A program made the translations under genes and the position numbers. Under the pieces are notes generated by a model. That model was not told the origin of the DNA. It worked only from the letters and a program-made list of their open reading frames with translations, and ran no database searches. From Bordetella genomosp. 2 (lineage in GTDB: Bacteria; Pseudomonadota; Gammaproteobacteria; Burkholderiales; Burkholderiaceae_B), in NCBI RefSeq assembly GCF_002261345.1, contig NZ_NEVT01000008.1:434001-498000 (forward strand): a DNA stretch of 64,000 bases, read 5' to 3'. Shown here one piece after another: positions 1-64,000 of the stretch; the stretch's first letter is position 1; every line of letters begins with the position of its first letter.

Positions 1-297
1 CGGCTGGAAGTCGCCCGCGCGCTGGCCATCCAGCCGAAGATCCTGCTGCTGGACGAAGTGATGGCGGGCCTGAACCCGACCGACATCGAAAAAGCCATCG
101 CCATGATCCGCCGCATCCGCGACAGCGGCGTGTCGGTGCTGCTGATCGAGCACATGATGCGGGCCACCATGGCGCTGTCGGACCGCATCATCGTCATCAA
201 CGAAGGCGCGGTGCTGGTCAGCGGCAAGCCGCAGGAAGTGGTGGAGAACCCGGCCGTCATCGAGGCGTACTTGGGCAAGGAGTACCAGGATGCTTAA
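1..297 (+). CDS. livG: Branched-chain amino acid ABC transporter ATPase, 3' part
   Basis: This is the C-terminal part of an ABC ATPase; the reading frame is already open at base 1, so the start lies outside the window. Visible are the end of the signature helix (RLEVARALAIQPK), the Walker B LLLDE followed by VMAGLNPT, and the switch histidine in LLIEHMM. The LNPT D-loop and the EYLG-type C-terminus are typical of LivG. The last 8 bases overlap the start of livF, which means a translationally coupled high-affinity branched-chain amino acid uptake operon whose permease and binding-protein genes would lie upstream. Confidence 0.9.
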   Translation, partial: RLEVARALAIQPKILLLDEVMAGLNPTDIEKAIAMIRRIRDSGVSVLLIEHMMRATMALSDRIIVINEGAVLVSGKPQEVVENPAVIEAYLGKEYQDA

Positions 298-994
298 GGT
301 ATCGAATCTGAGTTCCGGATACGGCAAGAGCCAGGTGCTCAACGGGCTGGACTTCGAAGTCCACCCGGGCGAGATCGTCACCCTGATCGGCGCCAACGGC
401 GCCGGCAAGACCACCACCCTGAAGACCCTGTGCGGCATCATCCCCGCCACGGCCGGCACGGTGGAATTCGAGGGCCGCGACCTCACCAACCATACGCCGT
501 ACGACATCGTCGACGCCGGCATCACCATGATCCCCGAAGGCCGGCAGCTGTTTCCGCACTTCACGGTGCACGACAACCTGCTGATGGGCTCCTACAAGCG
601 CGCCGCGCGGCCCATCGTGCAGCGCAAGCTGGACGAAGTGCTGGCCCTGTTCCCGCGCGTGCGCGAACGGCTGCGCCAGTACGCCGGCTCGCTGTCCGGC
701 GGCGAGCAGCAGATGGTCGCGATCGCCCGCGGCCTGATGGCCGACCCGAAGCTGCTGGTGTTCGACGAGCCGTCGCTGGGGCTGTCGCCGCTGCTGGTGC
801 AGCAAATGTTCGACACCATCCGCAACGTCACCCAGCACGGCGTCACCGTGCTGCTGGTGGAGCAGAACGTCTTCCGCACGCTGCGCCTGGCCGACCGCGG
901 CTACGTGCTGGAGAACGGCGCGATCGTGCGGCGCGGCACCGGACAGGAACTGCTCAACGACCCCCATGTGAAAAAAGCCTACCTGGGCCACTGA
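290..994 (+). CDS. livF: Branched-chain amino acid ABC transporter ATPase LivF
   Basis: A complete 234-residue ABC ATPase of the LivF type. It carries Walker A GANGAGKTT (residues about 36-44), the signature LSGGEQQM (about 138-145), Walker B LLVFDEPSLGLSP and switch H near LLVEQN. The length matches LivF. It would pair with LivG to power inner-membrane import of leucine, isoleucine and valine or related carboxylic or amide substrates; Bordetella has many such paralogues, so the true substrate is unknown. It overlaps livG by 8 bases and is followed after 14 bases by an oxidoreductase, so the operon probably continues into catabolic genes. Confidence 0.92.
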   Translation: MLKVSNLSSGYGKSQVLNGLDFEVHPGEIVTLIGANGAGKTTTLKTLCGIIPATAGTVEFEGRDLTNHTPYDIVDAGITMIPEGRQLFPHFTVHDNLLMGSYKRAARPIVQRKLDEVLALFPRVRERLRQYAGSLSGGEQQMVAIARGLMADPKLLVFDEPSLGLSPLLVQQMFDTIRNVTQHGVTVLLVEQNVFRTLRLADRGYVLENGAIVRRGTGQELLNDPHVKKAYLGH

Positions 995-1008
995 CCGAGG
1001 ATTTCCGC

Positions 1009-2004
1009 ATGACCGACACCTGCATGTATATCGACCACGGCCAGGGCGGCGCGCCCGCCTGCCTGGTGCCGGCGACCCGCCCGGTGGAACGGCCCGCCGG
1101 GCGGCAGGTACTGATCGAGGTCGCCTATGCCGGCGTGAACCGGCCCGACGTGCTGCAGCGCGCGGGCGCCTATCCGCCTCCGCCGGGCGCTTCCCCATAC
1201 CTGGGCCTGGAAGTGTCCGGCCGCATCGTCGCCGTCGGCCCCGATGCGCGCGACCGCAAGGTGGGCGAGCAGGTCTGCGCCCTGACCCCCGGCGGCGGCT
1301 ACGCCGAGTACTGCCTGGCCGACGAACGCCATTGCCTTCCCGTGCCGCGCGGCCTGAACCTGCTGGAAGCAGCCGCGCTGCCCGAAAACTATTTCACGGT
1401 CTGGACCAACGTGTTCGAGCGGGCCCGGCTGCGCGCCGGCGAAACCTTCCTGGTGCACGGCGGCTCCAGCGGCATCGGCCTGACCGCCATCCAGCTCGCG
1501 CAGGCCTTCGGCGCCGAGGTCTGGACCACGGTCGGCACGGCCGCCAAGGCCGACGCCTGCCGGCAGGCCGGCGCCGCCCACGCCGTGCTGTACCGCGAAC
1601 AGGACTTCGAGGAGCAGATCCGCGCCGCCACTGGCGGCAAGGGCGTGGACGTCATCCTCGACATGGTGGGCGGCCGCTACATGAACAAGAACCTGCGCAC
1701 CCTGGCGCTCAACGGCCGGCTGGTGCAGATCGCCTTCCTGGAGGGCAGCAAGGCCGAGATCGACGCCATGCCCATCATGCTCAAGCGCCTGTCCTTCACC
1801 GGCTCTACCCTGCGTCCGCGCAGCGACGAAGACAAGGGCGCTATCGCGCAGGCCCTGGCCGACAAGGTCGTGCCGCTGCTGGAAGCCGGCCGCTGCCGGC
1901 CGCGCATCCATGAAGTGTTCCCCCTGGCGCAGGCCGCGCAGGCGCACGAACTGATGGAAAGCAGCCGCCACATCGGCAAGATCATGCTCAAGGTAAAGGA
2001 CTGA
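1009..2004 (+). CDS. NAD(P)H:quinone oxidoreductase, MDR family (PIG3-like)
   Basis: A 331-residue medium-chain reductase. The N-terminal GroES-like part shows the family pattern NRPDVLQRAGAYPPPPGAS (about 44-62), and the Rossmann part has VHGGSSGIG (about 149-157). No zinc-ligand set is visible, which agrees with the quinone oxidoreductase/PIG3 branch that reduces quinones or enones with NADPH. The start ATG at 1009 was chosen over longer in-frame starts that would run through livF. It lies 14 bases after livF and 2 bases before the next gene, so it is probably co-transcribed with the transporter. The physiological substrate cannot be read from the sequence. Confidence 0.87.
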   Translation: MTDTCMYIDHGQGGAPACLVPATRPVERPAGRQVLIEVAYAGVNRPDVLQRAGAYPPPPGASPYLGLEVSGRIVAVGPDARDRKVGEQVCALTPGGGYAEYCLADERHCLPVPRGLNLLEAAALPENYFTVWTNVFERARLRAGETFLVHGGSSGIGLTAIQLAQAFGAEVWTTVGTAAKADACRQAGAAHAVLYREQDFEEQIRAATGGKGVDVILDMVGGRYMNKNLRTLALNGRLVQIAFLEGSKAEIDAMPIMLKRLSFTGSTLRPRSDEDKGAIAQALADKVVPLLEAGRCRPRIHEVFPLAQAAQAHELMESSRHIGKIMLKVKD

Positions 2005-2006
2005 CC

Positions 2007-2861
2007 ATGCGCCTGGCAGGAAAGACCGCTATCGTCACCGGCGCGGCCGGCGGCATCGGCTCGGCCATCGTGGCCGGCCTGCTGGCCGAAGGCGCACGCG
2101 TCGGCCTGGTCGACGCCGACGCCGCCGCCGGCCGGGCACGCGCCGACGCGCTGGCGGCCGACGGCCACGCCGTCTGCTTCGCCGCGGCGGACGTCGCGCG
2201 CTTCGAGGCGTGCCGGGCGGCCCATGAGACCATCACCCAGGCTCTGGGGCCGGCCGACATCCTGGTCAACAACGTCGGCATCTCGCCCAAGACGGACGGC
2301 CGTGCGCTGAAGGTATGGGAAATGCCGCCCGGGGAATGGGACAGCGTGGTGGCCGTCAACCTCAACAGCGCCTTCTACATGACGCACCTGGTCGCGCCGC
2401 ACATGGTCGGCCAGCGCGCCGGCCGCGTCATCAACATGTCGTCGGTGGCCGGCAAGGCCTATTGCGACATCGTCGGCGCCCACTACGCCGCCACCAAGGC
2501 CGCGCTGGTCGGCCTGACCCGCCACTGGGCGGCCGAACTGGGCGAATACGGCGTCACCGTCAACGCCCTGGCGCCCGGGCGCATCGGCACGCCGCTGCTG
2601 CGCTCCGTGCCGCAGGCCGTCAACGACGCCGTGCTGCGCGTCACGCCGCTGGGCCGCCTCGGCACGCCCGAGGAAGTGGCCGATGCCTGCCTGTTCTTCG
2701 CGTCGGACCAGGCCCGGTTTGTCACGGGCCAGGTGCTGGACGTGGCGGGGGGGCTGGTTGATGACGTAAGACTAGTAAGCGCCACGCTGTGCGGCACGGT
2801 CATGGCGCCCGCCCGAACGCAAGGACGGCGTTATTGCCGCCCATGCCGAAGGAGTTGCTGA
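2007..2861 (+). CDS. Short-chain dehydrogenase/reductase with frameshifted C-terminus
   Basis: A classical SDR: nucleotide-binding TGAAGGIG (residues 11-18), NNVG (88-91), catalytic Ser145 or Ser146, Tyr160 and Lys164. Many relatives are 3-oxoacyl-ACP reductases or alcohol dehydrogenases, but the substrate is unknown here. As read it is 284 residues with a tail after VAGG that does not look like an SDR and runs antisense into the next gene. A run of seven G at 2747-2753 explains this: with six G the frame would end VAGGWLMT and stop at TAA 2767-2769, giving a normal 253-residue enzyme. The catalytic core is intact, so the extended protein could still function. Confidence 0.85.
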   Translation: MRLAGKTAIVTGAAGGIGSAIVAGLLAEGARVGLVDADAAAGRARADALAADGHAVCFAAADVARFEACRAAHETITQALGPADILVNNVGISPKTDGRALKVWEMPPGEWDSVVAVNLNSAFYMTHLVAPHMVGQRAGRVINMSSVAGKAYCDIVGAHYAATKAALVGLTRHWAAELGEYGVTVNALAPGRIGTPLLRSVPQAVNDAVLRVTPLGRLGTPEEVADACLFFASDQARFVTGQVLDVAGGLVDDVRLVSATLCGTVMAPARTQGRRYCRPCRRSC

Positions 2862-4017
2862 TCGCCAGGCGCAGGTCAAGCAATCGGCGCGCCGTACCCG
2901 GTACGTAGTCGAGATCGCACTCCGGATCGCCGCCTTCGAAGAACAAGGTGGGCGGGACGACGCCGCGCTGCACCGACAGCGCCGTGACAGCGGCTTCGAT
3001 GGCGCCGGCCGCACCGATTGCATGCCCGATTGCGCCCTTGATGCTGCTGATGGGCAGATGGCAAGCATGTTCGCCGAATACCTGCTTGATGGCGGCGGTT
3101 TCGATACGGTCGCCCACCAGCGTGCCGGTGGCGTGGGCGTTGATATAACCGATGTCGCTTGCGGCCAAGCCGCCGTCGGCAAGACAGCGCAGCATCGCCA
3201 GCGCCTAACCGCGGGCGTCGGGGTGCACCGGATGGGTCCCGTCGTTGCTGACGCCATAACCACGAAGTTCGGCGATCACGGTGGCATTGCGTGCCCGAGC
3301 GTGTTCGGCGGACTCCAACACCAGCATTGCAGCCCCCTCGCCCAAGGCGAATCCGCTGCGTTTGTGACTGAACGGCCGGCAATAACCACCGCGCGCGTCC
3401 GCAGGCTCGGCGCACAGGACATACAACTGCTTCCACGCCGCCATGAGCGCGGGAGTGAACATCGATTCCGTCCCTCCCGCGATGGCGATATCCAGATAGC
3501 CATCGCGCACGCGGCGGAAGGCTTCTCCGATGGCGACGGCGCCGGCCGAACACGCAGTGGCGTAGGTTTGTGCCTCGGCGACCGACTCCAGCTTCTGCGC
3601 GATCAGCGCCGCCGGGGCATGGGGCATGACGGCGGGCACCACCAGCACCGGGCGACGGGGCCGGATGCCATGGTAAGCCTCGACCGCCTCGCACAGTGTC
3701 GACACGCCGCCGATGCCCGTCCCCACGAAAACGCCACACTCGGACAGGCGGGAAGCGTCCAGGGCCGCTTCCGCGACGGCCTGGTCGGTGGCGTACTGAG
3801 CCAGCAGCGTCACGCGGTCCATCATGCGGGCCTGGCTGGGCGGCGCGGCCCCGGAAACGTCCTCGCGCACATAACCGACACTCTTTTCGATGCCAGGATC
3901 GGGATGCCTGCCAATGCCGCACTTGCCGGCAATGAGCGCCTCGAAAGTTTCCCCAACCGAGCCGCCCAGAGGCGAAGCCATGCCGATAGCGGTGATCAAT
4001 ACACGTCGGCGCATCAT
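2800..4017 (-). pseudogene. Beta-ketoacyl-ACP synthase (FabF-like), interrupted by amber codon
   Basis: A KASII-type condensing enzyme that would be 405 residues. The nucleophile is present in TACSAG (Cys156). An in-frame TAG at 3205-3207 (codon 271) cuts the gene; downstream the same frame goes on with HATGT and GHAIGAAG, which carry both active-site histidines. The truncated product would therefore lack two of the three catalytic residues. A single C-to-T change from CAG would explain the stop. The start ATG at 4017 overlaps the stop of the upstream ACP gene (ATGA), so the two were coupled. This is the last gene of the fimbrial operon. Suppression or reinitiation at Met 3195 is possible but unlikely to give activity. 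Confidence 0.88.
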
Positions 4018-4451
4018 TCGGCGGCCTCCGTACGCTCGGGTGGCTTCCCATTCTTGGCGGCGCCACGCCGAGCGGCCAAGACGGCGCGCGGGTCGGTGGC
4101 GTCGGCCTGCAGCGTGGCGCGACGCGCCGCCACTTCGTGCATATAGGCCATCAAGCCGCTCAAGTTCTTGGGAAACACGCTGGTGATTTCCTGCGCACCG
4201 AGGTTGTGGTCGGTAGGCAGCATTTCGTCTGTGGTCAGTCCGAACTCGGTTTCGATTTCCAGCAGGATCTCGAGCACGGCCATGGAATCGAACTGCGCCA
4301 CGACGGCCCCGAACTCCTGGTCCTCGAGCAAGGGGGCTGACTCGCAGCGGCATGTCGCGGCGATGATGGAGGCCAGCTTTTCTCTCAGCAGCGCGGGCTC
4401 CGGCAGAGATACGGGTGGCAGCGGCGGAAGCAGGGTCGATATGCTTGACAT
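4014..4451 (-). CDS. Acyl carrier protein-like protein in fimbrial operon
   Basis: A 145-residue protein with a phosphopantetheine-attachment motif FDSM (Ser56) followed by the helix AVLEILLEIETEFG and a DEMLPTDHN-type segment, as in acyl carrier proteins. It is longer than a normal ACP (about 80 residues) because of a roughly 20-residue proline-rich N-terminus and a 45-residue Arg/Ala/Lys-rich C-terminal tail. Ser56 could carry the acyl group for the ketoacyl synthase encoded next to it. The ATG lies one base after the stop of the adhesin gene and the 3' end overlaps the synthase by 4 bases, so it is part of the fimbrial transcript. Why a fimbrial operon needs an ACP is not known to me. Confidence 0.78.
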   Translation of the reverse strand: MSSISTLLPPLPPVSLPEPALLREKLASIIAATCRCESAPLLEDQEFGAVVAQFDSMAVLEILLEIETEFGLTTDEMLPTDHNLGAQEITSVFPKNLSGLMAYMHEVAARRATLQADATDPRAVLAARRGAAKNGKPPERTEAAE

Positions 4452-4452
4452 G

Positions 4453-5607
4453 TCAGTTATAGGTGAAAGTCAGGACGGCGCCGGCACGCACCTTACCGGC
4501 GGTCACGGTCGGCTCGACCTGGAGATAGCTGGCGCCGACGCGGAACAACCAGCGGCTGGAAGGCAGTCCTTCGAGCGAGGCGCCCATGCCGTTTTCCACT
4601 TCCCCGAAGCGCGCGTGGCGATACTGGCCGGTTACCGGGTCTGCCAGCCAAACCTGGATGCCGACGCCGCGCGCACTCTGCGAACCCGTTTCCAGGTTGC
4701 TCAGCGTGGCCGGATAACCGGTGACGGGGTTGGTCGGCGTGATTTTGATGCTGGGCGACACATCGCTCGGCGAGCTGCAGGCGAGCTCCAGGTTGGCGGT
4801 CGTAATACCCATGCCTTCGCCGCGTTGCAGCATGTGTACCGGAAGCCCCGGAAGCTGGACAGTCAAGGCGGCGCTATTGCTGACGCTGCAGGTGGGCGGC
4901 GTAATCCGGATGCTTTCCGCCAGGAATACGCGGTACAGCGGTGCAGTGGAAATGGCCCCGCCGCCCGTCAGCGAAGCCCGCCCGAAGATCGAGCCAGCGC
5001 TGATCGTTCCGGGAACGATAGCATCGCCAGTCGCGATGAAATCGATGCGCGTCCGGAGATTAGTGCCCAGCTGATGAGCCCCATTGAACGGGAACACCAT
5101 TACGCCAGCCTTGTACGGGTTGGCGTACTCCACCGGCGCGGGCCGGCTGTCCGTATCGCTGATGTAGTAATAGACGCGGTAGCCGATGCCGGGTACGCCG
5201 GTCGCATACAGATTATTGCCCATCAGCGCGCCGTTGCCGTCGAATCGTTCGATCGTTCCAGCCGGGCAACCATACACCGGCGCCGCTTGTCCCTGAGACC
5301 GGGTGTCACCAAGAAACGGAAGCGGCGTCTCCTGCGTGGAAAACAACAGCTCGCCGGCCGTTACGCGCGGCGGCAAGGCAATGGTCGTTTGCTGCGGCCG
5401 GACGGCCACCTGAAAGAGCGTACTGTTGTATCGGTCGTAAGCCTGCCCGCTGGGTGCCGTGCCGCCGGGATTCTGCTGGCACGCCGCCTGGGCCGACGAA
5501 CTCCAGGCAAAACCTGCGAGCAGCGCGCATATGTGCCAGGCATACCGCCAGCCCTGGCGAAACCGGCTCGGCAGGCCGTAGCCGCGCCTCGTCATGATCC
5601 GACGCAT
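4453..5607 (-). CDS. Fimbrial tip adhesin
   Basis: A 384-residue secreted protein with an N-terminal signal sequence (hydrophobic ICALLAGFAW, cleavage expected after SAQA near residue 42), a large N-terminal domain with two cysteines (probable receptor-binding part) and a C-terminal pilin-like domain starting near PPTCSVSN and containing LACSS. It ends in alternating hydrophobics (VLTFTYN) that fit a donor-strand pilin end. Size, two-domain layout and position after the usher make it the FimH-type tip adhesin. The start at 5607 is supported by a near-ideal ribosome binding site and gives a 16-base overlap with the usher; an internal ATG at 5595 would give a 4-base overlap. The ligand is unknown. 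Confidence 0.8.
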   Translation of the reverse strand: MRRIMTRRGYGLPSRFRQGWRYAWHICALLAGFAWSSSAQAACQQNPGGTAPSGQAYDRYNSTLFQVAVRPQQTTIALPPRVTAGELLFSTQETPLPFLGDTRSQGQAAPVYGCPAGTIERFDGNGALMGNNLYATGVPGIGYRVYYYISDTDSRPAPVEYANPYKAGVMVFPFNGAHQLGTNLRTRIDFIATGDAIVPGTISAGSIFGRASLTGGGAISTAPLYRVFLAESIRITPPTCSVSNSAALTVQLPGLPVHMLQRGEGMGITTANLELACSSPSDVSPSIKITPTNPVTGYPATLSNLETGSQSARGVGIQVWLADPVTGQYRHARFGEVENGMGASLEGLPSSRWLFRVGASYLQVEPTVTAGKVRAGAVLTFTYN

Positions 5608-8108
5608 CTCACCTCCTTGCCGGTCCGGCCGGCCGCGTCGCCGAGTGTCGACGCATCGATCTCGAAACTACACTGCTCCGCGCCGGATGCCCCCCATCTC
5701 ACGGAAAAGCGCCGGGTTCCTTCCAGGCCGGTCAGCCAGACCCTGCCCACCGGACCGACGATGCCGCGCCGCTCGCCGTCGTCCGCATAGACGATGGCGC
5801 CGAACGGCAATTCCATACCGGCAGCGTCCCGCAGCACGATCAGCACCGTGCGGCCGATTTCGGTATCGAACCTGGCCACGACGATGGCGCCGCGGGTCGG
5901 CACGACGGTCTGTACGGTCTGTTTCAGGTACGCATCGTCGGTCTGGTAGTCGGATGCCAGCGAAATGCGGTTTTCCCGGTACGGATTGGCGTAGGGGATG
6001 AGCGCGCGCCCCTCGGCGTTGGTGCGCACGCCTGGCCGCGCGTCGACCCCCACCCCGGCAGCGCCGGGCGCCTCGACGATGATGGCGGTTTCGCCCAGCG
6101 ACTGGCCGAGCAGCACGCCTTTACCATCCAGCAGTATGGCGCCGCTGAAATCGGCGTATGTGTTGGAAGTGTCGCGCGAATAGGCATGGCTGAGGTTGGC
6201 CGTCCCCACCGGCGACGCGTATCCGATCGCCCCGTATCCCGTGGCGCCGCTATGGCCGTTGTCCCCGCGGCCCGAACCGGCCTGCAAGGCATAGGTCAGG
6301 GAGTAGTCGTCGAGCATGGCTCCGTTGAGGCTGACGCCATGGCTGATTCCGTCGCTACGGGTCCGGTTCATCGTATAGCTGGCGCTGTGGCTGCCGCCGA
6401 GCGGGATATTGAGGCTCAACATCACAGTAGACTCACGCGACTGCCAGGGGCTGCGGCTGATCGCATAGTTCAGCGAATAGCCTACCCGGCCAATCGAGCT
6501 CGAATAGCCCAGCTGCGCGTACGTTGCGTTGCCCGAGGGGTTTCGATAGGCAATGCCGTAATAGCTGAGGGAGATTGATCCGTAGCGGTCCAGCCGCTGC
6601 GACACTGACAGCTGGTATTCGTGCTCCCGATCGAAGCCGTGGTGCTCCCGCTTGCCGGCACGTTCGCGGATCGCGTCGTCCAGGCTGCGATAGCCGCCCG
6701 AGTGGTAGCGGTAGCTGGCCAGGGTGAAGTCCGTGCCGGTACCGGGGAAGAACTTCGAATACTGCACGCGCGCGGCGCTGCCAGTCAGGGTATTGCCGGC
6801 CAGGCTACGGGAACGGGAGCTCGTGACATCGACCGACAACGCGCCCAGCGCGCGCAGGTTCGCGGCCACTCCCAGGGCGCCCGCATGGTAGCCGCCCTGG
6901 GCGCTGGTCCAGCCGCCATAGCCCGTCAAGCCATAGGGCAACCCATACGCCAGCGTCACCTGGCCCATCAGCGGACGGTTGGTATCGTAGTTGTGGCGGT
7001 GCTCTCCCACCATGGCGCTGTAGTTCCAGATACCTTCCCGCAACATCGCGGGCAACGCCGAAAACGGCTGGAAGTAGCGGGTGGTCCGGCCGCCCAGTTC
7101 TTCTATCTCGACCTCGAGGTCGCCGCCGCCCGGCGTTGAATACAGATCGTCTATCTCGAACGGTCCTGCAGGCACGAAGGTCGTGTAAATGGCATGGCTT
7201 TGCTGGCGTACGGTCACCTTGGCGTTGCCCGCCGCTACGCCACGGACCACCGGCGCGTAGCCGCGCTGGCTGTCGGGGAGCATGCCGTCGTCGGACTGGA
7301 TCTGCGCCCCTCGGAAGCGGACCGACGTGAAGACATTCCCTGGCGTCGTGCTGTCCCCCATGCGCAACCGCCCGCGCCATGCGGCAATGTCGCGCTCCAT
7401 GTACAGGTCGGACCAGTCCCAGCCTGTATCGTAGCCATTGTCGTAATAGGTTTCATTGCCCCGCAGCCGCCAGGCGCCAAGGTTCAGCCCGTTCCGGAAG
7501 CTGGCGTAGTACGTGTCGTTGGTATGCCTTCCCTGCATGCTGGAAAAGCTGGACCGGTTGTACGACAGCCGATAGGATGACCATAGCGCGGTCGTTCCCG
7601 GATCCCACAAGTGGGCCGGCACCACGCCTCGCGCCTTGCGATCCAGGGCGGCTTGAGGAATGGACAGGTTCATTACATTCTTGTCCTGGTCGTAGGTCAC
7701 CCTGGCGGCAGGAATATGGCCAAGAGTGCGCGCGCAGTCGGCGTCTTGGAGTTGTTCCAGGCCCGGGAAAGCCTGTACCTTTACGCCCAGTTCGCGCAAC
7801 GCCGATACGGACAGGCATGGCTGCGCATCTTCGTGTGCAGATCCCTCGACGAATTCGATCTCGCGCATGCCTAACGTCTGGCCATTGAGTTGCAGGACGA
7901 CCGACCGCACGCCAGGCAGCACCCGGTTGGAAAAGGCAAAGACGGATAAATCCGCTCCCTGCTGATTGCGGTTGCGATGCAGGAAGGTTTCGTCGAATAC
8001 CATGGCTTCTGCCTGCGATTGCGCATTGCTCATGGCGGGTAGCGCCAGGCAGAGCGCAGCAGCGATGCCTGCCCCCGCAGGCCCGCCCAGGAGACGAACC
8101 GGGGTCAT
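5592..8108 (-). CDS. Outer-membrane fimbrial usher
   Basis: An 838-residue PapC/FimD-family usher. It has a signal peptide (cleavage near SNAQ), an N-terminal chaperone-binding domain starting at AMVFDETFLH, a long Tyr/Ser/Gly-rich central region typical of the 24-strand beta barrel with motifs such as FRGAQIQSDDGMLPDSQRG, a DARPGVRTNAEG segment, and a C-terminal domain with the usual cysteine pair (EQCSFE and EVRCVG). It forms the outer-membrane pore through which chaperone-subunit complexes are assembled. The start overlaps the chaperone stop (ATGA at 8108-8105), and the end overlaps the adhesin. The frame is intact and the length is normal. Confidence 0.95.
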   Translation of the reverse strand: MTPVRLLGGPAGAGIAAALCLALPAMSNAQSQAEAMVFDETFLHRNRNQQGADLSVFAFSNRVLPGVRSVVLQLNGQTLGMREIEFVEGSAHEDAQPCLSVSALRELGVKVQAFPGLEQLQDADCARTLGHIPAARVTYDQDKNVMNLSIPQAALDRKARGVVPAHLWDPGTTALWSSYRLSYNRSSFSSMQGRHTNDTYYASFRNGLNLGAWRLRGNETYYDNGYDTGWDWSDLYMERDIAAWRGRLRMGDSTTPGNVFTSVRFRGAQIQSDDGMLPDSQRGYAPVVRGVAAGNAKVTVRQQSHAIYTTFVPAGPFEIDDLYSTPGGGDLEVEIEELGGRTTRYFQPFSALPAMLREGIWNYSAMVGEHRHNYDTNRPLMGQVTLAYGLPYGLTGYGGWTSAQGGYHAGALGVAANLRALGALSVDVTSSRSRSLAGNTLTGSAARVQYSKFFPGTGTDFTLASYRYHSGGYRSLDDAIRERAGKREHHGFDREHEYQLSVSQRLDRYGSISLSYYGIAYRNPSGNATYAQLGYSSSIGRVGYSLNYAISRSPWQSRESTVMLSLNIPLGGSHSASYTMNRTRSDGISHGVSLNGAMLDDYSLTYALQAGSGRGDNGHSGATGYGAIGYASPVGTANLSHAYSRDTSNTYADFSGAILLDGKGVLLGQSLGETAIIVEAPGAAGVGVDARPGVRTNAEGRALIPYANPYRENRISLASDYQTDDAYLKQTVQTVVPTRGAIVVARFDTEIGRTVLIVLRDAAGMELPFGAIVYADDGERRGIVGPVGRVWLTGLEGTRRFSVRWGASGAEQCSFEIDASTLGDAAGRTGKEVRCVGS
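5609..5618 (-). promoter_or_regulatory. Strong ribosome binding site of the adhesin gene
   Basis: On the minus strand the sequence AAGGAGGTGA lies one base before the ATG at 5607 (GGAGG is 4 bases from the start codon). It matches the full anti-Shine-Dalgarno core and sits inside the 3' end of the usher gene. It favours the 5607 start over the ATG at 5595 and suggests that the tip adhesin is translated independently of the usher. Confidence 0.7.
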
Positions 8109-8857
8109 CGTGCATGCGCCCCAGCGGTGTCGTCGGAGGCACCCTGCGGTGGCACAGCCACCCGCGGCCAGACCTCGAGCACGCCGTAATCATTGACGAC
8201 ACTCGGCGTCAGGCTGAAGGTCTGTGCCGCCGGACACTTGCCCAGCGGGATGCGGGTGATATCAAGCGGCCTGGCAATGACCGTGCGACCGAATCCCGGC
8301 GCCTCCCCGGGGATGTCGATGCGAGCGAAATTGACCGTGTAGGCAGATGTATTGTCGATCGACAACGTGCAAGCCTGCCCGTTGCGACTCCAGGCCCATT
8401 TGAGTTGACCTTCGCCGCGTGGCATTTTTTGAATGGCGGCGGGGCGATATAACAATTTGATCCGGGTGCGAGTGGTCAAGACCAGGTTGTTCGGCCCGGC
8501 CTCTTTTTTCTGAGGAATTTCAAGGACATTGATCCAGTAATAGGATTCGCGGTCACCCGGCAGGCCTTTTTCCGCCACGCGGGTGATGTCCAGCCTGCGC
8601 TCCACCCCGCCATCGAAACGGCTCAGCGGTGGAGTGATGAAGAATGGCGTATCCATTTCCTCGGCTTCGCCGTCGATCCAGGCCTGGACAACATAGGAAT
8701 CGTTCGACAGGTTCTTGGCGAAAACGGAGGCATGCCGCTCACCCTCATTCATGATTACGCGGGTGCTCGAAAGCTGAATGGCAGCTTGCGCGGCACCGCC
8801 TGCCATTCCGGTGATCGCGGCGGAGGCCAGCAGTAGATGTCCGATGAGATTTTTCAT
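8105..8857 (-). CDS. Periplasmic fimbrial chaperone (PapD family)
   Basis: A 250-residue periplasmic chaperone. A typical signal peptide (MKNLIGHLLLASAAITGMAGGA, written here only in part) is followed by IQLSSTRVIMNEG, the usual first beta strand of PapD-like chaperones, and by the conserved segments YWINVLEIP and TRIKLLYRP, which carry the subunit-binding basic residue of the G1 strand region. It would donate its G1 strand to fold subunits before delivery to the usher. I chose ATG 8857 over a GTG at 8869 because the signal peptide begins there. It is coupled to the usher by a 4-base overlap and lies about 110 bases after the major subunit gene. Confidence 0.92.
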   Translation of the reverse strand: MKNLIGHLLLASAAITGMAGGAAQAAIQLSSTRVIMNEGERHASVFAKNLSNDSYVVQAWIDGEAEEMDTPFFITPPLSRFDGGVERRLDITRVAEKGLPGDRESYYWINVLEIPQKKEAGPNNLVLTTRTRIKLLYRPAAIQKMPRGEGQLKWAWSRNGQACTLSIDNTSAYTVNFARIDIPGEAPGFGRTVIARPLDITRIPLGKCPAAQTFSLTPSVVNDYGVLEVWPRVAVPPQGASDDTAGAHAR

Positions 8858-8917
8858 GGTGGCAATCACACGGTCGGCACCATGGCCTGCCGATATGCCG
8901 TTGTGAATAAACAGGAA

Positions 8918-8946
8918 GGGGGGGGCCGGACAGACTCGCCCGGCCC
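8918..8946 (-). terminator. G8 tract and hairpin between fimbrial subunit and chaperone
   Basis: The 109-base gap between the subunit stop and the chaperone start holds a run of eight G (8918-8925 on the plus strand, C8 in the transcript) that joins an inverted repeat, GGGCCGG (8923-8929) and CCGGCCC (8940-8946), with a 10-base loop. In the mRNA this is a 7-bp GC stem directly after the subunit gene, with no U-tract. It could protect the subunit mRNA 3' end or dampen read-through so that the subunit outnumbers assembly proteins. The C8 tract could also vary in length, but it lies outside coding sequence. Confidence 0.4.
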
Positions 8947-8966
8947 TTGGGGTAACGCCAGTGGTA

Positions 8967-9494
8967 CTACGAGTACGTCACCTCGAACACCGCCCGGGCG
9001 TTGGCGGGACCAGCAGTGACGGTGCTGTTGACCGCTTCGTAATACGCCTTGAACCGCAGAACGTTCGTGCCATCGACGAGGTTGTACGGGCTCGTCGCCG
9101 TACCGATGGTGATCGGCCCGGCGCTGTCGGCCAGACCCACGGCTACGCCCTGGGCACCAGCGCCGTTCTCCAGGCTCAGCAGACGACCGTCGACGATGCT
9201 GCCGGCGCCCGGCCGGAAGGTGAATGCCGCGGCGCTGGAAACCGTCGTGTCGCAACCGAGCAGGCTGATCTCGAACTCGGTCTCGGGCCCCTTGGAGCCC
9301 ACGCCGGTAAAGACGTTGTTCGAGATGCTGCCCATCGGCACGACCATGTTGGCGCCGAGTTGGCCACCGCCGATGGAGCAAGCCGACGTGGTGATCTCGC
9401 CGACGAAGGAGATATTGCCGCTATCGGCGACAGCCGCCCCTGCCATCGTGCCGAGACATCCGGCGACCAGGATACTGAGGACCTTCTTTTTCAT
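8967..9494 (-). CDS. Major fimbrial subunit (type 1 pilin family)
   Basis: A 175-residue pilin with signal peptide MKKKVLSILVAGCLGTMAGA and mature N-terminus near DSGNISFVGEI. It has the hallmark cysteine pair (TTSACSIGG and LLGCDTT), the segment GTNVLRFKAYYEA, and the C-terminal pattern ARAVFEVTYS with the penultimate aromatic expected of chaperone-usher subunits. It is the first certain gene of the operon and should form the fimbrial rod. It is different from the well-known serotype subunits Fim2/Fim3 only as far as context shows; I have not aligned them. The ribosome binding site is weak, so expression may depend on a strong promoter upstream. Confidence 0.92.
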   Translation of the reverse strand: MKKKVLSILVAGCLGTMAGAAVADSGNISFVGEITTSACSIGGGQLGANMVVPMGSISNNVFTGVGSKGPETEFEISLLGCDTTVSSAAAFTFRPGAGSIVDGRLLSLENGAGAQGVAVGLADSAGPITIGTATSPYNLVDGTNVLRFKAYYEAVNSTVTAGPANARAVFEVTYS

Positions 9495-9949
9495 GGTTTA
9501 GAACCCAAGTAGAACGTTGTAGAAGAAATGCGCGACCGCTGGTGACCGAAGAACGAGCTACCCGGCTTGCCGGACAACCGGCGAACCGCGGATAGCGACA
9601 GAAAGACTCCGGAGCCGAGCAGCCAGTTGCTTGGCCAGAAAACACAGCACCGTATCAACCAGCCCCGCAAGTGGCGATGGTGGCTGACGCCTTTCCGGTA
9701 TTTCAGGTCTGCCGCCATCCAGCGAACCGCGCGGGCTAGACCCCGTGCCAGCAACGGATACCTGAGCATCAGCCGGGAACATGGGTTCGCCCACAGGCGG
9801 TAGCCCAGGTAGGTAATCGGCGTAAAGGCTTGCGCGCAATGACTCGCGTCGAGAACCCAGTCTTCGAACGAAATCAGGTTCTGACGACGCAACTCGTTGC
9901 ACACGATCTTCTGGTCGTAACCGACCCACACCCCCAGTTTTCCCATCAA
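9491..9949 (-). CDS. Hypothetical protein upstream of fimbrial subunit
   Basis: An open frame of 152 codons with no family I recognise. Its first 100 residues look protein-like (VWVGYDQKIVCNELRRQ, YLGYRLWANP, LARGLARAVRWMAADL), while the last 40 look like random translation. The stop overlaps the pilin ATG by 4 bases (ATGA at 9494-9491), the spacing seen elsewhere in this operon, but this can arise by chance. It may be a real first gene, a decayed remnant of one, or leader DNA. The region is less GC-rich than the flanks, as in acquired DNA. Confidence 0.35.
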   Translation of the reverse strand: MMGKLGVWVGYDQKIVCNELRRQNLISFEDWVLDASHCAQAFTPITYLGYRLWANPCSRLMLRYPLLARGLARAVRWMAADLKYRKGVSHHRHLRGWLIRCCVFWPSNWLLGSGVFLSLSAVRRLSGKPGSSFFGHQRSRISSTTFYLGSKP

Positions 9950-10380
9950 TTAGCTCAGTGAGTTTGATCCGTACAAGACACGGCTTGCATGCCATCGACC
10001 GACGCCGGCAAATGAAAGCAAGTGACGGTAGTAAACAGCAGGGGTCACAGCCCAACAAGCCAAGACGACCTGCCTTTTGGACTTCCTCAACGACGTGGAC
10101 CAATAGGAAATTTCCTACATCTCGATGAGAATCTTCCCGCTTCCTTGACACAATGGTCATGGGTAGTTTCGTTAGATGGCTTGCTTGCCCGGAGCAGAGC
10201 CCCGGTACGCGTATTAAATGTAGGCAAAGTGGCGTTGAGGGCCGGCAGGAGAATGCAAGGATGCTTCCGTCCTATTCTTTGACCGCGTTCTTTTCCATGG
10301 CATCTGCAATGCGTAATGTCTCGAACACAGCGACGCCGACGGCAATTCGAATCGCTGGGCCATGAAACGAACTATAGGTA
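9950..10380. other. Regulatory gap between fimbrial operon and sensor kinase
   Basis: This 431-base stretch separates divergent transcription units: the fimbrial operon on the minus strand and a BvgS-like kinase on the plus strand. No convincing gene is seen. It holds a perfect inverted heptad pair at 10104-10117 and a consensus-like TTGACA at 10145-10150 on the plus strand, without a good -10 element at 16-18 bases. The area is relatively AT-rich compared with the rest of the window, as expected for a promoter region. Confidence 0.6.
10104..10117. promoter_or_regulatory. Perfect inverted TTTCCTA heptads (BvgA-type binding site)
   Basis: The sequence TAGGAAATTTCCTA is a perfect 14-bp palindrome made of two abutting inverted TTTCCTA heptads. 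This is the published BvgA recognition motif of the fhaB and bvgAS promoters (established knowledge). It lies 155 bases upstream of the open frame ending at the pilin gene and 264 bases upstream of the sensor-kinase start. I infer that either BvgA or the BvgA-like regulator encoded at 12975-13601 binds here and controls one or both divergent units. Confidence 0.72.
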
Positions 10381-12219
10381 GTGACCATCCTGTACTCCGC
10401 ATCAATTTCGATCCAACAATCACCGCGTGGGCGCCGCAGGTGGGACCTCTCCTTCGCGGCCACCGCCGTTCTTTTCCCCACTATGCCGATGGCCGGGATG
10501 CCACCAGAGATACCGGCAATGGGAAGTCAGGCCTGGTGGCTGTCCCCGCCCTTCTCTATAGTGCTTCTAATCGTGCTGGCGGGCCTCGTATGCGTTCTGA
10601 TCATGCTGTACGGCGCGCTGCGCCAGGAGCGGCGTTCGGTACAGACGCTGAAAGCCCTGATGAAGATGCAACTCGCCGTTCTGGATGCGATCCCTATGCC
10701 GGTCTATCTGCGCGATCGCCAGCTGAATCTCACCGTATGCAACAGCAAGTACCAGTCGGCATGCAGGAAAACACGTGGCGCCCTGAGGAACTCTCCGCTT
10801 GAAGCCATTTCCGGGGTCATGGGAACCAGCACTTCGGACATCGAATCCCTCCGCCGCGATTACCTGCAAGTCATGGAAACAGGCGAACCGCTCATCCAGG
10901 ATCGCACGCTGACGGCCCAGGGAAAAAGAATGGCCTTGCGACACTGGATCGCGCCGCTGCGTGACGCGTCGGCCGGAGTGGCCGGCGTCGTCGGCGGATG
11001 GATCGACGTCACCGATCGCCATCGGGCGCTGGCCGATCTGGCCGATGCACGCGACCGAGCGGAAGCCGCCAACCGTGCCAAATCCACCTTTCTCGCATCG
11101 GTCAGCCACGATATCCGCACGCCCATGAATGCCATCATGGGCATGTTGGAACTGACCCTTCTGCAGACCGCCCTCCCCGCACATGCACGCCAGCAACTCG
11201 AAATGGCGCTACAGGCGGCTCGCTCATTGCTGTCGCTGATCGGCGATCTACTCGACCTATCCAAGATGGAGGCAGGCAAGTTCCAGCTGCAGCCATGCTC
11301 CGCATCTCTACGCGAGGTCGTGCACGAAGTCGCAGGCGTGTTCTCCCCCGTGGCGCACAGCAATGGGGTCGTACTGGAGGCCACGGTCGCGCCATCCGTT
11401 GCGCCGATGCATTTGGTTGATCCCTTGCGTCTCAAGCAGGTGCTCAACAACGTCGTTTCGAATGCCGTGCGCTTCACCAGGCAGGGCCATATCCGGCTCG
11501 AGGTGAAAGCCACGCCGGAGAAAAGGCGGCACCAGTGGGTCGAGTTCACGGTCAGCGATACAGGCATCGGCATCTCGCGCAAGACCCTGCCGGCCTTGTT
11601 CGAACCTTTCGTCCAGGAGCACCCCGAAATCGGCGATCACGGCGCAGGCCTCGGACTCTCCATCTGCAAGCGCCTGGTCGACAAAATGGGAGGTGTCATA
11701 CGCATTGAAAGCAAGTTGGGTCACGGCACGCGGGTCGTCACGCGCCTCCCCTTGCCAGTGGTTTCGAGTACTGCCCTGCAAGCGACCCAGGCATCGGCAC
11801 CCACCGATCCAAACGTGGATGCCGCCCAGGATGACCTACCCATCCTGGTGGTGGACGACCAACCGTCCAATCGCCTGCTGATCCAGTTTCAGTTGCACAA
11901 GCTGGGACACAAGGTGGTATGCGCCGAGGATGGCTTACAGGCGCTGGCCGCCGCCGCGAAGCAACCATTCCAGTTGGTGATCTGCGATTGCGCCATGCCA
12001 GAAATGGATGGCTTTGCGTTCACCCAGGCGCTGCGCGCCCGGCCTGGCGCCAATGCCGCCATCCCGGTCCTGGCATACACGGCTGGCGCACAGGAAACTG
12101 ACGTCAAGCGTGCGCTGGCAGCCGGCATGAATGCGGTGCTGATAAAGCCGGTCAGCATTGCCGATCTGCGCGAGGCGCTACATGCCCATTTGCCGCGGCC
12201 CGGATCCGATCAGCGCTAG
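10381..12219 (+). CDS. BvgS-like hybrid sensor histidine kinase (TM-PAS-HK-REC)
   Basis: A 612-residue hybrid kinase. One membrane segment (about 58-80) is followed by a PAS domain (about 97-210) ending GGWIDVTDR, the phosphoacceptor motif SVSHDIRTP (His243), ATPase boxes (NNVVSNAVRF near 357-365, DTGIGIS near 393-399, GAGLGLSI near 421-428) and a receiver with VVDDQ (490-494), phosphoacceptor Asp536 (ICDCAMPEMDG) and the LIKP lysine. The PAS-to-H-box linker resembles BvgS, but the periplasmic Venus-flytrap domains and the C-terminal HPt domain of BvgS are absent. The GTG start is uncertain: ATGs at 10483 or 10498 are alternatives. It faces the HPt gene tail to tail and probably feeds phosphate to it. 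Confidence 0.88.
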   Translation: MTILYSASISIQQSPRGRRRWDLSFAATAVLFPTMPMAGMPPEIPAMGSQAWWLSPPFSIVLLIVLAGLVCVLIMLYGALRQERRSVQTLKALMKMQLAVLDAIPMPVYLRDRQLNLTVCNSKYQSACRKTRGALRNSPLEAISGVMGTSTSDIESLRRDYLQVMETGEPLIQDRTLTAQGKRMALRHWIAPLRDASAGVAGVVGGWIDVTDRHRALADLADARDRAEAANRAKSTFLASVSHDIRTPMNAIMGMLELTLLQTALPAHARQQLEMALQAARSLLSLIGDLLDLSKMEAGKFQLQPCSASLREVVHEVAGVFSPVAHSNGVVLEATVAPSVAPMHLVDPLRLKQVLNNVVSNAVRFTRQGHIRLEVKATPEKRRHQWVEFTVSDTGIGISRKTLPALFEPFVQEHPEIGDHGAGLGLSICKRLVDKMGGVIRIESKLGHGTRVVTRLPLPVVSSTALQATQASAPTDPNVDAAQDDLPILVVDDQPSNRLLIQFQLHKLGHKVVCAEDGLQALAAAAKQPFQLVICDCAMPEMDGFAFTQALRARPGANAAIPVLAYTAGAQETDVKRALAAGMNAVLIKPVSIADLREALHAHLPRPGSDQR

Positions 12220-12232
12220 GCGCGCCCCCAAG

Positions 12233-12913
12233 TCATTTCAGCGCCGCCAACACCGCCAGCACGCGCTCGACGGCTGGCACATAAATGGCATGTAGGGCCC
12301 GCAGGGTATCCGCCTGCTGCTGTTCTGCCAGGACCTCGATGCGTTGGCTAAGCCTAGCCAGCGAGGCCGTTCCCGCCATATGCGCGGTGCCCTTGATGCG
12401 ATGGGCACGGGCGCGAACTTCTTGCCAATGCTGGGCGGCACAGGCTTGTTTGAAGCAAAGCAGGTCGGCCGATGTGGTGTCTATGAGGCTGGCTACGAGC
12501 TGCGCGATGATCGCGGTATCTCCCTCGACCAACCCGCTGATGTGCTGACCAATGGCCGGACATTCGCCGGGCAACGGCAGCAAATAGCCCGAATTGGCTA
12601 GCGCGGTGGCAATGACGCCTTCCGTAATGGGTTCGGGCAGGACTCTCCCGATGTACGCAGTGTTATCTGAAGCGCTGCCGACAACAAGTTGAATGGCATC
12701 GGATAACCCGGCGTCCCTCCATTGGGCTGCCGTAGGAGGCGGATCTCCCGGCGCTAGGCGGACAATAGCGACGGCATATGCCAGCGGATCTTTCGGCACG
12801 TCGTCGAAACCAACAGATTCGCACACGGCAAGGCTCAACCAGGAGAGCGCATCAGACAGCCCGCTGCCAGCGGCCCAGCCGGGGATGCGCGAAATAACCA
12901 GGGCATTGTGCAT
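12233..12913 (-). CDS. Stand-alone histidine phosphotransfer (HPt) protein
   Basis: A 226-residue protein whose C-terminal part (about 120-226) is an HPt domain with the phospho-His motif RARAHRIKGTAHMAG (His171). The first 115 residues have alternating hydrophobic strands that recall a receiver fold without its phosphorylatable aspartate; this part is inference. In BvgS, HK, receiver and HPt are fused; here the HPt is a separate gene that could take phosphate from the receivers of the two nearby hybrid kinases and pass it to the regulator upstream of it. The gene starts 61 bases after the regulator gene on the same strand and ends 13 bases from the convergent kinase gene. Confidence 0.83.
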   Translation of the reverse strand: MHNALVISRIPGWAAGSGLSDALSWLSLAVCESVGFDDVPKDPLAYAVAIVRLAPGDPPPTAAQWRDAGLSDAIQLVVGSASDNTAYIGRVLPEPITEGVIATALANSGYLLPLPGECPAIGQHISGLVEGDTAIIAQLVASLIDTTSADLLCFKQACAAQHWQEVRARAHRIKGTAHMAGTASLARLSQRIEVLAEQQQADTLRALHAIYVPAVERVLAVLAALK

Positions 12914-12974
12914 AAATGGATGAATATCGGCAGGGTATTTGACTCAGGCAACCGGCAAATAGAACCACGAGGAT

Positions 12975-13601
12975 TCAGCGAGCGGCATCCTGTTTTCGGG
13001 CGAAATCAACCAGCTCCACCAGCGACCTGACACCGAGCTTGTTCATGAGCCGCGTCTTGTAGGTACTGACAGTCTTGTTGCTGATGTAGAGTGCGTCGGC
13101 AATTTCTTTATTGGACATCCCACGCACGAGCATCTGCATGACGATCAATTCCTTGTTGGACAGCCCGTCAAGCGCGTAGGCCCCGGCGGGTCTGCCCGCG
13201 ACGCGCTGCGATCGGTCTATGTCGGGGAAAATGGTGTAGCCCGCCATGACCGCTTCTACAGCACGAACGATTTCGGGCATCTCCTGAGCCTTGCTGATGT
13301 AACCCTGCCCTCCGGCGGCCTTGACGCGCGGGGCAAAGACAATCGGATCCTGCCCTGAAATTACCAGGATGCGAACATGGGGTTGCAGCGCCTTCATGCG
13401 CGGGATGGCCTCCAGGCCGTTCATCCTCGGCAGGTCGATGTCCAGGACAATCAGGCCGGGGGCATGCTCACGCACTGCCTGAATGGCATCCTGGCCATTA
13501 CCGGCTTCAAGAATGCCAGTCACACCGAGAATCTGAGACAAATGCTGCCTCAGCACCAACCGTAGGGAAGGATGGTCGTCGACGATGAGTACGGTGGTCA
13601 C
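12975..13601 (-). CDS. BvgA-like response regulator (NarL/FixJ family)
   Basis: A 208-residue regulator, almost exactly the length of BvgA (209). The receiver has VDDHPSLR, phosphoacceptor Asp54 (VLDIDLPRMNG) and an ISGQ/SKAQ switch and lysine region; the C-terminal LuxR-type helix-turn-helix (about 147-200) contains LSNKELIVMQML, MSNKEIADALYISNKTVSTYKTRL (long run split: MSNKEIADAL, YISNKTVSTYKTRL) and LVELVDFARK, which closely resembles BvgA as I remember it. Its likely targets are the neighbouring divergent fimbrial and kinase promoters. It is 4 bases downstream of the second hybrid kinase gene, so the pair is coupled. Confidence 0.92.
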   Translation of the reverse strand: MTTVLIVDDHPSLRLVLRQHLSQILGVTGILEAGNGQDAIQAVREHAPGLIVLDIDLPRMNGLEAIPRMKALQPHVRILVISGQDPIVFAPRVKAAGGQGYISKAQEMPEIVRAVEAVMAGYTIFPDIDRSQRVAGRPAGAYALDGLSNKELIVMQMLVRGMSNKEIADALYISNKTVSTYKTRLMNKLGVRSLVELVDFARKQDAAR

Positions 13602-13605
13602 GAAA

Positions 13606-15315
13606 CTAGTTTATCCATTTTTCGATGCACTGCCGCAAGGTCTCGGCAGTGACGGGCTTGATCAGGTGGTCGTCGATATCGGCGTCGCGACAACGCTGCA
13701 TCTCGTCGGCACCGAGATGGGCGGTCAGCATGATGATGGGCAAGCGACGCCCGCTATCGGTCTCCTGCGCACGTACACGACGGGCCAGCTCGCAGCCATC
13801 CATTCCGGCCATGCCAAGATCGGTGAACAACATAGCGTAGGACCGATTGGCCAACGCAACCAGGGCCTGGGCGCCGTCAGCAACGGCATCGCATTCGAAC
13901 CCTGCCTTGATCACCAATTGCCGGAGGATGATTCGATAGGGCTCGTGATCGTCAACTATCAGGATCCGCGCCTGCATGGCGGCGGTTTGGCCCAGCGGCT
14001 CCGACAGCATGGCAGCGGCGATTTCCGGTGATCCAGCTGCCTTGTCGATCGGTATCGTGGCAACCCTCAGCGGTAGGCGTACTTCAAATGTGCTGCCCAT
14101 TCCCAGAGTACTGCGGAACCGGATGGTCCCCCCCAGGAGCTCAGCCAATTGGCGGCAGACTGCCAAACCCAGCCCGCTGCCCCCGTACTGACGGGCAATC
14201 GACACGTCGGCCTGCGTGAACGGCTGGAACAACTGGCTTTGAACTGATTCGGGGATACCAATACCGGTATCGGTCACTGACAGGACAATCCATTGCGGAT
14301 CGGCACTGAGAAGGGAATCGATCCGCACGGAAACGACGATGCTGCCTCGCGCCGTGAACTTGACCGCATTGCCGAGCAGATTGAGGGCAATCTGTTTTAT
14401 GCGGACAGGGTCGCCGAGCAGCCAAGGTGCTATCCGACCATCGATATCGAGGGAAAGTTCGAGTTGTTTGCGGCGTACCTGGGCATCGAATACCCGTAGG
14501 ACCTCTTCAAGTAGAACGGGCAGTTCAAACGGCACGGATTCCGGCTTGGCGTTGCCCGCTTCCAGCCGTGAGAAATCAAGGATATCGCCAATGATTTCCA
14601 TCAGCAGGCGGGCAGCATTGTCCGCCTGGTCGAATTGGTTGCGCTGGAATGGATCCAGCGCGGTGTCGCGCAAGAGATCCAGCGCGCCGATCAGCGTGGC
14701 CAGCGGGGTACGGATTTCGTGGCTCATGGCCGCGAGGAAACGGGCTTTGGCTGCGGCGCTGGCTTCGGCTGCGGATTTGGCCTGCGCCAGTGCCTGCGCC
14801 TGCTCATGTTCAGCGGTGGTATCGACCCAATAGCCTTTCCAGCTGACTGAACCATCGGCATTCTGTTCCGGCCGCCCCGTGCCCAGACGGATCCAAGCGG
14901 ATTCCTCATCGTGGCGAACGCGTACATCGATCAGGATGGGACTGGAGTCGGCGATGGATCGTTCGATAGCTTGGCTGATCATGGGCCGGTCTTCGTCGAA
15001 CACGCACTCATGCCAACGAGCGCCGTTGGCCATAATCTCCTCGGCGGGCAGGCCTATGAAAACTTCCGTGCGGCCGGTCACGTAGGGAAAATACTGGCGG
15101 CGCTCAGCATCCAGCCGCAAATGGAATAGCGCCACTGGCATCGCCTTAGTAATGCTGTCGATAGCATGCTGGATCTCGGAGGCGTGCCTCTGAAGCGCAG
15201 CATGCTCACGCCGCCGTTTCGAGCGATCGAGCAGCAGTGCCATCACGGTAACCAAGCCAATGGGCAGGAGCAGCCCGAATATGACCGTCCAGGCGGCCTG
15301 GGTTGGGTTGGCCAT
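13606..15315 (-). CDS. Second hybrid sensor histidine kinase (TM-PAS-HK-REC)
   Basis: A 569-residue hybrid kinase with a single N-terminal membrane helix (about 9-29), a PAS/PAC region (about 45-170) and a coiled linker rich in Ala and Gln. The H-box is AMSHEIRTP (His199), the N-box NLLGNAVKF, the G-boxes DTGIGIP and GGSGLGLAV; the receiver has VDDHEPY and Asp499 (FTDLGMAGMDG). It lacks a large periplasmic sensor, so it probably senses an internal or membrane signal. ATG 15315 follows a GGGAGG ribosome binding site. It lies 62 bases after a LysR gene and 4 bases before the BvgA-like regulator. Confidence 0.9.
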   Translation of the reverse strand: MANPTQAAWTVIFGLLLPIGLVTVMALLLDRSKRRREHAALQRHASEIQHAIDSITKAMPVALFHLRLDAERRQYFPYVTGRTEVFIGLPAEEIMANGARWHECVFDEDRPMISQAIERSIADSSPILIDVRVRHDEESAWIRLGTGRPEQNADGSVSWKGYWVDTTAEHEQAQALAQAKSAAEASAAAKARFLAAMSHEIRTPLATLIGALDLLRDTALDPFQRNQFDQADNAARLLMEIIGDILDFSRLEAGNAKPESVPFELPVLLEEVLRVFDAQVRRKQLELSLDIDGRIAPWLLGDPVRIKQIALNLLGNAVKFTARGSIVVSVRIDSLLSADPQWIVLSVTDTGIGIPESVQSQLFQPFTQADVSIARQYGGSGLGLAVCRQLAELLGGTIRFRSTLGMGSTFEVRLPLRVATIPIDKAAGSPEIAAAMLSEPLGQTAAMQARILIVDDHEPYRIILRQLVIKAGFECDAVADGAQALVALANRSYAMLFTDLGMAGMDGCELARRVRAQETDSGRRLPIIMLTAHLGADEMQRCRDADIDDHLIKPVTAETLRQCIEKWIN

Positions 15316-15377
15316 CGTCAAGCCTCCCAAAGCGTCGTATGGGCGCGAATGAGAGTAGCGTACAACGATGGGCCAAC

Positions 15378-16280
15378 TCAGCATATAGCGGGATGCTGCG
15401 CCAGTTCGTCGACGATGAATTCGACGAAGGCGCGCACCTTGGCCGCCACATGCCGGCGCGAGGGATATACCGCGTAGATGTAGGTTCCAACCATCGACCA
15501 GTCGTCGAGCACGGTACGCAGCCGGCCCTCGGCCAGGTCTTGCCGAACGTAGGTGAGAGGAATCAGGCTGACGCCAAAGCCGGCCCTTAGCGCATCGCGC
15601 ACGGCGAGGCTGGAGTTGACACGATAACGGCCCCTGATGGCGACCCGTACGCTTTGCCCGGCACGCTCGAACACCCACTCGTCGGCATGGCCCGACAGGC
15701 TGAAGCGAATGCAGTTATGCGCCTGCAGCTCTTCCGGACTAGCAGGCACGCCATGCTCTTCGAAATACGACGGAGCCCCACACAGCACGTGGGTCAACAA
15801 CGTGAGCCGGCGCGCAACCAGGTTGGAGTCTTCGAGGCGGTCGCTGCCGCGAATTGCCAGGTCAAAGCCTTCCCGGACAATGTCCACGCGACGATCATCC
15901 AGATGCAGATCCAGGGATAAATCAGGATAAGCCCGCAAAAAGCGGGGAATGGCCTCGGACAGCCCAATGAGGGTCAGCGACATGGGTGCACTGACACGCA
16001 GCACGCCGCTGGGCCGGGACTGCATGGGCCCTAGTGAGCGGCCAGCCTCGTCGAGATCGTCGAGGATGCGGACGATCTGGTCGTAATACAGAGCGCCGGC
16101 CTCCGTAAGGCTCATGCGTCGGGTAGTGCGATTGAGGAGCCGCACCTGCAGATGGGCCTCGAGCTCGCCGACATTCTTGCTGACAGCCGCAGGCGACAGT
16201 CCCAGCTGTCGTGCAGCGTGAGCGAAGCTGGTTAGTTCGACTACCCGGCGAAAGACTCGCAGTGCAGTGAGATGATCCAT
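15378..16280 (-). CDS. LysR-family transcriptional regulator
   Basis: A 300-residue LysR regulator with an N-terminal winged helix-turn-helix (MDHLTALRVF; SFAHAARQLGLSPAAVSKNV; LLNRTTRRMSLTEAG) and a C-terminal co-inducer domain ending SRRHVAAKVRAFVEFI. It belongs to the DsdC/AaeR-like group that often controls a divergent enzyme gene. The divergent nitroreductase at 16468 is the obvious candidate target, and an inverted repeat sits between the genes just before its own start codon, which suggests autoregulation. It is followed 62 bases later by a hybrid kinase gene on the same strand. Confidence 0.9.
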   Translation of the reverse strand: MDHLTALRVFRRVVELTSFAHAARQLGLSPAAVSKNVGELEAHLQVRLLNRTTRRMSLTEAGALYYDQIVRILDDLDEAGRSLGPMQSRPSGVLRVSAPMSLTLIGLSEAIPRFLRAYPDLSLDLHLDDRRVDIVREGFDLAIRGSDRLEDSNLVARRLTLLTHVLCGAPSYFEEHGVPASPEELQAHNCIRFSLSGHADEWVFERAGQSVRVAIRGRYRVNSSLAVRDALRAGFGVSLIPLTYVRQDLAEGRLRTVLDDWSMVGTYIYAVYPSRRHVAAKVRAFVEFIVDELAQHPAIC

Positions 16281-16285
16281 AAATT

Positions 16286-16302
16286 ATTCACCATTAGTGA
16301 AT
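16286..16302. promoter_or_regulatory. LysR-type operator between LysR gene and nitroreductase
   Basis: An interrupted palindrome ATTCAC-N5-GTGAAT lies 5 bases upstream of the LysR start codon. It contains the T-N11-A pattern expected for LysR regulators. The surrounding 16281-16340 region is strongly AT-rich for this genome and probably holds the divergent promoters. Confidence 0.55.
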
Positions 16303-16467
16303 AGTGCATCAATTAAGTAGCTAATTATCAATTATAGGTAGCTCAATTAGCCTTGCACGACGGCGTCCAGAAAACGGACTCAATCCTTTTTGTTGCATCG
16401 CCGGAAGCACTCTGCACATTGTTGCGAGTCCACCGGGATGCTACCCACTTCAAGGAGTACAAGACTG

Positions 16468-17085
16468 ATGGAGAACCCCCTTATCACCGCCATCGAACAA
16501 AGGATGTCGGCCAATTTCTTTGATTCCACATATCAAATGCCGGTGCCCCTGATCGAGCGGCTTGTCGGGCTGGCCACGCGCGCCCCCTCCGCGTTCAACC
16601 TGCAAAACTGGCGCTTCATTGCCGTACGCTCAGCCGCGGCGAAAACGCGCCTGTGTGCGCTGGCCTGGGGTCAGCGAAAAGTGCACGACGCCGCCACCAC
16701 CTTCATTGTCGTGGGAGCCTTGGCACGTCACGACGTGCTCGAAGAACGGCTGCAACCCTCCATCGATGCAGGACTGATGCCATGCCGAATGGCCCGTGCC
16801 TGGATACAGGCCGCCCGCGAGCTATATGAAGGCTCGCCCCAACAGCAGCGCGACGAAGCCGTGCGCAGTGCTACGTTGGGCGCGGCGACGCTGATGCTGG
16901 CGGCCCAGGCGCTGGATCTGGCATCGTGCCCGATGAGCGGCTTCGACTCCGCCGGCGTGGCGAACGAGTTCGGCCTTGCCGGCGACGAGTTGCCAATAAT
17001 GTTAGTGGCGGTGGGTCGCCCTTCTACCGGCAACTGGCCACAAAAGCCACGCCGGCCGCTCGCCCAAGTGCTGCAAGTTGTCTGA
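16468..17085 (+). CDS. Nitroreductase family protein
   Basis: A 205-residue FMN-dependent nitroreductase-fold protein. The N-terminal signature LATRAPSAFNLQNWRFIAVRS provides FMN phosphate contacts (quoted in part: RAPSAFNLQNWRF), with TLGAATLMLAAQALDLASCP in the central helix and LPIMLVAVG near the end. Relatives reduce nitro groups, quinones or ene bonds with NAD(P)H; the substrate is not evident. The ATG at 16468 has AAGGAG 10 bases upstream, favoured over longer starts. It is divergent from the LysR gene and 12 bases before an exporter gene with which it is probably co-transcribed. Confidence 0.85.
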   Translation: MENPLITAIEQRMSANFFDSTYQMPVPLIERLVGLATRAPSAFNLQNWRFIAVRSAAAKTRLCALAWGQRKVHDAATTFIVVGALARHDVLEERLQPSIDAGLMPCRMARAWIQAARELYEGSPQQQRDEAVRSATLGAATLMLAAQALDLASCPMSGFDSAGVANEFGLAGDELPIMLVAVGRPSTGNWPQKPRRPLAQVLQVV

Positions 17086-17097
17086 CAAGGAAAGACC

Positions 17098-17991
17098 ATG
17101 AGCCGCAGCGCCGACGTGCTGGCCACCGCCCTCGCCCCCGCCATCTGGGGCAGCACCTACATCATCACCACGGGGCTGCTGCCGGCCGGCTATCCGTTGA
17201 CGGTCGCCATGCTGCGCGCCCTGCCCGCCGGGCTGCTGCTGTTGCTGTGGGCGCGCCGGCTGCCGCAAGGAGTCTGGTGGCTGCGGGCGGCGCTGCTGGG
17301 AACGCTGAACTTCTCGATATTCTGGGCCATGCTGTTCGTCACCGCGTACCGCCTGCCGGGCGGCGTGGCGGCCACGCTGGGATCGATCCAGACACTCATC
17401 GTCATCGTGCTGGCCAGGGCGCTGCTGGGCACGCCGATACGCGCGCTGTCGGTCATCGCGGCCCTGGCCGGCATGGGCGGCGTGGCGCTGCTGGTGCTGA
17501 CGCCCGAGGCCGCGCTCGATCCCGTCGGCATTGCCGCCGGCCTGGTGGGCGCAGTGGCGATGGCGCTGGGCACGGTGCTGAGCCGCCGCTGGCAGCCGCC
17601 GGTGCCGCCGCTGGCTTTCGCGGCCTGGCAACTGGTGGCCGGCGGCCTGGTGCTGGCGCCGTTCGCCTGGTGGCTGGAGCCGGCGCTGCCCAGCCTGACG
17701 CTGGCGCACCTGAGCGGCTTCGCGTATCTGGCGGTGATCGGCGGCGCATTCACGTACGCGCTGTGGTTCCGCGGCCTGGCCCGGCTGGGGCCCACGGTGG
17801 TCGCTTCGCTCGGTTTCCTGAGTCCGCTGACCGCGGTAATGCTGGGCTGGGGCCTGCTCGGCGAGCGCCTGAACGGATGGCAGATCGCCGGCATGGCCGT
17901 CGTGATCGGCAGCGTGTGGCTGGTGCAGCGGGTCCAGCAGGGCGTGGCGGACCGGCCCGCCACCGTTAACCTGAAGTTGAAAAAGCTTTGA
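17098..17991 (+). CDS. EamA/DMT-family exporter
   Basis: A 297-residue membrane protein with about ten hydrophobic helices in two EamA repeats (drug/metabolite transporter superfamily). The start APAIWGSTYIITTGLLPAG and the second-half ALWFRGLARLGPT and SPLTAVMLGWGLLGE are typical of EamA proteins that export amino acids or small metabolites. The last residues are Lys-rich and cytoplasmic. It follows the nitroreductase by 12 bases with an AAGGAAAG ribosome binding site, so both are likely controlled by the LysR gene. The substrate is unknown. Confidence 0.87.
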   Translation: MSRSADVLATALAPAIWGSTYIITTGLLPAGYPLTVAMLRALPAGLLLLLWARRLPQGVWWLRAALLGTLNFSIFWAMLFVTAYRLPGGVAATLGSIQTLIVIVLARALLGTPIRALSVIAALAGMGGVALLVLTPEAALDPVGIAAGLVGAVAMALGTVLSRRWQPPVPPLAFAAWQLVAGGLVLAPFAWWLEPALPSLTLAHLSGFAYLAVIGGAFTYALWFRGLARLGPTVVASLGFLSPLTAVMLGWGLLGERLNGWQIAGMAVVIGSVWLVQRVQQGVADRPATVNLKLKKL

Positions 17992-18074
17992 CTTGCGCGG
18001 CGCCCGGCGCGGCATCGCGCTGGGTACAGTGCCCGACAACAAGCCGGCGGCTGGCGCCGGCGGGAGTCAGGCAC

Positions 18075-19148
18075 ATGAAGACATACCGCATCGCGACCAT
18101 CCCGGGCGACGGCATCGGCAAGGAAGTCATCCCCGCGGGCCGCCAGGCCATGCAGGCGCTGGCCGAGGCCGACGGCTCGTTCGCCTTCGCGTTCCAGGAC
18201 TTCGACTGGGGCGGCGACTACTACCGCCGCCATGGCGTGATGATGCCCGCCGACGGGCTGGACCTGCTGCGCGGCCAGGACGCGATCTTGTTCGGCTCGG
18301 CGGGCGACCCGGACATTCCCGACCACGTCACGCTGTGGGGGCTGCGGCTGAAGATCTGCCAGGGCCTGGACCAGTACGCCAATGTGCGGCCGACGCGCAT
18401 CCTGCCCGGCATCGATGCGCCGCTCAAGCGCTGCGGACCCGGCGACCTGGACTGGGTGATCGTGCGCGAGAACTCGGAAGGCGAGTATTCCGGAGTGGGC
18501 GGCCGCGTGCACCAGGGCCTGCCGATCGAGGCCGCCACCGACGTGTCGATGATGACGCGCGCCGGGGTCGAGCGCATCCTGCGCTTCGCGTTCCGGCTGG
18601 CGCAGTCGCGGCCGCGCAAGCAGCTGACCGTGGTGACGAAGTCGAACGCGCAGCGCCACGCCATGGTGATGTGGGACGAGATCGCGCTGGAAATCAGCCG
18701 TGAATTCCCCGATGTGGCGTGGGACAAGGAACTGGTCGACGCGGCCACGGCGCGCATGGTGAACCGGCCGGCCTCGCTGGACACCATCGTGGCCACCAAC
18801 CTGCACGCCGACATCCTGAGCGACCTGGCCGCCGCGCTGGCCGGCAGCCTCGGCATCGCGCCCACCGGCAACATCGACCCGGAGCGCCGCTTTCCGTCGA
18901 TGTTCGAGCCGATCCACGGGTCGGCGTTCGACATCATGGGCAAGGGGCTGGCCAACCCGATCGGCACCTTCTGGTCGGTCGTGATGCTGCTGGAGCATCT
19001 GGGCGAACGGTCGGCCGCCGCCCGCATGATGCAGGCCGTGGAGCGCGCTACCGCCGATCCCGCGCTGCATACCGGCGACCTGGGCGGCCGCGCCACCACG
19101 GCGCAGGTGACGGACGCGGTCTGCCGCTACCTTAATGAAGGTGTCTGA
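18075..19148 (+). CDS. Tartrate dehydrogenase/isopropylmalate dehydrogenase-like enzyme
   Basis: A 357-residue beta-decarboxylating dehydrogenase. It begins YRIATIPGDGIGKEV and shows NVRPTRILPG, the phospho-like/substrate motif VRENSEGEYSGVGG, VTKSNAQRHAM and the NAD loop EPIHGSAFDIMGKG. The YSGVGGR version and ANVRP are typical of the TtuC/tartrate dehydrogenase branch, not of leucine-pathway LeuB. It would oxidise tartrate or D-malate with NAD, giving oxaloacetate or pyruvate plus CO2. ATG 18075 was chosen because the protein family starts there. The stop codon lies inside a GGTGTC/GACACC palindrome. A Bug-type receptor gene follows, perhaps for the same substrate. Confidence 0.85.
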   Translation: MKTYRIATIPGDGIGKEVIPAGRQAMQALAEADGSFAFAFQDFDWGGDYYRRHGVMMPADGLDLLRGQDAILFGSAGDPDIPDHVTLWGLRLKICQGLDQYANVRPTRILPGIDAPLKRCGPGDLDWVIVRENSEGEYSGVGGRVHQGLPIEAATDVSMMTRAGVERILRFAFRLAQSRPRKQLTVVTKSNAQRHAMVMWDEIALEISREFPDVAWDKELVDAATARMVNRPASLDTIVATNLHADILSDLAAALAGSLGIAPTGNIDPERRFPSMFEPIHGSAFDIMGKGLANPIGTFWSVVMLLEHLGERSAAARMMQAVERATADPALHTGDLGGRATTAQVTDAVCRYLNEGV

Positions 19149-19152
19149 CACC
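19140..19152. repeat. GGTGTC-T-GACACC palindrome covering a stop codon
   Basis: A perfect 13-base palindrome that includes the TGA of the dehydrogenase gene (19146-19148). It resembles three copies of a GGTGTC/GGCACC unit near 39.4 kb, so it looks like a member of a dispersed Bordetella repeat family. Confidence 0.5.
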
Positions 19153-19229
19153 CGCCGCGATACCTCCCGCGGGGAGTCAGAAACCGTCCGACTGCACCAA
19201 GACTATTCGACAAGAAAAGAGGAGACATC

Positions 19230-20219
19230 ATGGAGAAGAAGCAACCAAGCGGCATGCGCCGCCTGCTGGCTGGCGCGCTGTGCGCCGCGGGACTGGCCAT
19301 GGCGGCCGGCGCGGCCGCGCAACCGTATCCGAACCGTCCCGTCAACCTGGTGGTGCCGTTTCCGGCCGGCGGGACTACCGACGTGCTGGCGCGTGCGCTG
19401 GGGCAGGAACTGGCCAAGAGCCTGGGGCAGCCGGTGGTGGTCGAGAACAAGCCCGGGGCCGGCGCCACGCTGGGCGCGGACTACGTGGCCAAGGCGCCCG
19501 CGGACGGCTACGTGCTGCTGATGGGCGCGGTGCACCACACCATCGCCACCAGCGTGTACCGCGGCCTGCAATATGACTTCCAGAAGGATTTCACGCCCGT
19601 GACCACCGTGGCGCTAGTGCCCAATATCCTGGTGGTGAACCCGCGGGTGCCGGCGCAGAACGTGCAGGAACTGCTGGCGCTGGCGCGCCAGGAGCCGGGC
19701 AAGCTGACCTTCGGCTCGAACGGCATGGGCACCGGCCAGCACCTGATCGGCGCGCAGTTCCAGGACATGGGCGGCGTCAAGCTGCTGCACGTGCCGTACA
19801 AGGGCAGCGGGCCGCTGACCACCGACCTGCTGGGCGGGCAGATCGACATGTCGTTCGACACCATCACGCCGGTGCTGGCGCACGTGAAATCCGGCAAGCT
19901 GCGCGCCCTGGCGGTGACCACCGATCAGCGTTCGGCGGCGCTGCCCGAGGTGCCCACGCTGCAGGAGGCCGGCCTGCAGGGCTTCAACATGGGCACCTGG
20001 TTCGGCGTGCTGGCGCCCGCCGCCACGCCGCCGGACGTGGTGGCGCGCCTGAACGCGGAAATGGTGAAGATCATCAAGTCGCCGGGGTTCGGCCAGCGCA
20101 TGGCGGAGATCGGCGCCGTGCCGATCGGCGACAGCAGCGCGCACATGGCGCAGCAGATCAAGGAAGACACGGAACGCTATGCCCGGCTGGTCAAGCAGGC
20201 CAACGTGGCGATCAACTGA
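19230..20219 (+). CDS. Bug-family tripartite tricarboxylate solute receptor
   Basis: A 329-residue periplasmic receptor of the Bug/TctC family. A signal peptide (LLAGALCAAGLAMAAGAAAQ, cleavage after AAAQ) is followed by YPNRPVNLVVPFPAGGTTDV, PVVVENKPGAGATLGADYVAKA and GLQGFNMGTWFGVLAPA, all diagnostic. These proteins bind dicarboxylates, tricarboxylates, amino acids or aromatics, and are extremely expanded in Bordetella, often without a cognate TctAB permease, as here. The gene follows the tartrate dehydrogenase-like gene by 81 bases and has an AGAGGAGA ribosome binding site. A link to tartrate or malate use is inference from context. Confidence 0.92.
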   Translation: MEKKQPSGMRRLLAGALCAAGLAMAAGAAAQPYPNRPVNLVVPFPAGGTTDVLARALGQELAKSLGQPVVVENKPGAGATLGADYVAKAPADGYVLLMGAVHHTIATSVYRGLQYDFQKDFTPVTTVALVPNILVVNPRVPAQNVQELLALARQEPGKLTFGSNGMGTGQHLIGAQFQDMGGVKLLHVPYKGSGPLTTDLLGGQIDMSFDTITPVLAHVKSGKLRALAVTTDQRSAALPEVPTLQEAGLQGFNMGTWFGVLAPAATPPDVVARLNAEMVKIIKSPGFGQRMAEIGAVPIGDSSAHMAQQIKEDTERYARLVKQANVAIN

Positions 20220-20237
20220 ACGGCCCCGCGCCGGCGG

Positions 20238-21167
20238 CTACCAGGCGGCGGCCTCGCCGCCCTGCCGCCGGTCGCGGAAATAGTCGACCAGGAAATCAAT
20301 GAAGACGCGCACCTTGGCCGACAGATGATTGCGCTCGGGAAACACGGCGTGGATATCGGCGGGCGGCAAGGCGTAGTCTTCGAGCAGCAGTTCCAGCCGA
20401 CCGGAGCGCAGGTAGCGCGCCAGGTCCCATTCGGCGCGCTGCAGGATGCCCAGCCCGGCCAGCCCCCAGGTCAGCGTGACCTCGCCGTCGTTGCTGCTGA
20501 GATGGCCGCGCACCTTGATGGTCTCGCTGTGGCCGTCCTTCATGAAGCGCCATAGCCCGTAGGTGTCCTCGTTCTGCCGCAGCACGATGCACTGGTGCCG
20601 CGCCAGGTCCTGCGGAGTCTGCGGGCGGCCATGGGCCTTCAGGTAGTCCGGCGACGCGCACACCAGGCGGCGGTTCGGCGCGATCTGCCGCGCGATCAGG
20701 CGCGAGCCCGGAATGTCGCCGAAGCGGATAGCCACGTCGAACCCGTCCTGCACGACGTCGACCGGCGCGTCGGTGAGTTCCAGTTGCACCCCGACATCGG
20801 GATAGCGGCGCGAGAACAGGGCCACCGCCGGGGCGATATAGGTACGGCCGAAACCCAGCGGCGCGTTGACCTTGAGCAGCCCGCGCGGCTGCGCCTGGCG
20901 GCTGGCGATGAGCTGGTCCAGGTGCTCGATGTCGCTGAGTATGCGGCGGGCATTGTCCAGGTACAGCTCGCCCTCGGCGGTCAGGCTGATGCGCCGCGTA
21001 TTGCGATTGAGCAGGCGCACGCCCAGGCGGTCCTCGATCTGCGCCAGGCGCTTGCTGACCGCCGCGGTGGTCACGCCCATCTCGCGCGCGGCCGCCGAAA
21101 AACTGCCGGCGCGCACCAGCTCGACCAGCAACTGCAATTCTTGGGACTGGCCCATGGCATTCGGCAT
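20238..21167 (-). CDS. LysR-family transcriptional regulator
   Basis: A LysR regulator of about 305-309 residues. The HTH reads SFSAAAREMGVTTAAVSKRLAQIE and LLNRNTRRISLTAEGELY (shortened here), followed by a co-inducer domain ending HLSAKVRVFIDFLVDYF. The start is uncertain: ATG 21167 is used, and 21155 (MGQSQELQL) is equally possible; neither has a clear ribosome binding site. It is convergent with the Bug receptor gene, 18 bases away, and divergent from hurI, whose Fur-type site lies only about 80 bases from this start. Its target could be the tartrate dehydrogenase/Bug pair. Confidence 0.88.
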   Translation of the reverse strand: MPNAMGQSQELQLLVELVRAGSFSAAAREMGVTTAAVSKRLAQIEDRLGVRLLNRNTRRISLTAEGELYLDNARRILSDIEHLDQLIASRQAQPRGLLKVNAPLGFGRTYIAPAVALFSRRYPDVGVQLELTDAPVDVVQDGFDVAIRFGDIPGSRLIARQIAPNRRLVCASPDYLKAHGRPQTPQDLARHQCIVLRQNEDTYGLWRFMKDGHSETIKVRGHLSSNDGEVTLTWGLAGLGILQRAEWDLARYLRSGRLELLLEDYALPPADIHAVFPERNHLSAKVRVFIDFLVDYFRDRRQGGEAAAW

Positions 21168-21243
21168 TGTGCGGGGATGGCGGCCATAGTAGCGCAGCGG
21201 CCCGCGCGTAACCGGAGTTTGCATCCGCGCGCGGATTATTTAG

Positions 21244-21262
21244 AATGAGAGCGGTTTTCATT
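21244..21262. promoter_or_regulatory. Fur-type iron box upstream of hurI
   Basis: AATGAGAGCGGTTTTCATT lies 20 bases upstream of the hurI ATG. The outer arms AATGA and TCATT are inverted, matching the style of Fur boxes (two NATNAT-type half sites). Iron repression of hurI in Bordetella is established; this palindrome is the obvious operator. Confidence 0.68.
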
Positions 21263-21281
21263 TCTATTACGATATTGCGCC

Positions 21282-21791
21282 ATGTCGACCTCCCTGCCCG
21301 CGCCGCATGACGCCGTCCACGGCCTTTACCGTGATCATCATGGCTGGCTGGACGGCTGGCTGCGGCACAAGCTGGGCAATGCCTGCGATGCCGCCGACTT
21401 GATGCACGACACCTTTGTGCGGGTGCTGCGCCATCGCGCCGAGCTGGCCACGGTGCGCGAACCGCGCGCCTACCTGACCACCATCGCCAAGCGCCTGCTG
21501 TCGAACCACTACCGGCGCCGCTCGCTGGAACGCGCCTACCTGGAAGCGCTGGCCGCCCTGCCCGAGCCGCAGGCGCCGTCCCCGGAGCAGCGGCTGCTGA
21601 TCCTGGAAACCCTGCACCAGATCGACGCGTTGCTGCACGCCTTGTCGCCGCGCGTGCGCCAGGCCTTCCTGCTGGCGCAGCTGGAGCGGCTGGCGTACGA
21701 CGAGATCGCCCGGCGCCTGGGCGTTTCGGTGCGCACCGTGCAGCGCTACATCGTGCAAGGCTACGAGCAGTGCATCCTGGCGACGCCGTAG
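21282..21791 (+). CDS. hurI: ECF sigma factor of the heme-uptake system
   Basis: A 169-residue extracytoplasmic-function sigma factor of the FecI type. Region 2 includes GNACDAADLMHDTFVRVLR and EPRAYLTTIAKRL (about 32-70), and region 4 includes LAYDEIARRLGVSVRTVQRYI (about 135-156, quoted at its core DEIARRLGVSVRTVQRY). It drives transcription of the heme receptor gene when heme binds BhuR at the surface. The order sigma-anti-sigma-TonB receptor-heme ABC genes equals the described Bordetella hurIR-bhuRSTUV locus. It starts 20 bases after a Fur-type box and overlaps hurR by 22 bases. Confidence 0.95.
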   Translation: MSTSLPAPHDAVHGLYRDHHGWLDGWLRHKLGNACDAADLMHDTFVRVLRHRAELATVREPRAYLTTIAKRLLSNHYRRRSLERAYLEALAALPEPQAPSPEQRLLILETLHQIDALLHALSPRVRQAFLLAQLERLAYDEIARRLGVSVRTVQRYIVQGYEQCILATP

Positions 21792-22747
21792 AGGCCGGCG
21801 GCGAGCCGCCGCTGGACCGCGAAGCCGCGCGCGCGGCCGCGCGCTGGCTGATGCGGCTGCAATCGGGCCAGGCAAGCGCGGCCGATGTGCGCGCCTGCGA
21901 CTGCTGGCGCGCCCGTAGCGCCGAGAACGAGCGGGCCTGGCAGCGCGCGCAGGCGATCAGCCGCGCGCTGGGGCTGATTCCGCCGGCCTTGGGCATGGCG
22001 ACGCTGGGCCGGCCCGCCGCCAAGGGGCGGCGCGCCACGCTGAAGACACTGGTGGCCTTGATGATGGCGCCGGCGGCCTGGGGCGCGTGGCAAGCGGCGC
22101 CGGCGTCGTGGCGCGCCGATCATCGCAGCGCGGCCGGACAAAGACGCGACTTGCGGCTGGCCGACGGCTCGCGGCTGGTGTTGAACACGGCCACCGCGGT
22201 GGATGTGGATTTCAGCGCGACCGCCCATGCCGTGTGGCTGCGCGAAGGCGAGATCTACGTCGAAGCCGCCGGGCCGGACCTGCCGCTGCAGGTGCTCACC
22301 CGCCTCGGCGGGGTGTCCGCGCATGCCGCCCGCTTCGCGTTGCGGCTGCAGGCGCACCGCTGCCAGGTGGAAGTGACGACGGGCCAGGTGGAACTGCGGC
22401 CGGCGCGGGCCGACGCGCGTCCCGTATCGCTGCGCGCCGGCCAGCAGGCGGAATTCGACGCCAGCACGGTCTATCCATGGCGCAGCGCCGATCCGCGCGG
22501 CCCCGCCTGGCTGCGCGGCCTGCTGCACGCCGACGCCATGCGGCTGGACGCCTTCGCCGCCGAGCTGGACCGCTACCGCCCGGGCGTGGTGCGCTGCGAC
22601 CCGGCAGTGGCGGCGCTACGCATCTCGGGCACATTCCAGCTGGCCAACACCGATGGCGTACTGCAGGCGCTGCCGGCGCTGCTGCCGGTGCGGGTGCGCT
22701 ATGTGACGCCATATTGGGTCACGCTGGGTCCCGCGGACGAGGCATGA
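21770..22747 (+). CDS. hurR: FecR-type anti-sigma regulator of heme uptake
   Basis: A 325-residue FecR-like protein: cytoplasmic N-terminal part with RAAARWLMRLQSGQASAAD and a WQRAQ motif (the sigma-binding domain), one hydrophobic segment near residues 82-104, then a periplasmic FecR domain with QRRDLRLADGSRLVLNTATAV and VWLREGEIYVEAA. It holds HurI inactive and relays the signal from the N-terminal domain of BhuR. The start at 21770 overlaps hurI by 22 bases. The tail ends 134 bases before bhuR. Confidence 0.93.
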   Translation: MHPGDAVEAGGEPPLDREAARAAARWLMRLQSGQASAADVRACDCWRARSAENERAWQRAQAISRALGLIPPALGMATLGRPAAKGRRATLKTLVALMMAPAAWGAWQAAPASWRADHRSAAGQRRDLRLADGSRLVLNTATAVDVDFSATAHAVWLREGEIYVEAAGPDLPLQVLTRLGGVSAHAARFALRLQAHRCQVEVTTGQVELRPARADARPVSLRAGQQAEFDASTVYPWRSADPRGPAWLRGLLHADAMRLDAFAAELDRYRPGVVRCDPAVAALRISGTFQLANTDGVLQALPALLPVRVRYVTPYWVTLGPADEA

Positions 22748-22881
22748 GCCGATGCGGACGGCCGTCAAGAAAATAAACAGAAAATCCGCGCCGGCGTGTC
22801 CGGTCCGGCCGCGATGCGGGTCATGGAGAGTAGAGGCAACCCCCTGCCGGTTGCCGTTGAACCTGCTCTCCAAGGTACCTC

Positions 22882-25473
22882 ATGGCTTCTACGCATGCTT
22901 CTTTGTTCTTCACGATGCCGCCGCGCCCGCGCCGCACCGCGCTGGCGGGCGCGCTGCTCGCCCTGGGCCTGGCCGGCGGCCCGGGAACGGCGACCGGCCA
23001 GGTCCGGGCGCAGCCGGCGGCGGATGCGCCGCTGCGCGGCTACCAGGTGCCGGCCGGCGACCTGGGCCAGGCCCTGGCGCGCTTTGCCGACCAGGCGGGA
23101 GTCACCGTGCTGTTCCAGCCTGAAGCGGTGCGCGGACGCCGCAGCGCCGGCCTGCAAGGCGCGTATGCCGTGGACGAGGCATTGCGGCGCCTGCTGGACG
23201 GCAGCGGCCTGGTGGCCCGCGAGCGCGGCGTCAATGCATTCGTGCTGCTGCCGCAGGACGCCGCCGTCACCCAGCTTGCGCCGGTCACCGTCCAGGCCGA
23301 CGCCCCGGACATCGAGCCCGCCTGGGCGCGCACGACCACGCGACAGGATCTGGACGCGATGCATGTGCGCGACTGGAGCGACCTGGGCAAGCGCCTGGAT
23401 GCCGGCGTGGGGTTCAATCGGCAGAACAACAGCATCAATATCCGCGGGTTGGACGGCGACCGCGTCGCCACGCGCATCGACGGCATCCGGCTGCCGTGGC
23501 TGGACGACGGCGCGCGCGGCGTGAAGGGCGGCTTGAACGCGGTGGACTTCAATGCCTTGTCACGCCTGGATATCGTGCGGGGCGCCGACTCCGCTTCGGT
23601 CGGGTCGGGCGCGCTGGGCGGGGCGGCCGAACTGCGCACCCTGGACCCGGACGACCTGCTGCGCGACGGGCGCGACTTCGGCGCGCTGCTCAAGGGCGAC
23701 TATGATTCCGCCGACACCAGCCGCGCCGCCAATGCCGCCCTGGCCGGACGCTTGCCGTCCGGCACCGCCTGGCTGCTGCAGGCCGGCGTGCGCAAGGGCC
23801 ACGCCCTGGACAACCGGGCAAGCCACGGCGGCTACGGTCCGGAGCGCGACCGCCCCGACCCGGAACACTACACCCAGCGCAACGTGCTGCTGAAGCTGCA
23901 GCAGCGCTTCGACGGCGGACACCGCCTGGGGCTGACCGGCGAGTACTTCGACTTCGATTCCGACAGCGACAGCAAGTACGAGCAAGGCCCGGACACCAGC
24001 TACCTGACGGGAGAGAACACGGCCAGCGAGAAGATCCGCCGCGAGCGGGTGTCGCTGGACTACGAGTACCGCGCGCCGCACGCGGGCGCGCCGATCGACA
24101 GCGCCCGCGCGGTGCTGTACTGGCAGCGCCTGCGCCTGGACAAGGGGCTCGATGGCGTGCGCCGGGTGGACTCGCGCGCTTTCATCATCCCGGGCGACCC
24201 GATGCGCTACGGCTACCCCAACGGTCCCTATGGCCGCGACAACTCCATCCAGGAGACGCTGTTCGGCGTGAACGGCGAAGCCACCCGGCGCATCGACGGG
24301 ACGGTGTCGCAGTTGTGGACGCTGGGCGCGGAATGGGTGGGCAACCGCACGGAACAGTATTCGGACGGCTATGACAACTGCCCCGAGCTGCCGCCCGGCT
24401 TGCCGGCGCGGTTCGGGCCGCGCGCTTGCGACATGCTGCACAGCAACCAGGCCGACATGCCGCGCGTCAAGGGCAGCCAGTGGGCCGTGTGGGCCCAGAA
24501 CGAGATCGGCTTTGCCGACGGGCGCTACACGCTGACGCCCGCGCTGCGCTACGACCACTACGAGCAGAAGCCGCAGTCCACCGACAGCTACGGCAGCAAT
24601 CCCAACGCCGACGGGCTGCCGCCATCATCGAGCGGCGGGCGCTTCTCGCCGCGCCTGCTGGGCACCTGGAAAGCGCGCGAGCAGGTGACCCTGTACGCGC
24701 AGTACGCCTACGGCTACAAAGCGCCAACCGCCACCGAGCTGTACACCAACTACGGCGGCCCCGGCACCTACCTGCGGGTGGGCAATCCGGACCTGAAGCC
24801 GGAAACGAGCCGCGGCTGGGAGCTGGGGGCGCGCCTCGGCGACGAGCAGTTGGGCGGCGCGCTGTCGCTGTTCGACACGCGCTACCAGGACTTCATCGAC
24901 AAGCAGGTGCCGTTGACGGCCGGTTCGCCGCAGTGGCAGGACAGCTGGACCGGCCAGTACCCGCTGGGCGTCACCGGCGCGGTCAACCGCGCGCGCGTGC
25001 GCATCTACGGCGCGGAGGCCTCGGCTCACTGGCGCTTCGCGCCGGGCTGGCGCGCCTGGGGTTCGCTTGCATGGACGGTGGGCAGGGACCAGGACACCGA
25101 CCAATACCTGAACTCGGTGCCGCCGCTCAAGGCCATCCTGGGCCTGGGCTACGAGCGCGAACAGTGGGGCGTGGATGCCCTGCTGACCGCGGCGGCGCGC
25201 CGCAACAAGGTCGAATATCCGGACGCCGCGCCGGAAGCGCCCCACCCGGATTTCCGCGTCCCCGGCTACGGCGTGATGGACCTGATGGCGTACTGGAAAC
25301 CCGCCGCCGTGCGAGGGCTGCAAGTGCGCGCCGGCATCTTCAACCTGTTCGACAAGAAATACTGGGAGGCCATCAACGTGCCCACCGCCGGCGCAGTGGC
25401 GCTGCCGCGTCCGGTAGACTGGTACACCGAACCTGGCCGCAGCGTGCGCATTTCATTAACCTATCAATACTGA
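22882..25473 (+). CDS. bhuR: TonB-dependent outer-membrane heme receptor
   Basis: An 863-residue TonB-dependent transducer. After the signal sequence (about 1-45) comes an STN signalling domain (about 52-130; LRGYQVPAGDLGQALARFAD, VTVLFQPEAV, LRRLLDGSGL), then the plug (DLDAMHVRDWSDL, INIRGLDGDRVATRIDG, LDIVRGADSASVGSGALGG) and a 22-strand barrel ending in the aromatic strand ISLTYQY. YGYKAPTATELYTNY is the typical heme-receptor FRAP/NPNL-region relative, with NPDLKPE following. It takes up heme and hemoproteins using TonB energy and signals to HurR. The STN domain is what distinguishes it from non-signalling receptors. The preceding 134-base gap holds no gene. Confidence 0.95.
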   Translation: MASTHASLFFTMPPRPRRTALAGALLALGLAGGPGTATGQVRAQPAADAPLRGYQVPAGDLGQALARFADQAGVTVLFQPEAVRGRRSAGLQGAYAVDEALRRLLDGSGLVARERGVNAFVLLPQDAAVTQLAPVTVQADAPDIEPAWARTTTRQDLDAMHVRDWSDLGKRLDAGVGFNRQNNSINIRGLDGDRVATRIDGIRLPWLDDGARGVKGGLNAVDFNALSRLDIVRGADSASVGSGALGGAAELRTLDPDDLLRDGRDFGALLKGDYDSADTSRAANAALAGRLPSGTAWLLQAGVRKGHALDNRASHGGYGPERDRPDPEHYTQRNVLLKLQQRFDGGHRLGLTGEYFDFDSDSDSKYEQGPDTSYLTGENTASEKIRRERVSLDYEYRAPHAGAPIDSARAVLYWQRLRLDKGLDGVRRVDSRAFIIPGDPMRYGYPNGPYGRDNSIQETLFGVNGEATRRIDGTVSQLWTLGAEWVGNRTEQYSDGYDNCPELPPGLPARFGPRACDMLHSNQADMPRVKGSQWAVWAQNEIGFADGRYTLTPALRYDHYEQKPQSTDSYGSNPNADGLPPSSSGGRFSPRLLGTWKAREQVTLYAQYAYGYKAPTATELYTNYGGPGTYLRVGNPDLKPETSRGWELGARLGDEQLGGALSLFDTRYQDFIDKQVPLTAGSPQWQDSWTGQYPLGVTGAVNRARVRIYGAEASAHWRFAPGWRAWGSLAWTVGRDQDTDQYLNSVPPLKAILGLGYEREQWGVDALLTAAARRNKVEYPDAAPEAPHPDFRVPGYGVMDLMAYWKPAAVRGLQVRAGIFNLFDKKYWEAINVPTAGAVALPRPVDWYTEPGRSVRISLTYQY

Positions 25474-25543
25474 CCCACGGGCCGGCACGCCGCGGCCCGG
25501 TGTCAGCACCGTCCGCCGCGCCCGGACACAGGAGAGCAACCTC

Positions 25544-26596
25544 ATGAGCAATGCAAGCTACGACGAACTGGCCGCGCAACTGCGGGCGCGCAACGATGCC
25601 CTGGCCGCCGCCCAGCCCGGCCAGCGGGCCCGCAACCTGGCCCAGGCGCTGGGCGTATCCGAGGCGCAATGGGTGGCCGCGCAATGCGGCGGGCTGCGCG
25701 CCACGGCGCTGACGGGCGCGCCATCGCCGCAGCACGTCTTCCGCGAACTGGGCACGCTCGGCGAAGTCATGGCGCTGACGCGCAACGACTGGTGTGTGCA
25801 CGAGCGCCACGGCCGTTATGAGTCGATCCAGGCAGAAGGCCCGGTGGGCCTGGTGCTGGGTCCCGACATCGATCTGCGCGTGTTCTTCAGCGGCTGGGAC
25901 ACGGCCTGGGCGGTCGAGCAGGACGGCCGCCACAGCCTGCAGTTCTTCGACCGCGCCGGCGTGGCGGTGCACAAGGTGTACCGCACCGATGCGACCGACG
26001 CGGCCGCTTACGACGCGCTGGTGGCGCGCTACGCGGGCGCGCCCGCCTGGCCCGAGACGCGCCCCTACCCGCCCGGCGACGAAGCCGGCACGGTGGCCGA
26101 CCCGCAAGCCCTGCGCGACGCCTGGCTGGCGATGCAGGACACGCACGAGTTCTTTCCCATGCTGCGCAAGTTCAAGGTGTCGCGGCTGGCGGCGCTGGAA
26201 GCCGCCGGCATCGACCTGGCGCAGCGCGTCGAGGCCGATGCGGCCGAGCGCATGCTGCAGGCGGCCGCGGACTCGGAACTGTCCATCATGTGCTTCGTGG
26301 GCAACCGCGGCATGATCCAGATCCACACCGGGCCGGTCATGAACCTGCGCCGCACCGGGCCATGGTTCAATGTGCTGGATCCGAAATTCAACCTGCACCT
26401 GAATACCCAGGCCATCGTGTCGGCGTGGGTAGTCAGCAAGCCGACCAGCGATGGCTGGGTCACCTCGCTGGAACTGTACGCCGCCAGCGGCGACCTGATC
26501 GCGCAATTCTTCGGCGAGCGCAAGCCCGGCAAGCCCGAGCTGGCCGACTGGCGCCGCCTGCTGGCCAGCCTGTGCGCGCAGCCGCTGGCCGCATGA
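25544..26596 (+). CDS. bhuS: Cytoplasmic heme-handling protein (HemS/ChuS family)
   Basis: A 350-residue HemS/ChuS/HmuS-type protein formed by two similar halves, for example GEVMALTRNDWCVHERHGRYE in the first half and ELSIMCFVGNRGMIQIHTGPV in the second. It receives heme from the ABC importer and either degrades it or passes it on. GAEPASP-type N-terminal variants are common; here the first residues are SNASYDELAAQLRARNDAL. It has a GGAGAG ribosome binding site and lies 70 bases after bhuR. The stop is 17 bases before the bhuT start. Confidence 0.93.
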   Translation: MSNASYDELAAQLRARNDALAAAQPGQRARNLAQALGVSEAQWVAAQCGGLRATALTGAPSPQHVFRELGTLGEVMALTRNDWCVHERHGRYESIQAEGPVGLVLGPDIDLRVFFSGWDTAWAVEQDGRHSLQFFDRAGVAVHKVYRTDATDAAAYDALVARYAGAPAWPETRPYPPGDEAGTVADPQALRDAWLAMQDTHEFFPMLRKFKVSRLAALEAAGIDLAQRVEADAAERMLQAAADSELSIMCFVGNRGMIQIHTGPVMNLRRTGPWFNVLDPKFNLHLNTQAIVSAWVVSKPTSDGWVTSLELYAASGDLIAQFFGERKPGKPELADWRRLLASLCAQPLAA

Positions 26597-26613
26597 CGAG
26601 GCAAAGGAGCACC

Positions 26614-27483
26614 ATGGCGGCACGATTCCTGCAAGGACTGCTGGCCCTGCTGGCGGCCGCGTGCGCGGCCTGGCCGGCGCAGGCGGAGCCCGCCGCGCGC
26701 GTGGTGGCGCTGGGCGGCACGGTCACCGAGATCGTCTACGCGCTCGACCAGGGGCACCGCCTGGCCGGCGCCGACCTGTCGAGCCTGTACCCGGAAGCGG
26801 CCACCCGGCTGCCGCGCGTGGGTTATTACCGGGCGGTGCCGGTCGAGGGCGTGCTGGCCCTGCGTCCCGACCTGGTGCTGGCTTCGGACCAGGCCGGCCC
26901 GCCCGCCGCGCTCGCGCGCCTGCGCGAAGTGGGTGTGCGGGTAGAGATGGTGTCCGACCAGCCTTCGGTGCAATCGCTCGACGAGCGCATCCGCCAGGTC
27001 GCGCGCGCGCTAGACGTGCCGGAACGCGGCGAAAAACTGGCTGCGTCGGTGGCCAGCGCCCTGGCCGAGGCGCGCGCCCTGCCGGCCTCGCAGGCGCGCG
27101 CGGTGCTGATCATGAACCGCACCGGCACGCCGCTGGGCGCCGGCAGCGACACGGCCGCATCGCTGGTGCTGGAATTGTCCGGGCTGGTCAACGTGCTGGC
27201 GGGGCAGCAGGGCTACAAACCCTTGTCGGCCGAAGCCCTGAGCGCCCTGGCGCCGCAAGTGATCGTGGTGCCGCGCATGTCGCTCGAAGCGGCGGGCGGC
27301 ATGGAAAAACTGCGCGCCATGCCGGGCGTGGCCAACACGCCCGCGGCGGCCGACGACTGCATCGTCGTCATGGACGACCTGCTGGCGCTGGGCACCGGGC
27401 CGCGGCTGCCGCAAGCCATCCGCACACTGAAGGAGACCGACTGTGTCGCTCGCCAGGGCCGCCGGCACCATGCGGCCCGCTAG
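26614..27483 (+). CDS. bhuT: Periplasmic heme-binding protein
   Basis: A 289-residue HmuT-like substrate-binding protein: signal peptide ending WPAQA (cleavage near residue 24), RVVALGGTVTEIVYALDQG at the mature N-terminus, PRVGYYRAVPVEGVLALRPDLVLAS with the probable heme-ligand tyrosine, and PQVIVVPRMSLE. It delivers heme to BhuUV. ATG 26614 is preferred because AAGGAG stands 4 bases before it and the signal peptide begins there; an ATG at 26593 overlapping the bhuS stop is the alternative. It overlaps bhuU by 41 bases. Confidence 0.93.
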   Translation: MAARFLQGLLALLAAACAAWPAQAEPAARVVALGGTVTEIVYALDQGHRLAGADLSSLYPEAATRLPRVGYYRAVPVEGVLALRPDLVLASDQAGPPAALARLREVGVRVEMVSDQPSVQSLDERIRQVARALDVPERGEKLAASVASALAEARALPASQARAVLIMNRTGTPLGAGSDTAASLVLELSGLVNVLAGQQGYKPLSAEALSALAPQVIVVPRMSLEAAGGMEKLRAMPGVANTPAAADDCIVVMDDLLALGTGPRLPQAIRTLKETDCVARQGRRHHAAR

Positions 27484-28471
27484 GCAATCCGGGCCGGTCG
27501 TGCTGGCCGGGCTGGGCGTGGCGGCCCTGCTGGTGGCGCTGCTGGCGGCGCTGAGCGGCGCCGTGCAGATTCCCGTGGGCGATGCGCTGCGCGTACTGGC
27601 GGGCGCCGGCACGCGGCCGGACGATGCCCTGTGGCGCAATGTCCTGCTCGACATCCGCCTACCGCGCGTGGCATTCGCCATGCTGGCCGGCGCGGCGCTG
27701 GCCATCGCCGGCGCGGCCATGCAGGCGCTGTTCCGCAATCCGCTCGCCGAGCCCGGCTTGGTCGGCATCTCGGCCGGCGGCGCGCTGGGCGCGGTGAGCG
27801 CCATCGTGATGACCGCCGGCGGTTTCGCCGTGACCGCGCCGGCCGCCTTCGCCGGCAGCCTGCTGGCCACCGCCGCCGCGTATTCGGTGGGCCGCCGCGT
27901 GCCCGGCGTGGCCGGCCTGCTGCTGGCGGGCATCGCCATCAATACCGTGGCGGGCAGCCTGATCGGCCTGCTGACCTACATGGCCACCGACGCGCAGCTG
28001 CGCGACCTGACCTTCTGGAGCATGGGCAGCCTGGCGGGCGCGAGCTGGCCGCTGCTGGCCTTCCTGGCCCCCTGGACCCTACTGTGGTCGGCCTGGCTGA
28101 TGCGCCAATGGCGCGCGATGAACGCGCTGCTGCTGGGCGAGCGCGAAGCGCAGCACCTCGGCTTCGCGCTGGTCACGGTGCGCTACAAGCTGGTGCTGGC
28201 CACGGCCCTGATCGTCGGCCCGCTGGTGGCGGCCACGGGCGGCATCGGCTTCGTCGGGCTGGTGGTGCCGCACCTGGTGCGCATGACCCTCGGCGCCGAC
28301 CATCGCTGGCTGCTGCCGGCGTCGATGCTGGCGGGCGCGCTGGCGCTGACGCTGGCCGACTGGCTGGCCCGCATCGTGGTGATACCGGCCGAGCTGCCGA
28401 TCGGGCTGGTCACCAGCCTGGTGGGCGGGCCGTTCTTCTTGTGGCTATTGGCGCGGGGGCGCAGATTCTGA
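27443..28471 (+). CDS. bhuU: Heme ABC transporter permease
   Basis: A 342-residue FecCD-family permease with about ten membrane helices and the family segments RLPRVAFAMLAGAALAIAGAAMQ, FRNPLAEPGLVGISAGGALG, LAGIAINTVAGS, WSMGSL and GFVGLVVPHLVRM. It forms the membrane channel of the heme importer. The GTG start at 27443 has AAGGAGA 7 bases upstream; an internal ATG is possible. It overlaps the end of bhuT by 41 bases and shares one base with bhuV (TGATG). Confidence 0.94.
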   Translation: MSLARAAGTMRPARQSGPVVLAGLGVAALLVALLAALSGAVQIPVGDALRVLAGAGTRPDDALWRNVLLDIRLPRVAFAMLAGAALAIAGAAMQALFRNPLAEPGLVGISAGGALGAVSAIVMTAGGFAVTAPAAFAGSLLATAAAYSVGRRVPGVAGLLLAGIAINTVAGSLIGLLTYMATDAQLRDLTFWSMGSLAGASWPLLAFLAPWTLLWSAWLMRQWRAMNALLLGEREAQHLGFALVTVRYKLVLATALIVGPLVAATGGIGFVGLVVPHLVRMTLGADHRWLLPASMLAGALALTLADWLARIVVIPAELPIGLVTSLVGGPFFLWLLARGRRF

Positions 28472-29259
28472 TGAGCGTGCGAGCCCATGACCTGACCCTG
28501 TCGCGCGGCGGCAGCCGCGTCCTGTCGAACGTGTCGCTCGAGATCGAGCCGGGACGCGTGCTGGGGCTGCTGGGCGCCAACGGCGCGGGCAAATCCACCC
28601 TGCTGGCGGCGCTGGCCGGCGAGCTGCGCGCGGACAGCGGCGACATCTGGTTGAATGGCACGCCGCTGGCGGGCCTGCCGTTGCGCCGCCAGGCACGCCA
28701 CCGTGCCGTGCTGCCGCAAAAGCCCTCGCTGAGCTTCGACCTGGGCGTGCACGAGGTAGTCGCCATGGGCGCCTACCCCTTTCCCGAGCTGGATCCTGTG
28801 GAGGTCGACGAGCTGGTGGAGGCCGCCTTGACGCTGGCCGGCGTGCCGCACCTGGCAGCGCGCCGCTATCCTGAGCTGTCCGGCGGCGAGCAGCAACGCG
28901 TGCAGTTCGCGCGCGTACTGGCCCAGTGCCAGGCGCTGCGCGAACCCGACACGCCCCGCTACCTGCTGCTGGACGAGCCGATTTCCAGCCTGGACCCCAA
29001 GCACCAGATGGCGCTGCTGCGCACCACCGCGCAACTGGCCCACACGCAGGGCGTCGGCGTGCTGGTCATCGTGCACGACGTCAACCTGGCGGCGCGCTGG
29101 TGCGACCGCCTGGTGCTGCTGGGGGCGGGCGCCGTCGTGGCCGAAGGCACGCCGCAAGCGGTGCTGACGCCGGCCCACTTGCGCGCGGTGTACGACATCG
29201 AAGCCGACGTGCTGCCGCATCCCACCTTGCCGGGCCGGCTGCTGGTGCTGCCGCACTAG
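28471..29259 (+). CDS. bhuV: Heme ABC transporter ATPase
   Basis: A 262-residue HmuV-type ATPase with Walker [14 protein letters not shown] (about 34-46), signature LSGGEQQRVQFARVL, Walker B YLLLDEPISSLDP and switch His in VIVHDVN. It energises heme import through BhuU. The ATG at 28471 overlaps the bhuU stop by one base. It is the last gene of the hurIR-bhuRSTUV locus and ends 10 bases from the convergent Bug receptor gene; no hairpin terminator is seen between them. Confidence 0.95.
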   Translation: MSVRAHDLTLSRGGSRVLSNVSLEIEPGRVLGLLGANGAGKSTLLAALAGELRADSGDIWLNGTPLAGLPLRRQARHRAVLPQKPSLSFDLGVHEVVAMGAYPFPELDPVEVDELVEAALTLAGVPHLAARRYPELSGGEQQRVQFARVLAQCQALREPDTPRYLLLDEPISSLDPKHQMALLRTTAQLAHTQGVGVLVIVHDVNLAARWCDRLVLLGAGAVVAEGTPQAVLTPAHLRAVYDIEADVLPHPTLPGRLLVLPH

Positions 29260-29269
29260 GCCATGGTCA

Positions 29270-30259
29270 TTAGTTTTGCGCCGCGCCGGAAATGCGGACG
29301 ATGTCCTTCCACTTTGCGGTCTCGGACTGCAGGAAACCGGCCAGCTGCTGCGTGGACATCTCCATCGGAACCAGGCCCATCGTATTGAGTTTGTCCCTGA
29401 CTTCGGGCATTGCCATCAGCTTCGCCATTTCCGCGCGCAGCCTGGCGACGACCGCCTCGGGCGTTCCCGCCGGGGCCAGGAGCAGGATCCATCCCTGCAG
29501 GTCAAAGCCCTTCAGCCCCTGCTCCTGCAGCGTGGGGATATCCGGCAATGACGGAATCCGGGAAGCGGAAGTCACCCCCAGCGCCTTGACCTTGCCTGCT
29601 TGCAGCAGCGAATTGACGACGGGCACGTTGTCGGAAATGAAATCAATCTGCCCGCCGACCAAGTCGGCTGCGGTCTGCACCCCGCCGCGGTAGGGAACAT
29701 GTGTGGCCTGCAGGCCGGACTGCTCCAGCATGGAGGAAATGACCAGATGCGGCGTCGTCCCGTTGCCGGACGAGCCGTACGTCAGGCGGACGCCGGGCCG
29801 TTTTGCGTAGGCAAGCAGCTCCTGGTAGGTGGACGCCGGATAATCCTTGCGTACAACCAGCACCTGCGGCGCCCAGGCCACCGCCCCGACGGGTACGAAG
29901 TCGCGCGCGGCGTCGTAGCCCAGGGTGCCTGGCCGCAGCCATTGGGCAATGGTCATGGGTCCGGTCGACCCCATCGCCAGGGTGTAGCCATCCGCCGGCT
30001 GGCCGGCCGCGTAATCCGTGCCGATCACACCGCCCGCGCCGGTGCGGTTCTCGACGATGACCGACTGGTGCAACGCCGCACTGAGCTTCTCCGCGATCAG
30101 CCGCATGGAAACATCCGATGAGTTGCCCGGCGGGAACGGGACGATGATCCGGACAGGACGCTCCGGCCAGGCGGCCATGGCACTCCCGGCCAGGCACCAT
30201 GACAGCATGACGCAGGACATCAACCGATGCAGGCTTGCCTGCAAGAAAAAGGCGTTCAT
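29270..30259 (-). CDS. Bug-family solute receptor of catabolic operon
   Basis: A 329-residue Bug/TctC-type periplasmic receptor with a signal peptide ending GSAMA, then WPERPVRIIVPFPPGNSSDVS, SVIVENRTGAGGVIGTDYAA, GSTGPMTIAQWL and THVPYRGGVQTAADLVGGQIDF (motifs shortened). The PGNSSD in the ligand loop differs from the usual PGGxxD, which may reflect a different ligand. It is the last gene of a compact operon with a dioxygenase, LysR regulator, nitrilase and RraA-like aldolase; it probably binds the operon's substrate. It starts 53 bases after the aldolase gene. Confidence 0.92.
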   Translation of the reverse strand: MNAFFLQASLHRLMSCVMLSWCLAGSAMAAWPERPVRIIVPFPPGNSSDVSMRLIAEKLSAALHQSVIVENRTGAGGVIGTDYAAGQPADGYTLAMGSTGPMTIAQWLRPGTLGYDAARDFVPVGAVAWAPQVLVVRKDYPASTYQELLAYAKRPGVRLTYGSSGNGTTPHLVISSMLEQSGLQATHVPYRGGVQTAADLVGGQIDFISDNVPVVNSLLQAGKVKALGVTSASRIPSLPDIPTLQEQGLKGFDLQGWILLLAPAGTPEAVVARLRAEMAKLMAMPEVRDKLNTMGLVPMEMSTQQLAGFLQSETAKWKDIVRISGAAQN

Positions 30260-30312
30260 AGTTTTCCCCTTGAAGTTCTTTATGGATTGCGTGTCGACCG
30301 GGCGTAGACGCG

Positions 30313-30978
30313 TCAGCCGGCACGCGCCACGTGGCCGCTGGCGCCGGACAGGTCCCCCAGCCGTTCACCCTTGGCAATGCGCTGCGTGTTGCTGGCCTGC
30401 CGGGCCTGCTTGGCCGCCGCCATTGCGGCGACTTCCCGGACCTCGTCCGGCGGCAGCACGAGCACCCCGTTCTCGTCCGCCAGGATGACGTCGCCGGGCG
30501 CCACCACCACCCCGCCGCACGACACCGGCACATTCATTCTTCCGGCCAGGTCATAGATGCGCGTGGTAATGGGAGAAATGCCGCGGCACCAGACCGGCAG
30601 GCCGTAATGGGCGATTTCCGAAGGATCGGTACACATGCCGTCGACGATTGCTCCCGCGGCCTGCGCCGCCACCGCGCCCTGGGTCACGCCTCCGCCCCAG
30701 CATGCGTGCTTGAGGTCGCCCAGGCGATCTATCACGACGATATCGCCTGGCTGCAAGGAGCTCAGCGCATGATGCAGCATGGTCGAGTCCTGCGCGGGCA
30801 ACGCCAGGGTGATCGCCCGCCCGACGATTTTCTTGCCATGGCCCAATGGCTTTATCCGAGGGTCCATGAAACCCCAGTGGCGGAAATGGCCGATCGTCGC
30901 GGTCTCAATGTCGGCCAGCAGCGTGTACACCTCCGCGGCCAGGGGCGGCGGCGGCGGGCCGATTTCATATTTCTGCAT
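30313..30978 (-). CDS. RraA-like/4-hydroxy-4-methyl-2-oxoglutarate aldolase family protein
   Basis: A 221-residue protein of the RraA/HMG-CHA aldolase fold. It shows LALPAQDSTMLHHAL, PGDIVVIDRLGDLKHACWGGGVTQGAVAAQAAG (parts), VDGMCTDPSEI, LPVWCRGISP and VPVSCGGVVVAPGDVILADENGVLVLP, all family hallmarks. Class II members cleave 4-hydroxy-2-oxo acids to pyruvate and a second keto acid using a divalent metal. The second half usually has GVVRD at the metal site; here the corresponding stretch reads GMCTD, so the exact activity is open. The start is directly next to the nitrilase stop. Confidence 0.85.
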   Translation of the reverse strand: MQKYEIGPPPPPLAAEVYTLLADIETATIGHFRHWGFMDPRIKPLGHGKKIVGRAITLALPAQDSTMLHHALSSLQPGDIVVIDRLGDLKHACWGGGVTQGAVAAQAAGAIVDGMCTDPSEIAHYGLPVWCRGISPITTRIYDLAGRMNVPVSCGGVVVAPGDVILADENGVLVLPPDEVREVAAMAAAKQARQASNTQRIAKGERLGDLSGASGHVARAG

Positions 30979-31794
30979 CTACAGCACCTTGTGGGAAGCC
31001 AACGGAATCTGCGCGCGAACCTGGGAGACGTAGGCGGGGTCCAGCCTGGTGGACACGGCGCCCACGCCATCGGAGGCCTTGGCGACGATATGGCCCCACG
31101 GGTCGCAGACCAGCGAATGCCCGTAGGTATGGCGCGTCTCGGTTCCCTGCTGGAAGGCGCCGTGCTGCGCCGGCGCGAGCAGATAACATTGCGTTTCGAT
31201 AGCCCGGGCGCGGCACAAGACGTCCCAGTGGTCCTTTCCTGTCTGCAGGGTGAACGACGCGGGCAGCATGAGCACCTGCGCGCCCTGCTTCACGAGCTGC
31301 TGGAAGAGCTCCGGAAAGCGAATGTCATAGCAAATCGCTAGGCCGAATTTGATGCCATCCACATCCGCGACGACCACCTCGGACCCGGCCCGCACCGCGT
31401 CCGATTCGCCATAGCGCAGGCCGTCGGGCGTGACAATATCGAACAGGTGGATCTTGCGATAGCGGGCGATTTCCCGGCCGGCCGGATCGAATACCACCGA
31501 GGTGTTGAATACTTTCTTGCCATCCGGGGTGCGCTCGTAGAAGCTGCCCGTATGCACGTGGATCTGGTGGTCCGCCGCGAGCTGGCGACACATGGACCAG
31601 GCCGGGCCGTCCCGCTCGCCTTCGCCAGCCGCCACCTTGTCGGCCGCGCTGCCTCCCGCCCAGTCGAAATGCTCCGGAAAAGATATGAATTGCGGCTGCT
31701 CCGCCGCGATGGCGGCCCGCGCGAGACAGTCCGCGTCGTCGACATTCTTGCGCTTGTCCGGCACGGAATTCATTTGAATCAGACTGATTTTCAC
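30979..31794 (-). CDS. Carbon-nitrogen hydrolase (nitrilase superfamily)
   Basis: A 271-residue amidase/nitrilase-fold enzyme with the full catalytic triad: Glu41 (FPEHFDW), Lys114 (RKIHLFDI) and Cys155 (AICYDIRFPE). The sequence is closest in style to Nit1/Nit2-type omega-amidases, which hydrolyse small amides. The start is a GTG at 31794 with GGGAGA 5 bases upstream, and it overlaps the LysR stop by 4 bases (GTGA). A longer ATG frame would run through the LysR gene and was rejected. It is operon partner of a RraA-like aldolase and a TauD-type dioxygenase. Confidence 0.88.
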   Translation of the reverse strand: MKISLIQMNSVPDKRKNVDDADCLARAAIAAEQPQFISFPEHFDWAGGSAADKVAAGEGERDGPAWSMCRQLAADHQIHVHTGSFYERTPDGKKVFNTSVVFDPAGREIARYRKIHLFDIVTPDGLRYGESDAVRAGSEVVVADVDGIKFGLAICYDIRFPELFQQLVKQGAQVLMLPASFTLQTGKDHWDVLCRARAIETQCYLLAPAQHGAFQQGTETRHTYGHSLVCDPWGHIVAKASDGVGAVSTRLDPAYVSQVRAQIPLASHKVL

Positions 31795-32744
31795 GATTTC
31801 TCCCGAGGAAGTTCGGGCATCGCGGTCTCCCACGCCAGGGCGGAATCGCAGGCCTCGCAATACCTGGAGGCCGCCTGCCGGGCCAGCGTCGCCACGGCGC
31901 GCGGCAGCTCGCTGCGGCCTTCGCGGATGAACGCCGCTACGTAATGCACCTGGGCAAATGGCTTGGTCGTGGGCAGCGCGACCAGCAAGCCCTGTTCGAT
32001 CTCCTTGCTCACCGCGGCCAGGGGGACCGCGGTGATGCCGATCCCGGAGGTCGCCATTTGCACATTGGTGGGCAGAGCGGCGGACGCATGGATGATCACG
32101 GTCTGCTGCACCTCGCCCGCGAAATATTCTTCGATCCGCGCCTGGGAAGGAGTGCCAGGGGGGTAGCCGATGATGGGATAGCCGGCCAGTTCGCGTGGAG
32201 ACAGCGGCGCGCCGCGGTCGATGTTGAATGCCGGACTGGCGACGAAGTGCATGGCGAACGAGCACAGCGGCGTCACTTCTATGTCCAGCCTGTCCGGCGG
32301 GGCGCTCGAGATGATGGCGACGTCGAGCCGGCCGGCCTCGAGCTCCTTGATCAACCGCTCGGACAACTCGGTCGTGACGCTCAGCGACACCTGGGGATAT
32401 TCCTCCCGGATCGTGCGCACCAGCGTTGGGAAAACGGTCGGGATCATGGTGCTGACCGTACCCAGCCGCACGTGGCCCTTCAAGCGGGCCGGATCGAGCA
32501 TGCTGCGCCTCAGTTTGTGGTACGCATCGATGATCTGCTGGGCCTGGTCGATGAACCGGAGGCCGTCCGGCGTGGGTTCGACCCCCTGTTCCGAACGTGT
32601 GAACAGGCACACTCCCAGGTCCTGCTCGATGGACGCGATCCGGTTGGAAATGGCCGTGTGGGTAATGCACAGCTTTTCCGCCGTGGCCTTGATGCTGCGC
32701 AGGCGCGCCAGCCACAGGACTGTCTCAAGGAACCGGATATTCAT
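31791..32744 (-). CDS. LysR-family regulator within catabolic operon
   Basis: A 317-residue LysR regulator: HTH SIKATAEKLCITHTAISNRIASIEQDLG (about 16-43, core AEKLCITHTAISNRI) and a co-inducer domain with STMIPTVFPTLVRTIREEYP and IGYPPGTPSQARIEEYF. Unlike most LysR genes it is not divergent from its targets: it is embedded between the TauD gene (ATGA overlap at its start) and the nitrilase (GTGA overlap at its end), so it is co-transcribed with them and probably autoregulates the operon. Confidence 0.92.
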   Translation of the reverse strand: MNIRFLETVLWLARLRSIKATAEKLCITHTAISNRIASIEQDLGVCLFTRSEQGVEPTPDGLRFIDQAQQIIDAYHKLRRSMLDPARLKGHVRLGTVSTMIPTVFPTLVRTIREEYPQVSLSVTTELSERLIKELEAGRLDVAIISSAPPDRLDIEVTPLCSFAMHFVASPAFNIDRGAPLSPRELAGYPIIGYPPGTPSQARIEEYFAGEVQQTVIIHASAALPTNVQMATSGIGITAVPLAAVSKEIEQGLLVALPTTKPFAQVHYVAAFIREGRSELPRAVATLARQAASRYCEACDSALAWETAMPELPREKS

Positions 32745-33661
32745 GCCGACCAGTCCCGTGTCTCGATCCCGGCGCGCACAGTAGCCATGATGGGGACATC
32801 GCCCTCCAGCGTCGTCCGATACATTGTCCTCACATAGGCGGCATCGTCGAAGCCGGTTGCGCAATGCTGCGTGCAGCGGTTGTCCCACAGGACGGCGTCG
32901 CCCGGCCGCCACTTCTGCGTGAAGATGAAGCGGGGCTGCTGGGCGAACTCCTGCAGATAACGAATCAGCGCGCGCCCTTCTTGCGGGTCCACGCCTTCTA
33001 CATCGCAAGCCCAGCGGCCAATGTAGAGAGAGGTCCGGCCGCTGTCCGGATGCCGGCGCGCCAGGGGGTGGAAGACATCGGGACGATCCCGCTTCTCCTC
33101 TTCGGTCAGCGGGTCCATCAGGGGGTAATGGGTCGCGTGCAAGTCGATGCGGCTATACCGCGCGCGTCGGCCGGCGATGGCGTGGCGGACCGGTTGCGGC
33201 AGCGCTTCATAGACCGAATACATGTCCACGAACAAGGTATCGCCCCTTTCGGGCGGCACGCGCCGCGCATACAGCAGAGAGCCGGCATTGGGAATACGCT
33301 TGTCCTCGCCGTCGGTGTGAAACCCCTCTCCCGCCCGCTTCAGGCCGGCCTCGCCCGCCCCGCCCTCCCTGGATACGGGCTTGGAGGGGTCCTCCTTGCT
33401 GGCGTTCGACACGACGAACACCTCGGGATAGTCCGGCAAATTGAATTTGAGCGGCTTCATGATGTGCAGCTCGCCAAACCGCCGGGTGAAAGCAATGTGC
33501 TGCTCGGGCGACAAATCCAGGTCGCGGAACAACAGTATGGAATGATCGATCCAGGCCTGCCTGATCTTCTGGAAATCTGCCTCGCCGACCTCCAGGCTGG
33601 CCGGCACCCCGGCGACCTGAGCGCCGAAACCTCGTTCGAAAGGAATGATGTCTACAGGCAT
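32741..33661 (-). CDS. TauD/TfdA-family alpha-ketoglutarate-dependent dioxygenase
   Basis: A 306-residue non-heme Fe(II)/2-oxoglutarate dioxygenase. The metal-binding motif is HTDGED (His and Asp of HxD) with the distal His in DNRCTQHCATGFD, followed by the 2-oxoglutarate-binding Arg in VRTMYRTTL. Start MPVDIIPFERGFGAQV matches the family's N-terminus, so ATG 33661 was chosen over a longer frame. It would hydroxylate an aliphatic sulfonate, aryloxy acid or similar compound to start degradation. It is first in the operon TauD-LysR-nitrilase-RraA-Bug and divergent from an acetyltransferase gene. Confidence 0.9.
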   Translation of the reverse strand: MPVDIIPFERGFGAQVAGVPASLEVGEADFQKIRQAWIDHSILLFRDLDLSPEQHIAFTRRFGELHIMKPLKFNLPDYPEVFVVSNASKEDPSKPVSREGGAGEAGLKRAGEGFHTDGEDKRIPNAGSLLYARRVPPERGDTLFVDMYSVYEALPQPVRHAIAGRRARYSRIDLHATHYPLMDPLTEEEKRDRPDVFHPLARRHPDSGRTSLYIGRWACDVEGVDPQEGRALIRYLQEFAQQPRFIFTQKWRPGDAVLWDNRCTQHCATGFDDAAYVRTMYRTTLEGDVPIMATVRAGIETRDWSA

Positions 33662-33862
33662 CGCTATGGCCTCGTGATGGGATGGCACCAGTATGCGAGC
33701 CCGGTTGCCGCCTGTCGAACGGGTTTTTATTGACCGGCTTACAAGTTTTTTATGCCCCCCTCGGCCACGCGGCGGCAGCCCTGGATTCGGTTCTGCGCCC
33801 AGCGGCCGCCCGGCCGGCGTTACCATGTCGCGGCAACGTTGACGCTATATGAGGACTACGAA

Positions 33863-34723
33863 GTGCCGCCCTCCCCGACCTCCGCCATCCAATACCGCCC
33901 CCTGCAGGAAGCCGACCTGCCCCAGGCCCATGCCCTGTCGGCCGCGCTGCAATGGCCGCACCGCCTGGAAGACTGGCGCTTCGGCTGGCGCCTCGGCGCC
34001 GGCGAAGCAGCGTGGCACGGCGCCGACCTGGCGGGAGTGGCGCTGCACTGGGATTACGGCACTTGCATGACGCTCGGTCATATCATCGTCGCGCCTGCCC
34101 ACCAGGGCCAGGGCATCGGCGGCACGCTGGTGGCGCGCGCCCTGCGGCATGCGGCGGCGCCAGCGGCGCTGCTGCACGCCACGCCCGCCGGCGCGGGAGT
34201 CTATGCCCGGCAGGGTTTCGGCGTCGTCGGCCAGGTGGCCCAGCACCAGGGGGTGGTGCCCGCGCAGCTGCCGGCGGCCGGCCCGTTGCCCGCCGGGGTC
34301 GCGCTGCGCCCGCTGGCTCCGGGCGACCGCGCCTGGGCCATGGCATGGGACACGGCGGCCACCGGCATGCGGCGCGAGGCGCTGCTCGGCGCACTCTGGG
34401 ACACGGCGCAGGGCGTGGCCTTGATGCGCGCCGGCCAGCCGGCCGGCTTCTCGCTATTGCGCCGCGCCGGGCGCGGCTGGGTCGTCGGCCCGCTGGTCGC
34501 GCCGGACCTGGACGGCGCGCAGGCCATGGTCCGGCACTGGCTGGCGGGGCGCCCGGGCGAGTTCTTGCGGGTGGACACCGGGGCTGATTCGGGACTGGGG
34601 CCATGGCTGGCGCGCCACGGCCTGCCGCGCGTCGACTTCGGCGCCATCATGTCGCGCGGCCCGATGCCGGCGCGCGACTCCCGCCGGCGCGCCTATGCGC
34701 TGGTGTCGCAGGCGCTGGGCTAG
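33863..34723 (+). CDS. GNAT acetyltransferase with two domains
   Basis: A 286-residue protein. The N-terminal half is a GNAT fold with the acetyl-CoA loop VAPAHQGQGIGGTLVARALRHA (about 82-103, core HQGQGIGGTL); the second half (about 150-286) looks like the Acetyltransf_18-type domain (PAGFSLLRRAGRGWVVGPLVAP). The substrate is unknown. The start is uncertain; GTG 33863 gives the natural GNAT N-terminus IQYRPLQEADLPQAH, while upstream frames look non-coding. It converges with the large oxidoreductase gene, 26 bases away. Confidence 0.78.
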   Translation: MPPSPTSAIQYRPLQEADLPQAHALSAALQWPHRLEDWRFGWRLGAGEAAWHGADLAGVALHWDYGTCMTLGHIIVAPAHQGQGIGGTLVARALRHAAAPAALLHATPAGAGVYARQGFGVVGQVAQHQGVVPAQLPAAGPLPAGVALRPLAPGDRAWAMAWDTAATGMRREALLGALWDTAQGVALMRAGQPAGFSLLRRAGRGWVVGPLVAPDLDGAQAMVRHWLAGRPGEFLRVDTGADSGLGPWLARHGLPRVDFGAIMSRGPMPARDSRRRAYALVSQALG

Positions 34724-34749
34724 CGGCCCGGCGGACCGCGGCATGGTCC

Positions 34750-37700
34750 TTAGACCAGCACCCGCTCGATGCCGCCCGCGTTGGCGCGCCGCACGTAGTC
34801 TTCCATCCACTGCGCGCCGAGGATGTGGCGCGCCATCTCGACCACGATGTAGTCGGCGTCCATGGCGGTATCGCCCTGGTAGCGCGACAGGCCTTGCAGG
34901 CACGACGGGCAGGACGTCAGCACCTTGACTTCGCCGGCGTAGCCGTCCTGGCGCAGCGCGGCCTGGCCCTTCTGCAGTTCCTCTTGCTTGCGGAAGCGCA
35001 CCTGGGTGGAGACATCCGGCCGGCTGACCGCCAGGGTGCCCGACTCGCCGCAGCAGCGGTCGGTCTTGACGGCGCCGTCGCCCACCAGCGAGCGCACGGT
35101 CTTCATCGGGTCCTGCAGCTTCATGGGGGTGTGGCAGGGGTCGTGGTACATGTAGCGCACGCCCTTGGCCCCTTCCAGCTTGATGCCTTTTTCGAGCAGG
35201 TACTCGTGAATGTCGATCAGGCGGCAACCGGGGAAGATCTTGTCGAACTCGTAGCCGGCCAGCTGGTCGTAGCAGGTGCCGCAGCTGACCACCACGGTCT
35301 TGATATCCAGGTAGTTGAGCGTATTGGCCACCCGGTGGAACAGCACGCGGTTGTCGGTGATGATCTGCTCGGCCTTGTCGTTCATGCCGTTGCCGCGCTG
35401 TGGATAGCCGCAACACAGGTAGCCCGGCGGCAGCACCGTCTGCACGCCGGCATGCCACAGCATGGCCTGGGTCGCCAGCCCCACTTGCGAGAACAGGCGC
35501 TCCGAGCCGCACCCGGGGAAATAGAACACCGCTTCCGTGTCGGCCGTGGTGGCCTTGGGATCGCGGATGATCGGCACGTAGTTGCGGTCTTCGATATCCA
35601 GCAGCTTGCGCGCGCTCTGCTTGGGCAGGCCGCCCGGCATCTTCTTGTTGACGAAGTGCACCACCTGCTCGCGCAGCGGCGGCTTGCCCACCGTGGCCGG
35701 CGGGTGCGCCGTCTGCTTGCGCGCGAAGCTGGACAGCAGGTCGTTGGCCAGGCGCTGCGCCTTGTAGCCCACGCCCACCATGGCCTTGCGGGTGGCGTTG
35801 ATGGTGGCCGGGTCCTTGGCGTTCAGGAAGAACATGGCCGCGGTGGTGCCGGGATTGAACGACTTGCGGCCCATGCGGCGCAGCAGCGCCCGCATGTTCA
35901 TCGAAACGTCGCCGAAATCGATGTCCACCGGGCACGGGTTGTAGCACTTGTGGCAGACCGTGCAGTGGTCGGCCACGTCCTCGAACTCTTCCCAGTGCTT
36001 CAGGCTGACGCCGCGCCGGGTCTGCTCTTCGTACAGGAAGGCCTCGACCAGCAGCGAGGTGGCCAGGATCTTGTTGCGCGGCGAATACAGCAGGTTGGCG
36101 CGCGGCACATGGGTGGCGCACACCGGCTTGCACTTGCCGCAGCGCAGGCAGTCCTTGATGGATTCGGAAATGGCGCCGATGTCGCTCTGCTGCATGATGA
36201 GCGATTCGTGGCCCATCAGGTTGAAGCTGGGCGTCCAGGCATGGCGCAGGTCGGCCCCCGGCATCAGCTTGCCGGCGTTGAAATGCCCGCGCGGGTCGAC
36301 GCGGCGCTTGTATTCCTGGAACGGCGCCAGCTCGGCCTCGGTCAGGAACTCGTACTTGGTCAGGCCGATGCCGTGCTCGCCGGAAATGACGCCGTCCAGG
36401 TCGCGCGCGATCTGCATGATGCGCGCCACCGCCTGGTGGGCCTCGGTCAGCATCTCGTAGTCGTCGGAATTGACCGGGATGTTGGTGTGCACGTTGCCGT
36501 CGCCGGCGTGCATGTGCAGCGCCACGAACACGCGGCTCTTGAGCACGCGCGCGTGGATGGCCTGGAACTCGTCGAGGATGTGCTTGCCGGTGGCGCCCGA
36601 GAAGATGCCGCGCATGGGCGCCAGCACCTCGGTCTTCCACGAGACGCGCACCGTGCGATCCTGCAGCACGTCGAAGATGCGGGCCCGCGGCTGCGCCGCC
36701 ACGCGGTCGGCCAGCGCCCCCTGCAGCGGCGTCATGCCCAGCCCGGACAGGTCGGGCAGCGCCTGCTGCACCGGCAGGTCGAGGTTGTCGAGCAGCCACT
36801 GCCAGCGCCGCCGCACGCCGGCCAGCACGTCGATGGCCTGGCGGGTGCGCTCGGCCAGCGCCTCGGCGCGCGTCGCCTCGTCTTCGGCGTCCTCGGCCTT
36901 GCCCACCGGCAGCGGCGCCGCCAGGAAGGCATCCAGCGCGTCCAGCAGCTTGAGCTTGTTGCGGGTCGACAGCTCGATGTTGATGCGCTCGATGTGGTCG
37001 GTGTATTCGCCCATGCGCGACAGCGGGATCACCACGTCTTCGTTGATCTTGAAGGCGTTGGTGTGGCGCGCGATGGCGGCCGTGCGCGAGCGGTCGAGCC
37101 AGAACTTCTTGCGGGCCTCGGCGCTCACGGCCACGAAGCCCTCGCCATGCCGCGTGTTGGCCAGCCGCACCACTTCGCTGGCGGCGGCGGCCACGGCGTC
37201 TTCGTCATCGCCGACGATATCGCCGATCAGGACCATCTTGGGCAGCGTGCCGCGCTTGCTCTTGGTGGCATAGCCGACCGCGCGCAGGTAGCGCTCGTCC
37301 AGGTGCTCCAAGCCGGCCAGGATGGCGCCGCGCGCGCGGCCCTCGCCGTCCAGGTAGCCCTTGACCTCGACGATCGACGGAATGGCGTCGCGCGCCTGGC
37401 CGAAGAACTCCATGCAGACCGTGCGGGTATGGCGCGGCATGCGGTGCAGCACCCAGCGCGCCGAGGTGATCAGGCCGTCGCAGCCTTCTTTCTGGACGCC
37501 GGGCAGGCCGGCCAGGAACTTGTCGGTGACGTCCTTGCCCAGCCCTTCCTTGCGGAACACGCGGCCGGCGATCTCCAGTTGCTCGGTCTTCAGCAGGCGC
37601 TCGCCAGGCTTGCCGGCGCCATCGAACCACTTGAGCTCGAAGCGCGCCACCTCGACGTCGTGGATCTTGCCGAGGTTGTGCTCCAGGCGGGTGACTTCCA

Positions 37701-38715
37701 GCCAGTTGCCGTCCGGGTCGACCATGCGCCACCAGGCGAGGTTGTCCAGCGCGGTGCCCCACAGCACGGCCTTCTTGCCGCCGGCGTTCATGGCGATGTT
37801 GCCGCCCACGCACGAGGCCTCGGCCGAGGTGGGATCGACCGCGAAGACGAAGCCGGCCTGTTCGGCGGCCTCGGCCACCCGCTTGGTGACCACGCCGGCG
37901 CCGGCATGGATGACCGCCGCCGGCTCGGTCAGGCCGGGCAGGATACAGGACTCCACCGGCCCCAGGGCGTCGAATTTCTCGGTGTTGATGACGGCCGACT
38001 TCCAGGTCAGCGGGATGGCGCCGCCGGTGTAGCCGGTGCCGCCGCCGCGCGGCACGATGGTCAGGCCCAGCTCGATGCAGGCGCGCACCAGGGCGGCGGT
38101 CTCGCCCTCGTTGTCGGGCGTCAGCACCACGAAGGGGTACTCCACTCGCCAGTCGGTGGCGTCGGTCACGTGCGACACGCGCGACAGCCCGTCGAACTTG
38201 ATGTTGTCGCGCGCCGTGATGCGGCCCAGCACCTTCTGGGCCTGCTTGCGCAAATGCGCGGTCTGGTCGAATTCGCTTTCGAAGGCGGCCACGGCCGAAC
38301 GCGCGCGCGCCAGCAGCTCGACCACCTTGGCGTCGCGCTGCGGGTCATGCCCTTCCTGCGTGGGCACGCCGGGCTCGCGGCGCTTGTCGATCTCGCCCAG
38401 GCGATGGTGCAGGGCCTCGATCAGCAGCTTGCGGCGCTTGGGATTGTCGAGCAGGTCGTCCTGCAGGTAGGGGTTGCGGCGCACCACCCAGATGTCGCCC
38501 AGCACTTCGTACAACATGCGCGCCGAACGGCCGGTGCGGCGCTCGCCGCGCAGGTCGCTGAGCCACTGCCAGGCATCCGCGCCCAGCAGGCGGCCGACGA
38601 TTTCCCGGTCGGAAAACGAGGTGTAGTTGTACGGGATTTCGCGCAGGCGCGCGGTGGCTGCGGGCGGGATCGCCGCGGACAGGATTTGGCTGGCGAGGGG
38701 GGCGTTCATGGACAA
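34750..38715 (-). CDS. Giant FAD-linked oxidase/Fe-S oxidoreductase (DUF3683-type)
   Basis: A 1321-residue single-chain oxidoreductase. Order: N-terminal DUF3683-like region (about 1-170), FAD-binding type 4 domain ([12 protein letters not shown] near 225), FAD-oxidase C-terminal domain ([12 protein letters not shown] near 730-745), two 4Fe-4S clusters ([11 protein letters not shown] near 855; [14 protein letters not shown] near 921) and two cysteine-rich CCG domains (PGCGSERLF...CCGYP near 1070-1100; SCGTCYDQ...CCGESG near 1140-1220). It resembles a fusion of GlcD/Dld-type and GlcF-type subunits and would oxidise a 2-hydroxy acid, probably D-lactate or D-2-hydroxyglutarate, passing electrons to the quinone pool. 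The substrate is unproven. Confidence 0.9.
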
Positions 38716-38792
38716 GCGGAAGTAGGCCCTTAAAGAATCATTTTAAGACATTGCGCGACCGGACCTGTCCGCCCCCCCTTCCGGGCATGGCC

Positions 38793-39350
38793 TCAGACCG
38801 GCTGCGGGAAGAACCACAGCAGCCCGGCCGTCATGACCGTGTAGCGGGCGAATTTGCCGATGGCCATGTACAGGACGCAAGGCCAGAAGGCCAGCCGCAG
38901 CCAGCCGGCCACCGCGCAGAGCGGGTCGCCCACGGCGGGCAGCCACGACAGCAGCAGCGCCGGCGGGCCCAGGCGATGCAGCCAGTCGTGCGCCCGCAGG
39001 TGCCAGCGGCCGCGCATGCGGTCGCCGAAGCCGCCGGGGTGGCCGTGCGGCGCGCCCTCGGGGGCCGGATGGGGGTGCTTCTCGCGCCAGCGCTCGAAAG
39101 CCCGGTGGGCGCCCAGGCCCATGGCGTAGCTGATCGCCCCGCCCACGGTGTTGCCGACCGTGGCCACCAATACCGCCGGCCAGAACATTTCCGGCGCCAG
39201 CTTGACGAAGCCGAACACCGCCGGCTCGGAGCCGAGCGGCAACAAGGTAGCCGACACCAGGCTGACGACGAAAATGGCCGGCAGCCCCACCTCGGGCAGG
39301 GCCACCAGCGCCAGCACCCAGTGGACGGCGTTCAGCAGGCTTTGTTCCAT
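38793..39350 (-). CDS. YqaA/DedA-family membrane protein
   Basis: A 185-residue inner-membrane protein with about four to five hydrophobic helices. LPEVGLPAIFVVSLVSATLLPLGSEPAVFG and AVLVATVGNTVGGAISYAMGLGA (parts) match the VTT/SNARE-associated domain, and LLLSWLPAVGDPLCAVAGWLRL is typical of YqaA. DedA relatives flip lipids or support membrane potential; the function of YqaA is unknown. The ATG at 39350 is chosen because the upstream frame runs through a repeat cluster. It lies 77 bases upstream of the giant oxidoreductase on the same strand. Confidence 0.85.
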   Translation of the reverse strand: MEQSLLNAVHWVLALVALPEVGLPAIFVVSLVSATLLPLGSEPAVFGFVKLAPEMFWPAVLVATVGNTVGGAISYAMGLGAHRAFERWREKHPHPAPEGAPHGHPGGFGDRMRGRWHLRAHDWLHRLGPPALLLSWLPAVGDPLCAVAGWLRLAFWPCVLYMAIGKFARYTVMTAGLLWFFPQPV

Positions 39351-39395
39351 GATGGGCGGCAGTGTAGCGCCAGCGGCCGGGCAAGTGGCAGAGCA

Positions 39396-39455
39396 GGTGT
39401 CGGGCACCCTGGGGGGCCCCGAAGGTGCCTGACACCCACAGGGTGTCAGGCACCT
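39396..39455. repeat. Cluster of three GGTGYC/GRCACC units with a perfect 15-bp hairpin
   Basis: Three related 13-mers occur in 60 bases: GGTGTCGGGCACC (39396-39408), GGTGCCTGACACC (39424-39436) and GGTGTCAGGCACC (39442-39454). The last two form a perfect inverted repeat, AGGTGCCTGACACCC (39423-39437) and GGGTGTCAGGCACCT (39441-39455), with a 3-base loop ACA. The cluster lies between divergent genes (yqaA and ilvA), so it is not a terminator for either. A fourth, perfect palindromic relative lies at 19140-19152. Confidence 0.75.
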
Positions 39456-39586
39456 CACTGGCAAGGAAGTCGGACGCCTTGCCGCTCGCCTGCCCGGAAA
39501 CCCGGAAATGCCCAAGCGGCCCGGCAGACCCGTGTGATATTCTGCCCCACGCCTTTTTTCCCTCACCCCGGCTGTTTTGCGCCATC

Positions 39587-41095
39587 ATGTCCGCCGATTA
39601 TCTGAAACGCATCCTGACCTCCAAGGTCTACGACGTCGCCGTCGAATCTCCGCTCGAAGCCGCTCCCCTGCTGTCGCAGCGAATTTCGAACACGGTGCTG
39701 CTCAAGCGTGAAGATACCCAGGCGGTGTTCAGCTTCAAGCTGCGCGGCGCCTACAACAAGATGGCCAACCTGGCGCCGGCGGCCCGCGCGCGCGGCGTCA
39801 TCGCCGCTTCGGCGGGCAATCACGCCCAGGGCGTGGCCCTGGCGGCCAGCCGGCTGGGCTGCCGCGCCGTCATCGTCATGCCCACCACCAGCCCCCAGGT
39901 CAAGGTCGACGCCGTACGCCGCCTCGGCGGCGAGGTCGTGCTGGCCGGCGAAAGCTTCTCGGACGCCTATGCGCACGCCCAGAAGCTCGAAAAGAAAGAA
40001 AAACTGACGTTCGTCCACCCGTTCGACGACCCCGATGTCATCGCCGGCCAGGGCACCGTGGGCATGGAGATCCTGCGCCAGCACCCGGGCCCGATCGACG
40101 CCATTTTCGTGGCCATCGGCGGCGGCGGCCTGATCGCCGGCGTGGCCGCCTACGTCAAGCAACTGCGGCCCGAGATCAAGATCATCGGCGTGCAGACCGA
40201 GGATTCCGACGCCATGCTGCGCAGCGTGCGGGCCGGACGCCGGGTCCAGCTCAGCGACGTGGGCCTGTTCTCCGACGGCACGGCGGTCAAGATGGTAGGC
40301 GCCGAGACCTTCCGCCTGACGCGGCAATACGTGGACGATTTCGTGGTGGTCGACACCGACGCCATCTGCGCCGCCATCAAGGACGTCTTCACCGACACCC
40401 GCAGCGTGCTGGAACCGGCCGGCGCCATGGCGGTGGCCGCCGCCAAGCAGTACGCGGCCGAACACAAGCTCAAGGGCAAGACCCTGGTGGCCATCGCGTG
40501 CGGCGCCAACATGAACTTCGACCGCCTGCGCTTCGTGGCCGAGCGCGCCGAGGTCGGCGAAATGCGGGAAGCCGTGTTCGCCGTCACCATGCCGGAACAG
40601 CGCGGCAGCTTCCGCCGCTTCTGCGAACTGGTCGGCCACCGCAGCGTCACCGAGTTCAATTACCGCATATCCGACGCCGAGCGGGCCCATGTGTTCGTCG
40701 GCGTGCAGGTCAATTCGCCGGCCGAATCCGACAAGATCGCGGCCAACTTCCGTCGCCATGGCTTCGATACGCTCGACCTGACCCACGACGAAATGGCCAA
40801 GACCCACCTGCGCCACATGGTGGGCGGGCGTTCGGCGCTGGCCAGCCACGAACTGCTGTACCGCTTCGAGTTCCCCGAGCGCCCCGGCGCGCTGATGCGC
40901 TTCCTGAACGCCATGAACCCGGACTGGAACATCAGCCTGTTCCACTACCGCAACCAGGGCGCCGACTACGGCCGCATCCTGGTGGGCATCCAGGTGCCGC
41001 CCTCGGACAAGAAGCTATTCAAGACCTTCCTGGCCGAACTGGGCTACCCGCACTGGAACGAAACCGACAACCCCGCGTACCGGCTGTTCCTGTAG
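39587..41095 (+). CDS. ilvA: Biosynthetic threonine ammonia-lyase
   Basis: A 502-residue PLP enzyme that deaminates threonine to 2-oxobutyrate, the first committed step of isoleucine synthesis. The PLP lysine is Lys51 in FSFKLRGAYNKM; SAGNHAQGVA and the glycine loop GGGGLIAGVA bind PLP phosphate. The C-terminal third (EQRGSFRRFCELVG, ERPGALMRFLNAM) carries the two ACT-like repeats for isoleucine and valine control, which marks it as the biosynthetic form. ATG 39587 matches the usual N-terminus SADYLKRILTSKVYDVA. It is monocistronic and followed by a strong hairpin terminator. Confidence 0.96.
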   Translation: MSADYLKRILTSKVYDVAVESPLEAAPLLSQRISNTVLLKREDTQAVFSFKLRGAYNKMANLAPAARARGVIAASAGNHAQGVALAASRLGCRAVIVMPTTSPQVKVDAVRRLGGEVVLAGESFSDAYAHAQKLEKKEKLTFVHPFDDPDVIAGQGTVGMEILRQHPGPIDAIFVAIGGGGLIAGVAAYVKQLRPEIKIIGVQTEDSDAMLRSVRAGRRVQLSDVGLFSDGTAVKMVGAETFRLTRQYVDDFVVVDTDAICAAIKDVFTDTRSVLEPAGAMAVAAAKQYAAEHKLKGKTLVAIACGANMNFDRLRFVAERAEVGEMREAVFAVTMPEQRGSFRRFCELVGHRSVTEFNYRISDAERAHVFVGVQVNSPAESDKIAANFRRHGFDTLDLTHDEMAKTHLRHMVGGRSALASHELLYRFEFPERPGALMRFLNAMNPDWNISLFHYRNQGADYGRILVGIQVPPSDKKLFKTFLAELGYPHWNETDNPAYRLFL

Positions 41096-41132
41096 CCGCC
41101 GGGCGGTCGCCCTGGCAGCCGCCCAAAAAAGC

Positions 41133-41157
41133 GGAAGGGCCTCGAAGAGGCCCTTCC
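41133..41157. terminator. Bidirectional intrinsic terminator between ilvA and porin
   Basis: An 11-bp perfect stem GGAAGGGCCTC / GAGGCCCTTCC with a GAA loop. It is followed by TTTCT on the plus strand and preceded by A6 (41125-41130), which gives a U-tract for minus-strand transcripts. It can therefore end both ilvA and the convergent porin transcript. Confidence 0.85.
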
Positions 41158-41265
41158 TTTCTAGGCACAGACACGTCCGGCGCAAACCTTCGCGGGGTCA
41201 GTTGTCACTCGACGGGCAGCGGAAAACCCGTGCATTCGGCAACCCGCGCCGGACGCGGCATGCGC

Positions 41266-42333
41266 TTAGAACCGGTGACGCAGACCGAACGCAACGGCAG
41301 TGCTGCGCAGGTCTTGCACGAACAGGTAGTCGTCCGCGTACGAGACATACGCGTACAGGTTGGTGCGCTTGCTCAGGTCATACGTGTAGCCCAGGCTGTA
41401 GACGTCCATCGAGGCGTCGTCGCCCAGGTGGTCGTCCTTGGGATCGGCGCGCTGCCAGGAAGCGAATACCTTGTGCGCGCCCAGGGGCACGGTGGCGCCC
41501 AGCATGTACGAATTGACCCGCGAGCCGTCCGCCAGGACGAAGTCGGGCACCGGCAAGCCGCGCGCGTCGGTGCTCACGAACCAGCCGTCGCGCGTCTGGC
41601 CGAAGGCGGCCGAGACCTTGACGACCTCGAAGTCGTAGGCCGCGCCGATGTTGTACTGCTGGATCCTGGCATCGGTATCGATGCTGCTTTCCGGGTTCAT
41701 GCGATCGTAGGACAGGGCCACGGTCAGCGGGCCGTTGGCGTACTGCGCGCCGACGGTGATGACGCGGTTGTTGTCGCTGGTGCGGAAATTGCCCTCGCCG
41801 CTGGCGTTGAACGAATAGGCGACGCCCAGCTGCAGGCCCGAGAACGACGGGGTCTGGTACATGACCATGTTGTCCAGGCGCATGGTGTTGGCCGAACCGA
41901 AGGCCGTGCCCAGGTTGGCCGTTTCATAGCTCAGGCCGAACGGATCGATGGGGGTGAAGTACTTCGAGGCCAGGTTGGTCTGGCGGCCGAAGTCGAGGCG
42001 GCCCCAGGCATCGCTTTCCAGGCCGATGGTGGCCTGGCGCCCGAACATGCGGTTGTTCTGGGCGTGGTTGCCGGTATTCGGCGAGAAGCCGCCTTCCAGT
42101 TGGAAGACCGCCTTCAGGCCGTCACCCAGGTCCTCGGTGCCGCGCAGGCCGAAGCGCGAGCCGCTGTTCACGCCGTCGACGGCGCCAAAGCGGCTTTGCT
42201 TGGCATCGTGCAGCTTGATGCGGTTGTAGCCCAGACCCGCGTCGATCAGGCCGTACAGGGTAACGGAGGTCTCCGCCTGGGCCGCGCCCGCGAAGCCCGC
42301 GGCCAGGGCGACGGCCAGTAGCGTTTTCTTCAT
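41266..42333 (-). CDS. General trimeric porin
   Basis: A 355-residue Gram-negative porin of the betaproteobacterial type. Signal peptide MKKTLLAVALAAGFAGAAQA (20 residues) is followed by ETSVTLYGLIDAGLGY, SRFGLRGTEDLGDGLKAVFQ (as SRFGLRGTEDLGDGL), FGRQATIGLES, WGRLDFGRQ and the C-terminal aromatic strand AFGLRHRF, the outer-membrane insertion signal. It forms a diffusion pore for small anions or solutes. It is monocistronic, with the shared terminator about 110 bases downstream. Several porin paralogues exist in Bordetella, so no gene name is given. Confidence 0.95.
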   Translation of the reverse strand: MKKTLLAVALAAGFAGAAQAETSVTLYGLIDAGLGYNRIKLHDAKQSRFGAVDGVNSGSRFGLRGTEDLGDGLKAVFQLEGGFSPNTGNHAQNNRMFGRQATIGLESDAWGRLDFGRQTNLASKYFTPIDPFGLSYETANLGTAFGSANTMRLDNMVMYQTPSFSGLQLGVAYSFNASGEGNFRTSDNNRVITVGAQYANGPLTVALSYDRMNPESSIDTDARIQQYNIGAAYDFEVVKVSAAFGQTRDGWFVSTDARGLPVPDFVLADGSRVNSYMLGATVPLGAHKVFASWQRADPKDDHLGDDASMDVYSLGYTYDLSKRTNLYAYVSYADDYLFVQDLRSTAVAFGLRHRF

Positions 42334-42651
42334 GATGATTCCCTAAAGCAAGGTGACAGGAAGGCCATGCGGGGCCGGCTCGCGAGGAGCCACGCGCCGC
42401 ATGTTGCGTAAAAGTATCTTTCCAACTGCAAGAAGGATTAACCGCAGATTTGGCGAGCTGATAACCAAAAGCGCAGTTAATGCGTCCTACGTTGGGGGGA
42501 TACCGCCTTCCGTCCCAGGGAAACGACGTCCTGGAAGCGCGGCCGCCAGCGCCGGATTCATGTCAAACAGGCAGGAGCGCGCCCCTGCCCACGTTGCATT
42601 TCAGCAACATTGACGGCCGCGCAGGCGCGGGCCGCGACGGGGCGAGGCGCC
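42334..42651. other. Intergenic region upstream of porin
   Basis: This 318-base stretch separates the porin start from the end of the DUF4148 gene; both genes lie on the minus strand. It should contain the porin promoter and leader, since the part at 42400-42480 is AT-rich for this genome. I see no convincing -35/-10 pair, hairpin or additional gene. Confidence 0.5.
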
Positions 42652-42978
42652 TCAGCGCGGTTCGGATGGGTAGTCCAGGTCGCCGAAGCTGACTTCGCCG
42701 GCGGCCTTGGCGGCCTCCAGCTCGGCCCGCACCTGCGCGCGGGTCTTGCGCGTGGCGGGCGGCCGTTCCGGCGGGTAGTCGAGGTCGCCGGAGCTCATCT
42801 CGCCGGCGGCGCGGGCGCGGGCGAGTTCCGCGCGCACCTGGGCGCGGGTCTTGTACGAGGCGGCGGGCGCCGGTGGCGGGTAGTCGAGGTCGCCGGAGGG
42901 GATCTGGCCGGCCGCGCGGGCGGCGGCCAGTTCGGCGCGCACCTGGGCGCGGGTCTTGCCGGGGGGCTTGGCGGACAT
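42652..42978 (-). CDS. Small protein made of three DUF4148-like repeats
   Basis: A 108-residue protein that is almost entirely repeat: after MSAKPPG come three units that start KTRAQVRAEL and end SGDLDYP or FGDLDYP, with period 35 residues. The motif TRAQVRAELxxAxAAGE is the core of DUF4148, a family of small, usually secreted Burkholderiales proteins that normally carry one unit behind a signal peptide. Here no signal peptide is visible, so the protein may be cytoplasmic or the real start may lie a few codons upstream. The function is unknown. It is divergent from a LysR gene 232 bases away. Confidence 0.82.
   Translation of the reverse strand: MSAKPPGKTRAQVRAELAAARAAGQIPSGDLDYPPPAPAASYKTRAQVRAELARARAAGEMSSGDLDYPPERPPATRKTRAQVRAELEAAKAAGEVSFGDLDYPSEPR
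42655..42957 (-). repeat. Three in-frame 105-bp tandem repeats in DUF4148 gene
   Basis: Units at 42957-42853, 42852-42748 and 42747-42655 (last one 93 bp) encode the same DUF4148-like segment. Because the period is a multiple of three, unit gain or loss by recombination would keep the frame. Confidence 0.75.
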
Positions 42979-43210
42979 GCGGGTCACCGTGCTGATCGCG
43001 CCGACCAAGCGGCGACGGGCCTCATGATACCGCCGCCCCTGCCTTCCAGTATTGGTATCGTTACGGTGCCGCGGCCCGGCGCGCCCATTGCGCAAGGTCA
43101 TGCCACGGCTGTTCGCCCGCCGCGACGGCGCCGATTGTTCCATTTTCGACAAACGCATTGTCCATCGTGATGGGATATGTTTTCGCCAGGCATTGAACCT
43201 GAAGAGCACC

Positions 43211-44128
43211 ATGGATATCCAGCTCAACGACATCGCGCTGTTCGTCGAAGTCGCCAAGCGCAAGAATTTCAGCCACGCCGCTGAAGCCCTGAATATTCCC
43301 GCCTCGACGCTGTCGCGGCGGGTCAGCGAGCTTGAACAGAGCATCGGCATGAAGCTGCTGAACCGCAGCACGCGCCGCATCGAGCTGACCGAGGCCGGGC
43401 TGGTGTACTTCGAGCGGTGCCGCCCCATCGTGGAAGAAGCCCGCGTGGCGCACGACCAGCTGCTGGACATGGCGGCGCAGCCCAAGGGCCGGCTGCGCAT
43501 CTCCATGCCGTCGAGCCTGGCCCAGTTGTTCCTGCCGGCGGTGATCCGCGAATTCCGCACGCTGCACCCGGACATCGAATGCGATTTCGACCTGAACATG
43601 CAGCACATCGATCCCATCAGCAATCCGTACGACCTGGTGCTGCGGTTCGGCAAGCAGCCGGACTCCAGCCTGGTGGCCCGCCAGATCGTCCTGATGCAAC
43701 ACCGCCTGTACGCCTCGCCGCAGTACCTGGCCTTGCATGGCGAACCGCGCGCGCCGGCCGACCTGGGCCATCACGAATGCCTGCGGCCGGCCATGAGCGA
43801 AGCGTTTTCGTACTGGGTGCTGCATTCGGGCGAAAAGGTCGAACGCGTCGCGGTGTCGGGCCGGCTGGCGGCCAACAACATCGGCATGCTGTCGCGCCTG
43901 GCTAGCCAGGGGCTGGGCATCGCGCCGCTGCTGGTGTTCGACACCATCGGCCAGCCGATCCGCAACAAGGGCCTGGTGCCGGTGCTGCCCGACTGGACGC
44001 TGACGCCGGTGCCGCTGTTTGCCTTGCTGCCGTCGCGCGCCATTCCCGCCAAGACGCGCGCTTTCCTGGACTTCATCCAGCCGCGGCTCAGCGAGCCCGC
44101 TTCCTGGGCAATGGCCGAAGCCGCCTGA
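43211..44128 (+). CDS. LysR-family transcriptional regulator
   Basis: A 305-residue LysR regulator with HTH NFSHAAEALNIPASTLSRRVSELE (core AAEALNIPASTLSRRV), LLNRSTRRIELTEAGLVYF and a co-inducer domain ending IPAKTRAFLDFIQPRLSEP. It belongs to the large group that ends in AKxRAFxDF. ATG 43211 is the natural family start (MDIQLNDIALFVEVAK); a longer frame is ignored. It is divergent from the DUF4148 gene and convergent with apt, 9 bases away; its target is not evident. Confidence 0.9.
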   Translation: MDIQLNDIALFVEVAKRKNFSHAAEALNIPASTLSRRVSELEQSIGMKLLNRSTRRIELTEAGLVYFERCRPIVEEARVAHDQLLDMAAQPKGRLRISMPSSLAQLFLPAVIREFRTLHPDIECDFDLNMQHIDPISNPYDLVLRFGKQPDSSLVARQIVLMQHRLYASPQYLALHGEPRAPADLGHHECLRPAMSEAFSYWVLHSGEKVERVAVSGRLAANNIGMLSRLASQGLGIAPLLVFDTIGQPIRNKGLVPVLPDWTLTPVPLFALLPSRAIPAKTRAFLDFIQPRLSEPASWAMAEAA

Positions 44129-44137
44129 ACGGCCGGC

Positions 44138-44686
44138 CTATTCCGCGCTGTCGTAGCTGCAGACCGTGAACAGCGGCGTGCCGGTGGCGGCCACCTTGCC
44201 GGAGCCGCCCAGCTCGGGCAGGTCGATGATGGCGGCGGCCTCGACCACATTGGCGCCCAGGCGCTGCAGCAGCTTGATGGCGGCCAGCATGGTGCCGCCG
44301 GTGGCGATCAGGTCGTCGACCAGCAGCACGCGCTGGCCAGTGCGCACCGAATCGGTGTGCATTTCGACGGAAGAATTGCCGTATTCGAGGGTGTATTCCT
44401 CGGCCACGGTGCGAAACGGCAGCTTGCCCTGCTTGCGCACCGGCACGAAGCCGAGGTTCAGTTCGTAGGCCAGCACGCTGCCGATGATGAAGCCGCGCGC
44501 GTCCACGCCGGCCACCAGGTCGAGGCGCTGGCGCATGTAGCGGTAGACGAACAGGTCGATCAGGACGCGGAAGGTGCGCGGATCCTGCAGCAGCGGAGTG
44601 ATGTCGCGGAAGATCACGCCGGGCCGGGGCCAATCGGGGACGCTGCGGATGGTGCGCCGGATGAGTTCGGCGGTGTCGGTCTGCAT
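44138..44686 (-). CDS. apt: Adenine phosphoribosyltransferase
   Basis: A 182-residue type I phosphoribosyltransferase. It has [23 protein letters not shown] at the N-terminus (parts), the [12 protein letters not shown] loop and the PRPP-binding motif [18 protein letters not shown] (about 118-135). It salvages adenine to AMP with PRPP. The gene lies 52 bases after cydC on the same strand and might be read through from the cyd operon. Length and motifs are normal. Confidence 0.95.
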
Positions 44687-44738
44687 GGGAACGCCCCGGA
44701 AAAATGAAGCAAGGCGAACTATAACCGTGTGGCCGATG

Positions 44739-46421
44739 TTAGGCCAGATCGGCGGCCGCCAGGCGGCCGCCGCGCAACCGCAGGCAGCGGTCCACCGTGC
44801 CGGGCGGCAGGCTGGCGTGCGTGACCAGGATCACGGTGCGGCCGCGCGCCGCGCCGGCCAGGTCGCGGAAGAACGCCTCCTGCGTGGCCATGTCCAGGCC
44901 CGCGGTCGGCTCGTCCAGGGCCAGGACCGGCGCAGGCGACAACAGGGCGCGCGCCAGGCACAGGCGGCGCGCCTGGCCGGCCGACAAGCTGGCGCCCGTC
45001 TCGCCGACCCAGGTATCCAGCCCGTCCGGCAGGCTGCGCACGAATTCGCCCAGGCGCGCCGCGTCCAGGGCCGACCACAAGGCGGCATCGGCGGCGCCGG
45101 GCGCGCCGATCAGCAGGTTGGTGCGCAGCGTGCCGAGGAAAACCGGCGCATCCTGGCTCAGCCATGCCACGCGCCGATGCAGTTCGGCCTGGGCGGCGTG
45201 GCGCACGTCCACGCCGCCGAAGCTCACTCGACCGGATCGGGGGTCTTCGAGCCGCAACAGGAGCTGCAACAGCGTGGACTTGCCGGCCCCGCTGGGGCCG
45301 ATGATCGCGACGCGTTCCCCCGGGGCGATGCGCAGATCGATCCCGTCGAGCACCGCCGGCCCGGCCTGCCCGTCGGCGGCCGGATAAGCGAAATGGACCT
45401 GCTGGAACTCGACCGCCCCGCTGATCGGCAAGGCTTGCGGCGCGGCGGGGTCGCGCTGGTCGGGCGACTGTTGCATGACCGCCCCGATGCGCCCGGCGGC
45501 GGCCACCGCGCCGCCCAGCCGCGCGGCGCCGCGCATCAGCGGCCCGGCCACCTCGAACAGGCCGAGCACGGCCAGCAGCAGGCCGGCCAGCAGCGGGCCG
45601 CCGAGCTCGCCGCGCGCCAGCGCGTCGAGCCCGAACCACAGGACCGCCACCACACAACCGCCGGCGGCGACCTGCAACAGCCACAGGCCGGCCGCGGCCG
45701 TGCGGGCCTGCGCGTCGCGCGCCCGGGCCGCCGCGGCGCACTGGCCGGCGAAGCGCGCGCGAGCCTGGCCGGCGGCATGCAGGACGACCAGGTCGGCGTG
45801 GCCTTGCACGGCTTCCAGGGTGGCGGCGCGCAGGGCGGCCAGGCTTTCCTGGGCGGCACGGCCCGGCCGGCGCGCGGCCAGGGCCAGCCAGGCCGGGATC
45901 GCCAGGGTGACGATGCCCATGGCCAGCGCGAGGATCGCGCCCGCGACGGGCAGCCGGTACCCGAGCACGCCGGCCAGCAATGCGCCGGCGGCGGCGGCGG
46001 TCGCAACGGGCGCCAGTACATGGAGGAAGACCGTGTCCAGCGCATCGACATCGCCGGTCAGCCGGGCCACCAGGTCGCCGCCGCGATACCGCGCCAGTTG
46101 CCGCGGCGTCAGGCGCACCAGGGCGTCGAACACCCGCGTGCGCAGGTCGGTCAGCAGGCGCAGCGTGGCGGCATGGCCGACCAGCCGCTCGGCATAGCGC
46201 GAGGCGATGCGCACGAACGACAGCAGTCGCACCAGGGCCGACGGCACGAAGAGATTGAATGCCGTGCCGGCGCCGGCCAGCGCGGCGGCGCTGAGGAACC
46301 AGCCCGATACGCCCAGCAGGCCGACGCCGGCGGCGATGGTAAGCAAGGCCAGCGCGAGGGCCGCCAGCAGGCCGCGCCAGCGGCGGCGATACAGCGGCAG
46401 CAGCAGGCGCAGCGACCTCAT
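44739..46421 (-). CDS. cydC: Thiol exporter/cytochrome bd assembly ABC protein CydC
   Basis: A 560-residue half-type ABC exporter: six hydrophobic helices (about 15-310) followed by the ATPase with Walker [12 protein letters not shown], signature LSAGQARRL (a variant of LSGGQ) and Walker [13 protein letters not shown]. CydDC exports cysteine and glutathione to the periplasm and is needed for heme insertion in cytochrome bd. The start ATG overlaps the cydD stop by 4 bases (ATGA at 46421-46418). The longer upstream frame is antisense-free shadow of cydD and was rejected. Confidence 0.92.
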
Positions 46422-48157
46422 GCGGGCTCCAGCGTGCCGCGCGCCAGGCGCACGACGCGCGGCAGGCGCGCCGCCACGGCGGGCGCATGGGTTGCCAGCA
46501 GCAAGGTGCGGCCGCGGGCAAAGGACAGGATTTCGTCCAGCACCTGCACCTGGGTGACATCGTCCAGGTGGGCCGTGGGCTCGTCCAGCAGGATCAGCCC
46601 AGGGTCGCGCAGGAACAGCCGCGCCAGGGCGACCCGCTGCATCTGCCCGCCGGACAGGCCGTGGCCGCCCTCGCCCAACTGCGTCTGCAGTCCGGCCGGC
46701 ATGGCCTGCGTGAAGGCCAGCACATGGGCGCGGCGGGCGGCCTCGCGCACTTGTCCATCGGTGGCATCGGGGCGCCCCAGGCGGATGTTGGCGGCAATGC
46801 TGCCGGCGAACAGGTAAGGCCGCTGCCCGATCAGGGCCACGCGGGCGCGCAATGCCGCCTCGTCCCAGTCCGCCAGCGGCCGGCCGTCGATACGGATCTC
46901 GCCGGCGCAGGGCCGCAGCCGGCACAAGGCTTCGAGCAACGTGGTCTTGCCCGCGCCGCTGGCGCCCATCAGCGCCATATGGGCGCCAGCCGGCAGGTCG
47001 AGCCGCGCTGCGTCGAGCACCGGGACGGGCCGTCCGGCGACCGGCACGGTCAGGCCGCGCGCCTGCAACGCGGCCGCCCCGGACCCGGCCGGCACGGGCG
47101 CCTGGGACGGCTGGCGCGGCGCGGCCGCCTCGGGCAGCCCGTCGAAGACCTGGGCGATCTGCGCCACCGCCGCGCGGGCGGCGGCCCGGTCGTGGTAATG
47201 GGCGGCGAACTGGCGCAGCGGCGCATAGACTTCCGGCGCCATCAGCAGGCAGAAGAACCCGGTCTGCAGGGTCAGCGGCGTAGCGCGCAGGTCGAGAAAC
47301 CCCAGGTAGGTAAGGCCGAAATACACGGCGATACCCGCCACGCCGAGCGCCGCGAAAAACTCGAGCACGGCCGATGACAGGAAGGCGATGCGCAGCACGG
47401 CCATCGTGCGCCGCCGCAGGGCCTCGCTGGCCGCGGCCACGGCCTGCCCCTCGGCCTCGGCGCGGCCATACAGTTTCAGGGTGACCAGGCCGCGCAGCCG
47501 GTCGGCGAAAAAGCCCGACAGCCGGGCGAAGGCGCGCAAATGGCGGCGGCTGGCCGCCTCGGCGCCCCACCCCACCAACGCCATGAACAGCGGGATCAGC
47601 GGCGCGGTGACCAGCAGCAGCACCCCCGCCACCAGGTCGAATGGCAGCAACGCCACGGCAAACGCCGGCGGCAGTACCGCCGCCGCGATCACGGCCGGCA
47701 GGTAGCGGGAGAAAAAACCGTCGAGCGCATCGACCTGGTCGACCACTGCGCTGGCCAGCTCACCCGAAACGCGCGTGCGCGACCAGGCGGGACCCTGCGC
47801 GAGCAGGCGCTCGAACAGGGCCAGCCGGACCGACTGCTTGATGCGCTCGGCGGCGCGCGCGCTGGCGCGCTCGGCCAGCCAGGCCAGCCCGGCGCGGGCC
47901 AGCATCAGCCCGGCGATCACGCCGATGGCGCCGGCCAGTTCGGCGCGCGGCGCCTGTCCCGCAATGGCGGCGTCGAGCAGGCGCGCCAGCCACCAGGCCT
48001 GCAGCAGCAACAACACGCCGCCGGCCAGGGGCGCCGCCGCGGCCAGGCCGAGCGGCCCGCGCACGGTGCGCGCCTGCGCCGCCAGCCAGCGCGCGTGTTC
48101 GGGCGACGACGGGCGCGACGCGGCGGGGTCGCGCTCCAGGCCCGCGATACCGCTCAC
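46418..48157 (-). CDS. cydD: Thiol exporter/cytochrome bd assembly ABC protein CydD
   Basis: A 579-residue ABC exporter with membrane part (GGVLLLLQAWWLARLLD to about 330; LLPFDLVAGVLLLVTAPLIPLFMALVG shortened) and ATPase with Walker A GASGAGKTTLL, signature LSGGQMQRVALARL and Walker B ILLDEPTAHLD. It forms the heterodimer with CydC. The start is a GTG at 48157 that overlaps the cydX stop (GTGA), so translation is coupled to cydX. Motifs are all intact. Confidence 0.93.
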   Translation of the reverse strand: MSGIAGLERDPAASRPSSPEHARWLAAQARTVRGPLGLAAAAPLAGGVLLLLQAWWLARLLDAAIAGQAPRAELAGAIGVIAGLMLARAGLAWLAERASARAAERIKQSVRLALFERLLAQGPAWSRTRVSGELASAVVDQVDALDGFFSRYLPAVIAAAVLPPAFAVALLPFDLVAGVLLLVTAPLIPLFMALVGWGAEAASRRHLRAFARLSGFFADRLRGLVTLKLYGRAEAEGQAVAAASEALRRRTMAVLRIAFLSSAVLEFFAALGVAGIAVYFGLTYLGFLDLRATPLTLQTGFFCLLMAPEVYAPLRQFAAHYHDRAAARAAVAQIAQVFDGLPEAAAPRQPSQAPVPAGSGAAALQARGLTVPVAGRPVPVLDAARLDLPAGAHMALMGASGAGKTTLLEALCRLRPCAGEIRIDGRPLADWDEAALRARVALIGQRPYLFAGSIAANIRLGRPDATDGQVREAARRAHVLAFTQAMPAGLQTQLGEGGHGLSGGQMQRVALARLFLRDPGLILLDEPTAHLDDVTQVQVLDEILSFARGRTLLLATHAPAVAARLPRVVRLARGTLEPA

Positions 48158-48279
48158 GCGTCGCCGGAGGGCTTGGCCGGGTCGTGTTCAGCGCCTTCGC
48201 GCAGTTCGAACCACATGGCATTCAGGATGGCGAACGCGCAGGCCAGGCTCAAGCCGAGAATCCACGAGAAATACCACAT
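48154..48279 (-). CDS. cydX: Cytochrome bd small subunit CydX
   Basis: A 41-residue protein encoded between cydB and cydD. It begins MWYFSWILGLSLACAFAI and continues NAMWFELRE, the hallmark CydX/YbgT pattern: a single membrane helix with a conserved Trp-Tyr start and a Glu facing the heme. It stabilises the heme environment of the bd oxidase. The tail is short, polar and Pro/Asp-rich. The start lies 9 bases after the cydB stop and the TGA overlaps the cydD GTG. Confidence 0.93.
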   Translation of the reverse strand: MWYFSWILGLSLACAFAILNAMWFELREGAEHDPAKPSGDA

Positions 48280-48288
48280 GAGCGGCTC

Positions 48289-49443
48289 CTAGTAAGAATT
48301 GGGCGTGCCGCCCACCGATTCCTGCGTGACCTTGCCGCGCATCACGCGATAGACCCATGCGGTGTACACGGTGATGATGGGCAGGAAGAACAGCACGGCC
48401 AGCAGCATGATCCACAGCGTCAGCCGGCTGGACGAGGCGTCCCAGACGGTCAGGCCGAAACGCGGGTCGGTCGAGGACGGCATCAGGAACGGGAACAGCG
48501 CCAGCCCGACCGTGAGGATGACGCCGGCGATGGCCAGCGACGACACGATGAACGCCAGCCAGTTGGCCCGCAGCGTCAAGAGCAGCGCCACCAGCAGCGC
48601 GCCGCCCACGCCCAGCGCGGGCGCGATCCAGGCCAGCGGCCATTTCTCGAAATTGGCCATCCAGCCGCCGGGCTGCGCCGTCACCGCCTTGAGCAGCGGG
48701 TCGGAGGCCGCCATGGCGTTGGCCGGGCCGCTCAGGACATGGCCATCGATGCCGCCGGCCACCCAGACCCCGCCCGCCACGAACAGCGCCGCGGTCAGGA
48801 TGGCGGCGACACGGCCGGCCTGCCGCGCGCGCTCGGCGACGGCGCCGTCGGTGCGCCAGGCCAGCACGATGGCGCCGTGCATGACCAGCATGGCCAGGCT
48901 CAGCAGGCCGGCCAGCAGCGCGAACGGGCTGAACAACTGGTAGAAGTGGCCGTGGTACACCGGCCGCAGCATGGCGCCGTCGAAACCGAACGGCACGCCG
49001 ACGACCAGGTTGCCCATTGCCACGCCGAACACCAGCGAAGTCACCACGCCCGACGCGCACAGGACGTTGTCCCAGGTCTGGCGCCAGCGCGTGCCTTCCA
49101 TCTTGCTGCGGTACTTGAATCCCACCGGCCGCACGATCAGCGCCACCAGGGCCAGCATCATGGCCAGGTAGAAGCCCGAGAACGAGGCCGCATACAGCAG
49201 CGGCCAGGCCGCGAAGATGGCGCCCCCCGCGGTGATGAGCCAGACCTGGTTGCCTTCCCAGACGGGGCCCACCACGTTGATCACCACGCGCCGCTCGATG
49301 TCGGTGCGCGCCACCACGGGCAGCAGCGCCGCCACGCCCAGGTCGAAGCCGTCCATGACCGCGAAACCGATCAGCAGCAGGCCCAGCAATACCCACCAGA
49401 TGACCCGCAAGGTCGCGTAGTCGAAAGGAATGAGACTGTCCAT
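48289..49443 (-). CDS. cydB: Cytochrome bd ubiquinol oxidase subunit II
   Basis: A 384-residue membrane protein with eight to nine helices. Family segments include LRVIWWVLLGLLLIGFAVMDGFDLGVAALLP (parts) with the conserved GFDLG, VVGPVWEGNQVWLI and SAGG-type TAGGAIFAAWP. It forms the CydAB core that reduces O2 with quinol without pumping protons, giving oxygen affinity and resistance to cyanide, sulfide and NO. The gene lies 15 bases downstream of cydA and 9 bases upstream of cydX. Confidence 0.96.
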   Translation of the reverse strand: MDSLIPFDYATLRVIWWVLLGLLLIGFAVMDGFDLGVAALLPVVARTDIERRVVINVVGPVWEGNQVWLITAGGAIFAAWPLLYAASFSGFYLAMMLALVALIVRPVGFKYRSKMEGTRWRQTWDNVLCASGVVTSLVFGVAMGNLVVGVPFGFDGAMLRPVYHGHFYQLFSPFALLAGLLSLAMLVMHGAIVLAWRTDGAVAERARQAGRVAAILTAALFVAGGVWVAGGIDGHVLSGPANAMAASDPLLKAVTAQPGGWMANFEKWPLAWIAPALGVGGALLVALLLTLRANWLAFIVSSLAIAGVILTVGLALFPFLMPSSTDPRFGLTVWDASSSRLTLWIMLLAVLFFLPIITVYTAWVYRVMRGKVTQESVGGTPNSY

Positions 49444-49458
49444 TTGCGAGCTCCGTGG

Positions 49459-51036
49459 TCAGGCGGCGTCGATGGCCGCGATGGCGGGGTCGGCCGACGC
49501 CCCGGCAGAGACGGGCTTGTCCGGCTTCGGGCCGGCCTTGATGGCGTGCAGCATGACCTTCACGCCGATGACCAGCAACACCGTGTACAGCACCAGGAAG
49601 ATAGTCAGGCTGATCAGCAGGTCGCTCATGGAGAGGCCCGAGGCCGCGTAGTAGGTGGGCAGCACGCCCTCGATCACCCACGGCTGGCGGCCGTACTCCG
49701 CCACGAACCAGCCGGACTCGATGGCGACCCATGGCAAGGGCAGGCTCCAGAGCGCCACCTTGAGCAGGGCCGGCCGGCTGTCGAGCCTGCCGCGCGAGGC
49801 GAGCCAGAAGGCCACGCCGAAGAACAGGATCAGGTACAGCCCCACCGCGACCATGATGCGGAAGGCCCAGAACAGCGGCGCCACGTTCGGGATGGTGTCG
49901 AGCGCCGCCTGCTGGATATCGGCCTCGGTGACCTTGGAGAGGTCCGGCTGGTGGCGCTTGACCAGCAGCGCATAGCCCAGGTCGGGCCACAGCCGGTCGA
50001 GCGTCATGCGGGCTTCGGTGTCATTGGGGTTGGCGCGGATGCGCTCCATTGCCGCGTAGGCCTGCAGGCCCTCGCGGATGCGGAACTCGGCGCGCTTGAC
50101 CAGGTCGTCGATGCCCAGCAGCGGCGTGGTGAGCGAGCGCGTGCCGATGATGCCCATGACGTAGGGAATCTCGATCGCGAAGTCGTTCTTGCGCTCGGCC
50201 TGGTTGGGAATGGCGAACAGGTTGAAGCTGGCCGGCGCGGGCTCGGTATGCCACATGGCCTCCATGGCCGCGATCTTCATCTTCTGGTGCTCGGTGGTCA
50301 GGTAGCCGCTTTCGTCGCCCAGCACCACTACGGACAGCGCCGAGGCCAGCCCGAAGCTGGCGGCCACCGCCATGGAGCGCTTGGCCAGGTCGACGTGGCG
50401 CCGCCGCAGCAGGTACCAGGCGCTGATCGACATGACGAACATGGCGCCGGCCACATAGCCGGCGCTGACCGTATGCACGAACTTGGCCTGCGCCACGGGG
50501 TTGAAGATGACCGCGGCGAAATCGGTCATCTCCATGCGCATGGTGTCGGGGTTGAACACCGCGCCCACCGGGTTCTGCATCCAGCCGTTGGCGATCAGGA
50601 TCCACAGCGCCGAGAAGTTGGTGCCGAACGCGACCAGCCAGGTCACGATGAGGTGGCCGACCTTGGACAGGCGGTTCCAGCCGAAGAAGAACAGGCCGAC
50701 AAAGGTGGCTTCCAGAAAGAAGGCCATCAGGCCTTCCAGCGCCAGGGGCGCGCCGAAGACGTCGCCGACGTAGTGGCTGTAGTACGACCAGTTCATGCCG
50801 AACTGGAATTCCATCACCACGCCGGTGGCCACGCCCAGCGCGAAGTTGATGCCGAACAGCGTGCCCCAGAACATGGTCATGCGGCGCCAGATGTCGCGGC
50901 CGGTCATGACGTACACGCTTTCCATGATGGCCAGTATGAAGGACAGGCCCAGCGTGAGCGGCACGAAGATGAAGTGGTACATGGCTGTCGCGGCGAACTG
51001 GAAGCGCGACAGATTGACGACGTCGAGATCGATCAT
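49459..51036 (-). CDS. cydA: Cytochrome bd ubiquinol oxidase subunit I
   Basis: A 525-residue catalytic subunit. His21 in AMYHFIFVPLTLG ligates heme b595 (His19 in E. coli), and the quinol-binding Q-loop motif GRQPW lies in AEYGRQPWVIEG. Length is as in E. coli CydA (522). ATG 51036 was chosen because it has GGGAG 8 bases upstream, a ribosome binding site that begins directly after the stop codon of a cysteine-rich leader ORF; ATGs further upstream look non-coding. It is the first structural gene of cydABX-DC. Confidence 0.96.
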   Translation of the reverse strand: MIDLDVVNLSRFQFAATAMYHFIFVPLTLGLSFILAIMESVYVMTGRDIWRRMTMFWGTLFGINFALGVATGVVMEFQFGMNWSYYSHYVGDVFGAPLALEGLMAFFLEATFVGLFFFGWNRLSKVGHLIVTWLVAFGTNFSALWILIANGWMQNPVGAVFNPDTMRMEMTDFAAVIFNPVAQAKFVHTVSAGYVAGAMFVMSISAWYLLRRRHVDLAKRSMAVAASFGLASALSVVVLGDESGYLTTEHQKMKIAAMEAMWHTEPAPASFNLFAIPNQAERKNDFAIEIPYVMGIIGTRSLTTPLLGIDDLVKRAEFRIREGLQAYAAMERIRANPNDTEARMTLDRLWPDLGYALLVKRHQPDLSKVTEADIQQAALDTIPNVAPLFWAFRIMVAVGLYLILFFGVAFWLASRGRLDSRPALLKVALWSLPLPWVAIESGWFVAEYGRQPWVIEGVLPTYYAASGLSMSDLLISLTIFLVLYTVLLVIGVKVMLHAIKAGPKPDKPVSAGASADPAIAAIDAA

Positions 51037-51046
51037 GGACAGCTCC

Positions 51047-51133
51047 CTAGCAGACAGCAAACCACGAAGGCACGCACATGCCGAGGTCGATACGACAGCA
51101 GGCCCGCGATGCGGGACGCCGCGGCAAGTTCAT
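51047..51133 (-). CDS. Cysteine-rich leader peptide upstream of cydA
   Basis: A 28-codon ORF with a strong ribosome binding site (GAGGAG, 7 bases before ATG 51133). The peptide has four cysteines: Cys12-Cys13 in RACCRIDL, Cys20 in GMCVPSW and the last residue Cys28. The stop TAG at 51049-51047 is continuous with the cydA ribosome binding site (TAGGGAG). Cys-Cys-Arg-rich upstream ORFs are known from other bacteria as attenuation or translation-coupling leaders that sense cysteine or metal supply. Here the downstream operon ends in CydDC, a cysteine/glutathione exporter, which makes cysteine sensing a natural role. The function is inference; expression is not proven. Confidence 0.7.
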   Translation of the reverse strand: MNLPRRPASRACCRIDLGMCVPSWFAVC

Positions 51134-51162
51134 GGGGATACTCCTCGATTTGTGCCGCGGTG

Positions 51163-51708
51163 TCATTCCCGGCCCCGCAGCTTGCCGGCAAAATCCAACA
51201 CTTTTTGAACCTTGGTGCCCAGTTTCATCAGGCTTTGCAGCGTCTCGGGCGGCAGGCGGTGCACTTCGTCGAACCAGCCCGTGGACAATTCGATGAGCTC
51301 GAGCATTTCGCGCATGCGCTGCTGGGCATAGGCCTCGGAGGCGCCGGCGGGCGGCGCGAGCAGCGTGTCGCGCAACAGAGTGAGCGTGGGGTCGATTTCG
51401 CGCTTGCGCTTTTCTTCCATGAGGATGCGGAAGATTTCCCAGACATCCTTGGGCGACTCGAAATAGTCGCGCCGGTCGCCCACCTGGTGCACCAGCTTGA
51501 CCAGGCGCCACGACTGCAGCTCCTTGAGCCCCATGCTGACGTTGGAACGGGAAAAACCCAGGGCTTCGGCGATGTCGTCCGCGTGCAGCGGCTGCGGCGA
51601 CAGGAACAGCAGGGCGTAGATCTGCCCCACGGTGCGGTTGACCCCCCACCGGCTGCCCATTTCGCCAAAATGCAGGACGAAGCGTTCGGTCTGGGGGCTG
51701 AGCGTCAT
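51163..51708 (-). CDS. GbsR/MarR-type transcriptional regulator
   Basis: A 181-residue winged-helix regulator of the GbsR group: GRWGVNRTVGQIYALLFLSPQPLHADDIAEALGFSRSNVSMGLKELQSW at about 19-68 (core ALGFSRSNVSMGLKEL, preceded by SRWGVNRTVGQIYALL) and GDRRDYFESPKDVW in the wing. The C-terminal part is helical and probably dimerises. It lies 29 bases upstream of the leader ORF that precedes cydA, on the same strand, so it is the likely transcriptional regulator of the cyd genes; related regulators stand upstream of cydAB in other Burkholderiales. The effector is unknown. Confidence 0.88.
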   Translation of the reverse strand: MTLSPQTERFVLHFGEMGSRWGVNRTVGQIYALLFLSPQPLHADDIAEALGFSRSNVSMGLKELQSWRLVKLVHQVGDRRDYFESPKDVWEIFRILMEEKRKREIDPTLTLLRDTLLAPPAGASEAYAQQRMREMLELIELSTGWFDEVHRLPPETLQSLMKLGTKVQKVLDFAGKLRGRE

Positions 51709-51843
51709 AAAAATTCTGTTACTTCGATTTCAGTAATTCCTGAAATTATCGAACCAACAGAAAGAGAATGCAAGCTCGTTGCGAATTGGCAAAGCAGCGT
51801 CCAGGCGGGAAAGCTAGGCGGGCACGACTGGCCCGCCTGCGTT

Positions 51844-53058
51844 TTATGTGCGCACGGCTACCGTGGCAGCGACGCGCCCGGCTTTTTCGCGGGCCGCGTC
51901 CACGTCGGCCGCCACCGCCAGGGCTACGCCCATGCGGCGCTTCACGTAGGATTCCGGCTTGCCGAACAGCCGGATGTCCGTGCCGGGCTCGGCCAGGGCC
52001 TCGGCCACGTGGTGGAACGACACCCCGCGCGCATCCACCCCGCCGTAGATGACGGCGCTGGCGCCAGGCTGGCGCAGCGAGGTGTCGACCGGCAGGCCCA
52101 GCAGGGCGCGGGCGTGCAACTCGAATTCGCTCTGGACCTGGCTGATCATCGTGACCATGCCGGTATCGTGCGGGCGCGGGCTGACCTCCGAGAACCAGAC
52201 CTGGTCGCCCGCCACGAACAGCTCCACCCCGAATACGCCCAGCCCGCCGAGCTCGGTGGTGATGGCGCGGGCGATCTCGCGCGCGCGCTCGAGCGCCGCG
52301 GGGCGCATGGGATGCGGCTGCCAGCTCTCGACGTAGTCGCCGTCGACCTGGCGGTGGCCGATCGGGTCGCAGAAGTGGGTGTGCACCGTGCCGTCGGCCC
52401 CCCGCGCGCGCACCGTGAGCAGGGTGATCTCGTAGTCGAAGCGGATGAAGCCCTCGACGATGATGCGGCCCGCGCCCACCCGGCCGCCTTCCTGGGAATA
52501 GCGCCACGCGCCGGCGATGTCATCGGGCCCGTGGATGACCGACTGCCCCTTGCCGGAGGACGACATGACCGGCTTGACCACGCACGGGTAGCCGATGCCG
52601 CCGTCGATGGCCTGGCGCAGCTCGGCCTCGCTGTCGACGAAACGGTACGGCGAGACCGGCAGTTGCAGGGTCTCGGCGGCCAGGCGGCGGATGCCCTCGC
52701 GGTTCATGGTCAGCTGGGCGGCGCGCGCGGTCGGGGTGACGCGCACCGCGCCGGCCGCCTCGAGCTCGACCAGGACATCCGTGGCGATGGCCTCGATCTC
52801 GGGCACGACCACGGCGGGGCGCTCCTGCTCGATGATGCGGCGCAGGGCCGGCGCGTCGGTCATGGGGATGACGTGCGCGCGATGCGCCACCTGGTGGCCG
52901 GGCGCGTCGGCGTAGCGGTCGACCGCCACGACCTCGGCCCCCAGCCGCTGCAAGGCAATGATGACCTCCTTGCCGAGTTCGCCGGCGCCCAGCAGCATGA
53001 CGCGGGTAGCCGAGGCGGACAGGGGCGTGCCCAGCACGGGCGCGGGAAACGAAGACAT
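51844..53058 (-). CDS. purT: Formate-dependent GAR transformylase
   Basis: A 404-residue ATP-grasp enzyme. It has [23 protein letters not shown] (core [11 protein letters not shown]), [12 protein letters not shown], the ATP-binding [15 protein letters not shown], and the acid cluster GVFGVELFV and [14 protein letters not shown]. It makes formylglycinamide ribonucleotide from GAR, formate and ATP in purine synthesis, an alternative to PurN. ATG 53058 is preferred because the family starts a few residues before TRVMLLG. It is divergent from kdsD with a 104-base shared promoter region. Confidence 0.95.
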
Positions 53059-53162
53059 GATGTGACGGCCTGGAAAAAGAGTTGAAACCGGAAATTGCGC
53101 CGCCAGCATGCCATAGCCCCCCCGGCGCCAGCAACCTGCCATACTACGATTAAAATCCCGCC

Positions 53163-54152
53163 ATGACTGAGCATCCCCATTCTTCGTCCGAAGCCGCCCT
53201 CGACTCGGCGCGCCGCACCCTGCAGGTCGAGGCGCAAGCCATCCACGACCTGTCGGCCCGGCTGGACGACGGTTTCTCGCGCGTGGTCGACATGCTGCTG
53301 GCCTGCCGCGGCCGCGTGGTCGTCAGCGGCATCGGCAAGACCGGCCACATCGCCCGCAAGATCGCCGCCACCTTCGCCTCGACCGGCACGCCGGCGTTCT
53401 TCGTGCATGCCGCCGAGGCCATCCATGGCGACCTGGGCATGATCACCCGCGACGACGTGCTGATCGCGATCTCGCATTCCGGCTCCGGCCAGGAATTGCT
53501 GACGATCCTGCCGGTGGCGCGCCGCATGGGCGCCGGCCTGATCGCCATGACCGGCAACCCGTCTTCCGAGCTGGCGCGGCTGGCCGACCTGCACCTGGAC
53601 ACCAGCGTGGCGCAGGAGGCCTGCCCGCTCAACCTGGCGCCCACTGCCAGCACTACCGCCGCGCTGGCGCTGGGCGACGCGCTGGCCGTGGCCTGCCTGG
53701 AAGCGCGCGGCTTCGGCCCCGAGGACTTCGCCCGCTCGCACCCGGGCGGCACGCTGGGACGCCGGCTGCTGACCCACGTGCGCGACGTCATGCGCAAGGG
53801 CGCGGCGCTGCCCACGGTGGCCCAGGATTCCCCCCTGTTCCCTGCGCTGGAAGAGATGTCGGCCAAGGGCATGGGCATGACCATCGTGCTCGACGCCGCC
53901 GGCAAGCCGGCGGGCATCTTCACCGACGGCGACCTGCGCCGGCTGATCGAGCGCCATGGCGACATCCGCAACCTGACGGTGGCCCAGGGCATGACGCGCA
54001 TGCCGCGCAGCATCGGGCCGGATGCCCTGGCCGTCGAAGCGGCCCGCCAGATGGACGAACAGCGGCTCAGCCAGATGCTGGTGCTGGATGCCGACGGTTC
54101 GCTGCTGGGCGCCCTGCACATGCACGACCTGATGGCCGCCAAGGTGGTATGA
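53163..54152 (+). CDS. kdsD: Arabinose-5-phosphate isomerase
   Basis: A 329-residue KpsF/GutQ-type protein: SIS domain (about 45-180; [24 protein letters not shown] in part, [22 protein letters not shown]) followed by two CBS domains (about 210-329; [23 protein letters not shown] in part). It converts ribulose 5-phosphate to arabinose 5-phosphate, the first Kdo precursor. It is the first gene of the Kdo/Lpt cluster and overlaps kdsC by 4 bases (ATGA). Confidence 0.95.
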
Positions 54153-54757
54153 CCATGACAACCTCCCCCTCCGCCACCCATCCCGCCGAAGCCCTGGTGC
54201 TGGCCCGCATCGCGCCGGCCGTGCGCGAGCGCGCCGCCGCCGTGCGTCTGATGGTCTTCGACGTCGACGGCGTGCTCACCGACGGCAGCCTGTATTACGG
54301 CGAAAACGGCGAACTGTTCAAGCGCTTCCACGCGCTGGACGGCCACGGCCTGCGCCTGCTGATCGAGGGCGGCCTGAAGGTCGCCCTGGTCACCGGCCGC
54401 TCGGGCCCCATCGTGGACCGCCGCGCCGCCGAACTGGGCATCGCCGAAGTCCACCAGGGCGTGCGCGACAAGGCCGCCGCGCTGGCGGAACTCGCCCAGC
54501 GCAATGGCGTCGAACTGACACAGACCGGCTACATGGGCGACGACATCATCGACCTGCCCGCCATGCAGCGCGCCGGCTTCGCCGCCAGCGTCGCCAATGC
54601 GCCGGGCTATATCGCCCAGGCTGCGCACTGGGTCGCGTCGCAGCCGGGCGGCAGCGGCGCGGTCCGCGAATGCTGCGACCTGCTCCTGGCCGCGCAAGGC
54701 CGGCTGGGCGCCTTCATGATGGCGCCGGGCCTGCTGGGCCCCGGCGCCATCCAGTAA
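54149..54757 (+). CDS. kdsC: Kdo-8-phosphate phosphatase
   Basis: A 202-residue HAD phosphatase without a cap domain: nucleophile and general acid in MVFDVDGVLTDG (about 33-44), motif II VTGRSG, motif III/IV YMGDDIIDLPAM. It releases phosphate from Kdo-8-phosphate. The start at 54149 overlaps the kdsD stop; a second ATG three codons later is also possible. The C-terminus is longer than in E. coli KdsC, ending in a small Gly/Pro/Leu tail. It lies 13 bases before lptC. Confidence 0.94.
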   Translation: MTMTTSPSATHPAEALVLARIAPAVRERAAAVRLMVFDVDGVLTDGSLYYGENGELFKRFHALDGHGLRLLIEGGLKVALVTGRSGPIVDRRAAELGIAEVHQGVRDKAAALAELAQRNGVELTQTGYMGDDIIDLPAMQRAGFAASVANAPGYIAQAAHWVASQPGGSGAVRECCDLLLAAQGRLGAFMMAPGLLGPGAIQ

Positions 54758-54770
54758 CCGCCGCCACGGC

Positions 54771-55388
54771 ATGAAAGAACGTCTCCCCTCCCTGATCGCG
54801 CTGTTCCTGCTGATCGCGCTCGTCGCCGGCACCTGGTGGGCCGCCGACTACGCGCAGCGCGCCATACCGGTCGACCCGCCGCGCCGCCTGACCCACGAAA
54901 TGGATTCCTGGGGGCGGGATTTCGTCATGCTGCGCACCGACCCCACGGGCAAGCCGATCAACCGCCTCGAAGGCGACTATGTCCAGCATTTTCCCGACGA
55001 CGATTCCTACCACGTGACGGCGCCGCGCGCGATCGGCCAGCAGGCCGAGAACCCGGTCACGGTCGGCACCTCCAAGACCGCCATCATGGAGCGCGACGGC
55101 AAGCGCATCATCATGAACGGCGAGGCGCATGTGCACCGCCAGCCCGACGCCAACAACGACGCGCTCGACGTGCGCAGCGAGCAGCTCATCATCCTGCCCG
55201 ACGAGGACGTGGTCTACACCGACCTGCCGGCCGTGGTCGTGAAGGGCCGTTCGCGCATGAGCGGCACCGGCATGCACTACAACAACAAGACCCGGCAACT
55301 CCAGGTGTCGGCCTCCACCGACGTCAAGATCGACGGCTCCGAAACACGCCAGCGCCAGTCGCGCGAATCAACCCAGAATCGACCATGA
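54771..55388 (+). CDS. lptC: LPS export protein LptC
   Basis: A 205-residue bitopic inner-membrane protein: one N-terminal helix (LIALFLLIALVAGTWWAA, about 7-24) and a periplasmic beta-jellyroll (TGKPINRLEGDYVQHFPDD, RIIMNGEAHVHRQPD, LTTPx-like LIILPDEDVVYTDLPAVV). It takes LPS from the LptB2FG transporter and hands it to LptA. It overlaps lptA by 4 bases (ATGA at 55385-55388). Confidence 0.92.
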   Translation: MKERLPSLIALFLLIALVAGTWWAADYAQRAIPVDPPRRLTHEMDSWGRDFVMLRTDPTGKPINRLEGDYVQHFPDDDSYHVTAPRAIGQQAENPVTVGTSKTAIMERDGKRIIMNGEAHVHRQPDANNDALDVRSEQLIILPDEDVVYTDLPAVVVKGRSRMSGTGMHYNNKTRQLQVSASTDVKIDGSETRQRQSRESTQNRP

Positions 55389-55999
55389 TCCATTCCCGCC
55401 CCCTTCTCGCCTCGACGCGGCTAATCGGCGCCCTGCTGCTGGGCGCGGCCATGTGCGCGCAGGCGCAGCAACAGAACGCGCCCGCCGAAGAGCCGAGCAC
55501 GCTGATCCTGTCCGACACGCTGCACTACGACGACGTGAAGCGGCAGAGCATCTTCACCGGCAATGTGGTGCTGACGCGCGGCCTCATGAAACTGACCGCC
55601 GACCGGCTGGAAGTCCATGAAGACGCAGCCGGCAACCAGTACGGCACCGCCACCGCCGAGAAAGGCAAGATCGTCACCATTCGCCAGGAACGCCCCGAGA
55701 CGTACGAAGTCATCGAGGGCAAGGGCCTGCGCGCCGAGTACGACGGCACCAAGAGCCAGTTCGACCTGATCGGGCAGGCGGTCGTCACCCGCTACATCTG
55801 CGGCAAGCCGTTCGACACCATCCGGGGCGAACGGGTGCGCTATAACGAGAAAACCGGCGTCTACCAGGCCCAGGGCGGCCCCAATTCGTCGGCGCCCGGC
55901 GGCCGCGTGCGATCGCTGGCCGAGCCGCGCGCCAAGGCCGACGCCGCCATCGCCGAATGCCGCGCCAGGGGCGGCAAGGGCGCCAAGCAAGGCAGCTGA
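55385..55999 (+). CDS. lptA: Periplasmic LPS transport protein LptA
   Basis: A 204-residue OstA-domain protein with a signal peptide ([14 protein letters not shown], cleavage near residue 28), then [39 protein letters not shown] (core [18 protein letters not shown]) and a long Gly/Ala/Lys-rich C-terminal tail. It forms the bridge that carries LPS across the periplasm. Its overlap with lptC and the lptB gene 32 bases downstream show one operon. Confidence 0.94.
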
Positions 56000-56031
56000 C
56001 CGCCCCCTCGCCTAATCCGAACGCATCCACG

Positions 56032-56817
56032 ATGACCCAGACTTCCAAGCCATCTTCCCCCGCCCCGGGCGTCAAGCAGGGCAGCCTGCGCGCCACCGGC
56101 CTGCGCAAGATCTACAACGGCCGCACGGTCGTGCAGGATGTTTCGCTGTCGGTCGTCAGCGGCGAGGTCGTGGGGCTGCTGGGCCCCAACGGGGCCGGCA
56201 AGACCACCAGCTTCTACATGATCGTCGGCCTCGTGCCCGCCGATGCGGGCCGCATCGAGATCGACGACGCCCCGATCACCGCCATGCCCATCCACAAGCG
56301 GGCGCGCATGGGCCTGTCGTACCTGCCGCAGGACGCCTCGGTATTCCGGCGCCTGACCGTCGAGCAGAACATCCGCGCCGTGCTCGAACTGCAGATCGAC
56401 GCCGACGGCAAGACCTTGTCGGAACCCCAGATCAAGGAACAGCTCGAGGCGCTGCTGGACGAACTGCAGATCGGCCACATCCGCGGCAACGCCGCCATTT
56501 CGCTGTCCGGCGGCGAGCGCCGCCGCGTGGAAATCGCCCGCGCGCTGGCCACGCGGCCGCGCTTCATCCTGCTGGACGAGCCGTTCGCCGGGGTGGACCC
56601 GATCGCCGTGATCGAAATCCAGCGCATCGTGCGCTTCCTCAAGGGACGCGGCATCGGCGTGCTGATCACCGACCACAACGTGCGCGAAACCCTCGGCATC
56701 TGCGACCGCGCCTACATCATCAGCGAAGGCAAGGTGCTGACCGACGGCCAGCCCGACGAGATCGTCGGCGACCCGGCCGTCCGGCGCGTCTACCTGGGCG
56801 AACACTTCCGCATGTAA
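56032..56817 (+). CDS. lptB: LPS transport ATPase LptB
   Basis: A 261-residue ABC ATPase with Walker [14 protein letters not shown], the LptB-specific [18 protein letters not shown] (in part), signature [15 protein letters not shown], Walker [13 protein letters not shown] and switch [10 protein letters not shown]. It powers LPS extraction from the inner membrane with LptFG. In many proteobacteria rpoN follows directly; here the next gene after 253 bases is hpf. ATG 56032 was chosen as the only start with a normal N-terminus after the lptA stop. Confidence 0.95.
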
Positions 56818-56912
56818 CCCAGCCGCGCCCGCGCGGCAAGCCCCCTCCCGCCCCGGGAAAACCCCTGCCCACGGCCGCCCTGGGAGGACGCTTGCGCTTG
56901 TCCCGGCGCAAC

Positions 56913-56940
56913 TTGTTTTACCCGCCAGAGTCTATACACT
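56913..56940 (+). promoter_or_regulatory. Probable sigma-70 promoter of hpf
   Basis: TTGTTT (56913-56918) and TACACT (56935-56940) are spaced by 16 bases in the 253-base gap between lptB and hpf. The -35 is 5 of 6 and the -10 is 4 of 6 to consensus. A transcript from here would have a leader of about 120 bases before hpf. No -24/-12 sigma-54 promoter was noticed. Confidence 0.45.
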
Positions 56941-57070
56941 AGTACTGAACGCCGCCGTTTTCCGCGGCGGCGCAAAGCCTCTTTTCACCCTTTCTACAGG
57001 AGACCCTTTTACAAAATCCCTCGCGCGATTCGCGCACCCATTTCTCTTTTTCAAGGAAGGAGAGCGCACT

Positions 57071-57409
57071 ATGAACCTGAGCATCTGCGGTCGTCACCTC
57101 GACGTCACCCCGGCCATCCGGGAATATGTCATGAATAAACTGGCGCGAGTGCTGCGGCATTTCGATCACGTGATCGATACCCAGGTCATGCTCTCAGTAG
57201 AGCCCCTGCGGCACAAAGCCGAAATCACCATGAGACTGCGCGGCAAGGACATCCACTGCGAGGCAGTGGACGAAAACCTCTACGCAGCCATCGACCTGCT
57301 GGCCGACAAGATCGATCGCCAGGTCCTCAAGCACAAAGACAAGGTGCAAAGCCATTCAGCCGAGTCGGTGAAGCGACAAGCCGCTGCCATCGCGCAGCAG
57401 AATCCGTAG
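57071..57409 (+). CDS. hpf: Ribosome hibernation promoting factor
   Basis: A 112-residue short-form HPF/YfiA protein: MNLSICGRHLDVTPAIREYVMNKL (parts), HFDHVIDTQVMLSVE and LYAAIDLLADKIDRQVLKHKDK (parts). It binds the 30S decoding site and promotes 100S ribosome dimers in stationary phase. It has an AAGGAAGGAG ribosome binding site 8 bases before the ATG. In this family the gene normally lies in the rpoN neighbourhood; here rpoN is missing. Confidence 0.95.
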   Translation: MNLSICGRHLDVTPAIREYVMNKLARVLRHFDHVIDTQVMLSVEPLRHKAEITMRLRGKDIHCEAVDENLYAAIDLLADKIDRQVLKHKDKVQSHSAESVKRQAAAIAQQNP

Positions 57410-57645
57410 TCCCGCGCCTCACCTTTCGCTCGCGCCGAGCATGCGCCCGAGCTTGAAACCCACGATCCCACCGGTGGATCATCCGACCCCGGTGTCCCGC
57501 AGGATGCAGTACCCATCCCGTCGGGGCATCGGCTAGACACTCCCCCCTCCCATTAGCGTCCGGAACCGACTATGCTGTCGCGTTCACAAGGCTCGCCGCC
57601 GCCGTGCGTTTTTGCACTGCGGCATATAACCATATAATGACCCGC

Positions 57646-58101
57646 ATGAATCATTTGTCGCGCATCCTACCCGCCGGCAACATCGTGCTCGACATGAACG
57701 CCACCAGCAAGAAACGGGCGTTCGAGCAGGCCGGGCTACTTTTCGAAAACCATCATGGCCTGGCCCGGACCGTCGTGTTCGACAGCCTGTTCGCCCGTGA
57801 GCGCCTCGGCTCGACCGCGCTCGGCCAGGGCGTGGCGGTGCCGCACGGCCGCGTCAAGGGGCTGGAGCAGCCCCTGGCCGCGTTCATCCGGCTGGCGCAG
57901 CCCGTCGCGTTCGACGCCCCCGACGGCCAGCCGGTCACCATGCTGATGTGCCTGCTGGTGCCCGAGACCGCCACCCAGCAGCACCTGGATATCCTGGCCG
58001 AACTGGCGCAGCTCATGTCCAACAAGGCGTTGCGCGAAGGCCTGGCCACCGAATCCGATCCGGCCGAAGTCCACCGGATGCTCACCACGGGCCAACGCTG
58101 A
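57646..58101 (+). CDS. ptsN: PTS EIIA-Ntr regulatory protein
   Basis: A 151-residue EIIA-Ntr domain protein. The phosphorylated histidine is His67 in [33 protein letters not shown] is the typical start region (in part) and [17 protein letters not shown] the C-terminal helix. It receives phosphate through the nitrogen PTS and regulates potassium, nitrogen and cell-envelope functions. The start is either ATG 57646 or 57637. A perfect TATAAT lies at 57633-57638, so close to the ATG that transcripts from it would be almost leaderless. hprK follows after 19 bases. Confidence 0.93.
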
Positions 58102-58120
58102 CCTCCGCGGAGTCGCTGCC

Positions 58121-59047
58121 ATGCTTACCGTGCAGGAACTGGTCGACGACAACGCCGACAAAATCCCCTTCAACTGGATCGCCGGCCACGGCGCCGCCGA
58201 CCGGGCGATCCGCGACGACGGCATGGCGGCCGCCGACCTGGTCGGCCACCTGAACCTCATCCACCCCTCGCGCATCCAGGTGTTCGGCCAGGAGGAACTG
58301 GCCTATTACAGCCGCTTCGACCTGCGCCGCCGCACGCACCACATGGACGAGCTGCTGATCGGCGGCGTGCCGGCCATCCTGCTGGCCGACGGCCTCACCC
58401 CGCCGCAGGACCTGATCGACCAGTGCGAACAGCACCAGGTGCCGCTGCTGTCCACCCCGGTGGCGGCGGCCCAGCTCATCGACCTGTTGCGCATCTACCT
58501 GGGCAAGAAGCTGGCGCCCACCACCACCGTGCACGGCGTCTTCATGGACGTGCTCGGCCTGGGGGTGCTGATCACCGGCGAGTCAGGGCTGGGCAAGAGC
58601 GAACTGGCGCTGGAACTGATCTCGCGCGGGCATGGCCTGGTGGCCGACGACGCGGTGGAATTCTCGCGCACCGCGCCCAGCATGATCGAAGGACACTGCC
58701 CGCCGCTGTTGCAGAACATGCTCGAAGTGCGCGGGCTGGGGCTGCTGGACATCCGCACCATTTTCGGCGAGACCTCGGTGCGCCGCAAAATGCGCCTGAA
58801 ACTGATCGTCCACCTGGTGCGCGCCACCGCGCAGGACAAATTCGAGCGCCTGCCCCTACAGGACATCACCCAGGACATGCTCGGCCTGCCGGTGCGCAAG
58901 GTGATGCTGCAGGTCGCGGCCGGCCGCAATCTCGCCGTGCTGGTCGAGGCGGCCGTGCGCAATACCATCCTGAAGCTGCGCGGCATCGACACCCTGGGCG
59001 AGTTCATGGAACGCCAGGCCATGGCGATCCTGCAGAGCAGCAAATAG
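58121..59047 (+). CDS. hprK: HPr kinase/phosphorylase
   Basis: A 308-residue HprK. Walker A is GESGLGKS (residues 153-160), followed by the HPr kinase signature ([16 protein letters not shown]) that also includes the capping loop. It phosphorylates and dephosphorylates a serine of HPr-type proteins; in betaproteobacteria its role is linked to the nitrogen PTS. ptsN-hprK are adjacent as usual, but the expected rapZ neighbour is displaced by two cytochrome genes on the other strand. Confidence 0.95.
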
Positions 59048-59067
59048 CCCCGCCATCGGGCGGGGCT
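59046..59067. terminator. GC-rich hairpin at the end of hprK
   Basis: AGCCCCGCC (59046-59054) and GGCGGGGCT (59059-59067) form a perfect 9-bp stem with an ATCG loop, overlapping the hprK stop codon. No U-tract follows on the plus strand. It lies between hprK and the convergent cytochrome gene and may act as a weak or bidirectional terminator. Confidence 0.5.
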
Positions 59068-59087
59068 CTGCCCAGGGCGGGCCGGCC

Positions 59088-60368
59088 CTAGTCGAGCGTC
59101 GCGGCGCTGCGCACGCGCTTGACGTCGAACGCGGTGACCGAGCCCGCGCCATTGCCCCAGCTGGACCGCACATACGACACCAGCGCCGCCACGTCGGCAT
59201 CGCCCAGCAACGGGCCGAACGGCGGCATGCCGTGCGGACGCGGGTTGGCCGCCGTGGCGGGGGCGTAGCCGCCGTCCAGCACCACGCGGATCGTGTTGAC
59301 GGGCGACGGCGCGGTGACGGTCGGGTTGCCCGCCAGCGCCGGCCACGCCTGGCCGCTGCCGGAGCCGTCGGCCTGGTGGCATTGCACGCAATGCTGCTCG
59401 TACAGCTGGCCGCCGCGCTGCATCAGGGCGGCGCCGGCCGGGCGCCCCGGCACGGGCTTCGTCTCGGCGGCGGGCAAGGACTTCAGGTAGGCGCCGATTG
59501 CCAGGGCGTCGGCGTCGGTCAGGTATTGCGTGCTGCCGAGCACCACTTCGGCCATCGGCCCGGCGGCGCTCGAATGGCGCGCCATGCCGGTCTGCAGCAG
59601 GGTCGCGATGTCCTGCTCGCTCCAGCGCCCCAGCCCGGTAAGCGGATCGCCGTCCAGCGGCGGGGCGTACCAGTCCAGCCCGGCGATCAGGGCGCCGCCC
59701 AGGCGCTCGGCCCCGACGCTGGCGCCCAGGCGGTTGCGCGGCGCATGGCAGGCCGCGCAGTGGCCGAGGCCCTGCACCAGATAGCGGCCGCGGTTCCACT
59801 GCGCCGGCTGGTCGGGCTGGTCCTGCTGGACGCCGGGGCGGAAGTACAGCGCCCGCCAGACCGCCAGCAGCCAGCGCTGGTCGTAGGGGAACGCCAGGTC
59901 ATGCGGGCGATTGGCCCGCTCGACCGGTTCGACGGTGCGCAGGAAGGCGTAGAGGGCATCGGCATCGGCCCGGGTAATGCGGGTGTACTCGGTATATGGA
60001 AACGCGGGATACAGCAGGCTGCCGTCGCGCGATTTGCCGTTGTGCAGCGCGCGCCAGAAATCGTCGGCGCTCCAGGTGCCGATGCCGGTCTGCCGGTCTG
60101 GCGTGATGTTCGGCCCGTACAGGGTGCCGAACGGGGTCGGGATGGGCGTGCCGCCGGCATAGGCCTGGCCGCCGCGGGCCGTATGGCAGGCCGCGCAATT
60201 GCCCAGCCGGGCCAGGTAGCGGCCGCGTTCGACGAGTTGGCCGGCGTCGGCCTGGACGGCGGCGGCGCCATCGGCGTCGTCTTCGCGAGTGCCCACCCAG
60301 TACAGGACGGAGATGCCCGCCGCCACGGCGAGCACCAGGACCAGCAGGAGTTGTTTGATGAGTTTCAT
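59088..60368 (-). CDS. Triheme c-type cytochrome, alcohol-dehydrogenase cytochrome type
   Basis: A 426-residue protein with an N-terminal membrane anchor/signal (LLLVLVLAVAAGISVLYWVG) and three CXXCH heme sites: CAACHTARGG (Cys58-His62), CAACHAPRN and CVQCHQADGSG. The order, with GTLYGPNITPD after the first heme, is that of the cytochrome subunit of membrane-bound sugar or alcohol dehydrogenases (AdhB/GADH type), which passes electrons to quinone or an oxidase. No dehydrogenase large subunit lies nearby. The gene follows a diheme cytochrome gene on the same strand. Confidence 0.92.
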   Translation of the reverse strand: MKLIKQLLLVLVLAVAAGISVLYWVGTREDDADGAAAVQADAGQLVERGRYLARLGNCAACHTARGGQAYAGGTPIPTPFGTLYGPNITPDRQTGIGTWSADDFWRALHNGKSRDGSLLYPAFPYTEYTRITRADADALYAFLRTVEPVERANRPHDLAFPYDQRWLLAVWRALYFRPGVQQDQPDQPAQWNRGRYLVQGLGHCAACHAPRNRLGASVGAERLGGALIAGLDWYAPPLDGDPLTGLGRWSEQDIATLLQTGMARHSSAAGPMAEVVLGSTQYLTDADALAIGAYLKSLPAAETKPVPGRPAGAALMQRGGQLYEQHCVQCHQADGSGSGQAWPALAGNPTVTAPSPVNTIRVVLDGGYAPATAANPRPHGMPPFGPLLGDADVAALVSYVRSSWGNGAGSVTAFDVKRVRSAATLD

Positions 60369-60378
60369 GCCGCCCCCC

Positions 60379-61120
60379 TTAGTGCCCGGCCTGGCTGCCG
60401 CACTCGACCGGCAGGTCCGCCGACCCGGCCGGGTCGGGCTGGTAGGGCTCGACGATGGGGCGCGACGCCAGCCATGCCGACAGGGCGCCGATGTCCTGGG
60501 GGGGTGAGCTGGTCGGCGATGGCGGCCATGCAGTCCGGCTCCGCCGCCCGGCGCAGGCCGTTCTTCCAGCCGCCGATCTGCGCGGCGATGTAGTCGCGCG
60601 GCAGGCCCAGCAGGCCGGGAATGGCGGGGGCCAGCCCGCTGAACGCCGCCCCATGGCAGGCGGCACAGGCCGGCAGCCCGCGCTGCGGGTCGCCCTGGGT
60701 GGCCAGCAGCCGGCCTTGCTCCAGGACGGCGGCCGAGACGCCCGGCGCCGCCGGCGGCGGATACGGGACGTGCTGGTCGGCGAAGTAGGCCGCCATCTCG
60801 CGCAGGTAGTCGTCGGGCAGGCCGTCCAGCAAATGGGCCATGGGACGGTATTGGCGCCGCCCGTCGCGGAAATTCAGCAACTGGTGGTAGAGATAGTCGC
60901 GCGGCTTGCCGGCCAGCCGCGGATAGTAGCCATCCGTCCCTGCTTTACCCTGGTCGCCGTGGCAGGCGGTACAGGCGGCCACGCGCGCCTGCATGGTGTC
61001 CGGGCGCAGGGACTCGGCCTGTTGCGCCCCGGCGGGCCCGGCGGCCAGTGCCGCCATTCCCGCCGCGGCGGCCAGCGCGGCCCGGCCCGCAATACGGGAG
61101 AAAAGTGAAAATGCTGACAT
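60379..61120 (-). pseudogene. Diheme c-type cytochrome with C7 frameshift near the 3' end
   Basis: A cytochrome c with signal peptide (MSAFSLFSRIAGRAALAAAAG, cleavage near AGAQ; quoted in part) and two heme sites: CTACHGDQGK (Cys50-His54) and CAACHGAAFS. At codon about 205 a run of seven C in the coding strand (plus-strand G7, 60498-60504) shifts the frame. With six C the protein would continue QLTPQDIGALSAWLASRP and stop at 60381-60379, 246 residues. As read it runs on in another frame to 60365 and overlaps the next cytochrome. Both heme sites lie upstream of the shift, so partial function is possible; slippage or a sequencing error are alternatives. Confidence 0.82.
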
Positions 61121-61270
61121 TCCTGGACAACATCGATGCAGAAGAAGGCCGCGCCTGGCGGGGAGCGGGAAGAGGAGCCCGCCCATGTTACAGGCCAATG
61201 GCGGTGTAATGCTATATCGGGCCGTATCAAGCGGGTATCACGACGGCAAAATCGTGCAACAATCAAGGCC

Positions 61271-62143
61271 ATGTTGAAAGTCGTCCTCATCACCGGTATT
61301 TCCGGCTCGGGCAAGTCGGTCGCGCTGCGCATGCTGGAAGACGCCAGCTACACCTGCATCGACAACCTGCCGGTCCGCTTTCTCAGCGAAGTCATCGCCG
61401 GCGCACGCGACGACGGGCTGGAGCGGATAGCCATCGCCATCGACGTGCGCTCGCCGGGCGAACTGGCCGAACTGCCCGGGGTGATCACCGCACTGCGCGC
61501 CATGGGCACGTCGCTGCGCGTCGTGTTCCTGGACGCCAACACGAACACGCTGGTCCAGCGCTATTCCGAATCGCGCCGCCGCCATCCCCTGACCGACCGC
61601 CTGGCGCGCGGCGGCACGTCGCCGTCGCTGCTGGACTGTATCGCGCTGGAGCGCGACCTGCTGGCCCCCCTGCGCGAGCAGGAACATGTCATCGACACCT
61701 CCGACCTGACGCCGGGCCAGCTGCGCGCCTGGATCCGCGGCCTGATCCAGGCCGACCGGCCGCCGCTGGTGCTGACCTTCGAGTCATTCGCCTACAAGCG
61801 CGGCGTGCCCAGCGATGCCGACCTGGTCTTCGACGTACGCTGCCTGCCCAACCCCTACTATGATCGCAACCTGCGGCCCTTGACCGGCCGCGACGAACCG
61901 GTGGCGAACTGGCTGGCCAGCTTCGACATCGTCGGCCAGATGATCGACGATATCGCTGGCTACCTGGGCCGCTGGCTCCCGCAATACACGCAAGATACGC
62001 GCAATTACCTGACCGTTGCCATCGGTTGCACCGGCGGCCAGCACCGCTCTGTGTATGTGGTGGAGCAGCTGGCGCGCCGCTTCTCCGACCACACCCCCCT
62101 GCTGGTGCGGCATCGCACGCAATTGCCCGACGAACCCGCATGA
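61271..62143 (+). CDS. rapZ: RNase adapter/nucleotide-binding protein RapZ
   Basis: A 290-residue RapZ protein: P-loop GISGSGKS (about 8-15) at the N-terminus, VRSPGELAELP, the C-terminal metabolite-binding motif GCTGGQHRSV and KRGVP/DADLVFDVRCLPNPYY. In enterobacteria it presents small RNAs to RNase E to control glucosamine-6-phosphate synthase; the role in Bordetella is not known. It overlaps the rlpA gene by 4 bases (ATGA) and lies after the two cytochrome genes that interrupt the usual hprK-rapZ pair. Confidence 0.95.
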   Translation: MLKVVLITGISGSGKSVALRMLEDASYTCIDNLPVRFLSEVIAGARDDGLERIAIAIDVRSPGELAELPGVITALRAMGTSLRVVFLDANTNTLVQRYSESRRRHPLTDRLARGGTSPSLLDCIALERDLLAPLREQEHVIDTSDLTPGQLRAWIRGLIQADRPPLVLTFESFAYKRGVPSDADLVFDVRCLPNPYYDRNLRPLTGRDEPVANWLASFDIVGQMIDDIAGYLGRWLPQYTQDTRNYLTVAIGCTGGQHRSVYVVEQLARRFSDHTPLLVRHRTQLPDEPA

Positions 62144-63084
62144 CGAGATCCCGACAACTATTCACGCTCCTGCTGATAAGCCTGGCCCTGGCGGTCGCGG
62201 GCTGCTCTTCGCCCAAGCCCCGCCAGACCGCCGGCGGCGGCTACTACCAGGACGACGGCCCCGACGCCAATCCGCCGGCCGGCCTGGAGAACCTGCCGGA
62301 TGCCATCCCGCGCCTCGAACCGCTGGCCAGCGGCGCCAACCGGCCCTATACGGTGTTCGGCAAGCGCTATGTGCCCGACGACGGCGAGCAGCCCTACAAG
62401 GAGCGCGGCATCGCCTCCTGGTACGGCAAGAAGTTCCATGGCAAGCGCACCGCCATCGGCGAGGTCTACGACATGTACGAGATGACGGCGGCGCACCCGA
62501 CCATGCCGCTGCCCAGCTACGCGCGGGTCACCAGCACGATCAACGGCAAAACCGTGATCGTGCGGGTGAACGACCGCGGCCCGTTCCACAGCAACCGCAT
62601 CATGGACCTGTCGTATGCGGCGGCGCGCAAGCTGGGCATCATCAAGCCCGGCAAGGGCGAGGTCGTGGTCGAACGCATCCTGCCGGAGGAAATCCGCCTG
62701 GCGCAGGCCGACCGCCAGACCATGACCGACACCGCGCCGTCCCCCACGGTGCTCGCGTCGGCCAGCCCGTCCGGCCTGCCGCCCGAGCCGGCGGGGCTGA
62801 CCATGACCGAGCTGGGCCCCGCGACGCCGGCCCCGGCGGCCGCGCCCGGCCAGGTGTACTTGCAGGTCGGCGCCTTCAGCGAGCCGGCCAATGCGCAATC
62901 GCTGCTGAGCCGGGTCAACCAGCAACTCGGCCCCGCCGCCGGCGACCCGCCGGCCACGGTGCAGCAGACCGGCAGCCTGTACCGCGTCAAGATCGGCCCC
63001 TATGCCGACCGGGCCAGCGCGCTGGACGCCGTCGGCCAGGTGGCCGATCGCATCGGCATCCTGCCCAACGTCGTCGGCCCCTGA
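62140..63084 (+). CDS. rlpA: RlpA-type lytic transglycosylase lipoprotein with SPOR domain
   Basis: A 314-residue lipoprotein: signal with lipobox LAVAGCSS (Cys22), a double-psi beta-barrel domain with GIASWYGKKFHGKRTAIGEVYDMYE (core SWYGKKFHGKRT) and VRVNDRGPFHSNRIMDLSYAAARKLG (core VNDRGPF), then a Pro/Ala-rich linker and a C-terminal SPOR domain (VYLQVGAFSEPANAQSLLSRV in part) that binds denuded peptidoglycan at division sites. It cleaves such glycan strands during daughter-cell separation. The start overlaps rapZ by 4 bases. Confidence 0.93.
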   Translation: MTRSRQLFTLLLISLALAVAGCSSPKPRQTAGGGYYQDDGPDANPPAGLENLPDAIPRLEPLASGANRPYTVFGKRYVPDDGEQPYKERGIASWYGKKFHGKRTAIGEVYDMYEMTAAHPTMPLPSYARVTSTINGKTVIVRVNDRGPFHSNRIMDLSYAAARKLGIIKPGKGEVVVERILPEEIRLAQADRQTMTDTAPSPTVLASASPSGLPPEPAGLTMTELGPATPAPAAAPGQVYLQVGAFSEPANAQSLLSRVNQQLGPAAGDPPATVQQTGSLYRVKIGPYADRASALDAVGQVADRIGILPNVVGP

Positions 63085-63085
63085 C

Positions 63086-63649
63086 CTACCAGGGCAGTTC
63101 GGCCTGGCCGCTGTCGACCCGGCGCGTGCGCGCGTGACGGCCCAGGTAGCGGTGCCCCTCGTGCGCCAGCAGGGCCTGCTTGCGCGGCAGCCCGCCGCCG
63201 AACCCGGTCAGCGAAGTGTCGCGGCCGATCACCCGGTGGCACGGAATGATGATGGAAATGGGGTTGCGGCCGATCGCCTGGGCCGCCGCCCGTACGGCCT
63301 TGGGCTTGCCGATGGCCGAGGCCAGTTCGCCGTAGCTGCAGGTCGCGCCGAACGGCAGGGCCAGCAAGGCTTGCCACACCGCCTGCTGGAACGGCGTGCC
63401 GAGCGGTTCCAGCGCCACCTCGAACTCGCGCCGCCGGCCGGCGAACCATTCGGCCAGTTCGGCGCGCGCCTGGCACAGCACCGCATGCGACGGCGCCAGG
63501 CGCCAGGCCGGCGACGGCGCGGGCAGGTCGTCCTGGTCCAGGAACCATGCGCCGCGCAGGGCGGTGTCGCTGGCGGCCAGCCGCAGCGGCCCCAACGGCG
63601 TATCGGTATCGAGATAGGCCACGGCCTCGGTGGCGGCCGGCGGCTTCAT
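63086..63649 (-). CDS. ogt: Methylated-DNA--protein-cysteine methyltransferase
   Basis: A 187-residue alkyltransferase with the active-site motif IIIPCHRVIG (Cys137) and FQQAVWQALLALPFG, GATCSYGELASAIGKPKAVRAAAQAIGRNP (parts) and GFGGGLPRKQ loops. It repairs O6-alkylguanine by irreversible transfer to its cysteine. ATG 63649 overlaps the upstream rsmI stop by 4 bases (ATGA), so the two genes are coupled. It converges with rlpA, one base away. Confidence 0.94.
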   Translation of the reverse strand: MKPPAATEAVAYLDTDTPLGPLRLAASDTALRGAWFLDQDDLPAPSPAWRLAPSHAVLCQARAELAEWFAGRRREFEVALEPLGTPFQQAVWQALLALPFGATCSYGELASAIGKPKAVRAAAQAIGRNPISIIIPCHRVIGRDTSLTGFGGGLPRKQALLAHEGHRYLGRHARTRRVDSGQAELPW

Positions 63650-64000
63650 GATGCGGGGCGCCGCGCCAGCGCCAGGGCATAGAGGACATCGCGGGGCTGC
63701 CCGGTGACTTTCGCGGCCACCCGCGCCGCGTCGCGCACCGACAGGCTTTCGAGCAGCGCGTCGAGCAGCGCGCCGGTGGCCGGGTCGTCGGCGGCATGGA
63801 CGATCAGCACGAATTCCCCCTGCTCGCGGTGCGGGTCGTCCGCCAGCCATTGCGCGGCCCGCGACAGCGGCATGGTGGCGATCTGCTCGAAGCGCTTGGT
63901 GAGTTCGCGCGCCACGGTCAGGCTGCGCTGCGGGCCGCAGACCTCGAGCAGGTCGGCCAGGGTCGCGGCCAGCCGGTGCGGCGACTCGAACATCACCACG
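63646..64000 (-). CDS. rsmI: 16S rRNA 2'-O-methyltransferase RsmI, 3' part
   Basis: The C-terminal 117 codons of an RsmI-type (tetrapyrrole methylase-fold) enzyme; the start lies beyond the right edge. VMFESPHRLAATLADL and CGPQRSLTVARELTKRFEQI are family hallmarks, followed by a REQGEFVLIVHAA segment and a C-terminal helical domain (LSVRDAARVAAKVTGQPRDVLYALAL in part). It methylates the 2'-O of C1402 in 16S rRNA. Its TGA overlaps the ogt start. Confidence 0.92.
   Translation of the reverse strand, partial: VVMFESPHRLAATLADLLEVCGPQRSLTVARELTKRFEQIATMPLSRAAQWLADDPHREQGEFVLIVHAADDPATGALLDALLESLSVRDAARVAAKVTGQPRDVLYALALARRPAS

What the first reader, a model, noticed from the sequence alone, without database searches (positions are those of the whole stretch)
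2800..10117. Chaperone-usher fimbrial operon carrying an acyl carrier protein and a ketoacyl synthase
Seen: subunit, chaperone, usher, tip adhesin, ACP and KS lie on one strand with overlaps of 4-16 bases or one base gaps, so they read as a single operon. A phosphopantetheine ACP (Ser56, with an unusual Arg/Ala-rich tail) and a FabF-like enzyme are not part of any chaperone-usher system I know. Inference: they could make an acyl group for the fimbria, for membrane adaptation or for a small metabolite linked to adhesion. The KS is broken by a stop codon here, so the system may be active only in sister lineages.
Basis: partly seen in the sequence, partly recalled or inferred. Interest (0 to 1): 0.78.

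Follow-up and report, generated by a model that had tools for sequence, protein, structure and literature searches.

The report
Fimbria operon with fatty-chain-making genes
One family of bacterial surface hairs in Bordetella and its relatives was found, in every genome seen, together with two genes that normally build fatty chains, which suggests that these hairs come with a custom-made fatty group; in the strain read here one of the two genes is broken.

Summary
The linkage is not local: among 268 family genomes the ACP is found in 19 loci of 18 genomes, and the usher clade (>=44% identity) in the same 19 (one split over two contigs); the next ushers (<=41%) lie in genomes without this ACP. 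KS is intact in 17 of 19 loci, with C-H-K-H invariant; ACP Ser is invariant in 19 of 19; dN/dS is well below 1 for all seven genes. The KS form one clade apart from FabF and NodE. The nearest relative among those compared is an ACP-KS pair in another Bordetella locus with a C39-peptidase exporter. UP is an unnamed domain that elsewhere ends exported-type proteins. Best reading: a chaperone-usher fimbria with its own acyl-ACP module (NodF/NodE-like in logic) that acylates something exported or surface-bound. Acceptor and transferase are unknown; no chemistry was tested. The papers searched gave no description. New variant of a known kind.

The parts
9491..9946 (-). UP: conserved 151-aa protein, first gene of the operon, overlaps the pilin start by 4 bases
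   Evidence: same place in 18 of 18 loci where visible, window included; dN/dS 0.11-0.20 in six pairs of relatives, 0.13 and 0.28 window against two relatives
8967..9494 (-). major pilin subunit
   Evidence: PF00419 E 7e-18
8105..8857 (-). periplasmic chaperone
   Evidence: PF00345 E 3e-34
5592..8108 (-). outer-membrane usher
   Evidence: PF00577, PF13954, PF13953
4453..5607 (-). two-domain tip adhesin; C-terminal pilin domain; signal peptide by eye
   Evidence: PF00419 at 235-384 E 2e-8; two orthologues weakly MrkD-like, below cut-off
4014..4451 (-). acyl carrier protein with Ser56 and a tail that varies in length and sequence among relatives
3208..4017 (-). ketosynthase, part before the stop (holds the active-site Cys)
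   Evidence: FabF-type, E 6e-56
3205..3207 (-). in-frame TAG that interrupts the KS
   Evidence: 1 TAG inside the match
2800..3204 (-). ketosynthase, part after the stop (holds both His and the Lys)
   Evidence: PF02801 E 7e-29; dN/dS 0.095-0.099 against two relatives

Best explanation
This is a chaperone-usher fimbrial operon of one clade, seen so far only in the Bordetella/Achromobacter family, with a built-in acyl-chain module. The ACP carries an acyl chain on its Ser-bound phosphopantetheine and the KS lengthens it with a fixed choice of substrate, drawing reductase and dehydratase steps from the cell's fatty acid synthase, as NodF/NodE are known to do in rhizobia (recalled). Shown: gene linkage, catalytic residues, selection. 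Inferred: the chemistry. The chain is then moved to an exported or surface component that serves the fimbria, most likely a polypeptide or an envelope lipid (inferred; acceptor and transferase unknown). In the window's strain the KS is interrupted by a stop that looks recent, so the acyl step should be off there while the other genes of the operon read intact.
For: One-to-one linkage of ACP and usher clade: 19 loci in 18 of 268 genomes by both searches (in G177 the two lie on different short contigs). Gene set UP-pilin-(pilin 2)-chaperone-usher-adhesin-ACP-KS recurs. ACP and KS overlap or lie within 38 bases in the 17 loci measured and overlap by 4 in the window. C157, H296, K328, H333 invariant in 17 intact KS. 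ACP Ser invariant in 19 of 19. dN/dS of KS 0.04-0.15 and ACP 0.10-0.27 in seven pairs. KS is the best conserved of the seven proteins, mean 69.5% in 15 loci. KS clade single, 100/100 and 100/99, with loop GMGGNN where the two FabF compared have GFGGTN and the NodE compared AMGGTN. KS and ACP distances correlate at 0.87. The nearest KS among those compared lies in a peptide-export locus, and UP-type domains end exported-type proteins. Controls: usher operons of other clades beside bvg in four sister genomes and one in G034 show no ACP or KS match.
Against: No acyltransferase was recognised in the operon or among gene families shared by seven or more loci (families of three to six loci were not annotated one by one). 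ACP and KS distances follow the fimbrial genes only loosely (ACP 0.36-0.55, KS 0.58-0.72, against 0.58-0.87 among the four fimbrial genes), and L035 groups differently in the KS and usher trees, so the module has probably been exchanged at least once. A lipobox pattern appears in only 2 of 17 adhesins and 0 of 18 pilins, so lipoprotein-type lipidation is not indicated. KS is broken in the window and split in G089 (L030), 2 of 19. No expression or chemistry was tested.
Confidence: 0.5

Rival explanations
1. ACP and KS make a lipid, signal or small metabolite that is only co-expressed with the fimbria (sessile-state membrane change or secreted lipid); nothing on the fimbria is acylated.
For: No recognised acyltransferase or common lipobox in the operon; an amino-acid permease stands upstream in 9 of 19 loci (Pfam for one), which would suit an N-acyl amino acid; three plasmid ACP-KS pairs that I looked at lie in other small gene clusters, two of them metabolic-looking.
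Against: The pairing with one usher clade only, and with none of the other usher operons looked at, asks for a specific tie to this fimbria.
Confidence: 0.27
2. UP is the acyl acceptor: a small polypeptide acylated by the ACP-KS product, in the manner of fatty-acylated ribosomal peptides (class recalled), that acts at the cell surface with the fimbria.
For: UP is in all 18 loci where its place is visible; its domain ends proteins beside HlyD and peptidase-domain ABC genes in the three plasmid loci looked at, of ten records matched, one with a double-glycine-like leader by eye, and an RTX protein; the sister ACP-KS pair sits with such an exporter and a weakly LpxL-like protein; an invariant Cys is present.
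Against: UP in the fimbrial loci has no leader and no exporter was recognised beside it, and the UP-type plasmid loci show no ACP-KS in the stretches listed.
Confidence: 0.13
3. Passive linkage: ACP-KS is a hitch-hiker with no role for the fimbria.
For: Loose distance correlation and one tree conflict; KS broken or split in 2 of 19 loci.
Against: Linkage kept in 19 loci of 6 genus groups with strong purifying selection.
Confidence: 0.05

Closest known systems
Classical chaperone-usher fimbriae (LpfC/FimD-type ushers)
   Same: Pilin, PapD-type chaperone, usher with PapC_N/PapC_C, adhesin with a C-terminal pilin domain
   Different: Carries ACP, KS and UP, which no such system known to me holds; five fimbrial operons of other clades in the family showed no ACP or KS match
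NodF/NodE of rhizobia (specialised ACP + KS; function recalled)
   Same: Overlapping ACP-KS gene pair with no other synthase enzyme directly beside it; Met at the KS gate position
   Different: KS 38-42% identical and in another branch; linked to fimbriae, not Nod factor genes; no acyltransferase recognised
ACP-KS peptide-export locus of G097, a genome of the B. trematum genus group (L039 10465-2261)
   Same: Overlapping ACP-KS; KS sister to the fimbrial clade among those compared, 97/93; in the reverse search its ACP finds, besides itself, only fimbrial-locus ACPs (G004, G015, G121; E 3e-7 to 8e-7)
   Different: Has a double-glycine-leader-like peptide (by eye), a weakly LpxL-like protein, a C39-ABC exporter and HlyD in place of fimbrial genes
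Bordetella petrii fimbrial clusters (PMC2572626, passages seen)
   Same: G001 has the exact length of B. petrii DSM 12804 (5,287,950 bp); by its position its copy should be the published cluster Bpet4129-4132 (inference)
   Different: The passage lists subunit, chaperone, usher and adhesin per cluster; 'acyl carrier' and 'ketoacyl' do not occur in the main text

Membership tests
Chaperone-usher fimbriae | PapD-like chaperone, usher with N- and C-terminal domains, pilin subunit | tested here: met
   PF00345, PF00577, PF13954, PF13953, PF00419 all above cut-off
Chaperone-usher fimbriae | Fibre on the cell surface | not testable with these tools
   Needs microscopy
Acyl carrier protein | DS[LMI] attachment serine in an ACP domain | tested here: met
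   Ser invariant 19 of 19; PF00550 3.5e-5 in L028, above cut-off, 0.0024 in L024, below it; PDB profile match to ACPs E 0.006; the window protein alone is below threshold
Acyl carrier protein | Phosphopantetheine on the serine | not testable with these tools
   Needs mass spectrometry
FabF-type ketosynthase | Cys-His-His triad plus Lys, ketoacyl-synt N and C domains | tested here: met
   Invariant in 17 intact relatives; PF00109/PF02801 in L028
FabF-type ketosynthase | Intact reading frame in the window's strain | tested here: not met
   TAG 3207-3205
Housekeeping FabF | Groups with the genome's own FabF | tested here: not met
   Own FabF is a separate gene on contig C8, 35-38% identical over the 340 residues that I used; operon KS clade 100/100 apart
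NodF/NodE | KS groups with NodE | tested here: not met
   The one NodE used joins a Xanthomonas KS (97/93) outside the operon clade
NodF/NodE | Specialised acyl product | not testable with these tools
   Needs lipid analysis
Fatty-acylated exported peptides (C39 exporter type) | Precursor with leader, acyltransferase and exporter in the locus | tested here: not met
   Among gene families shared by seven or more of 19 loci, shadow frames aside, the only additions were an APC permease and two-component proteins, besides a second pilin; UP has no leader

The most novel reading that the evidence does not exclude
A fimbria whose assembly or adhesion depends on a dedicated acyl-ACP pathway: ACP and KS make a special acyl chain that is put on UP or another exported partner, so that the fimbria works with a lipidated component, a mechanism shared with an unrecognised class of acyl-modified, C39-exported peptides.
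Probability: 0.2. Interest if true: 0.85.

Novelty: new variant of a known kind. Interest (0 to 1): 0.62.

Why it matters
Chaperone-usher fimbriae are treated as pure protein fibres assembled outside the cytoplasm. A clade that, in the 268 family genomes searched, was not found without its own ACP and ketosynthase implies a fatty acyl step tied to adhesion, in a family that includes respiratory bacteria of animals and people. It is directly testable in environmental relatives. It also brings up a domain (UP) without a model in the libraries searched, shared by fimbrial operons, exported-type proteins and a phage protein.

Tried and rejected
Considered and rejected: a chance neighbourhood (19 loci); a housekeeping FabF copy; the TAG as a sign of long decay (the two KS parts keep dN/dS 0.15-0.17 and 0.10 against two relatives; dS is 1.0-1.3 in these pairs, so the values are rough). 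UP as an acyltransferase by eye: dropped, because no Pfam, NCBIfam, PHROG or PDB match supports it and several residues invariant among the fimbrial UP are not kept in its distant relatives.

Led nowhere: structure prediction of UP (switched off); UP in phages with a fimbrial query (none; a Vibrio query later found three records) and in viral contigs (none); the fimbrial ACP of L028 on plasmids (none). The ten paper searches listed no description of a fimbria-linked ACP-KS; two had longer lists than shown (15 of 30; 15 of 296), and most subscription papers are not held. I opened only passages of PMC7828420, PMC3669393, PMC5560535 and PMC2572626. Whether the B. avium BAV1965-1962 fimbriae (named in PMC5560535) are this operon was not tested; the original paper is not held.

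Limits: candidates scored per genome were at most 3 (usher), 9 (ACP over the order), 10 (UP over the phylum) and 14 (UP over a class); one genome per species; the KS tree has 7 or 8 KS from outside, taken from a plasmid search and two genomes, so 'nearest' means among these. Dropped rows: G097 was taken out of the 19 matching genomes because its locus is of another kind; window, L030, L036 and L037 are not in the 15-locus table; window and L030 KS are not in the KS trees. The own-genome FabF row in the trees is a 340-residue part. Of four UP-type matches in the class search G1302 (944-aa open frame) was fetched but not resolved. Corrections: the window's UP was given without its start codon and last codon; the first KS piece was given in a wrong frame and found nothing; one search is the valid one.
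Full report
What is there. The block lies on the minus strand. Reading order: UP 9946-9491, pilin 9494-8967, chaperone 8857-8105, usher 8108-5592, adhesin 5607-4453, ACP 4451-4014, KS 4017-2800. The chaperone/usher, usher/adhesin and ACP/KS reading frames overlap by 4, 16 and 4 bases, adhesin and ACP are one base apart, and UP overlaps the pilin start by 4 bases. Only pilin to chaperone has a gap, 109 bases. The KS frame is cut by a TAG at 3207-3205. Domain matches are; the window's ACP alone is below family thresholds, but L028's passes PF00550 and a profile of 19 orthologues finds solved ACPs, weakly, at E 0.006.

Is it a system? A search of 268 family genomes with the ACP matched 19. One of these, G097, is a different locus (below). 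The other 18 genomes hold 19 loci, two of them in one Achromobacter genome. I fetched up to 20 kb around each of the 18 other loci and looked for the window's genes. KS follows ACP in all 19, window included. Pilin, chaperone and usher stand upstream in 18 (in L030 the pilin is turned round); the nineteenth (L036) ends at its contig end, and a usher 77% identical to L037's lies on another short contig of that genome. The adhesin is found in 17; in L037 a pilin-domain protein stands in its place. UP stands first in all 18 loci where its place is visible. A second pilin is seen in several loci and an amino-acid permease upstream of UP in 9 of 19 (Pfam for L028's).

The reverse test. A usher search of the same 268 genomes gave 26 matches at E <= 1e-150 (at most three candidates scored per genome). 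Nineteen have 44% identity or more and belong to the 19 ACP loci (G177's on another contig); seven have 41% or less and lie in six genomes with no ACP match. The operon around one of those (G034, L061) has no ACP or KS match. In the window's genus 6 of 9 genomes have the ACP, and the other three gave no usher match either. A sample of 399 genomes of the order gave the ACP profile in two genomes only, both of the family. So ACP-KS and this usher clade come and go together, as far as these searches see.

7 and 12, B. trematum, Achromobacter sp. Root83 (two copies), A. kerstersii, an Achromobacter MAG, Corticimicrobacter populi, Paenalcaligenes suwonensis. G001 has the exact length given for B. 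petrii DSM 12804 (5,287,950 bp; PMC2572626, passages).

Is the module alive? In seven pairs of loci dN/dS is 0.04-0.15 for KS and 0.10-0.27 for ACP; in six pairs it is 0.11-0.20 for UP. Seventeen KS are intact; Cys157, His296, Lys328 and His333 never vary. L030 is split. The window's KS is the other broken one; its two parts, compared apart with two relatives, give 0.15-0.17 and 0.10, so the stop looks recent. Intact copies exist in sister species.

What kind of KS? The operon KS form one clade with full support and a long stem. They are 35-40% identical to the two housekeeping FabF compared (one of them a 340-residue part) and 38-42% to one NodE. The gate loop reads GMGGNN in all 17, GFGGTN in the two FabF, AMGGTN in the NodE. 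The closest KS among those compared is that of G097 (97/93 with the operon clade; long branches and few outgroups, so provisional). In G097 the order is: a 70-aa peptide with a double-glycine-like leader (by eye), ACP, KS overlapping the ACP, a 344-aa protein with weak LpxL-type matches (E 0.001-0.01, below cut-off), a C39-peptidase ABC exporter whose best NCBIfam match, below cut-off, is an NHLP bacteriocin exporter, HlyD, MacB. Searched back at E <= 1e-6, its ACP finds, besides itself, only fimbrial-locus ACPs in the family (G004, G015, G121).

What is UP? No Pfam, NCBIfam, PHROG or PDB match of note. Distant relatives lie on ten plasmid records, eight Rhizobium and two Vibrio; the three looked at have HlyD and peptidase-domain ABC genes beside them, the UP-type proteins being 191-222 aa, the Vibrio one with a double-glycine-like leader by eye. 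Others end an RTX protein (L091) and a phage HMO-2011 protein. So both the ACP-KS type and the UP type recur, separately, in peptide-export loci. That is the main clue to function: acyl chemistry on exported polypeptides. It is guilt by association.

Results against a tight tie. ACP and KS distances agree well with each other (0.87) but only loosely with the fimbrial genes (ACP 0.36-0.55, KS 0.58-0.72), and L035 sits with L036-L038 in the KS trees (97/92 and 90/90) but with L033/L034 in the usher tree (100/100). The module has probably been swapped between operons at least once. No transferase was recognised among gene families shared by seven or more loci, and lipobox patterns are rare (2 of 17 adhesins, 0 of 18 pilins).

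Place in the genome. The plus-strand kinase 10381-12219 and, on the minus strand, the HPt protein, regulator and second kinase between 12233 and about 15474 match in order the BvgS1-HPt-BvgA-BvgS2 set described for B. petrii (PMC2572626, passages; Pfam; the second kinase here also has a PAS fold, which the paper does not name for BvgS2). The regulator is 71% identical to one at 4.72 Mb in G001. In four of five sister genomes examined a different usher operon (33-35% identical, no match to ACP or the KS C-terminal part) stands beside these genes, and none does in the fifth. So regulation by bvg is plausible here but not shown.

Mechanism. Shown: linkage, order, catalytic residues, selection, the stop. 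Inferred: the KS extends a chain on the dedicated ACP; the chain reaches an exported or surface partner; in this strain that step is off. The acceptor is open: UP, pilin, adhesin, or a lipid. Verdict: a real and, in the papers searched, undescribed variant of a chaperone-usher system.

Noticed in passing
window 10381-15474: Two hybrid histidine kinases, an HPt protein and a LuxR-type regulator in the order described for the B. petrii Bvg system, next to the fimbrial operon; in four of five sister genomes looked at another fimbrial operon without ACP-KS match stands there.
   Followed up: partly
L039 10465-2261 (G097): ACP-KS pair with a double-glycine-leader-like peptide, weakly LpxL-like protein, C39-ABC exporter, HlyD and MacB: a possible locus for an acylated exported peptide.
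   Followed up: partly
L064 7638-8273, L065 7671-8246, L091 2273-5188, L093 3066-5354: A domain of about 100 aa (C..L/F.R ... GY..WA.P...LM) at the end of exported-type proteins and of a phage protein; no Pfam, NCBIfam or PHROG model matched.
   Followed up: partly
L030 4272-4799: In G089 the pilin gene is turned round relative to the operon; only short imperfect inverted repeats lie near. The KS there is split as well.
   Followed up: partly
L026, L027, L028, L029, L030, L031, L033, L034, L035, upstream of UP: APC-family amino-acid permease upstream of the operon in 9 of 19 loci (Pfam for L028's).
   Followed up: partly
L072 1-7233 (NZ_CP047538.1): A Salmonella IncHI2A plasmid record that carries a chromosome-like fabH-fabD-fabG-acpP-fabF-pabC-yceG-tmk-holB stretch.
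   Followed up: no
L065 1-16237: Vibrio europaeus plasmid: the UP-type gene and its exporter lie beside genes annotated as a YopT-type protease and a TcdA/TcdB-type domain protein (annotation only).
   Followed up: no
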